DNA from: a virus
Reading direction: 5' to 3' (one strand)
Virus record (IMG/VR): IMGVR_UViG_3300035698_009459
Span: 1-30,951 of that record
DNA: 30,951 bases
Of this stretch, positions 1-30,951 are shown one piece after another. Positions within the stretch are counted from its first letter, which is position 1. Every line of letters begins with the position of its first letter. A program made the translations under genes and the position numbers. The notes beneath the pieces were generated by a model, which did not search any database, was not told the origin of the DNA, and saw only the letters and a program-made list of their open reading frames with translations.

Positions 1-127
1 CTACATAGAACTGATTAGTAATCTTTTCTTCTTGTAACAAGTCAAACTGAGCAGATGCAGAGATTGCACAGCAAATCTTTCCGCGTCCAGCTGAGTTAGC
101 TGCTAACAATTGAATCGCTTCTTGAAA
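1..127. repeat. Terminal direct repeat, copy 1 (circular join)
   Basis: The first 127 bases are identical to the last 127 (30825-30951). The repeat lies inside the capsid gene and the reading frame closes exactly when the copies are merged. This is what an assembler leaves on a circular or circularly permuted genome when its final k-mer is 127, so it is best read as an overlap and not as a biological terminal repeat. Confidence 0.95.
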
Positions 128-544
128 TTTAGCGAAAGTGAAACCTGTCGCAGCAGCAGCAATAACGTTAGTGGTTGTCGAAGCATCTAGAGCATCAATT
201 TTCATTTGATCTCCGCGACGCTTAACGGCACGAACGATACCCTGAGCAACTTCACGAGCAATCGGGAAATTAACATCTGTTTGTTCGAAGATATTAACGA
301 AATCTGGAGCTGACCAATTAGCCAATGTACAGACAACTGGATCGAAACGCATGTTAAGCACACTTAAAGCGTCTTGTGGAGCTTTTTGTGTAGCAATAAC
401 TTGGTTGGAAACACGATATTGATCTGTAGTACCAATCACACCTGGACGGTCGCGACATCTGCCGTCTAAAAGTCCGCCTTCTGATTGAAACAATGCATGC
501 ACGTATGCGTCATACGCTACCTGTTGTACGCCATTAAGTTCCAT
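1..544 (-). CDS. Major capsid protein, N-terminal part (cut by window start)
   Basis: This is the first two thirds of the major head protein; the gene continues at 30824-30541 on the circle. Joining 544 nt here to 284 nt there gives 828 nt, exactly 275 codons plus stop. The ATG at 544 follows a strong AGGAG ribosome site 7 nt upstream. The N-terminus reads MELNGVQQVAYDAYVHALFQ, followed by a segment with RCRD and the conserved-looking ANWSAPDFVNIFEQTDVNFP stretch. Position directly after the scaffold gene is the standard place for a capsid gene, and the size suits a compact HK97-fold coat. A weak minus-strand promoter-like pair (TTGCAC, 17 nt, TACACT) lies in the 147-bp gap between scaffold and capsid and could boost its expression; that is only a guess. 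Confidence 0.85.
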   Translation of the reverse strand, partial: MELNGVQQVAYDAYVHALFQSEGGLLDGRCRDRPGVIGTTDQYRVSNQVIATQKAPQDALSVLNMRFDPVVCTLANWSAPDFVNIFEQTDVNFPIAREVAQGIVRAVKRRGDQMKIDALDASTTTNVIAAAATGFTFAKFQEAIQLLAANSAGRGKICCAISASAQFDLLQEEKITNQFYV

Positions 545-691
545 GTAGAAACTCCTTAAGTAGTTGAAACAATTTCCCATGCTTCGGCTACTCAAGGACG
601 GTATTACTAGTATCGTCAGCCTGCGTTTAAACTGAGGTACCCCTTGCGGGACTCAATGAACAGTGTAGTTGTTGTCCATTGATTGTGCAAG

Positions 692-1420
692 TTATCTACT
701 TCTCTCTACTGCATCACCCAATTTCTGTAGAATAGCAGCGCGATACATCCTGTCATTATTGAATTTACCAATATTTTTGGACATCTCATCACGTACCTGT
801 TCAACAGTATCACCTGACAAGGACATGCGCACTGAACTATCCGTAGGCATCGACGCAATATTGGTGTTAGCCCTAATCTTATCTAACATCTTCAAATCAT
901 CAGCAGTCTTAACCCAGCCTTTAATAATGTCAGACTCATCACTTGAGAACTTGCTCTTAGTCCAGTGATCGAAAGCCTTCATCATTTGCTCGCCATGATT
1001 ACCTAAAGCCTTCACGTTGTCTTCTAGGTTAATCTTATCTTCAGTCTGCTGAGCAACTACCAAGCTATGCATGATTTTCTCTAAACCGTCTTGCGACATG
1101 TTCATTTTTTGGGCAGCTGACGAAAGCTCCTTAACAACCAGTTGATTTTCATCAATGTCCAACGCAGAGAAATCGTAGTTTTCAGGCGCTCCAGTGAAAC
1201 CGCCAAACTTCTTTTCGAGATCGGAGTAAGCTTTGATTTGGTCTGAAGCATATTTATACTTGTCAGCTTTATAGCCCTCGGGAGCCTCACCGGTGCCTGC
1301 GACTCCTTCTGACCAGAACCATTCGCTTGGTTGCTCGGCTGCTCTTGACTCTCCTGCTGGCGCATCATGCTGTACATTTTGTGCATCTGCATTAATTCCC
1401 GCATCTGTTCCGTTTTCCAT
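692..1420 (-). CDS. Scaffolding protein
   Basis: A 242-residue acidic, mostly helical protein between the portal/Bbp19 pair and the capsid gene, the usual place of the podovirus scaffold that directs procapsid assembly and leaves before DNA is packaged. The segment around residues 33-75 (WFWSEGVAG, then APEGYKADKYK, then DLEKKFGGFTGAPE) is typical of scaffold proteins in small podoviruses. The rest is charged and helix-rich, with a basic C-terminus that could contact the coat. The ATG has a clear AAGGAG site. It follows the 76-residue gene by 4 nt, so the two are probably translated from one message. Confidence 0.82.
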   Translation of the reverse strand: MENGTDAGINADAQNVQHDAPAGESRAAEQPSEWFWSEGVAGTGEAPEGYKADKYKYASDQIKAYSDLEKKFGGFTGAPENYDFSALDIDENQLVVKELSSAAQKMNMSQDGLEKIMHSLVVAQQTEDKINLEDNVKALGNHGEQMMKAFDHWTKSKFSSDESDIIKGWVKTADDLKMLDKIRANTNIASMPTDSSVRMSLSGDTVEQVRDEMSKNIGKFNNDRMYRAAILQKLGDAVERSR

Positions 1421-1424
1421 CCTA

Positions 1425-1655
1425 CTACTCTCCTTGTTGTGCTCTCGTAGCCTGTAGTCTAAATACTCTAATCAAATCATTTTGACCTTCACGAAAATAT
1501 GCAAAACCCTCTTGCATACCCGGAGGCGATACCGGACGCTTGAGAAATACATCCTCAAGCCTCTGCAGCAACCTTTTACCGTCATCACTACTAAATACAA
1601 CGCCAATAGCTTTGTATAGTTCTGTTATTTCACCATCAGATTGCTGTTTACCCAT
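1425..1655 (-). CDS. Small Bbp19-like head protein
   Basis: 76 residues. The pattern FSSDDGKRLLQRLEDVF followed by a proline-rich turn and FAYFREGQNDLIRVF matches the small helical family named after Bordetella phage Bbp19, which sits between portal and scaffold in many podoviruses; its exact job is not settled. The AGGAG ribosome site overlaps the end of the portal gene, so translation is probably coupled to the portal. The family call rests on recognising the sequence pattern and the gene position. Confidence 0.7.
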   Translation of the reverse strand: MGKQQSDGEITELYKAIGVVFSSDDGKRLLQRLEDVFLKRPVSPPGMQEGFAYFREGQNDLIRVFRLQATRAQQGE

Positions 1656-1656
1656 T

Positions 1657-3282
1657 CTAGAGCTCCTGCGCTTGTTCTCGTTGCATCATTGCCTGCTCTT
1701 CTGCCTCTGCAGCCTCAGCTCCCACCTCTTCAGATTGCTGCTGCGCCTGCTGAGCTTCCTGCATCATCTGGAATTGCTCCAACAAATCCTGTTGCGACTT
1801 CACTAACTGAAGCGGAACATCTAGCTTGTCAGCGATCCACGGCCCAATCTCATCTAACTGATAATAGCCCATTGCCATCTCAGGACCGACAATCTGACTC
1901 AATGACTGATGATGATTAAGCAACGTCATCACTTCTTTCTGTGATTCGCTTTGCGTCAAAGGAGTCTCGAAAGTAACAGCTAACATCTTGCCGTCAATTT
2001 CCACATCTTCCCATAGGCCTCTCCGCCGGAGAATGTCAGTAACACGCTTAACAACCGGCTCAAAGAACTCTCTTTGTATTCTTGAGAACGCTGCTGATGC
2101 ATTTTCAAGAATCTGCTGCTGTCTTTGAATGATTTCAGTCGCTGTTACAGCTGGAGAATCAATAGGCCCGAAAGGCTGAGTAAGCATAATCTCATTAATC
2201 TGACCACGAAGGTCATCAAGTACAATACCTGACCAATTAATGTCACCAGCTGGTGGTAAAGGCTGGATAGGCCACGCACCACTAGCGCTTGGTGAGCATG
2301 CAATTACAGTGTTTGGTACCATTTTGAAAGTATGTGGGTTAAATACACCATCATCAAAGCCCATATAAATTGGTTGAGCACGGAGGTTAGCTGCTTGAAT
2401 CTCGTCATACATGACTTGATTGATAGTCGCTGCAGCAGGCATAGCATCCATAGCTGGGCCTCGACCATCCACTTCGCCGCTAAGCTTCTTGGCGCGGAAA
2501 CCAACGCAAGGACTAGAGTCATCAACTTTTTCATAACAAACTTTTTCTGAAGGTGGGTACACTATTAAGTAATGCCACTGCCTGTCCTCGTAATTAAAGT
2601 ACGTCATCTCATATAGAGTGATAGTAGTCTCGGCAACTTCTTTCTCTACAATCTCGGATGGCATGCGGAAATCAGGCCACATTTCTCTCGCGTGGTCTAA
2701 AGATACATCTACAAAATCTCTAAAGTATGCGTCAAATTTACCGTGTGGACCTTCGCATGCGTATGTAATATACGGCGGCATTGCTGAGAAGATTAAAGGC
2801 TCATCCTCGTCTATGCCTTCGTTGATTATCATGTAGCCTGTAGAAACGGCCATATCCATGAAGCATTCTGGGGCAACTAGATCGAAGTTTGATTGGTTGA
2901 GGTAGTAGAAGAATCTATCGGTGAGTTCTTGAGTGACTTTCTTTGCTTCTTCTTGAAATTCTTCAGGAATATCAGCGCCTGGCACGAAGTTTAACCACCT
3001 CTTGCCTGGGGGAATCATCGCATTAACCATTCGGTTTACATAGACTTCGGTAGCGTGAGCCAGCGTTAAGTCGTAGACGTCCCAGTTGAGATTGGTTCCC
3101 TGAGCTAGATAGCTGTTACCTATGCCGCCTCCGATAGGGCTAATCTCTAGTATGTTTCGGTTCGGCTGACTTAGCTTGTAAGTCTGCTGCAATAGCGTTT
3201 GCCATTGCAGCTTGCGTTGATAAGCTACAGCTCTCTTGTTGAGCAAGCGTTTAACATTATTATTCGCTGTCTTTTTAGCCAC
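1657..3282 (-). CDS. Portal (head-to-tail connector) protein
   Basis: About 541 residues from a GTG start at 3282. It forms the dodecameric ring at one capsid vertex through which the terminase pumps DNA and to which the tail attaches. The family (bacteriophage head-to-tail connecting protein) is visible in the N-terminal third: SPIGGGIGNSYLAQG, then RMVNAMIPPGKRWLNF, then an STGYMIINEGIDEDEP segment. The last 60 residues are rich in Gln and Glu. The frame stays open to an ATG at 3369, but that extension overlaps the upstream 72-residue gene by 95 nt and looks non-conserved. The GTG at 3282 overlaps that gene's stop by 8 nt and starts a normal basic N-terminus (AKKTANNNVKRLLNKRA). Confidence 0.88.
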   Translation of the reverse strand: MAKKTANNNVKRLLNKRAVAYQRKLQWQTLLQQTYKLSQPNRNILEISPIGGGIGNSYLAQGTNLNWDVYDLTLAHATEVYVNRMVNAMIPPGKRWLNFVPGADIPEEFQEEAKKVTQELTDRFFYYLNQSNFDLVAPECFMDMAVSTGYMIINEGIDEDEPLIFSAMPPYITYACEGPHGKFDAYFRDFVDVSLDHAREMWPDFRMPSEIVEKEVAETTITLYEMTYFNYEDRQWHYLIVYPPSEKVCYEKVDDSSPCVGFRAKKLSGEVDGRGPAMDAMPAAATINQVMYDEIQAANLRAQPIYMGFDDGVFNPHTFKMVPNTVIACSPSASGAWPIQPLPPAGDINWSGIVLDDLRGQINEIMLTQPFGPIDSPAVTATEIIQRQQQILENASAAFSRIQREFFEPVVKRVTDILRRRGLWEDVEIDGKMLAVTFETPLTQSESQKEVMTLLNHHQSLSQIVGPEMAMGYYQLDEIGPWIADKLDVPLQLVKSQQDLLEQFQMMQEAQQAQQQSEEVGAEAAEAEEQAMMQREQAQEL

Positions 3283-3493
3283 CGTATGAGTCACCCGAGT
3301 CAGATTTGCCACCCAGTGGACCACTTGACTCAAAACCAGAGCTACCACCACGTCTTGACCTGATTCCACGTATCAAGATTCTGTTAGATTTCTTCTTTTC
3401 TCTCTCGGCTTGAGCTTCGAGACCCAATCTCTGCTCTTTCAACAGTTCAGTTTCTTTTTTCAAGTCTGCGCGCAATCTTCCCGATCTACTCAT
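3275..3493 (-). CDS. Small basic coiled-coil protein upstream of portal
   Basis: 72 residues. The N-terminal half is a charged helix (LRADLKKETELLKEQRLG, then EAQAEREKKKS) likely to form a coiled coil; the C-terminal half is low-complexity Gly/Ser/Arg. It has an AAGGA ribosome site and its end overlaps the GTG of the portal gene, so the two are translationally coupled. No family recognised. Short helix-plus-disordered-tail proteins just before the portal occur in many podoviruses without known function. Confidence 0.6.
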   Translation of the reverse strand: MSRSGRLRADLKKETELLKEQRLGLEAQAEREKKKSNRILIRGIRSRRGGSSGFESSGPLGGKSDSGDSYGG

Positions 3494-3507
3494 GTCAGCG
3501 TCCTTTC

Positions 3508-3639
3508 TTAGATGTCTATGTGGAATGTGATTTCTCTAGCTTTCTCCATTATTTCGCAATCTTTGCCTATAACTGTGCGTATAAACCGCACGCTAGTCAG
3601 CTGTCCCTTAAGTACTATGATTCTATTTTTCAGACTCAT
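3508..3639 (-). CDS. Small hypothetical protein, 43 residues
   Basis: A short gene filling the gap between the zinc-ribbon-like gene and the 72-residue gene. It begins MSLKNRIIVLKGQLTSVRF and ends with KAREITFHIDI. The ATG at 3639 sits 7 nt after an AAGG ribosome site and overlaps the end of the upstream gene by 17 nt, a common compact phage arrangement. The mix of alternating hydrophobic and charged residues looks like a real small beta-rich protein. No family recognised. Confidence 0.6.
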   Translation of the reverse strand: MSLKNRIIVLKGQLTSVRFIRTVIGKDCEIMEKAREITFHIDI

Positions 3640-3808
3640 GCATCAACCTTGCGCTTGCAAGTTCATTTAAGTCTAAATTGAGTAAGCACTTAGTACATGT
3701 GATTTCGTTAGCTTTTTGATAGCTCGCTGTAATCTGCCATTTCGACACGATGAAATCATGCATGCCTTTGTCACAGTTAGAGCAACACTTCACTTTGATT
3801 TTTTTCAT
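3623..3808 (-). CDS. Small zinc-ribbon-like protein
   Basis: 61 residues with two Cys pairs, CCSNC near residues 8-12 and CTKC near residues 38-41, spaced as in zinc-binding ribbons. A metal-stabilised small fold is likely, possibly binding nucleic acid or a protein partner. It starts one base after the end of the 135-residue gene and overlaps the next gene. Its place between the terminase and portal genes hints at a late packaging or host-takeover accessory role, but nothing in the sequence fixes this. Confidence 0.55.
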   Translation of the reverse strand: MKKIKVKCCSNCDKGMHDFIVSKWQITASYQKANEITCTKCLLNLDLNELASARLMHESEK

Positions 3809-3809
3809 A

Positions 3810-4217
3810 TCAACCCGGCATCACAGTAGTTTGAATTAAACCTTTCTGCGCCATCTGAGTGTTGGAATACGCAAAGGGGCTGGCAGGGGAGCAATCAGAA
3901 TAACCAATTACGAAATTCATGCGGGGACCATTCTGAATCTTTACGTATGACCATGCTTTCTTCGTTGCGCACATCTTCTTAGCTGCACGTTCGACTTCAT
4001 CGTCTTCGTTAAGTTCCATGTGAATATCTAGCGAGCCAGCAAGAGAGCCTAAAGTAGTGAAATAAGTAGGCCAGATATCTTTACCGACATCGCTAAGATG
4101 CCTCAAGATAACTAAATCCATTTCGCCTCGTGAGCTAAAGATAAATCCCGGAGCTTCTATCATTTCACAAATGCTTTTAGCTACTTCTTGTGTCTTTGAA
4201 TAAACAAATACGCCCAT
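3810..4217 (-). CDS. Hypothetical late protein, 135 residues
   Basis: Not recognised. It sits between the large terminase and the portal block with a good GGAGAG ribosome site, so it is expressed with the packaging and head genes. The N-terminus is a hydrophobic/charged alternation (VFVYSKTQEVAKSICEMIEA). The middle carries an acidic stretch (MELNEDDEVE) followed by AAKKMCATKKAW. Three cysteines are present without a clear metal motif, and no membrane segment or signal peptide is seen. Confidence 0.55.
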   Translation of the reverse strand: MGVFVYSKTQEVAKSICEMIEAPGFIFSSRGEMDLVILRHLSDVGKDIWPTYFTTLGSLAGSLDIHMELNEDDEVERAAKKMCATKKAWSYVKIQNGPRMNFVIGYSDCSPASPFAYSNTQMAQKGLIQTTVMPG

Positions 4218-4250
4218 TTTTAAACTCTCCGTGTTTAATGTGTAGTTAGT

Positions 4251-5603
4251 CTAGCTTACTTTTTGCATGTTTGTCACATTCTTAGCATACAAGTTTGCAT
4301 ACTTGAACTGTGCCTGTAAATTCTTTGCTTCAAATTGCTTCATCCAGCCGAGGACAAATGTCTGCAACGCATCAGCGCCATGACTAGCTTTATTATGAAC
4401 AGCACTAGACGAGTACACTTCATTCTTGACGTTGTAACTAGCGTGATACTCATGTAAATGCTTAATACCTTGCTTTGCTTTTACGTCATCAAAGTGCATG
4501 CGCTTCATCATATACCTGACTGCTTGAATGCCTTCAATCTTGTGGCCCGGTGCTGGCACAGTATTAAGCATTATTCCCATCTCTCTAGCTTGAGAACGCC
4601 TAGTTTTACCTGTCCCAAATTCTCTAACTTCAATATCGTGCGGCGCGTAATGTGTGCCATAACGATACTTAAACTTCTTCTTCCTATCATTAATCACATC
4701 AACATAATGCTGCATGCCCTGCCCGTCATTTTCATAATAATCAATCAGAAATACCTTATCAGCGTAAACCTGAACAAACCATATGGCAGTCCTATCCCTC
4801 ACGCCTAAATCCCAGCCCGTATGCACAGGGTACATATCAACAAAAGGAAAGATGCCTATCCGCCTCTCCTCCCTAGCAACACGCAATTGCTCAGCATAGT
4901 AAGCCCCTCGCAGCGCAGCGCTCCAGCTTCCAAAGTACTCTTGCTGTATCAACTCTTCAGGCATGTTGTTAGCACGCTCTTGCTCTATCATCTCTTGAGT
5001 GATAATACGCTCATTGTTACAGTCGTATGTGTCGTTGCAAGTGAGATTAGTCACAAACCAATTCTTGTTGTCCTTCATCGAATCAAACATATCACCGAAG
5101 TGATTGTATGCCCTCGGCGTTCCGTTAAACAGAACCCATCCTTTATTGCGGACAATCATCGGGCTTAAGTGCTGATAAGCTAAAGGGCTTGACCCTTGGT
5201 ATTCGCTAAAGACAATCCCACAGGCGTTCATTCCTACCAGCCTCTCGAAGTTGTCAGAGCCACTCACGTAAATGACACTACCGTTCTTCAAGAATATCTT
5301 TTGCTCTGACTCGTTACGCTTAGACACTAACTCTGGATGTACTCTATCAATAAGCTTAGTGCCATCTTCCCCGACTGTCTGCCAAATTACGTTCTTTGAC
5401 TGATTAATAGTGGGTAATAGATAAAGATATATACCCTTTCTTTGCATAGCTGCAGCATACATCAATGCAAATGCTTCGAAGTCTTTACCAAAGCGCCTGT
5501 GTGCAACCCTAATGATGTATCTCTTCTCATCAATAAAGAAAGCCCGCAACATCTCCGCTTGCTGAGGACGCAAAGTAAAAGTATCACTAAGCTTGATTAT
5601 CAC
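4251..5603 (-). CDS. terL: Terminase large subunit
   Basis: 450 residues: the ATP-driven motor and nuclease that cuts and packages DNA into the procapsid. N-terminal ATPase: Walker A variant AHRRFGKD at residues 34-41, Walker B strand GIVFSEY at 129-135 (Ser in place of the first acid, Glu kept), and the coupling motif NGTP at about 160. C-terminal RNase H-fold nuclease: Asp265 in TGWDLG, a HYAPHD segment near 318-323, and the final Asp411 in SHGAD. The GTG start overlaps the small subunit stop (GTGA). Full length for a podovirus terminase. Confidence 0.93.
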   Translation of the reverse strand: MIIKLSDTFTLRPQQAEMLRAFFIDEKRYIIRVAHRRFGKDFEAFALMYAAAMQRKGIYLYLLPTINQSKNVIWQTVGEDGTKLIDRVHPELVSKRNESEQKIFLKNGSVIYVSGSDNFERLVGMNACGIVFSEYQGSSPLAYQHLSPMIVRNKGWVLFNGTPRAYNHFGDMFDSMKDNKNWFVTNLTCNDTYDCNNERIITQEMIEQERANNMPEELIQQEYFGSWSAALRGAYYAEQLRVAREERRIGIFPFVDMYPVHTGWDLGVRDRTAIWFVQVYADKVFLIDYYENDGQGMQHYVDVINDRKKKFKYRYGTHYAPHDIEVREFGTGKTRRSQAREMGIMLNTVPAPGHKIEGIQAVRYMMKRMHFDDVKAKQGIKHLHEYHASYNVKNEVYSSSAVHNKASHGADALQTFVLGWMKQFEAKNLQAQFKYANLYAKNVTNMQKVS

Positions 5604-6121
5604 TGGCTAGCTGCTATTGCTTCTAATTCAGATATACGTACTTCAAGCTCTTCACGCTCTTTAGCAGTAACAGAGGCCAGCAAGATATGAGATAAGTCTA
5701 ACGCCTCTTTAGTAGTAAGCATCTCATTACTAACAGCGCTCATTATCTTCTTGAATGATTCAACAGCTGTGTCAGCCTCGATGTTCACGCGCAGTAGTCT
5801 TTCGCGATTGCTAGGGTGACTGTACTGCCTAGCCATTAACGACTTAAATGCAGCTTCCTTAAAATCTGGATCAAACGTCTTGTCCGCAGCCCTGGAAACC
5901 CACAAAGCCTCGCCGTTAGTCCTTCCTAGCTCTATAGCCCTCTTAAATGACGGCTTGGTCTCTATCCAGTCATAGTAAGTGCTCTTCACTATATGTAACT
6001 TAGCAAGTAGCTCAACAACAGCCTTACCCTTACTCAGAAATTCAAACGCCATCTTGTCATGAAACTCTGGATCGTAATCACTGTTCTCTTTCTTATGATT
6101 CCGTACTAATCGTTTATTCAT
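5600..6121 (-). CDS. terS: Terminase small subunit
   Basis: 173 residues directly upstream of and overlapping the large subunit. Residues 20-60 form a helix-turn-helix-like region (MAFEFLSKGKAVVELLAKLH followed by KSTYYDWI), as expected of the DNA-recognition subunit that selects the viral genome. The middle reads FKRAIELGRTNGEALWVSRA, and the C-terminal 60 residues are helical, fitting oligomerisation. The ATG has an AAGGAT ribosome site. It is the first gene of the leftward late transcription unit. Confidence 0.8.
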   Translation of the reverse strand: MNKRLVRNHKKENSDYDPEFHDKMAFEFLSKGKAVVELLAKLHIVKSTYYDWIETKPSFKRAIELGRTNGEALWVSRAADKTFDPDFKEAAFKSLMARQYSHPSNRERLLRVNIEADTAVESFKKIMSAVSNEMLTTKEALDLSHILLASVTAKEREELEVRISELEAIAASQ

Positions 6122-6177
6122 TAAGCATCCTTACTTAAAGTCTGACTTAGTTTCGTCACGCGTAACTAACTAATAGA

Positions 6178-6210
6178 GTACACATTCTGTACACATTCTG
6201 TACACATTTA
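6178..6210. repeat. Three 11-bp tandem repeats, probable operator
   Basis: Three copies of GTACACATTCT (the last ends in TTA) at 6178, 6189 and 6200, exactly one helical turn apart. They create palindromic TGTACA cores at the junctions, and another TGTACA lies at about 6228. The array is between the terminase and early operons, beside the rightward promoter and in the leader of the late unit, so a regulator binding there could affect both directions. Confidence 0.6.
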
Positions 6211-6262
6211 ATCTCGTTTGTACATAGCTTCGTTAATGATTACTGTTTGCTTGCTGTTTGTA

Positions 6263-6291
6263 TTGACAAAGAATAAGCACTTAGGTATAAT
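6263..6291 (+). promoter_or_regulatory. Consensus sigma-70 promoter for the early rightward operon
   Basis: TTGACA at 6263-6268 and TATAAT at 6286-6291 are separated by exactly 17 bp: both hexamers match the bacterial vegetative consensus perfectly. The first gene begins 40 bp further on, after a GGAG ribosome site. With no phage RNA polymerase gene in the genome, this is the obvious entry point for the host enzyme. Confidence 0.9.
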
Positions 6292-6330
6292 ACTCTCACT
6301 GACACAAACACACAAACGGAGTAACTAGAT

Positions 6331-6537
6331 ATGAATAGACTAACTAAGCGAGATGCTTTGATAATGTTCCGCGACAGTGTAGCGCCAGGTTTACTAGCGA
6401 TTCACGGCCCGGGCAATGCTGACGTCATGCGTGATGGTTGGATCGAACTTACTAACACTTTATGCGAAGAAGGGAAGATAACTGATTCACAAGCTATTGT
6501 TTGGTCTAGCTCGTTTCGTGATGAGCAATCGACATGA
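6331..6537 (+). CDS. First early protein, 68 residues, unknown
   Basis: The first gene after the consensus promoter, with a GGAG ribosome site and ATG at 6331. It starts MNRLTKRDALIMFRDSVAPG, then has a middle with IHGPGNADVMRDGWIELTN and a Ser-rich acidic tail. No family recognised and no membrane segment. Genes in this position are usually made immediately after DNA entry and act on the host, but nothing in the sequence shows which target. Confidence 0.6.
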   Translation: MNRLTKRDALIMFRDSVAPGLLAIHGPGNADVMRDGWIELTNTLCEEGKITDSQAIVWSSSFRDEQST

Positions 6538-6592
6538 GGGCCACGCGTCATCCACGCGAATCCGAAGCTGAAAAGGGAAGGGGAAAGTAATT

Positions 6593-6751
6593 ATGAGGAA
6601 TAATTACAGGTGCGTACTCTCAACAAAAAATGGCTTTATGGAAGAGATTTTGTTTTTAAAGGGCGAGTGCGCGGACGACATAATAGAGTTTTTAGAGATG
6701 TTTTCATGGCCGGCGGGGAGCTGGTCTGTAAAGCAGCATGATGAAGATTAA
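6593..6751 (+). CDS. Small early protein, 52 residues
   Basis: A short gene with a strong purine-rich ribosome site (GGGAAGGGG about 10 nt upstream). It starts MRNNYRCVLSTKNGFMEEIL, has an acidic middle (ECADDIIEFLEMF) and ends with WSVKQHDED. The compact alpha/beta look and the position inside the early operon support a real protein. Function not recognised. Confidence 0.55.
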   Translation: MRNNYRCVLSTKNGFMEEILFLKGECADDIIEFLEMFSWPAGSWSVKQHDED

Positions 6752-6773
6752 CAACACACACAAAGGTACGACT

Positions 6774-6899
6774 ATGGATATAATTCTTTATATTTTACTT
6801 ATGGTTCTCTACATACATGTAGCTGCGCTGATGAATTTTGCAATGTGGCATTACGGCCGGTTCTTGTGGAGTAAGATAACGGGTCATCAATATTATTGA
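6774..6899 (+). CDS. Small membrane peptide, 41 residues
   Basis: An ATG at 6774 follows an AAAGG ribosome site. Residues 2-22 (DIILYILLMVLYIHVAALMN) form one hydrophobic segment, so it should sit in the host inner membrane. The C-terminal half, with HYGRF and SKITGHQYY, is polar and would face one side. Early one-span peptides of this kind can block superinfection or alter membrane enzymes; the role is not known. An in-frame ATG at 6741 would add 11 residues but has a poorer ribosome site. Confidence 0.5.
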   Translation: MDIILYILLMVLYIHVAALMNFAMWHYGRFLWSKITGHQYY

Positions 6900-6940
6900 C
6901 GCGTGTTATACTCTCTAGCAATCAAAATGGAGGGATATAG

Positions 6941-7159
6941 ATGTCTAGACTAGATTTACTTAAAACGTCGTCACTTTATATGCGGATGACGTCCACATTC
7001 AAGGATCAGCTACAGGTAGCTGCTGACATTGAGAATAAAAGAATGACTGAGTATGTGTCTGATTTAATAAAGATGGACATAGCGAGGCAAGAGCGCGAGC
7101 TTTTTAACGATAAAATAATGGAGTGTTTAAGTGAGCAAGATCACGAGTTTGATGATTAG
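6941..7159 (+). CDS. Probable ribbon-helix-helix-like DNA-binding protein
   Basis: 72 residues, preceded by a strong GGAGG site. The stretch RMTSTFKDQLQVAADIENKR followed by MTEYVSDLIKMDIA has the strand-helix-helix pattern of small RHH (Arc/CopG-type) dimers: a short polar strand, one amphipathic helix, a turn, then a second helix. The last 20 residues are acidic. If right, it could be an early transcription regulator, for example for the 11-bp repeats at 6178-6210. This is a pattern judgement without a family match. Confidence 0.55.
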   Translation: MSRLDLLKTSSLYMRMTSTFKDQLQVAADIENKRMTEYVSDLIKMDIARQERELFNDKIMECLSEQDHEFDD

Positions 7160-7301
7160 CTTTGCGATGCTGACTACCTTAGCGATGACGTGTTATGCGT
7201 TCTCTGTATTGAGCGAGTTGCATGACGAGATAGTTAATTACAGGGTTTTGGAACGAAACACGTATACGATACCTTTTTACGAATATGAGGGAGTTAGGTG
7301 A
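7131..7301 (+). CDS. Small membrane or exported peptide, 56 residues
   Basis: GTG start at 7131 with a TGGAG site, overlapping the preceding gene by 29 nt. Its stop overlaps the start of the SSB gene (TGATG), so translation is linked to SSB. The N-terminal 22 residues (MSKITSLMISFAMLTTLAMT) form a signal-peptide-like or single-span segment; the rest is a charged tail ending EYEGVR. No family recognised. The tight packing upstream of SSB is the main support for a real gene. Confidence 0.5.
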   Translation: MSKITSLMISFAMLTTLAMTCYAFSVLSELHDEIVNYRVLERNTYTIPFYEYEGVR

Positions 7302-7699
7302 TGCTTAGCAAAACAATTTTGATTGGCAATTTGGGTAAAGATCCAGAAGTTAAGGCGTTTGAGAGTGGGACTAGCTGCACTAGGTTCTCATTAGCGACTA
7401 GTGAGCGATTCAAGGACAAGTCTGGTGACCAGAAGACTGTTACGGAGTGGCACAATATCACTGCTTGGGGAAAGCTTGGCGAGATATGCGCTAAGTATTT
7501 GAAGAAGGGCAGTAAGGTTTATATTGAGGGCACTATCAAGTCACGTAAGTACGAGGTCCAAGGTGTAGAGCGCACAGCTATAGAGATTGTAGCTAAAGAA
7601 ATGAGCATGTTGGATAGCAAGCAAGAGTCTGCATTAGTACGAAAAGCAGAGCCTGTATTGCCGGCCGCTACGCCTTTTGATGATGAGATACCCTTTTAA
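7301..7699 (+). CDS. ssb: Single-stranded DNA-binding protein
   Basis: 132 residues from ATG 7301 (a GTG at 7298 is the alternative). It has the OB-fold pattern of bacterial SSB: ILIGNLGKDPEVKAFESG at the N-terminus, RFSLATSERF, then TEWHNITAWGKLGEICAKYL and VYIEGTIKSRKYE. The last residues, DDEIPF, are the acidic tip through which SSB recruits replication and repair proteins. Size is close to a minimal SSB with a short linker. It should coat displaced strands at the fork and support the ERF/YqaJ recombination system. It is the only core replication protein I can identify in the genome. Confidence 0.95.
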   Translation: MLSKTILIGNLGKDPEVKAFESGTSCTRFSLATSERFKDKSGDQKTVTEWHNITAWGKLGEICAKYLKKGSKVYIEGTIKSRKYEVQGVERTAIEIVAKEMSMLDSKQESALVRKAEPVLPAATPFDDEIPF

Positions 7700-7717
7700 C
7701 GTGTTAGGAATTTCCGA

Positions 7718-8044
7718 ATGAGTGAACAAGAAAAATCAATGTTAAAGCAGCAGCACGACGCGGTTAGCGCACTTAATAAAGCATTAGATGATTTACTGAA
7801 GCTTAGAGTGCCGCTTATAGTCATGTCAAAAGATAAACCGGACACGCCTGACTATCACTCTCTGATAATAGAGATAGAGAGTCATGAGGAGACTCATAAG
7901 GTAGAAGGCTCTACATTTGTAGTTGCAAACTTGTACATAGAACCGATTTCTGTCGTAATAGCAAAAGCTAAGGAAATGATGGCAGACAAGGGATTAAAGA
8001 CCGGTAGTGGCGGTGGTGGCAGGGACCCTTATGATATCAAATAA
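7718..8044 (+). CDS. Hypothetical early protein, 108 residues
   Basis: Follows SSB by 18 nt with a TTAGGAA ribosome site. The N-terminal 35 residues form an amphipathic helix (KQQHDAVSALNKALDDLLKL). The middle alternates hydrophobic residues like beta strands (YHSLIIEIESHEE, then TFVVANLYIEPISVVIAKA). The tail is a Gly-rich linker, SGGGGRDPYDIK. The lysine- and glutamate-rich, soluble character and linkage to SSB suggest a DNA-metabolism accessory, but no family is recognised. Confidence 0.55.
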   Translation: MSEQEKSMLKQQHDAVSALNKALDDLLKLRVPLIVMSKDKPDTPDYHSLIIEIESHEETHKVEGSTFVVANLYIEPISVVIAKAKEMMADKGLKTGSGGGGRDPYDIK

Positions 8045-8061
8045 AAAGTAGGATAGCCCTA

Positions 8062-8244
8062 ATGTCGAACCCTTTAGATGATGCACATGAAAAGTTAAAC
8101 AAAGCACTAGCTGTAGTTAAACTGCTAAAATCTGAGGGTTGCGACAACGTTAAAATGATTCAAGCCCGAAAAGTAGTGGCAACCACCCTAGACGAACTAC
8201 TCGAAGTGGCAGCTAAGCAAGATACCGATCTAAAGCCTCTATAG
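8062..8244 (+). CDS. Small helical protein, 60 residues
   Basis: Last gene of the rightward early operon, with an AGGAT ribosome site. It is almost entirely amphipathic helix (DDAHEKLNKALAVVKLLKSE, then KMIQARKVVATTLDELLEVA), suggesting a small helical bundle or dimer. The N-terminal heptad pattern resembles the first helix of the preceding 108-residue protein, so the two may pair. Its 3' end overlaps the convergent VRR-NUC gene by 32 bp. Confidence 0.5.
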   Translation: MSNPLDDAHEKLNKALAVVKLLKSEGCDNVKMIQARKVVATTLDELLEVAAKQDTDLKPL

Positions 8245-8575
8245 CCTCAAGACTACCAAAGCAAACCTCAACCCTGTAGCCCTGCTCCTTCAGTCTACTA
8301 ATCATATCTATCTGATTCTTAGAAAGTCTCCCTGGCGGCTTTCCTAGCTCCGCTGGCGACTTCATTTCAATGAATAATCCAGGATAAACGAGAGTAGGGA
8401 CCGCCAACATTAAATCAGGCACTCCAGAAGTAACACCCTCGGCTTTTAGCTTGACAGCTTCCCTAACATCCCTAGAGCCACCATTAGGTATAGAAAATAA
8501 TAGCTTCTCGTATCTAGGGTATGCTAACTTGAAATATTGAATCAAAGCTTTTTGGTGCTTATGTTCCCTGCTCAT
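8213..8575 (-). CDS. VRR-NUC domain nuclease
   Basis: 120 residues, a stand-alone VRR-NUC domain of the PD-(D/E)XK superfamily. Key residues: the N-terminal HQKALIQYF helix, the SIPNGG turn at 28-33, Asp54 in GVPDLML, Glu70-x-Lys72 in FIEMK, and the LSKNQ helix start near 84-88. Viral single-domain VRR-NUC proteins are known or proposed to cut branched DNA, acting like Holliday-junction resolvases. It is the only leftward gene in its neighbourhood, convergent with the SSB operon and divergent from the 66-residue gene, right next to the probable origin. It may resolve replication and recombination intermediates before packaging. Confidence 0.88.
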   Translation of the reverse strand: MSREHKHQKALIQYFKLAYPRYEKLLFSIPNGGSRDVREAVKLKAEGVTSGVPDLMLAVPTLVYPGLFIEMKSPAELGKPPGRLSKNQIDMISRLKEQGYRVEVCFGSLEAIEALDRYLA

Positions 8576-8594
8576 TAAAACCCCCGGAGGCTAT

Positions 8595-8795
8595 ATGTGG
8601 CATACAATAGTACAAGCCGCGACCGCTATCATCTCCCTATTCTCCAAATGTAGACAGTCAAACGATGACATAGAGGGCGTTAATATCGAACTCAATAATA
8701 GCTATAACACAGCCATCACCATAAGTAGACGCCAAGACAAAAAACAGGCCAGCATCGAAGAAACAAAACCCTACAGATTTATATATACCGTCTAA
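8595..8795 (+). CDS. Small hypothetical protein beside the origin
   Basis: 66 residues with an excellent GGAGG ribosome site, divergent from VRR-NUC with only 19 bp between the start codons. The N-terminus (MWHTIVQAATAIISLFSKC) is hydrophobic enough for one membrane helix or a signal; the remainder is polar with many Asn and Lys. It ends where the repeat-rich origin region begins. Function unknown. Confidence 0.5.
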   Translation: MWHTIVQAATAIISLFSKCRQSNDDIEGVNIELNNSYNTAITISRRQDKKQASIEETKPYRFIYTV

Positions 8796-8869
8796 CGCAC
8801 AATACGCACAATACGCATTATTTAAAAACATGTAAGCAACGAGCCTTCAAAACCATACAAAACCCCTTT

Positions 8870-8979
8870 GATCGAGTAATGATCGAGTAATGATCGAGTA
8901 ATGATCGAGTAATGATCGAGTAATGATCGAGTAATGATCGAGTAATGATCGAGCACTGGTCGAGTACTGGTCGAGTAAG
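8870..8979. repeat. Iteron array: ten 11-bp GATC repeats
   Basis: Seven perfect tandem copies of GATCGAGTAAT start at 8870, 8881, 8892, 8903, 8914, 8925 and 8936. Three diverged copies follow (GATCGAGCACT, GGTCGAGTACT, GGTCGAGTAAG), ending at 8979. The period equals one helical turn, so a bound initiator would line up on one face of the DNA. Eight copies carry GATC, the Dam methylation site, which could tie activity to the methylation state if the host has Dam. Confidence 0.9.
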
Positions 8980-8981
8980 CG

Positions 8982-9120
8982 CCCCTAAAGTCTGACTTAT
9001 CGTGACTCAGACCCCTACTCAGACCCCAAACTCAGCTTTGTACCCCCTAAAACCCAGCTTTGTACCCCCTAAAGTCTGACTTATCGTGACTCAGACCCTA
9101 CTCAGACCCCTACTCAGACC
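8982..9120. repeat. Duplicated compound repeat with AAGTCTGACTT palindrome
   Basis: A block of about 33 bp, starting CCCCTAAAGTCTGACTTATC and continuing GTGACTCAGACCC, occurs at 8982 and again at 9066. Each copy is followed by one or two TACTCAGACCC units. Between them CAGCTTTGTACCCCCTAAA is itself doubled. The core AAGTCTGACTT (8988-8998 and 9072-9082) is an odd palindrome that also occurs in the terminase leader at 6138-6148. Confidence 0.8.
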
Positions 9121-9144
9121 CTAACACCTGGGTCGACAATGGGT

Positions 9145-9150
9145 TATAAT
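9145..9150 (+). promoter_or_regulatory. Possible -10 box of a small origin transcript
   Basis: TATAAT is flanked by the inverted pair CAATG (9137-9141) and CATTG (9151-9155). No good -35 box is seen 16-18 bp upstream. Thirty bases downstream is an intrinsic terminator, so a short untranslated RNA of roughly 55-65 nt could be made here, as at some plasmid origins. Confidence 0.35.
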
Positions 9151-9179
9151 CATTGCCCTATAGTCTTTTTTTCGTTTTG

Positions 9180-9213
9180 CTCCGCTGGTTGCCTCCGGCG
9201 GGGTTATTCTTTT
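9180..9213 (+). terminator. Intrinsic terminator inside the origin region
   Basis: CTCCGC (9180-9185) pairs with GCGGGG (9198-9203), with an inner TGG/CC pairing. It is followed on the plus strand by TTATTCTTTT. It would end any rightward transcript started near 9150, before the second half of the repeats. Confidence 0.6.
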
Positions 9214-9229
9214 ACTAAATTATTCGCCC

Positions 9230-9301
9230 AGTTTCGACCCAGTTTTGTCCCAGTTTTGTCCCAGTTTCGACACGTTTCGACACGTTTCGACACGTTTGCA
9301 C
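9230..9301. repeat. Seven 10-11-bp GTTT-type tandem repeats
   Basis: Four 11-bp units (AGTTTCGACCC, AGTTTTGTCCC twice, AGTTTCGACAC), then two 10-bp GTTTCGACAC units and a final GTTTGCAC. The change from an 11-bp to a 10-bp period points to separate rounds of expansion. The helical-pitch spacing again suits stacked protein binding. Confidence 0.85.
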
Positions 9302-9507
9302 TAATCCCTGAAATTACCTGCTACACTGGTCGATGGCCTACCACATCTATCACCAATTGTAACGGTTTTTTGGGTGCCACCCTAAAACACATCTAGGTGC
9401 CACCCTTTAATTCGACTAAGCATTATCATTTAAGCTGCCCATTACATCGTCCACATTGTCCACATTGTCCAAACTTTTCGAAAATTGTTACGGGGCATCT
9501 CCTCACG

Positions 9508-9666
9508 AAGTTAAGGAGATTTTAGCGATTTCTCACAAAGTTAAGGGGATTTTGGGTGATTCTCAGAAAGTTAAGAGGATTTTGAGACAATTCTGAGAAA
9601 GTTAAGAGGATTTTTAAAAAGTTCAGGGGATTTCGGGTCATCTCCTAAAAAAGTTAAGGGGATGCT
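9508..9666. repeat. Six AAGTTAAGGGGAT-type repeats, mostly about 30 bp apart
   Basis: Units with core AAGTTAAG (one AAGTTCAG) begin at 9508, 9538, 9568, 9599, 9619 and 9651. Each is followed by R-G-G/A-GAT and most by a T-run, and preceded by TCTC or TCTG. Spacings of 30, 30, 31, 20 and 32 bp are close to multiples of the helical turn, and the T-runs in phase suggest curved DNA. Confidence 0.85.
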
Positions 9667-9698
9667 ATTTTATAAATTGCCTGTTATGCTGGTCGATG

Positions 9699-9748
9699 CT
9701 TTAAGAACCTTAAGGGACTTTAAGCTACTTTAAGGGACTTTAAGGACA
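9699..9748. repeat. Five phased TTAAG boxes
   Basis: TTAAG occurs at 9701, 9710, 9720, 9730 and 9740 inside ACTTTAAGG units, a 10-bp period. This closes the repeat region just before the leftward 131-residue gene ends. Confidence 0.8.
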
Positions 9749-9783
9749 TTGTTGCACTAAACCCTGCTACACTGGTTAATGCT

Positions 9784-10179
9784 CTACCATAAGTCCTTTC
9801 TTTCATGTTCCATTATCATCTTCTCATCTAGTTTACTTATCGCTTCTTTCTTCTTAGTTTCTGATTGTTGCTCGTCGTACGCCTTTACTTTCTCGCGCAT
9901 AGCTGTTGTATCGTTGCTGTAGCCGTCGGCTCGTCGTCTTCCGTCATAAGTAGTATCCCAAGGGGCTTGCTTGCTTTCATTGGCTGGGGGGCTTGTAGGG
10001 GTGTTTGTTGGTCTAAGCTCCTCCATGTATGGAGGCTTCATATTTGGGTTTGCGTGCATCTCTATCAGCTCTGCTAAATATTGATAGTTTCTATTGATGA
10101 CAATGAGCGCTTCGGCAGGGGATATAGTGAACTTTTGCGGATTAAAAGACTGGGTGCAGTGTTTGGGTCCGTTTTCCAT
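9784..10179 (-). CDS. Hypothetical protein next to the origin, 131 residues
   Basis: Last gene of the leftward early block, ending at the edge of the repeat region. The ATG at 10179 follows AAGGATGTGAC. The N-terminal half contains a helical segment (SPAEALIVINRNYQYLAELI); then a Pro/Thr/Ser-rich linker (RPTNTPTSPPANES) and a strongly charged helical tail (KKKEAISKLDEKMIMEHERK). This layout of a folded N-terminus, flexible linker and charged tail, beside the iterons, makes it one candidate for an origin-binding factor. No family is recognised and that role is speculative. Confidence 0.55.
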   Translation of the reverse strand: MENGPKHCTQSFNPQKFTISPAEALIVINRNYQYLAELIEMHANPNMKPPYMEELRPTNTPTSPPANESKQAPWDTTYDGRRRADGYSNDTTAMREKVKAYDEQQSETKKKEAISKLDEKMIMEHERKDLW

Positions 10180-10204
10180 GTCACATCCTTGTGCTTATGT
10201 TGAG

Positions 10205-10453
10205 TTAGTACTTTATCATTGCCTGTATTGTAACAAGCTTACTTAACTCGTTGGTCATGAAGTGCGGAGGCCCGAGTGGCTCCCATCCTTTCGATATAGC
10301 TAAGCTTACTTTCTTAACGAATAATTCACTAGTATGGTTACCTGTCGATATAGCTAAGTTTACTTTCTTAACGAATAATTCACTAGTATGGTTACCTGTA
10401 GTCTTACTAAGATAGCCTTTAATGATGGTATATCCTGTTACTTGTCTTTCCAT
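10205..10453 (-). CDS. DUF1737-like small protein with an internal duplication
   Basis: 82 residues. Ends resemble the small DUF1737 family: YTIIKGY near the start and KGWEPLGPPHF after the helix. The middle holds two tandem copies of an 18-residue unit, TGNHTSELFVKKVNLAIS and the same with S for N at one site, encoded by a 54-bp tandem DNA repeat. Removing one copy would give a normal 64-residue family member, so the second copy is a recent insertion that lengthens the helix region. It has an AAAGG ribosome site. Function of the family is unknown. Confidence 0.6.
   Translation of the reverse strand: MERQVTGYTIIKGYLSKTTGNHTSELFVKKVNLAISTGNHTSELFVKKVSLAISKGWEPLGPPHFMTNELSKLVTIQAMIKY
10291..10398. 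repeat. 54-bp in-frame tandem duplication
   Basis: 10291-10344 and 10345-10398 are two adjacent 54-bp copies differing at one base (C at 10305 versus T at 10359). The duplication keeps the reading frame of the 82-residue gene and must be recent. Confidence 0.95.
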
Positions 10454-10465
10454 ATTGTGCCTTTG

Positions 10466-10816
10466 TTAGTTTAAGTCTGTCATTTCAGATTCTTTTGCAT
10501 TAGCTGCAAATCTTTCCAATACTTCTTTGGCGGTGATGGGGGCGCCTTTATAGTTAACCCATGTCGAAAGTATTTTAGCGGCGGCTTTGGCGCTAGGGCT
10601 ACGATTGTCATCGGCGGGATCTTCAATAATTGCCATTTCTGGGTTTTTACGTAAATAAACTGTTCGGCATGATCTACAATTTTTGCCTGGCCCTAATGAA
10701 TCAGAGTCTACAAGCTGCTCAAGGTCAACACCACAATGCGCTTTTCCTTTTATTGGGTCTAAAATATGGTTGGTTCTAGAAACTGGGTTATAAATATACG
10801 TTAACTTTTTCTGCAT
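10466..10816 (-). CDS. Small Cys-containing protein, 116 residues
   Basis: A good GGTGGAG site precedes the ATG at 10816. It has His/Cys residues arranged like a small metal-binding site: HILD near 17-20, HCG at about 27-29 and CRSC at about 47-50, followed by RTVYLRK. The C-terminal half reads SPSAKAAAKILSTWVNYKGA and then a helix with KEVLERFAANAKES. A small zinc-stabilised, DNA- or protein-binding role is possible. No named family is recognised. It lies immediately downstream (in the leftward sense) of the large non-coding stretch. Confidence 0.55.
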   Translation of the reverse strand: MQKKLTYIYNPVSRTNHILDPIKGKAHCGVDLEQLVDSDSLGPGKNCRSCRTVYLRKNPEMAIIEDPADDNRSPSAKAAAKILSTWVNYKGAPITAKEVLERFAANAKESEMTDLN

Positions 10817-11320
10817 CTCTCCACCTTCACTATCAATGTCTGCTTAACCTGTCCCTAAATCTCTATTACATATTCCTTTATGTGGAAACTATAATGCTCA
10901 CTAACCTGCCAGTCAAACCAAGTAAACATCTAAAGTCTAACTGCCTAAACACAAACTAAAACCTAATATATTACTGAAACCCTGAGTAAGCGGAAGCTTT
11001 TAGGCATAGTCCAGCCAGGGGCAGTAGTAAATACCACCCTTGACTAGACCAGCTAACTAATATGAAACCCTTCGGTCACGTATAGCTCGGCGGCATTCCT
11101 GAGTTTTCACCATTGTTACATGGCTGCACTGGCCCCCAGGAGGCGTTAAAGCGGGGATCTTAAGGATTAAGTCACTTCACAACCCTAATTCGGAGAAAGT
11201 AAGCCCGTCGATCTGCCACTATATACACAGTCCTTGCCCGTCACATTGTGCGCCCTTCTGTGTGACAATAACCCTTGGTCAGAACGTAGATACCCCGCTA
11301 GACCCCAAGAGGCATGCTAA
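10817..11320. ncRNA. Gene-free stretch with candidate structured RNA
   Basis: About 500 bp with no credible gene but several pairings. TAGTC/GACTA arms with inner AGGG/CCCT lie around 11007-11046. CCAT/ATGG lies near 11111-11124. GTCACAT (11240-11246) pairs with GTGTGAC (11260-11266). On the plus strand a TATAAT at 10890-10895, with a weak TTACAT 18 bp upstream, could start a transcript that runs to the hairpin terminator at 11675-11705, giving about 0.8 kb of RNA. Read leftward, the same DNA would be a long leader of the 116-residue gene. A 24-residue leftward ORF at 10929-10855 lacks a good ribosome site. Orientation and existence of an RNA are unproven. Confidence 0.3.
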
Positions 11321-11491
11321 TCAAATAAGCACACCCCCTGAGCCATTAAGGCAAAGGGACAAAGAAAGGAAACAAACAGCACGGTTCATTAAGACATCCT
11401 TGTCTTTCACACTAAATGCATAACCCTCAGATCCGTTGAGAGCATCTTTACCTGATAAGGCATTGAACTTAGAGATTTTAGCGTGTATCAT
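11321..11491 (-). CDS. Small hypothetical protein, 56 residues
   Basis: The ATG at 11491 follows GGGAG and overlaps the end of the 42-residue peptide gene by 14 nt, so the two look translationally coupled. The first 38 residues (MIHAKISKFNALSGKDALNG and on through EGYAFSVKDKDVLMNRA) look like an ordinary soluble protein. The last 18 are hydrophobic and Gly-rich (CFLSLSLCLNGSGGVLI), which could be a membrane tail or the remnant of a longer gene cut by a frameshift. No family recognised. Confidence 0.4.
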   Translation of the reverse strand: MIHAKISKFNALSGKDALNGSEGYAFSVKDKDVLMNRAVCFLSLSLCLNGSGGVLI

Positions 11492-11606
11492 TGTGGCTGA
11501 TCTCCCTTTTCTGCCTTGTTTTTGTGGTTAGGGGCGGGTTGACCTTCCCTTTCTTTGCAGTTAGGGGTGGATTGAACTTATCTTTCTTAGTCGTAAGGTT
11601 GTTCAT
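11478..11606 (-). CDS. Repeat-containing basic peptide, 42 residues
   Basis: Starts at ATG 11606 with an AAGAGAA site. The core is two tandem copies of a basic motif, KKDKFNPPLTA and KKGKVNPPLTT, followed by a basic tail (RQKREIS). The nucleotide repeat (about 11525-11590) keeps protein-level similarity while silent bases differ, which favours coding over chance. Very basic with a PPL turn, it might bind nucleic acid or a host protein. Unknown family. A structured plus-strand RNA over the same DNA is the competing reading. Confidence 0.4.
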   Translation of the reverse strand: MNNLTTKKDKFNPPLTAKKGKVNPPLTTKTRQKREISHNDTR

Positions 11607-11640
11607 ATTGATAGTAATTCTCTTTGGTTAGATGAATTCA

Positions 11641-11671
11641 GAGCATATGCCTTCGTACGGCCTCTATGCTC
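11641..11671. other. Hairpin upstream of terminator
   Basis: GAGCATA (11641-11647) pairs with TATGCTC (11665-11671), with inner GCC/GGC pairing around TTCGTAC. It stands 4 bp before the next, longer hairpin. The pair could be the 3' end of a rightward RNA or the folded 5' leader of the leftward peptide genes. Confidence 0.6.
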
Positions 11672-11674
11672 ACT

Positions 11675-11705
11675 CTCCGACTGATGCACTTAGTGTCAGT
11701 CGGAG
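11675..11705 (+). terminator. Strong hairpin, probable rightward terminator
   Basis: CTCCGACTGA (11675-11684) pairs perfectly with TCAGTCGGAG (11696-11705), with inner CAC-TTA-GTG. The plus-strand side is followed by TTTAATTTAAT, a weak but usable T-rich tail; the minus-strand side has none. There is no rightward gene upstream, so it would terminate a non-coding transcript. Confidence 0.55.
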
Positions 11706-11784
11706 TTTAATTTAATAAGCCAGCTTATCGCTGCAACTCACTTAATTGACAAAACACCTTAACATTAATCCGTCTGTATCTCTA

Positions 11785-11945
11785 CGCCCGTACGGGACGA
11801 TTTCGTATACCTCACACTTAAGATCATCCCGAACGGGACGATTTAACCATCAGAACTCAACCCCACCATAGAATCATCCCGAACGGGACGATTTGGCCTT
11901 CAGAACCCAACACCACGCCACAATGATCCCGATCGGGGTGATTTT
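11785..11945. repeat. Array of four regularly spaced palindromes
   Basis: Four near-palindromes with core TCCCGAACGGGA or a variant are centred at about 11791, 11832, 11882 and 11932, so spaced 41, 50 and 50 bp. The best copies read ATCATCCCGAACGGGACGAT plus TT. The intervening 28 bp are also related (both contain CAGAAC, then CAAC), so this is a diverged 50-bp tandem repeat. Dimeric-protein binding sites, or serial small RNA hairpins, are the likeliest functions. A winged-helix regulator is encoded just to the right. Confidence 0.75.
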
Positions 11946-12014
11946 ACAATGCGTATCAACTTGGGTAGAATAACAACGTGTGTTGAGTATATTCATATAT
12001 AGTATCTCCCTTTA

Positions 12015-12045
12015 CCCTGACAGCGTCGCAACTGTCAGGGCTTTT
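12015..12045 (+). terminator. Hairpin terminator next to the regulator gene
   Basis: CCCTGACAG (12015-12023) pairs perfectly with CTGTCAGGG (12032-12040), followed on the plus strand by CTTTT. It lies 13 bp beyond the stop of the leftward regulator gene. The minus-strand side lacks a T-run, so it acts mainly on rightward transcription, again where no rightward gene exists. Confidence 0.6.
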
Positions 12046-12052
12046 AATCCCT

Positions 12053-12367
12053 CTAAAACTTATCAAATAAAATCCTATACCTATTAGCGCCAGCCGTTCC
12101 CTCAGCCCTAATAAGACCAGCTTCGCGTAAACTTCTTATAGTATGAGATACAGTAAACATGCTCACCTCTAACTCCTCACTAACATGAACCATGTTAATT
12201 ATGTCCTCACCACCATACATCTTCTTAAGAAATAAATTAACTACACTCATCTCTAAATCAGACGGCACTCTAATATCGCCGTTTCTTGTAGCAACTATCT
12301 CACTCTTCGCAATAATAGACTCTATATATTCTAACGGGTACTTATCTTCCTGTGCGCTCATTTCCAT
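12053..12367 (-). CDS. Winged-helix transcription regulator
   Basis: 104 residues. Residues 55-84 form a helix-turn-helix (EDIINMVHVSEELEVSMFTV, then SHTIRSLREAGLI) followed by a short wing ending RYRILF, the layout of MarR- or replication-initiator-type winged helices. The N-terminal 50 residues are helical and could dimerise. The gene diverges from the recombination operon across 78 bp that holds a doubled GACTC and a TTGACT box, so it may repress that operon and itself. The palindrome array on its other side is a second candidate target. With no integrase present, a true lysogeny role is uncertain. ATG 12367 follows AAAGGA. Confidence 0.7.
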   Translation of the reverse strand: MEMSAQEDKYPLEYIESIIAKSEIVATRNGDIRVPSDLEMSVVNLFLKKMYGGEDIINMVHVSEELEVSMFTVSHTIRSLREAGLIRAEGTAGANRYRILFDKF

Positions 12368-12445
12368 ATCCTTTGTAATTTGAATTGACTCATGTGACTC
12401 GTCATGTTAATCTTATCGCTCACTAAATGCAAGGGAATGGAAAAC

Positions 12446-12802
12446 ATGGATAATAATCTTGGCTACGATAACACATACAAAAATTTGTTTAATTATATAG
12501 ATGCGTGCATTGCGGGTGCTAGTTATATTGGCTTTGTTGAGCTACCTATTGCTGAGCAAACAAGGATAGCTAGGGCTTGTTATATGTTATCGCCGGACGA
12601 GGTGCAGCATGAAGCTGTGGTAGAGAATGACTATTTTGGTTCATTCACTGTCAGGCTTATGTACGACATATCTAGTGAGTCATTGAGAAAGGCGGTGCTA
12701 ATTTACATGTGTCGTTTTATTGAAGACATTTGGGATCAAAGAATATCACTTGTTAGAGAGTCAGATAATAATAATCATCAACAAGACTACGAAGAAGAGT
12801 AA
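12446..12802 (+). CDS. Hypothetical protein, first gene of recombination operon
   Basis: 118 residues from ATG 12446, which sits 9 nt after AAGGGA; upstream in-frame starts at 12437 and 12404 lack spacing or signal. Helical and acidic: YKNLFNYIDACIAGASYIGF, then LPIAEQTRIARACYML, ending with a Asn/Gln/Glu-rich tail. It is 5 nt before the ERF gene, so probably made with it; a recombination accessory is plausible by context alone. A TTGACT box 17 bp before TAATCT (about 12388-12416) is a fair promoter for the operon. Confidence 0.55.
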   Translation: MDNNLGYDNTYKNLFNYIDACIAGASYIGFVELPIAEQTRIARACYMLSPDEVQHEAVVENDYFGSFTVRLMYDISSESLRKAVLIYMCRFIEDIWDQRISLVRESDNNNHQQDYEEE

Positions 12803-12807
12803 ATAAA

Positions 12808-13407
12808 ATGGAAAGAAGCGAATCAATAAACGAGTTAGGGGCGAGCTTGTCGCTATTCACTGCTGAGGTAGAGAACGCGAGTAAGGACAAGTCTGGTTAC
12901 GGTTACAAGTATGCGGACCTTGGTCAGATACTAACGATGGTTAGGCCTTTGCTTTCTAAGTATGGTTTATCTATCACTCAGCATCCTAGTGTAGCTGACA
13001 CTTCCTCTGTGTCCGTAGAGACGATGATTCTGCATAAGTCTGGCCAATATATGTCTAGCACGTTAACGATGCCTAGCTGCGTTGGTAAGGGCATGAATGC
13101 GGCTCAGGGCGTGGGTTCTGTTATCACTTACGCTAGGCGGTATGCGCTGGCGGCTATTCTTGGGATTACTCAGGAGGATGATGATGCCTCAGGAAAATCT
13201 ACAGCTGAAGCTAAAGCTAAGCCCGTGCTGATTAGCGCTGAACAGAAAGAGAAACTTGTCTCGATAATGTTCAGTATAGAGTTTGACGTAAGGCGCATTA
13301 CATCCTTCTACCAAATTAACAGCATTGACGACCTGCCGGCGACTCACTACGCTGCAACTCTAATGAGCTTAACGAAGAAACAGGAGGAGCATAATGCCAA
13401 GACCTAA
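12808..13407 (+). CDS. erf: ERF-family single-strand annealing protein
   Basis: 199 residues. Clear ERF-family core: SGYGYKYADLGQILTMVRPL, then LSKYGLSITQHPS, then the signature run MNAAQGVGSVITYARRYALA and AILGITQEDDDA. ERF proteins, as in phage P22, form rings that anneal complementary single strands, circularising or joining phage DNA during replication. The C-terminal 60 residues are a lysine-rich linker and a small helical tail. It should work with the YqaJ exonuclease two genes on, which exposes single strands, and with the SSB. Overlaps the next gene by 14 nt. Confidence 0.93.
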   Translation: MERSESINELGASLSLFTAEVENASKDKSGYGYKYADLGQILTMVRPLLSKYGLSITQHPSVADTSSVSVETMILHKSGQYMSSTLTMPSCVGKGMNAAQGVGSVITYARRYALAAILGITQEDDDASGKSTAEAKAKPVLISAEQKEKLVSIMFSIEFDVRRITSFYQINSIDDLPATHYAATLMSLTKKQEEHNAKT

Positions 13408-13681
13408 AACTTATACCTATAGAGACCGTGGATCGCAAGCCAGAGCATCAGCAATGATGTCGCCCGAGCAGCTTGATGAGTTCAGGGAGCTGGCAGTGAC
13501 ACACAACGTAACTATATCGTCCCTGTTTCGTACGTGCATCCTGTCATTCTCAGAAAGAAGCCCCAAGGTTCAAGCTAACTATATCGTGAAAGAGCGTCGG
13601 ATACAGTGCCAAACCCAAGGTCTGAAAAAGCAAGACTGGAGAAAAGAAATTGAAGATTCTAAGCTGCCTACAAAGAAGTGA
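13394..13681 (+). CDS. Small basic protein between ERF and exonuclease
   Basis: 95 residues with an AGGAGG ribosome site inside the ERF end. The N-terminus is basic (PRPKTYTYRDRGSQARA). Residues 21-51 (MMSPEQLDEFRELAVTHNVT, then ISSLFRTCILSF) look like the helix pair of a ribbon-helix-helix fold; the tail is again basic. A DNA-binding partner of the recombinases is a fair guess. It overlaps the exonuclease gene by 32 nt. Confidence 0.5.
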   Translation: MPRPKTYTYRDRGSQARASAMMSPEQLDEFRELAVTHNVTISSLFRTCILSFSERSPKVQANYIVKERRIQCQTQGLKKQDWRKEIEDSKLPTKK

Positions 13682-14240
13682 CGAATGGTTTAAAGTTAGA
13701 TCTAAATGCATAACCGCCAGCAACGCGTCAAGACTGTTAACGATGCCAAAGTGTCAGGACTTGGCTAGAGAGATGGTGGCCGAGCTCTGGGGCGGCCGAC
13801 AGGAGTCATACGCTAGCTCTGCTATGCAGTGGGGCATAGACCACGAAGATGATGCTATTGCTTGGTACTGGCTACAAACAAAGTACGACATTAAGCATGT
13901 CGGGTTCTGCATACATGATGATGAGCCTAGGTGGGGAGCCTCTCCGGATGGGCTTTGCAATGATGACGGATTAGTAGAGGTTAAGTGTCCTAGCACCAAG
14001 AATCACTTACTTCATATAGAAAAAGGGCCGCCAGCAAATTACATGGCGCAAATGCAATGGCAGTTGCTGGTAACCGGCAGGGATTGGTGTGACTTTGTTA
14101 GTTACGACCCGCGTGCACCAATCGAGCATCAACTATATGTACAGCGCGTGCTACGCGATGAATATATGATAGAGAACATGGCCGACGGCGCTAAATGGGT
14201 GATGTCATATATTGATGCTATGATGCCTTCTGCAATTTAA
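13650..14240 (+). CDS. YqaJ-type viral recombination exonuclease
   Basis: 196 residues of the lambda-exonuclease-like PD-(D/E)XK fold. QRSDEWFKVRSKCITASNAS at residues 8-27 is the family N-terminal signature. Further motifs: WGIDHEDDA (61-69), Asp100 in GASPDG, the catalytic Glu110-Val-Lys112, and the AQMQWQ helix at 133-138. It should chew one strand of duplex ends to provide single strands for the ERF annealase. Start: a TTG at 13650 with GGAG 8 nt upstream is needed to keep the signature, overlapping the previous gene. Confidence 0.92.
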   Translation: MKILSCLQRSDEWFKVRSKCITASNASRLLTMPKCQDLAREMVAELWGGRQESYASSAMQWGIDHEDDAIAWYWLQTKYDIKHVGFCIHDDEPRWGASPDGLCNDDGLVEVKCPSTKNHLLHIEKGPPANYMAQMQWQLLVTGRDWCDFVSYDPRAPIEHQLYVQRVLRDEYMIENMADGAKWVMSYIDAMMPSAI

Positions 14241-14250
14241 GGACAATGCG

Positions 14251-14562
14251 ATGAGTGAAGAAATGGATTTTAGTGAAGCTGTTGACATGAAAACTATTGG
14301 TATGCCAGACAAATACTTTATATTTAAAGATGGTCGGGTAGTATCAATGAAAAGCGGCAAGCCTTACGTGCTAGCATCAGGGATTGCTGGGATCGGCTAT
14401 CCTATGGTAGGACTTAATTCAGGCGAGAAGAGTAGGGTTTACTACACGCACAGACTATTAGCCCTAGCTTTCATACCTAACCCGCTTAATTTTACTAAAG
14501 TGTCACATATAGACGGCAACAGAATGAATAATAGCCTGTCAAACCTCAAATGGAAGAAGTAA
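14251..14562 (+). CDS. HNH homing-type endonuclease
   Basis: 103 residues. It ends with the compact HNH core: His67 in THRLLALAFIPNP, His86 in VSHIDGN, and Asn93/94 with NLKW. Upstream is a short beta-rich segment (YFIFKDGRVVSM) of the type found before such domains. HNH genes of this sort cut DNA and spread into phage genomes as free-standing mobile genes; this one sits between the exonuclease and an unknown gene. The protein stops just after the core, without the usual extra DNA-binding repeats, so it is minimal or slightly trimmed. Confidence 0.82.
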   Translation: MSEEMDFSEAVDMKTIGMPDKYFIFKDGRVVSMKSGKPYVLASGIAGIGYPMVGLNSGEKSRVYYTHRLLALAFIPNPLNFTKVSHIDGNRMNNSLSNLKWKK

Positions 14563-14909
14563 TGGACATTGAAATCGATGACGAAAGCCTGGAGATGATA
14601 ATGACGGAGCTGGGAAACATTCCGATTGCCACAGAGCAGTTCTTTAATCAAGATGTTATCAGATACAATAAGCTTTTGATGGTAAGCCTAAAGACAATCC
14701 TTGCTACGTCGGGCATGTTTCACAAAACAAGAGACAGCTACGCTTGCTTTGCAGGGAATGGAGAAACCGACAGGGCAATTGTAGCTGTTCTTGAGGGATT
14801 AGATACTGGAGACATGCACGAATGCATAGAATCTCTGCTATACCTATCCTGCATCATAATAGCTCAAGTAGCAACTCAAGAACAGTATGAAAGCTCGGTA
14901 CTTAATTAA
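14562..14909 (+). CDS. Hypothetical protein, 115 residues
   Basis: The start ATG at 14562 overlaps the HNH stop (TAATG) and has GGAAG upstream; an in-frame ATG at 14550 lacks a ribosome site. The N-terminus is acidic (MDIEIDDESLEMIMTELGNI), followed by helices with LLMVSLKTILATSG and a second half with DRAIVAVLEGLDTGDMHE. Its stop lies in TTAATTAA, a palindrome that also supplies the stop of the convergent lipoprotein gene. Last gene of the recombination operon. No family recognised. Confidence 0.55.
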   Translation: MDIEIDDESLEMIMTELGNIPIATEQFFNQDVIRYNKLLMVSLKTILATSGMFHKTRDSYACFAGNGETDRAIVAVLEGLDTGDMHECIESLLYLSCIIIAQVATQEQYESSVLN

Positions 14910-15133
14910 GACTCTTTAGAGCCGGGGGTTAAGTCAATAACTCCGTCTAACGAGCCATCAGGCATCCCAAACTTGTCTTCAACTAGCTGCTCAATCACTG
15001 ACTCTATGTGTTCCTCAAAAGCATTGTCTGGATGCTTTGAGCAACCTATAGCAAAGACAACAAGAGAGCATGTGCCAACGGTGATTGTTGAAATTACCGC
15101 TTTAACTGACAATTCTACCAACCTTTTAAACAT
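14906..15133 (-). CDS. Small lipoprotein, possible lysis accessory
   Basis: 75 residues with a strong AAGGAG-type ribosome site. A hydrophobic N-terminal segment ends in FAIGC at residues 27-31, an acceptable though not ideal lipobox, so Cys31 could be lipidated. The mature part is acidic and helical (FEEHIESVIEQLVEDKFGM) and ends with DLTPGSKES. Directly downstream of the lysozyme-like gene, it could be an outer-membrane spanin-like partner or another lysis helper. No holin or inner-membrane spanin is recognised beside it. Confidence 0.55.
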   Translation of the reverse strand: MFKRLVELSVKAVISTITVGTCSLVVFAIGCSKHPDNAFEEHIESVIEQLVEDKFGMPDGSLDGVIDLTPGSKES

Positions 15134-15157
15134 ACTATTTCTCCTTATAGGTACCTA

Positions 15158-15625
15158 TTACGAAGCGCATGCGCGCAAGAAATGAGAAATAGAGCCTCCA
15201 TAGGTGGCCCTCCCTAGAGGGGTGTTATAAACCCGCTTATATACTTCATACATGCCGTTCGCATCCCCCGCATCAGGTAACGGGCTTGGGTCCATGTAGT
15301 ACTTAACTCGAGCAACTAACACCGCCAGTCTCATGTTCCACGTGGAGCACTCAAATGGAGGGAAAGAGTCCATTAGTATGGAGCACTCTATTAATTCTTT
15401 TAGTTTCGGGTTCCGCAGCCTCAGGTATCTATGGCAGTCGTCATAGGTAGCCTTCTCTATCTGCATAAAAGACCTAGCTGGGCCGTGACCGTGTTGCTCT
15501 ACGAATTCTAGGCGGCTTTCTGTTAGGGCCGTGCCAACTATAAGGTTTTCCGCTGCTTCAGAGTGCAAGCCAACTGATATAAGGGCCGGCGCTACAATAG
15601 CGGTTCTAAATTGTCGAGCGTCCAT
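15158..15625 (-). CDS. Lysozyme / lytic transglycosylase-like endolysin
   Basis: 155 residues. The N-terminal region matches phage transglycosylase-like proteins: FRTAIVAPALISVGLHSEAA, GTALTESRLE with candidate catalytic Glu36, then GPARSFMQIEKATYDD, the second half of the active-site cleft, with Gln55. The C-terminal part is helical (MRLAVLVARVKYYMDPSPLP) with a PLGRATYGG turn near the end. It should cut peptidoglycan glycan strands at lysis. No signal peptide, so it would need a membrane pore to reach the wall. Coming after the fibre genes and before a small lipoprotein, it forms a minimal lysis module. Confidence 0.75.
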   Translation of the reverse strand: MDARQFRTAIVAPALISVGLHSEAAENLIVGTALTESRLEFVEQHGHGPARSFMQIEKATYDDCHRYLRLRNPKLKELIECSILMDSFPPFECSTWNMRLAVLVARVKYYMDPSPLPDAGDANGMYEVYKRVYNTPLGRATYGGSISHFLRACAS

Positions 15626-15694
15626 TCTCTATGTCCTAATTTAAGGTTTTTTGACCTTTATCCAGCTAACTGCTAACCGAATTCGGCTACCCGC

Positions 15695-15719
15695 TAACCG
15701 AAGTGGTGGACTTCGGTTA
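15695..15719. other. Intergenic hairpin between adhesin and lysis genes
   Basis: TAACCGAAG (15695-15703) pairs perfectly with CTTCGGTTA (15711-15719), with a 7-nt loop. GCTAACCGAA also occurs at 15672-15681. No T-run follows on either side, so it may protect the end of the fibre message or mark an RNA cut. Confidence 0.55.
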
Positions 15720-15747
15720 AGGTTCCTCGCCAATATGTCCGCGTTTA

Positions 15748-16719
15748 TTATAACCCCACTGCTGATTTTAAATATCGAATTATTACTATTCCGGCAGCGC
15801 CGCTCCCGCCTGTGGCGCCAGCGCCAGCCTGAGCGTAAGAGCCACCGCCGCCGCTTCCGGCCCCTGAAGATCCCTCGCCGGCAGGGCTTGCTAAGAAACC
15901 ACCTTCTCCACCGCCGCCATTGCCACCCGCGCCTTTATTGGTAACGGCTGCACCGCCGCCACCTGCGCATCTAACGGTAGCAGTACCATCGGCTGAGCTG
16001 GAAACCCCATCGCCTCCGTCGCCACCATTGCTCGAAGTAGCGTCACCGCCTAACTCTGAAGCGCCACCGCCCCCTGCACCAGGGCCTACGTTCGCGGAAT
16101 CACCGCCGGCATAACCATCTGCCCCGTTCGAGGAGCCGCCAGAGTTATTTTGGGTCAAATCGTAATAGCCACCGGCACCACCGCCCGAGCCGCCAGATAG
16201 CGCCCCATTAAAACTACTGGACCCGCCACCGCCACCACCTACAGCTAAACGTCCGCCGAATGTGCTATTTCCGCCGTTAGTTCCCGCCGTCATGGCCGCC
16301 CCGTTACCGCCCGCACCAAAGCCTCCGACAACAACTGCGTATGAGCCTTCGTTAAGTACCAACGGGTCTAGGGCAGCAAGGCCACCGCCGGACTGTTCGC
16401 CAGCTATGGAGCTTTCATAGCCACCACCACCGCCGCCACCTGCGCCACCGCCAGCAACGCCGCTGACTCTGTAACCGGCACCGCCACCGCCACCACCGCC
16501 GCAGATTAAATACTCAACGGTCAGGCTTTTAAGGCCGGAATTAACCGAATCATAATTCTCCGGCAACGTCTCGATACCCGGGACTCTGGATTTATAGGTA
16601 AATGTTCCTGATCCGTTAAATACATGAACTCTATAATTACCAACAAGGGTAATGGTCCCACCCGTCGGCAACGCAACCACCGGAACTGCGCCAATATAAC
16701 CCCTGCTCGTATAATTCAT
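15748..16719 (-). CDS. Glycine-rich tail adhesin
   Basis: 323 residues. A short N-terminal beta region (NYRVHVFNGSGTFTYKSR) leads into VEYLICGGGGGGGAGYRVSG and about 220 residues of Gly/Ser/Ala repeats with runs of up to seven Gly. It closes with AGIVIIRY, the usual end of this domain. Such polyglycine-sheet domains form the receptor-binding tips of T-even-type adhesins and of many marine phage fibres. As the last structural gene it probably sets host range. The repetitive, GC-rich coding sequence produces long open frames on the opposite strand that are not genes. Confidence 0.85.
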   Translation of the reverse strand: MNYTSRGYIGAVPVVALPTGGTITLVGNYRVHVFNGSGTFTYKSRVPGIETLPENYDSVNSGLKSLTVEYLICGGGGGGGAGYRVSGVAGGGAGGGGGGGYESSIAGEQSGGGLAALDPLVLNEGSYAVVVGGFGAGGNGAAMTAGTNGGNSTFGGRLAVGGGGGGSSSFNGALSGGSGGGAGGYYDLTQNNSGGSSNGADGYAGGDSANVGPGAGGGGASELGGDATSSNGGDGGDGVSSSADGTATVRCAGGGGAAVTNKGAGGNGGGGEGGFLASPAGEGSSGAGSGGGGSYAQAGAGATGGSGAAGIVIIRYLKSAVGL

Positions 16720-16721
16720 AT

Positions 16722-17102
16722 TTAAGCCGCCGAAATAGTATCGTAAGATGCCACAATGGTTAAATCATCTGCGGCACTAGCGGTCGCGCCTATAGATGAG
16801 TCCTCAGTAATTTTGAGTGCGGTCTCTTTGCTAATTACAACAAGAGTTGACCCGGGAGGAACTACCACCACTGAAACTATTGGATACGCGGTTCCGCCGA
16901 GGGCATCTTGATCGTAATAGCTTACCGTGATGTCGGCCGGATTTGTTCCGTCTACATTGGAAACGGTAAGTGAATTTATTTGTATCACTTCGCCACTAGC
17001 TGCCGCGTTCTCTATAATAGATGTAGCTGCGGTAGAGGTTAGCGCAACACCGACTGTCTGCCCAAAAACCGACGTTAAGGCTGCAATATTTGGATTAGCC
17101 AT
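16722..17102 (-). CDS. Fibre-associated structural protein, 126 residues
   Basis: Beta-rich with a regular layout: MANPNIAALTSVFGQTVGVA, ALTSTAATSIIENAA, then INSLTVSNVDGTNPADITVS and a C-terminal DDLTIVASYDTISA. I recognise this pattern from small virion proteins next to tail-fibre genes in aquatic phages; it probably forms a beta-sandwich decorating the fibre or baseplate. A GGGAG ribosome site precedes the ATG. It lies 2 bp upstream of the Gly-rich adhesin gene, so both may be parts of one fibre. Confidence 0.65.
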   Translation of the reverse strand: MANPNIAALTSVFGQTVGVALTSTAATSIIENAAASGEVIQINSLTVSNVDGTNPADITVSYYDQDALGGTAYPIVSVVVVPPGSTLVVISKETALKITEDSSIGATASAADDLTIVASYDTISAA

Positions 17103-17106
17103 TTAG

Positions 17107-17382
17107 TTATCTCCCGAAAATTAATGTAATTGCGGTTGCCTGCGCCCTGGTTAAGCCGCCACCGCCACCTAAATCAGCAATGGACTGAGCTGTGACAGTC
17201 TTAATGTTATCTGCGTCATCAGAATCTTGAATAATGACCTTGTCAGCACTCGCAACCACTGACGTTGTAATGACGGTTCCCGACACTAGGTTAGTTAGCG
17301 CGCCTACAGCGGTACTAGAGCCCGTTCCGCCATTGGCGATCTCAACCGGAATGGGCGCATTAATGCTATTGTTCTCAGCCAT
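17107..17382 (-). CDS. Small fibre module protein, shuffled paralogue
   Basis: 91 residues built from pieces of its neighbours. The N-terminus MAENNSINAPIPVEIANGGT copies the start of the 194-residue protein. The middle (LVSGT, then DKVIIQDSDDADNIKTVTAQ and SIADL) nearly repeats residues about 235-275 of the 396-residue fibre. It ends with a short unique tail after a GGGGG linker. It looks like a fibre segment that has kept only the linker/stalk module, perhaps as a connector for the following proteins. Confidence 0.65.
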   Translation of the reverse strand: MAENNSINAPIPVEIANGGTGSSTAVGALTNLVSGTVITTSVVASADKVIIQDSDDADNIKTVTAQSIADLGGGGGLTRAQATAITLIFGR

Positions 17383-17437
17383 TTCGAAATCCTTATCCTT
17401 GCCTTGAAAAAACTTGGGGATTCCCCCCGAATTAGTA

Positions 17438-17459
17438 GATGCGAGGTCGCCCTCGCATC
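17438..17459 (-). other. Intergenic hairpin with GNRA loop
   Basis: Read leftward, GATGCGAGG-GCGA-CCTCGCATC is a perfect 9-bp stem with a GNRA tetraloop, in the 91-bp gap between two fibre genes. There is no T-run, so it is more likely a stability or processing element than a terminator. A smaller GGGG-ATT-CCCC hairpin lies at 17416-17426. Confidence 0.6.
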
Positions 17460-17473
17460 ATTATTGCACTAGA

Positions 17474-18058
17474 TTAGACTACGTCAAGGTTACCAACGGC
17501 ACTGACTACAACGAAATCAGTATCAGCAGTGATACAGACAAGCTTTACAGCGTCAAATTGCAACGTGGACTCAATATAACCGGTGACTCCAGCTGTAGAA
17601 GCGGTATCGCCAAACTGAATGGTTTGAAGTGCATTTTGCTCAACTCTCCAACCGCCAACGCCAGCTCCGGCAATTTCAAATACAGCACCAACAGCAACTG
17701 TCGTAGGCAATGTACAAGCTACTTGGGCAGCGTTATTAGCAATAGTACCTGTATTTACAGTCAGAGCACGTGCTGCAGTTGTTTCTTCGCTCCAGTCGAT
17801 ACCACCAGCAGCGGTAGCAATAGTAATGCTTCCTGCAGCTTCAGTAATCGTAACGTTAGCACCCGCTGTCAGCGTTGCTGCACTTGGAGCTAAGCCAGTA
17901 CTACCGACCAATAATTGTCCGTCTAATAAATTGACGCCATCAACAGCACTTGTGCCGTTACCCTTTAGAATTGCATGCTCTGTTAAGGTAGCTACGCCCA
18001 CACCACCCTTGTCAACGGGGACGGGAAAGGCAAGATTTAAAACGTTATTTTCAGCCAT
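17474..18058 (-). CDS. Tail-fibre paralogue, 194 residues
   Basis: The N-terminus MAENNVLNLAFPVPVDKGGV leads into a Gly/Ala/Thr-rich beta stalk (LKGNGTSAVDGVNLLDGQLL). The C-terminal 90 residues are a domain clearly shared with the C-terminus of the 396-residue fibre: conserved GAGVGGWRVEQ, IQFGD, ESTLQFDAVKLV and the closing SAVGNLDVV. Each copy probably forms a beta-sandwich head. A second, independent receptor- or glycan-binding protein on the same tail is likely. Confidence 0.7.
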   Translation of the reverse strand: MAENNVLNLAFPVPVDKGGVGVATLTEHAILKGNGTSAVDGVNLLDGQLLVGSTGLAPSAATLTAGANVTITEAAGSITIATAAGGIDWSEETTAARALTVNTGTIANNAAQVACTLPTTVAVGAVFEIAGAGVGGWRVEQNALQTIQFGDTASTAGVTGYIESTLQFDAVKLVCITADTDFVVVSAVGNLDVV

Positions 18059-18075
18059 AGTTTAAATTCCTATTA

Positions 18076-19266
18076 TTATACGACAGTGATGTTACCAACG
18101 GCCGACATGACCGTAAGTTCTGTATTAGGCAATACGCCTAAAATTTCAACGCAGTCCCTATCTTGAGTTGACTGAAGCTTGCCGCCACCGGCACCTGTCA
18201 AAGTGGACGATTCGCCAAAATAAATCTGCTGAGCAGAAACTGGAGCCAGCTCCCATCCGCCCGAACCTCGACCAACAATGCGCAGTTCATCCCCTTCCGA
18301 GAATGACGCAGGAATGGTAATGATCACCCGAGCAGCTGAATTGACAATATAACCCTGGTTCATTACCGCGGTAGTGTCCGCCGTAATCACGCTCCACTGA
18401 AGGCCGCCAGATAAATTAGCAATGCTCTGAGCAGTAACGGTTTTGATGTTATCTGCATCATTTGCATCTTGAATAATTACCTTGTCGGTTCCGGAAATTG
18501 TAGCGGGTGCAATTGAGGTACCGGAAACAAGGTTGATTAGCGCATTAGTAGCGGTGGTAGCACCAGTTCCCCCATCTGCTATTGCGACAACGCCGCCGGG
18601 GGCGTAGTAGTCAACGCCCGGTATTGCAGTGGCAGGCGTACTGACGCTACCTATTACTGTATGTTTTATAATGCCGGTAGTCAAAAGACCAAGATTTACC
18701 TCGGATGAAAGTACCGCTGTAGCTTCCGACACCCAGTACAGCGCTGTAGTTGGGGCTACTGCGCCACCAATAACAGCCTTCTGGATAGAATTTGGACCAC
18801 CAATCCACACTTCATCCTCATCTAGAAGCGGCAAGTATCTATCACCTTCCTCTATAAGCCCCGAGTTATTGTAATGTGGGATAGTGGTATTTTGATTGGT
18901 CTCTAGCTGTTTAACCATCAAAGTCAAATCATTAAGCTGGGCATTTAAGGTTGTAGAAATGCTGTTTAGGTCTGGAAACACCGTAGTCCTATCAACCGGC
19001 ATATTACCCACAATGGTAACGATGTCGTTTAGAGTCACGCCAACATTAAAGGTTACTGCGCCGCCTGCTTCTGTGCCTGCTCCCGTGACCGTATAATCTG
19101 CCGGGCTCACTAGGTCTGCCGCGTCATTTGGTACTGATGCTGGGTTTATGACATATACGTTTAAATCTGTACCGGCAGCAAAAGGATAGCTAACTATAAA
19201 GGAGGTTTGGGCATCGGTGGCTATATATTGCGCGTAGGTTGGGTTGTCATTAATTGCTATGCTCAT
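18076..19266 (-). CDS. Tail fibre protein with T7-like N-terminus
   Basis: 396 residues. Residues 1-130 follow the virion-attachment layout of podovirus fibres: NPTYAQYIATDAQTSFIVSY, PFAAGTDLNVYV, a DYTVTGAG strand pair, then NMPVDRTTVFPDLNSISTTL and a short coiled coil (LNAQLNDLTLMVKQLETNQN). The middle is a stalk with the module GGTGATT, NLVSGT, DKVIIQDANDADNIK. The C-terminal domain ends in SAVGNITVV. It should bind the tail and carry or recruit the smaller fibre proteins encoded next. Its ATG overlaps the stop of the giant internal protein (ATGA). Confidence 0.8.
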   Translation of the reverse strand: MSIAINDNPTYAQYIATDAQTSFIVSYPFAAGTDLNVYVINPASVPNDAADLVSPADYTVTGAGTEAGGAVTFNVGVTLNDIVTIVGNMPVDRTTVFPDLNSISTTLNAQLNDLTLMVKQLETNQNTTIPHYNNSGLIEEGDRYLPLLDEDEVWIGGPNSIQKAVIGGAVAPTTALYWVSEATAVLSSEVNLGLLTTGIIKHTVIGSVSTPATAIPGVDYYAPGGVVAIADGGTGATTATNALINLVSGTSIAPATISGTDKVIIQDANDADNIKTVTAQSIANLSGGLQWSVITADTTAVMNQGYIVNSAARVIITIPASFSEGDELRIVGRGSGGWELAPVSAQQIYFGESSTLTGAGGGKLQSTQDRDCVEILGVLPNTELTVMSAVGNITVV

Positions 19267-22200
19267 TGATCACGTCCTATTGATTTAAAATATTCTTTCA
19301 ACCTAGGCTGGGCAATAGCAGCAACAGGCCAAAAGCTCCAAAAGGGTACCGCAATGCGCGCCATGTAGTTTAAATCGTTGTAAGTAAATTGCCGGTCATC
19401 GTCTGTATAAATCTTTCGCATTTTACCTAAAATGTTAACTGCCTTTTCTGATGTACCAAGCACCCCTGGCCCTAAAATCTGGTTAGCTAAACCAGTCATC
19501 GGGTTAAATCTTGCTGTGCCATCGCTGGCTAAAATACCAGCTGCAATTGCCGCATCTAACGGCATTGAGTAAACGCCCCCAACTCCAGAGTTTGACATGG
19601 CGTCAACAACAAAGCTTTCTAAATTAAACTCTCTTTCTTCTTCGCCTCGGTACAAGGCTCTTACTTTAGACTGTAGCGCACCCATTGCAATCAACGCCAT
19701 AAATCCCTCTGCTGCTTTTTGGTCTGCTCTTTGTAGCGCCGGCATAAAAATATTATTGGTTGCAGTAAAAAGCCACTTTTTAAGAAAAAATATTGATTTA
19801 CCCCAGGGTGTGCTGGCTGAGTTTGGCAGGGATCCAGCGGTAGTCTCGCCAGACAAAATCCTAACCTGGTCGTTTACGTAATCTTGATAGATTTTATATG
19901 CGCGCAGGTTGTCGGGCGAGGCATTTTCTAACACGGCAGGGTCAATGCCTTTTGATGTGCCTCTGTCCCATCCGTAGGTTTTATGCAGGTTGTTAATTAA
20001 TTTTGCTTGAGCTAAACCAATGCCGTTTTGCGCCAGGTGGGTTCTTTCGCCCGCCGTAATTGTTCCAGCAACAAATCTTTCGGCGTACACGATTAACATA
20101 GATTTTGCTGTGTAAGATGTGGCGGTGTTAATTAAATCAGATAGCTGGTTGGCCCCCGTCAGGTTCCCCATTACCTTGGCTAAATTTTGGATGTTAGACC
20201 CAATGTTTGTATTTTTTAAACTTTCTTGCTGGCCGCTGTGAACTTTTGATAGGACGGCTCCTTGCGATACGTAGGACGCGTCCCTGAACAAAGCTAACTC
20301 CGCTTTGTTTAAGGCTCCCAGCTCTCCACCGTTTAGCAGTGGTATCAAGCCTGTCATAATATGGTCTCTAAAACCGTACTGAAGGACAGCTGTAAACATG
20401 TCGCCCATCATTGAAACGGCCATATTGTTCAAAACAACCGAAAAAGCAGCAGAGTTAAACAAATCTACAAAATCAGCAGCCTTGCTGTCGTTTATGTTAA
20501 AACCACCTTCGTTTAACCCTTTAGTTTGCTTAACAACGTCAATAGCGTTTTGTCTTGAAGCGTCATATTCAGCTTTAAGCTTATTTGCCTCCTTCCCTGT
20601 CAGACCTTCGGCCATCATCCTGTACTCTTCTTGGGCCATCGTAAACAAAACAGGCTCAATCTCGTTGTAATTGGTCATAATGTCAGGCATGTCTAACGCT
20701 TTTTCTGCGCCGTACTTTTCAATCTGCATTCTTTTAACTGTCTGCCGTACAATAGACATCTGATTAAGTTCGTCCATCTTTCTGGACAAAGAAATAGCAG
20801 GAGAAATGCCGCTTGTGTAATTGCTTGCTAACTTTCTAATATCAGTTACAGACCAATCCCGTTTACCTGGATAATTAGCGGGTATTTTAATCCCTCGGAA
20901 CTTTAGGTTAGATGATGTGCCGCTCAAAGACATTGCTTCAAGCAAAGGGTTTACAACGGTTTCGCCTTTTTGGCCCTGAATAGTCCAAAATACTCTCTCA
21001 GCTGAATCGGCAGCAATTTGAGCAGCATTAGAAGAATTTGGGTCCCAAGTACGATAAGGCTTACCCGTTGCATTATTCCTTAGTCGCCACGGAATTATTT
21101 CTTCCGCTCTTTCTCTCGCTATGCTTGCGCCTTCTAGTATTTCTTCGGCCAACTCTCTGGCTTCGTTCCTTAAAGGCCTAGCGTTTTTAATAGCCGCTCT
21201 TTCCTCTTTCCTAGCCTGCCTGCCCATCTCAGCAATTTTATCATCAGATAAAAAACGAATCCTTCTTGACGTTAAATCTTGAGCTAATCTTTCTGTTTGC
21301 TTTCTTTGCAGGGAAGCCTCTAGGCCTGCTCTTGAGTACTTTCTTTTCATAAACTCAAGTTTGTAGATAGGGCGCATCAGCTCTTCTATTTTCTTTTGAA
21401 AATCGACATTTAGCTTAGATTTCTTGGCTGCGGCCTTTAACTTAACTAACATCAGCTCTAACTTTCTAGCTTTTTCTTTTTGACTAGCAATTTTTGATTC
21501 TTGGCTTTGCTTGCCTTCGGTTTTTGCTGTTTCTTTTAGTGTTTGTGTCGCTTCAGATAATGTGCCGCCAAATTCTTTTTGCTGAAGCGCTAACAATTCT
21601 TTTTCTTCTTGCTTTACTAAAGCAGCATCTGCGCGCAGCGATTCAATTTCATCCCTGTAAATATTTCTTTCAATATCAATTTTGTCAGCACGTCTCTGCG
21701 AAAGTTCTTCTGTGCCAATTTCCTCAATAACGCTTCTGGGCTCTCTTGCGTCTAAATCGTAAAGCTCATTTCCTGGCGCTTCCTCAGCTGTCCTGATGTA
21801 CTGCTCGTACTCTCTTTTAATCTGCAAATCCATTTTGCCGTTTTCAATGTCTTTGATGGCAAGATTTCTTTTGTTAACCAACTTAGCAATGTTGTCATTG
21901 ATTTTCTTAAGCTCGTTTCTAAATATTTTGGTTAAGCCTTTTACCTGGCCAGTGTTTTTGTTTACTTCTGCTTTAAGTTCCTTGGCTGCTTTGCTGACAT
22001 CAGGCGGCTCTGAGCTTTCTTTTTTCGCTTTGTCATACTTGTTGTTAATTGCGTCCGTTTGAGTGCTTACAGCTTCGTCAATTGCATTAATTTTTGTATC
22101 TATGTTTGCTTGTTCTCTAGAGATAGCCGGGTCAATATCGGTTCGCACTTGAGCCTCTAGCTCATCAATTGTGTTAGCGGCTTTTTCAAAGTTTGTTGCG

Positions 22201-23999
22201 TCTCGCTCCATGTCCCTTGCTAGCTTGTCTGCTACTTTGTAATTGGGCATTATGCTAAGCAATTCTTCGTTTTGATTTGCAAACACACTGGCCAACCAGC
22301 CCTTGGAGCCTTCAGGGTTTGCCATCATGGCAGGCCTGTCCCACTCTTGGTTTAGGTAGTTTAGAGTTTCCATTGCCGTGGCGTCGTCTTTAATAAGTCC
22401 GCGCGCTTTTAGCTCTTCACTAATTGGCTTGTAGATACGTTCATGATAGATTTTAGCTGCTTCTTTTACGCCTGGTGAAAAAGATCTATCTAACTCTTTG
22501 TTGGTATCTAAATAGACCATTGCTTCGCTAACTTCGTTAAAAAAGCTTAATTCTTTTTGAGCTATTTCTGCTTGAGTAAATCTTGCCAGACCTGTCTTGC
22601 CTACGTCTATGTCGTTTACCTCAAGAAATATTGAGTAAGCTTCTACATTGGACAAAGTAACGTTTGAGGCTAAATCTTTATTGATAGAGCTTGCTGACCT
22701 TGCTCTAAGGTAGCCGTTTCTTGTGCCGATCAGCTCGTAAGCGCTTTCCTGGAAAGTGTGAGCAAGCATTCTAAACGTGCCCAACTTAGAGGATATTGTT
22801 CTGTTCACAGCGGAAAACTTTAGCGTTTTGGACATTAACGCAGCAACTTTTTTAACAGCTTCAGGTACGTTTAGGTTTTGAATTAAATTTTCACCAACAA
22901 GTGCAAATTGGTCTCTTAGAGATTGGTATTCAGCCGGTCTAGATTCGGCGTCTCTTACAGATTGCTCTTTTAGTTGAGCGGCTGCTGATTCTTTTTCTGC
23001 CGCTGTCATCTTTGGTTTAGGCGGCCCTGCTTGCTCTTCGTCCATTTGAGCCCTAATATCTGGCTTAGTTCCGTCTGACAAAATGCCGCTTTGTTCTGGG
23101 GTTGGTCTTGGCGGCCCCATATCAGCGTGCTCCTGGCCTATATCAAAGGCGCTTTGTAAATTTTGTAAAAGTTTTTGCTTTTTCTTAACGGAATAATAAA
23201 TGCCTCCGCCACCAAGCGCACTATTAATCAAAGCAGAAAAGAAAATCTCCTTTCCTTTTTCTTCGTTTTTATACAGAAGGTTGGTTGCTTCTTGCAGTTC
23301 AATGCCAACCGCTGCTGTTATTCCGCCACTGATAGCAAGCTGAGCTGCTCTACCACCAACTAGTACCGCGTCCGCTGCTCTTACCCCTTTAGCTGCCCTT
23401 GTTGCTGCAATGCTGGCGGTAAGTAAGGGCGCTGTAACTGCCATTGCCGTACCCATTGAAGCAACGTCAATTGCAGCGTAAATTGGGTCTAATACTGACG
23501 CAAAAAACGAGACTACCGGCCTGCTGCTCATTTGATCTAAATACATGTTTCGCTTATCAATGTCAGCTTGGTACCTTTGTAACTCCTCAAGGTTTGGCAT
23601 TGATAGTATTTGAGCAGCGTAAGGCAAGTCTTGAGGGCGCATATAGTCCTCGTACCTTAAATTTGGATCTACCTCGGCATTTGGGTCGACAGAAAATCCA
23701 GTAAAAAGCGAAGCTGTTAACCCTGTTGCCATAGAGGCCCATGCTGCTTCTGATATTGTTGCTTGAGGAGGTGGCAACGGCTTAGAATCTACAGCAGCTG
23801 TTGATTTGAACCCCATCTTCATTTCGTTAACTGAAGGAAATTTAGGGGCAGTATCAGCCTCTGGGTCAGCCTCAGGCCCGGGAGCAGGTTTTGGCGCTGG
23901 CGCGTCTGATATTTCTTCTTGTTTAAGCTTTTGGCCTAGCCTAGGCAGGTCGCCCTTTGTTTGGTCGGCTATTTTCTCTTCGATAATAACGCCGCTCAT
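19263..23999 (-). CDS. Giant internal virion (ejection) protein
   Basis: 1578 residues, the longest gene and in the place of T7 gp16. N-terminus acidic and Pro-rich. Residues about 155-280 contain hydrophobic Ala-rich segments (DVASMGTAMAVTAPLLTASI; LAISGGITAAVGIELQEATN) that could insert into membrane. About 600-960 is a long charged coiled coil. The C-terminal third has more hydrophobic helices (DLFNSAAFSVVLNNMAVSMM). I see no SLT-type peptidoglycan motif, unlike T7 gp16. It is likely ejected into the envelope to form the DNA conduit. ATGA overlaps link it to both neighbours. Confidence 0.72.
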   Translation of the reverse strand: MSGVIIEEKIADQTKGDLPRLGQKLKQEEISDAPAPKPAPGPEADPEADTAPKFPSVNEMKMGFKSTAAVDSKPLPPPQATISEAAWASMATGLTASLFTGFSVDPNAEVDPNLRYEDYMRPQDLPYAAQILSMPNLEELQRYQADIDKRNMYLDQMSSRPVVSFFASVLDPIYAAIDVASMGTAMAVTAPLLTASIAATRAAKGVRAADAVLVGGRAAQLAISGGITAAVGIELQEATNLLYKNEEKGKEIFFSALINSALGGGGIYYSVKKKQKLLQNLQSAFDIGQEHADMGPPRPTPEQSGILSDGTKPDIRAQMDEEQAGPPKPKMTAAEKESAAAQLKEQSVRDAESRPAEYQSLRDQFALVGENLIQNLNVPEAVKKVAALMSKTLKFSAVNRTISSKLGTFRMLAHTFQESAYELIGTRNGYLRARSASSINKDLASNVTLSNVEAYSIFLEVNDIDVGKTGLARFTQAEIAQKELSFFNEVSEAMVYLDTNKELDRSFSPGVKEAAKIYHERIYKPISEELKARGLIKDDATAMETLNYLNQEWDRPAMMANPEGSKGWLASVFANQNEELLSIMPNYKVADKLARDMERDATNFEKAANTIDELEAQVRTDIDPAISREQANIDTKINAIDEAVSTQTDAINNKYDKAKKESSEPPDVSKAAKELKAEVNKNTGQVKGLTKIFRNELKKINDNIAKLVNKRNLAIKDIENGKMDLQIKREYEQYIRTAEEAPGNELYDLDAREPRSVIEEIGTEELSQRRADKIDIERNIYRDEIESLRADAALVKQEEKELLALQQKEFGGTLSEATQTLKETAKTEGKQSQESKIASQKEKARKLELMLVKLKAAAKKSKLNVDFQKKIEELMRPIYKLEFMKRKYSRAGLEASLQRKQTERLAQDLTSRRIRFLSDDKIAEMGRQARKEERAAIKNARPLRNEARELAEEILEGASIARERAEEIIPWRLRNNATGKPYRTWDPNSSNAAQIAADSAERVFWTIQGQKGETVVNPLLEAMSLSGTSSNLKFRGIKIPANYPGKRDWSVTDIRKLASNYTSGISPAISLSRKMDELNQMSIVRQTVKRMQIEKYGAEKALDMPDIMTNYNEIEPVLFTMAQEEYRMMAEGLTGKEANKLKAEYDASRQNAIDVVKQTKGLNEGGFNINDSKAADFVDLFNSAAFSVVLNNMAVSMMGDMFTAVLQYGFRDHIMTGLIPLLNGGELGALNKAELALFRDASYVSQGAVLSKVHSGQQESLKNTNIGSNIQNLAKVMGNLTGANQLSDLINTATSYTAKSMLIVYAERFVAGTITAGERTHLAQNGIGLAQAKLINNLHKTYGWDRGTSKGIDPAVLENASPDNLRAYKIYQDYVNDQVRILSGETTAGSLPNSASTPWGKSIFFLKKWLFTATNNIFMPALQRADQKAAEGFMALIAMGALQSKVRALYRGEEEREFNLESFVVDAMSNSGVGGVYSMPLDAAIAAGILASDGTARFNPMTGLANQILGPGVLGTSEKAVNILGKMRKIYTDDDRQFTYNDLNYMARIAVPFWSFWPVAAIAQPRLKEYFKSIGRDQ

Positions 24000-26248
24000 T
24001 CTTGTCCACCTTTAAGCGATTTAGTTGTGTTTCTTTTTGCTCTTTTTTGGTTTTCAAAGTTTTCCTGATACATTTTGCGCAAACTGTAGTTATCTTTTAT
24101 TGTTTTGGGGTTAATTGACACCCAAGGGTAGAGTCTTCTTGCTTCTACGCTTAATGTTTCGTTAGATACATCTTGTATTCTTTGCTCATCAACTGTTTTA
24201 GCATACTCAGGCGCAAAAATTGATAATGGATCTGCTCTCATTAACGCTTGCTGCTGGTAAGGGCTATTTTTGTCGTAAATAGGGTAGATTTGCCCCGTTA
24301 GCTCGTCTTGTATTGACATAACGTAAACAGGTAAACCTTGGTCATTTTGATCGGTAAACCCGATGTTCTTTAAAACAACTTTGCCGGTTACTTTTTGCCC
24401 GCTTGGCAAAATTTGCGCAGCTCTAGGCATGCTCACTGTTAAATTTTCATTTGGATGTACGCTATACCTTGCCGCTACTTGTCTTTCGAACTCTCTATTT
24501 TTTTCGCTATTTTTTTCGTAGAAAACCTTTTCCGCTTTTTCGCGGTCTGTTGCATTTAAAATATCTGAATACTCGGTTATCAAAGTGTCGTTCTCTAATG
24601 CCACTTTAACCAATGAAAACTTAATTTGATTAGCCTGTGTTACTTTCTCTTGTCCTACCAATACTTTTTCTAGTGGAGCTCTTACTACTTCGTTTTCACC
24701 ATTTTTTGTGGCCGAAAAAGCGCTAGTTCCAAAATTGCGTGACAATCTGCGACGAACATCCTGGATTGCTACTTCGTCACGACCGTCTGACGCTACATAG
24801 GCGTTTTTAAAGATTCTGTAGGTTTCAGCCATTACTTGCGGGGCAATTGAACCAGTCCCGTAAATGTTTTTTAAGACATTGGCAAAAGGCTGGCCTGTTA
24901 ATGTGTAGGTTTCATTAAACTTTTGGGAGTTGAAATTTAAGTTTTTATTAGCTCCGTTTCCAAAAGTTTGCCTAGCTTCGGCAATCATTTGATCTAAATC
25001 TCGCCGGCCCTCGGCATACATCAAACTAAAATCGGTTTGCAGCATAGAGGCTTTAGCGCTTAACTCAATTGAGTTTTCAGCTCTTGGGTCGCTGTACATT
25101 GCATTAACAGCCAAGGAAGCTTCTAAAACAGTTTTACCGTCTCCCGCGGAAAATGCTTGCTCGATCATTTGCGGGACTTTAGTTGCATTAAGCGAGTTAA
25201 GAGAAGCGTGCGCCCTAACAAAATCTTCAAAAGTTGGCTCCACGTTTTGCACATTACTACGCGCAGAGCCAAATGCTTGACCCAGTATGTTTGCAGCTTC
25301 CTCGGGGGTAGCGTCATCAGGCATTACAACGGCTAAAGGATTGTTTAAATCAGGTGTAGGGTCGCCTTTAATCCTTGCCTCTGCATAAGACATAGCCAAT
25401 AAACCCGCTGCCGCATTGGCGTCTTTTGTAGGCATATTTTGGTTTTTTTGAGATTGCTGAGCGTAAATATTGTAAAAGGCACTTTGTAAGTCTGCACCCT
25501 CTTCGAAAAAAGAAGAAAATTTCTTATACAAAGGCCAAAGATCTTTAAGGACCGCATCTGCTAATTGAGTGTTTTTTTCGTAAAACAAAGGCTGGATGAT
25601 ACTATCAAGCTGTTCTTTTGAGCCAGCAGCCTGCATTGCCGCCCTCAGTTGCTCAGTATTAAGTTGCACATCAACATTAAACAGCATTCCCTTAATATCT
25701 TCGTCACTAACACCTAACGACTTGAGGGCCAGCTTAGCCACGTCTACGCTATGCTCAAAGTCCTCTGGGCTGCTAACGTTGTCCGGGTTTCTACTCGCCA
25801 CCACCGACTCTAATAAATTGGCAGTAACCGAGGCTATACCTCGTTTAGTGGCCTGCTTATTGTATATCTCGTTTGCATTTTGAAACTGCTTAGAACCAAT
25901 GGTAGATAGATGCTGCGTTACTTTTGACTGCATTCTTCCAGGGGCCGTTAGCGCCGTCTGCTCAATAATCGCCTGTGACTGGGTGCCCAATGAATATAAA
26001 TCATCTTGCGTCATGTCAGGGTTTTCAATCGCACGATTATATAAATCGTTTAGCTGAAATGTGCCGCTATTAACCGAAAATGAAGCGTTAACCTCATCTT
26101 TAAGCTGCTTGCTTTTAATAAGCTCATTGCCGGCAAGATTAGCAATACCGCCCAGCGTACTAGACATAGCCCGCATGCCACTACTTAAATCAGGCATCTT
26201 CTCGGCACTGCTAAATATCTGCTTGGTATCTGCCTTTAACTCGGCCAT
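23996..26248 (-). CDS. Internal virion protein (gp15-like position)
   Basis: 750 residues, almost wholly helical and Gln/Asn/Ala-rich, starting MAELKADTKQIFSSAEKMPD. Repeated amphipathic helices, no membrane segments, and no enzyme motif recognised. Size, helical nature and place between the small and giant internal proteins match T7 gp15, which with gp14 and gp16 builds the internal core and the channel that carries DNA across the envelope. The assignment is mostly from position and composition. Its stop overlaps the start of the next gene. Confidence 0.68.
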   Translation of the reverse strand: MAELKADTKQIFSSAEKMPDLSSGMRAMSSTLGGIANLAGNELIKSKQLKDEVNASFSVNSGTFQLNDLYNRAIENPDMTQDDLYSLGTQSQAIIEQTALTAPGRMQSKVTQHLSTIGSKQFQNANEIYNKQATKRGIASVTANLLESVVASRNPDNVSSPEDFEHSVDVAKLALKSLGVSDEDIKGMLFNVDVQLNTEQLRAAMQAAGSKEQLDSIIQPLFYEKNTQLADAVLKDLWPLYKKFSSFFEEGADLQSAFYNIYAQQSQKNQNMPTKDANAAAGLLAMSYAEARIKGDPTPDLNNPLAVVMPDDATPEEAANILGQAFGSARSNVQNVEPTFEDFVRAHASLNSLNATKVPQMIEQAFSAGDGKTVLEASLAVNAMYSDPRAENSIELSAKASMLQTDFSLMYAEGRRDLDQMIAEARQTFGNGANKNLNFNSQKFNETYTLTGQPFANVLKNIYGTGSIAPQVMAETYRIFKNAYVASDGRDEVAIQDVRRRLSRNFGTSAFSATKNGENEVVRAPLEKVLVGQEKVTQANQIKFSLVKVALENDTLITEYSDILNATDREKAEKVFYEKNSEKNREFERQVAARYSVHPNENLTVSMPRAAQILPSGQKVTGKVVLKNIGFTDQNDQGLPVYVMSIQDELTGQIYPIYDKNSPYQQQALMRADPLSIFAPEYAKTVDEQRIQDVSNETLSVEARRLYPWVSINPKTIKDNYSLRKMYQENFENQKRAKRNTTKSLKGGQE

Positions 26249-26259
26249 GCGTATTATCC

Positions 26260-26760
26260 TTAAACTGTTATGCCGCCTCTAGCCATGGTCGGCCTGCCCG
26301 ATGGTGCTGTAGGGGCCGGTGCCGTAGGGGTAGTTGCGGGAGCGCTAAACATGCCGGACGCCATGCCAGCCGTTGCCATGCTCGCAATGCCAGCCAACAT
26401 GTCGGCCTTTTGCTTCTGCAGTGACATTTTCCTTAAGCTAGCTCCTGATAAAGAGTCAAACCTGGCCTTGTTGCTAAGTGCATTCATGTCACTCTGCAGA
26501 TTACCCAAGCCTTTAAAGGCCACCTGAGTAAATCCAGTTGCAGCCCCCACGCCTCTAGCCGCTTCCGCAGCCGCTACAGCTATAGAGTCAGTGAACGCAG
26601 ACGCTCTAGCAAGCACCATCTCCTGGCCTTGAAGTAGACTAGCCTCGGTGTTTAAATCTATACCGAAGCGCTCCGTTTTGGCCGCGCTCCTTGATAAAGC
26701 TATTTGACCAATGCTCGCACCTACAAATACCGCCGCTAACGCAACTTCTGCACCTGACAT
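26260..26760 (-). CDS. Small internal virion protein (gp14-like position)
   Basis: 166 residues. The N-terminal 18 residues (VALAAVFVGASIGQIALSRS) are hydrophobic and may insert in membrane. Then come Ala-rich helices (IAVAAAEAARGVGAATGFTQ), a coiled segment (SLRKMSLQKQKADMLAGIAS), and a Pro/Thr-rich tail. This layout and the place right after tail tube B fit the T7 gp14 class, which enters the outer membrane during ejection. The ATG overlaps the stop of the tail tube gene (TAATG). Confidence 0.7.
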   Translation of the reverse strand: MSGAEVALAAVFVGASIGQIALSRSAAKTERFGIDLNTEASLLQGQEMVLARASAFTDSIAVAAAEAARGVGAATGFTQVAFKGLGNLQSDMNALSNKARFDSLSGASLRKMSLQKQKADMLAGIASMATAGMASGMFSAPATTPTAPAPTAPSGRPTMARGGITV

Positions 26761-29216
26761 TATTTAGCTCCCTCTACTCGATAACCTATACCAAGCAGCG
26801 TCATTGGCGCTGGGTATGATTGTGAAATTGTTAGACTTGCCCTTGGATCCCAACCTAGAAACGGCGTGTAGTCATATACACCGGTACTTGGCACAGGAAT
26901 TTCATCAACAAGCACACCCTGCATATCTGTTGACTGAACAGGGTTGCCATCAACCGTCAAGCCAAGCGACTCAAAGTAATCTATATAGACATCATTAACG
27001 CGCATCGGTGAATATACCTTGATGCCACTACGAGTCATTGGCAATACTACGGGCATTGGTGACACTTGAACCGTGTAATCTAGACCAACAGACACCGAAG
27101 CCCCTACCTCGCCTACATCCACACTACCATCAGCAGATATTAACTCTAGACCTTTAGGGTCTCCATTAACGAATACATAACCATACTGACCTATGAGATG
27201 TTCTACATCTACTTTACCGTCACCGTCGCTAACTGCATCTACTTGCGAATCCATGTAGATAGTAAAGTTTAATTCCTCTACATACATTCTATTAGCTACG
27301 TTTATCTGTACCTGGTCTTCAATCGGAGCCGTTCCAGTCGCTTCATTTCTGCGAATTCTGACCCAATAGTAGTCATCAACACCATTGATTGTATTCTTGC
27401 CCCAGCCAGTCAGCCCGGTGTCCCATGTAATTTCACCATCAAGCGTAAGGCCAGCAGTTCCATCAGTATCGAGACTAAAGACAGTCCAGACACCAGCGCC
27501 CGTCAAATACTCATAGGTCAAATCCATGTCAATACTGGCAGCCGTATCTAACACAACGCCTAACCTGCTGAAAATAACCGCAGCACCGAGAATCAAATAG
27601 TCATTATTAGTGGCAAACAGTGTAACGTCCGAACCAGTCGAGTTTAATTGGTCTGTAACGTCGCTAGTAATGAAGAAGTCAGGGTTAGCTAGGAATACCG
27701 CGCCAATTTGACCAGCAACCGTGGTGCCTGTTCTAATCTGACGCTCTGCAATCACCCACGCATGTGCGCCCGCGGTTGCAACATCAAAGAACTTGCCTGT
27801 AGTGCTGCCTAATGACCATGCTGATATCTTCTCTTCTGCCAGCACCTGATAAGTAGCCATCGTGCCATTACCATTAACGACCAGATAATATTCGCCATCG
27901 TTAGTAATGGGGTTATACACGGAAGTCTGCACTGGCTGCTGAATTAAATGCTGCGAGAATGCGCTTGCGTTAGATATGTTATAGCCTGTATCAGGAACCA
28001 AGTAATTCATTGAATAGATGGTTCTTTTGTTCTGGCCTACATATAGAATTTGGTTGTTAATCATATCTGAATCGATACGAGCCGAGCCATTGCTACCCTG
28101 AGAGTTTAAAAAGATATTCGTGGGCGTTGTAGCTGTATCTAACAGTAATGATGTTGCACTTGGGCCTATATAGCCTGTACATACAAGTGATTTAGTGGCT
28201 ATTACATCTTGAATGATATCGTTACCACTTACGCCTGCATCAAAACTATACCCTGACGTCGCGTCCGCTTCTGCATCATCAAAGTTATAGTAATCATTGA
28301 CGTTAGACGCGCTGCCCCTGGCCGCTAATAGCTTGAAGTTACCTAACACTAGTCTGCCCTGGAAGAAGTCACCGTGTCCCGGCCATCCGCGCGCTGGGCC
28401 CGGCACTACTCCGGTGCCACCATTGCCCCACGCCGTTTCTAGTAATACGCATTCATTGCCAGGAATAACAACAGTAGAAGCTGAGAACGACTGAAGTATA
28501 CGGCCTAGCGCGATCACCGAGCTTGTTACTTGGGTTATTCTAACTATACCCGTATCACCGTAAAACAGGCCGCCCACATGGTTGCTAGTGAATATGGCCC
28601 CGCCGAGCGTGTGCGATATAGAAGCGTTGAGGGTTCCAGATAAAACGAAGGTAAACTGGGACGGTGGAGCAGTGTAAGATACCCCGTCTATCAACGAATA
28701 ATCATAGGTTGGGTAGAAGGTGAACGTAATAAGGGATAAGGTCCATACCGCTGCCGATGTTCTTACAAGCTGATGCGGCTGTATATCATTGTGTAGCAAT
28801 ACAATCCTGTCGGAGCCTCTTACGATGCGGATATCTCTAATCATGGCTTGGGTATAGGTTGATGCTAAAGCAGCCACGCTGGCCTGTAGAACGCCATCTA
28901 GATAGATATCAATAGCCATATCGCTAGCCGTATCGGGACGTAGCAACAATAGGTATGCTTCTGTGCTATTGAAGTTGTATCCCCATAGTGCTGCATTCTC
29001 TGCGCCCGTAACTGGAGCGTCGGCATTCGTTCTATCAACTACCGTATCTATATAGTTGGTGCCGAACCGTCTAATACAACCACCCTGAGGAATCACTACT
29101 ACATTACGAAGCTTTCTAGCGCCGTTAGAGTACCCCTCATAGTTTACTTGAGCTAAAAACCTTGGGTCTAACTCGCCAGCCGTAAACATGTTTTGTAATA
29201 CATCAAAGTTAGCCAA
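26760..29216 (-). CDS. Tail tubular protein B (nozzle)
   Basis: About 818 residues. The N-terminus shows the family start: MFTAGELDPRFLAQVNYEGY, then ARKLRNVVVIPQGGCIRRFG, the AGEL / Y-x-x-G / GG-x-x-R-x-G pattern of gp12-type nozzle proteins that close the tail and contact fibres. The rest is beta-rich. Start: the frame is open to 29297, but the TTG at 29216 (9 nt after GGGGGAG, overlapping the stop of tube A) is better supported; ATG 29189 is also possible. It should assemble under the gp11-like adaptor ring. Confidence 0.85.
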   Translation of the reverse strand: MANFDVLQNMFTAGELDPRFLAQVNYEGYSNGARKLRNVVVIPQGGCIRRFGTNYIDTVVDRTNADAPVTGAENAALWGYNFNSTEAYLLLLRPDTASDMAIDIYLDGVLQASVAALASTYTQAMIRDIRIVRGSDRIVLLHNDIQPHQLVRTSAAVWTLSLITFTFYPTYDYSLIDGVSYTAPPSQFTFVLSGTLNASISHTLGGAIFTSNHVGGLFYGDTGIVRITQVTSSVIALGRILQSFSASTVVIPGNECVLLETAWGNGGTGVVPGPARGWPGHGDFFQGRLVLGNFKLLAARGSASNVNDYYNFDDAEADATSGYSFDAGVSGNDIIQDVIATKSLVCTGYIGPSATSLLLDTATTPTNIFLNSQGSNGSARIDSDMINNQILYVGQNKRTIYSMNYLVPDTGYNISNASAFSQHLIQQPVQTSVYNPITNDGEYYLVVNGNGTMATYQVLAEEKISAWSLGSTTGKFFDVATAGAHAWVIAERQIRTGTTVAGQIGAVFLANPDFFITSDVTDQLNSTGSDVTLFATNNDYLILGAAVIFSRLGVVLDTAASIDMDLTYEYLTGAGVWTVFSLDTDGTAGLTLDGEITWDTGLTGWGKNTINGVDDYYWVRIRRNEATGTAPIEDQVQINVANRMYVEELNFTIYMDSQVDAVSDGDGKVDVEHLIGQYGYVFVNGDPKGLELISADGSVDVGEVGASVSVGLDYTVQVSPMPVVLPMTRSGIKVYSPMRVNDVYIDYFESLGLTVDGNPVQSTDMQGVLVDEIPVPSTGVYDYTPFLGWDPRASLTISQSYPAPMTLLGIGYRVEGAK

Positions 29217-29805
29217 GTCTTGAAGCTCCCCCGCCACCAAGTCTTGCAGCAATCCAAGGAGAGCTAGCAATGGCTTGATTTGGATGATTTTGCGCATTAA
29301 CTACCATAGCGTGTGACTTGGCAGTTAACATTTGGGTATTAATCTTACTAATGACAGACGCATCTTGTGTCATAGCCGCCGATAACGTATCAGCCAATAG
29401 ATAAGTAAAGTAATTAAGATAAGAAGGGGGCATATTACCTAGCGACACTGCTGAGCGGTACTCAATTTGCAGTTCGCTTGAGGTAGATGTATATAGTCTT
29501 TGCCCGAATACTTGGTATGAGACCCCTGGCCAGATTCGCCAAATTGCGAGTAGGTCAGCGGGTAATTGGTATGCATAACGATAATTTGCAAAGGTAATGT
29601 CTGTACCTGCAACTAGTGAAAGCTTAGCTATGCTTGTAGCAAATCGCCAGTTTGGGCTTGACAGGTCTGCTGATAATACCATATCGAATAGCTGGTCAGC
29701 CGCGATGGCTGGAGGGCCGCCGGCTGCAATGCTTTCAATTCTAGGCTTACCTAATAGCAGCAATGCATTTGATATTATACTTACTCTTGAGTATGGGACA
29801 CCCAC
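29209..29805 (-). CDS. Tail tubular protein A (adaptor/gatekeeper)
   Basis: 198 residues of the gp11-type family: ISNALLLLGKPRIESIAAGG near the start, LSSPNWRFATSIAKLSLVAG with its conserved NWRFA, YAYQLPADLLAIWRIWP, then IEYRSAVSLGNMPPSYLNYF. It should form a dodecameric ring between portal and nozzle and hold the fibres. The start is GTG at 29805 with GAGGTG upstream. It is the first gene after the intrinsic terminator, so its supply depends on readthrough or a nearby promoter. Confidence 0.88.
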   Translation of the reverse strand: MGVPYSRVSIISNALLLLGKPRIESIAAGGPPAIAADQLFDMVLSADLSSPNWRFATSIAKLSLVAGTDITFANYRYAYQLPADLLAIWRIWPGVSYQVFGQRLYTSTSSELQIEYRSAVSLGNMPPSYLNYFTYLLADTLSAAMTQDASVISKINTQMLTAKSHAMVVNAQNHPNQAIASSPWIAARLGGGGASRLG

Positions 29806-29823
29806 TTAAACACCTCGTAAGAT

Positions 29824-29846
29824 AAAAAAGGGGGCGATTAGCCCCC
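29824..29846 (-). terminator. Intrinsic terminator between head and tail genes
   Basis: Read leftward, GGGGGC-TAATC-GCCCCC is followed by TTTTTT (29829-29824): a textbook factor-independent terminator 14 bp past the stop of the 221-residue gene. It should reduce tail gene mRNA relative to capsid mRNA. Confidence 0.9.
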
Positions 29847-29859
29847 TTTAGGTTTGTCT

Positions 29860-30525
29860 TTAGAACGTTGTAGTAAGCACTGTGTAGTTTACATGCACAG
29901 TGATAGGAGAATCACCGGTAGTAAATGCGCCAGTTTTGTTCGATAGATAAATACCAGCGTTAGATACGTTAGGAGTTGTTGCGCTAGCCAAAATACCGTC
30001 AACACTAACTACACCATCGGCAACAAAGGCGTTAAGTGCAGCTGCTGATACTCCTCCACTGGCTGCAAGTCCGCCGCCGTTAATTATGTCTAGATATTGA
30101 AGATTCATAACGCCACCACTAGCATAAGCTGCGGTAGAGAAATCTACTTCATAAGTAACATCTGATATACGAATCAACTTGTTAACACCTGGAGCAGGAA
30201 TAATTTCTTTTGGAAATGAATACATACCGTTAACGTCAATGTCAGTTAATGTAATAGACGCTCTTTGTAATCCGCCTGCGCCCAATGTCAATGCAGAAAT
30301 AACAACAGAACCAACAACATTAAGTACTGTGTACATTGATGTACCATCGGAAGCATTCACGTAGATTAAATCACCCACCTTTAACGCTAAGATCTTTTTA
30401 TCAAAATAAGCAGGTGTTTCAATAGATACCAGCGAATCTGCTGATGAAGTATAAGCCCAGACCGCGGCGCTCGCCTTAGCTTCGCCAACACTGACTCTCT
30501 GAAAGCCTTCAAATGAAAATGCCAT
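29860..30525 (-). CDS. Capsid-linked accessory structural protein
   Basis: 221 residues immediately after the capsid gene. It begins MAFSFEGFQRVSVGEAKASA, then VWAYTSSADSLVSIETPAYF and LKVGDLIYVNASDGTSMYTV, a layout I associate with small podovirus structural proteins next to the coat. The second half is Gly/Ala/Val-rich and beta-like, ending with HVNYTVLTTTF. A head decoration or head-fibre protein is likely. Being before the terminator, it should be made at high level with the capsid. Exact function not shown. Confidence 0.6.
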   Translation of the reverse strand: MAFSFEGFQRVSVGEAKASAAVWAYTSSADSLVSIETPAYFDKKILALKVGDLIYVNASDGTSMYTVLNVVGSVVISALTLGAGGLQRASITLTDIDVNGMYSFPKEIIPAPGVNKLIRISDVTYEVDFSTAAYASGGVMNLQYLDIINGGGLAASGGVSAAALNAFVADGVVSVDGILASATTPNVSNAGIYLSNKTGAFTTGDSPITVHVNYTVLTTTF

Positions 30526-30540
30526 AACTAGACCCCTTTA

Positions 30541-30951
30541 TTATTCAGTAATTTCGATTTTAACAATACCACTGTTGTCGACTGCGACAGAACCAGCTTT
30601 GATTCTAGCGTTAATCAACCAACATTCATAAAGACCCTGCCATTGCATGTCAGTTTTCTCTAAATCTGAATAACTGTAACCTAGCGCTTCATGGTTCCAC
30701 ATGAAACAAGTACGAGTTCCGCCATTTAATGGCAAACCGCCCTCACTCATTGTAGGAATCAAAATAAATTCAACATTCTGTACAAAGCGTCCGTCTAGAC
30801 CAGAGCCTGCAATTGGCTTGTAATCTACATAGAACTGATTAGTAATCTTTTCTTCTTGTAACAAGTCAAACTGAGCAGATGCAGAGATTGCACAGCAAAT
30901 CTTTCCGCGTCCAGCTGAGTTAGCTGCTAACAATTGAATCGCTTCTTGAAA
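30541..30951 (-). CDS. Major capsid protein, C-terminal part (cut by window end)
   Basis: The end of the 275-residue capsid protein whose start is at 544 on the other edge of the window. The frame runs open through 30951 (FQEAIQLLAANSAGRGK and on), so an apparent start near 30933 is not real. Visible features: CCAISASAQFDLLQEEKITN, a KPIAGSGLDGRFVQNVEF strand, and MWNHEALGYSYSDLEKTDM, ending IEITE. 30825-30951 duplicates 1-127 of the window. Confidence 0.85.
   Translation of the reverse strand, partial: FQEAIQLLAANSAGRGKICCAISASAQFDLLQEEKITNQFYVDYKPIAGSGLDGRFVQNVEFILIPTMSEGGLPLNGGTRTCFMWNHEALGYSYSDLEKTDMQWQGLYECWLINARIKAGSVAVDNSGIVKIEITE
30825..30951. repeat. Terminal direct repeat, copy 2 (circular join)
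   Basis: Exact copy of bases 1-127. Removing it gives a 30,824-bp circle in which the capsid gene is intact. Confidence 0.95.

Follow-up and report, generated by a model that had tools for sequence, protein, structure and literature searches.

We propose that a gene-free gap of 988 bp (positions 8796-9783) in the genome of a polymerase-less HTVC010P-type podophage is probably a composite replication origin that serves the host replisome. An origin had been read into this region in a preliminary description of the DNA. That remains the best-supported reading, and the analysis found neither a replicative polymerase, primase or helicase nor a clear initiator, but two inferences drawn in that description overreach, as set out below.

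Affiliation of the phage

The window (the whole stretch of DNA that was analysed, 30,951 nucleotides) is the complete circular record IMGVR_UViG_3300035698_009459; its ends are identical over 127 bp, giving a genome of ca. 30,824 bp (30.8 kb). By its terminase and portal the phage is a distant member of the broad assemblage of small HTVC010P-type podophages, its best phage matches reaching 30-36% amino-acid identity. Its terminase, portal and tail proteins are homologous to those of HTVC010P-type podophages (Ubiqueviridae and relatives) and, as in that group, no DNA polymerase was found, although terminase identity is only 33-40%. The nearest relative found, contig G001 (IMGVR_UViG_3300031211_000340), has homologues at 30-51% amino-acid identity (Erf, 44%; exonuclease, 51%; TerL, 39%; portal, 44%), tail and capsid-region proteins among them. 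A search for close relatives using the portal returned none.

Repeat content of the gap

The region singled out in the preliminary description coincides exactly with one gene-free gap between converging genes (Table 1). Both flanking genes end at the gap, which therefore cannot be their promoter. Copies of 8-mers repeated within 60 bp cover 48% of it, compared with 1.2% on average and at most 8.1% in 500 Markov-resampled controls, and with 17% in the next highest 988-bp stretch of the genome. Tandem Repeats Finder detected nine tandem arrays within 1 kb, the highest number among 231 sequences totalling 2.4 Mb (the runner-up had seven). We conclude that the repeats are real and very unlikely to be due to chance. 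A similarity search of the gap DNA against phage records gave no match.

Table 1. Positions of repeat families, other sites and replication-related genes in the window.
Feature	Position	Strand	Remarks
SSB	7298-7699		Replication-related gene
VRR-NUC/Holliday-junction-type nuclease	8213-8575		PHROGs nuclease match; the VRR-NUC name is our own reading
Tandem 9-mer ACGCACAAT, x2.6, includes 22-bp CGCACAATACGCACAATACGCA	8795-8817	+	Left edge of gap
Gene-free gap, proposed composite replication origin	8796-9783	.	Between converging ORF 8595-8795 (+) and ORF 9784-10179 (-)
Ten 11-bp units TGATCGAGTAA	8869-8978	+	Seven identical, three variant
33-bp exact repeat, copy 1, contains palindrome AAGTCTGACTT	8982-9014	+
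ACTCAGACCC(C)(T) units, 11-12 bp, five copies	9005-9123	+
22-bp AAACYCAGCTTTGTACCCCCTA pair	9028-9073	+	Within 9005-9123
33-bp exact repeat, copy 2	9066-9098	+
Sigma-70-like promoter, 10/12, TATAAT -10	9121-9150	+	Such sites in the area no commoner than in shuffles
Terminator-like hairpin, 10-bp stem, then T-rich tail	9179-9204	+	z -3.1
CCCAGTTTYGWC/GTTTCGACAC units, 11 then 10 bp	9223-9297	+
Diverged long direct repeat, left copy (GCACTAATCCCTG...CTACACTGGTCGATGGCCTACCA)	9289-9343	+
GGGTGCCACCC (9372-9382) and AGGTGCCACCC (9395-9405), 23 bp apart	9372-9405	.
9-bp ACATTGTCC, x3.1	9444-9471	+
Six AAGTTAAGRGGAT units ca. 30 bp apart	9502-9663	+	Core fixed, spacer variable; proposed unwinding element
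Five CTTTAAG/CCTTAAG boxes, 9-10 bp apart	9699-9745	+
Diverged long direct repeat, right copy	9745-9789	+
104-aa winged-helix-like protein	12053-12367	-	Weak matches only; possible phage initiator or regulator
Erf	12808-13407		Replication-related gene
YqaJ/RecE-type exonuclease	13650-14240		Replication-related gene

All six repeat families named in the preliminary description are present, with small corrections. The AAGTCTGACTT block described there as duplicated lies within the exact 33-bp duplication, the 10-11-bp units are the CCCAGTTTYGWC/GTTTCGACAC copies, and the five TTAAG boxes said to recur at 10 bp are the CTTTAAG/CCTTAAG boxes (9699-9744). The six units placed about 30 bp apart were recovered as AAGTT(A/C)AG at 9508, 9538, 9568, 9599, 9619 and 9651 (spacings of 30, 30, 31, 20 and 32 bp). 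Ten 11-bp units had been called GATC iterons; ten units are there, but GATC occurs in only eight, the last two reading GGTC. One member of the palindrome pair, GGGTGCCACCC, stands, whereas the second GGTGCCACC copy reads AGGTGCCACCC and is not a perfect 11-bp palindrome. Missed in that description were ACGCACAAT, ACATTGTCC, the ACTCAGACCCCT repeats (11-12 bp period), the 22-bp pair and the diverged long direct repeat.

The autocorrelation of the gap has peaks at lags 10, 11, 22, 30, 33, 44 and 55. Removal of the GATC array leaves peaks at lags 10, 11, 20, 30 and 31 (z 3.5-5.9) and a raised value at lag 9 (z 3.1). Spacings of 10-11 bp and their multiples thus dominate; the earlier statement that nearly all periods match the helical turn is slightly too strong, given the raised lag 9 and the misfit of the 9-bp and 12-bp families. 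Among the six AAGTT(A/C)AG copies the core differs at a single position, in contrast to the variable spacers, a pattern suggestive of binding sites under selection. Duplex stability in the gap is lowest over an 80-bp stretch (9541-9620) that falls inside the AAGTTAAG family and ranks 35th among 3083 genome windows, a modest minimum, as other weak stretches exist in genes.

It is conceivable that the repeats are mostly neutral expansions, generated by slippage during replication or by annealing through Erf in a gap free of constraint. Seven of the ten GATC units are identical, which indicates that this array expanded recently, and there is an in-frame tandem duplication of 54 bp (10287-10399) in a nearby gene, ORF 10205-10453. 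However, the gap holds at least nine different units, several of them old and diverged with fixed cores, and their spacing is helical; moreover, GATC-containing repeats have been kept in a genome that purges GATC. We consider neutral expansion an improbable account of the gap.

GATC array and genome-wide GATC avoidance

Outside the array, GATC occurs 47 times versus 98 expected (ratio 0.48), the lowest ratio of all 4-bp palindromes in the window, while inside it eight GATCs follow each other at exactly 11 bp, one per helical turn. In G001, where GATC is likewise the most strongly avoided 4-bp palindrome, the depletion is ca. five-fold (16 versus 88 expected, ratio 0.18), and Vibrio phage ZCVPP1 has 32 GATCs versus 124 expected. 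The genome-wide depletion in the window and G001 hints at a Dam-related or GATC-restricting host. A search of IMG/VR with the exact GATC unit pair gave no match.

The 11- and 12-mers of Vibrio cholerae oriII each contain a GATC, and methylation controls binding of the initiator RctB, which it improves (PMC2865523). Judged by spacing and GATC content, the gap resembles oriII in having tandem short GATC-bearing repeats, spaced by approximately one helical turn, together with other repeat types. It differs in that no RctB-like protein was found in the phage (none was named among window proteins by the PHROGs, Pfam and NCBIfam scans, in which RctB itself was not a query), and methylation dependence here is putative. 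By analogy with oriII, a phased array set against genome-wide avoidance suggests methylation-dependent control, and the host may be a Dam-bearing one. A further proposal, that of a methylation-sensing phage origin in which the phased GATC array and eight or more other arrays would let an initiator-less phage assemble host machinery in a way unlike plasmid and chromosome origins, is in our judgement doubtful.

The concentration of GATCs on one helix face of a single array, with depletion elsewhere, would also fit a decoy whose role is to titrate Dam or SeqA of the host, or a GATC-cutting enzyme, and which is not part of an origin. Such a decoy would account for a single array out of nine, eight sites are a small number for titration, and a GATC-cutting enzyme would select against an array of this kind; we regard the decoy as very unlikely.

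Comparison with known origins

As in iteron origins, tandem direct repeats in the gap occupy a short non-coding region and are accompanied by a low-stability, AT-rich element that itself carries repeats (9541-9620); as in oriII-like origins, repeats contain GATC (8/10 units). Against an origin, no cognate initiator gene lies beside the arrays. GC skew was also considered as origin evidence and rejected, since its changes track gene direction and are therefore uninformative.

The preliminary description held that known iteron origins usually carry one or two repeat families. This is too narrow a view given RK2 oriV, where iterons, DnaA boxes and 13-mers occur together (PMC4980987), and Vibrio oriII, with its 11-mers, 12-mers, 14-mer, and DnaA and IHF sites (PMC2865523). 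The window shares with iteron plasmid origins such as RK2 oriV the arrays of direct repeats, a stretch of low stability and possible DnaA sites (PMC4980987). Those plasmids have iterons of 17-22 bp and encode a winged-helix Rep, whereas units in the window are 9-11 and ca. 30 bp long, with no adjacent Rep gene.

Replication genes and a possible course of initiation

Scans with PHROGs, Pfam and NCBIfam found no replicative polymerase, primase or helicase among window proteins (several small ORFs received no assignment) and no clear initiator. This bears out the earlier observation that the phage has neither a polymerase nor a recognised initiator. The conclusion drawn from it there, that host proteins may be recruited in a new way, goes too far, because absence of a polymerase is normal in HTVC010P-type phages, and published work holds them to depend on the polymerases of the host (PMC10504331). 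No cognate winged-helix Rep adjoins the repeats, the flanking proteins matching no Rep family. A putative winged-helix protein of 104 aa, with weak matches only, is encoded ca. 2.3 kb from the repeats; no sequence relation to winged-helix-like proteins of G001 was found, and structure models of this protein and of a 132-aa protein were too low in confidence to use.

From this anatomy we infer the following order of steps. The arrays would serve as binding sites for an initiator complex, made up either of a small phage DNA-binding protein (the 104-aa protein, for example) or of host DnaA and other host proteins. Binding along one helix face would bend the DNA and melt the weak AAGTTAAG/TTAAG stretch at ca. 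9500-9745, allowing host helicase and polymerase III to enter. Phage SSB, Erf and exonuclease could then take over and form concatemers in a recombination-dependent manner. Initiation would be tied to Dam methylation through the helically phased GATC array.

A perfect DnaA box, TTATCCACA, is absent from the window gap. The ACATTGTCC array contains box-like TCGTCCACA, TTGTCCACA and TTGTCCAAA, with 2, 1 and 2 mismatches to it, respectively, the best being TTGTCCACA at 9456; all three belong to a single tandem repeat and may be due to chance. Non-coding stretches of relatives contain 4 DnaA boxes versus 1.1 expected, two of them from duplicate contigs, and 8 of 150 permuted motifs matched that enrichment. 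Since the enrichment in relatives is weak and the box in the window has one mismatch, involvement of host DnaA is possible only.

Gene-free gaps in relatives and possible positions of the terminus

Gaps of 350-1240 bp are frequent in a set of 80 terminase relatives plus six reference phages, but their repeat cover does not exceed 0.23. The closest analogue is in L195, an HTVC010P-type phage, where a repeat-packed 879-bp gap (L195:2978-3856) just before the terminase genes holds two copies of a 19-bp palindrome, numerous TATGTATGAATT units and a perfect DnaA box; this gap is itself a candidate origin. The terminal gap of HTVC010P likewise contains a perfect DnaA box. These boxes in repeat-bearing gaps near the terminase lend support to the origin reading of the window gap. 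A repeat-bearing gene-free gap is thus shared with L195 and, weakly, with HTVC010P. The window differs in its far higher repeat density and in that its gap lies past the early operon, whereas theirs adjoin the terminase. A composite repeat gap also occurs in L124, an Erf-bearing phage with a helicase, ca. 1 kb before an initiator-like gene (L124:2090-2430; ACCTGTACAT x2.8, CTGTACTAGGG and CTTAAAGGGC repeats).

Because the comparable gaps of HTVC010P and L195 adjoin terminase genes, the strongest rival explanation is that the gap is a packaging or terminal-repeat zone, whose terminal repeat collapsed in the circular assembly. In this view the repeats would flank the concatemer junction, as short repeats do in T7-like phages. 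The circular 127-bp overlap is expected for a collapsed terminal repeat and equally for a permuted genome. Terminal repeats have been reported in HTVC010P-group phages (PMC10504331). However, 2.7 kb of DNA with the early operon separate the window gap from the small terminase gene, and 6122-6330 is by position a better terminus candidate. On balance, we find a packaging zone unlikely.

Other sites in the window were noted. An 11-bp repeat (GTACACATTCT, x2.8; 6178-6291) beside a perfect 12/12 sigma-70 promoter (6263-6291) sits in the gap from which the small terminase gene and the early operon diverge, and may be a regulatory site or a genome terminus. A second long stretch with little coding (10817-12052, ca. 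1.2 kb) holds two terminator-like hairpins and, at 11787-11937, four CCCGNNCGGG palindromes, spaced by 41, 50 and 50 bp and each part of a longer ATCRTCCCGNNCGGGAYGAT-like inverted repeat. These palindromes are the only ones in the genome (0.13 expected) and look like operators or a centromere-like site.

The gap could also be a regulatory or insulating zone between converging operons, containing terminators, regulator sites and perhaps a short RNA that starts at the promoter-like site and ends at 9204. The hairpin that would end such an RNA is stable, with the promoter-like site just before it. Yet a terminator needs tens of bases and not 988 with nine arrays, promoter- and terminator-like sites in the area are no commoner than in shuffles, and the whole gap has no excess single-strand structure (z -0.5) and no Rfam family match. 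An RNA explanation was rejected on the latter two grounds, and a regulatory zone in general seems to us a poor prospect. Together with neutral expansion and the decoy, it explains less of the gap's anatomy.

Occurrence of the repeats elsewhere

The exact 22-mer CGCACAATACGCACAATACGCA was found in four IMG/VR contigs, three from the nearest-relative clade and L156, and five times in 84,980 prokaryote genomes. In L156, it lies just after a helix-turn-helix-like protein gene and is accompanied by a perfect DnaA box and a second, inverted copy; in L162 it is inside a phage Erf/SSB/exonuclease module; and several copies occupy a repeat-bearing gap of the phage-like contig L159. BLAST searches of plasmids and phages with the 9-mer gave mostly chance-level matches, a useful exception being Pseudoalteromonas phage PY6 (L243), where a near-match adjoins a primase-helicase gene. 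In bacterial contigs L160 and L161 the element is away from replication genes, and since these two misfit the pattern, its association with replication modules is suggestive only. The tandem 9-mer ACGCACAAT as such recurs in unrelated phages and bacteria (L156, L158, L159, L160, L161, L162 and PY6), often beside replication or recombination genes; a literature search found no paper that names it.

The preliminary description called for a comparison of the repeats with those of related phages. This succeeded in part: the nearest relative, G001, shares the 22-bp element, but only that one, and on an incomplete contig where the homologous gap may be missing. Besides this ACGCACAAT element and the protein homologues given above, G001 has in common with the window a strong avoidance of GATC; it differs in that its 22-bp element is inside a small ORF and that its incomplete contig has no dense repeat gap. 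The AAGTTAAG pair pattern had a single match in IMG/VR, a coding repeat of an unrelated phage, and no gap family other than the 22-bp element was found elsewhere.

Implications

HTVC010P-type phages, which start DNA copying without a polymerase of their own, are among the most abundant in the sea. The named arrays of this compact candidate origin open the start of replication in this group to testing, and the phased array in a GATC-poor genome leads to a specific prediction, namely that initiation would depend on host Dam methylation.
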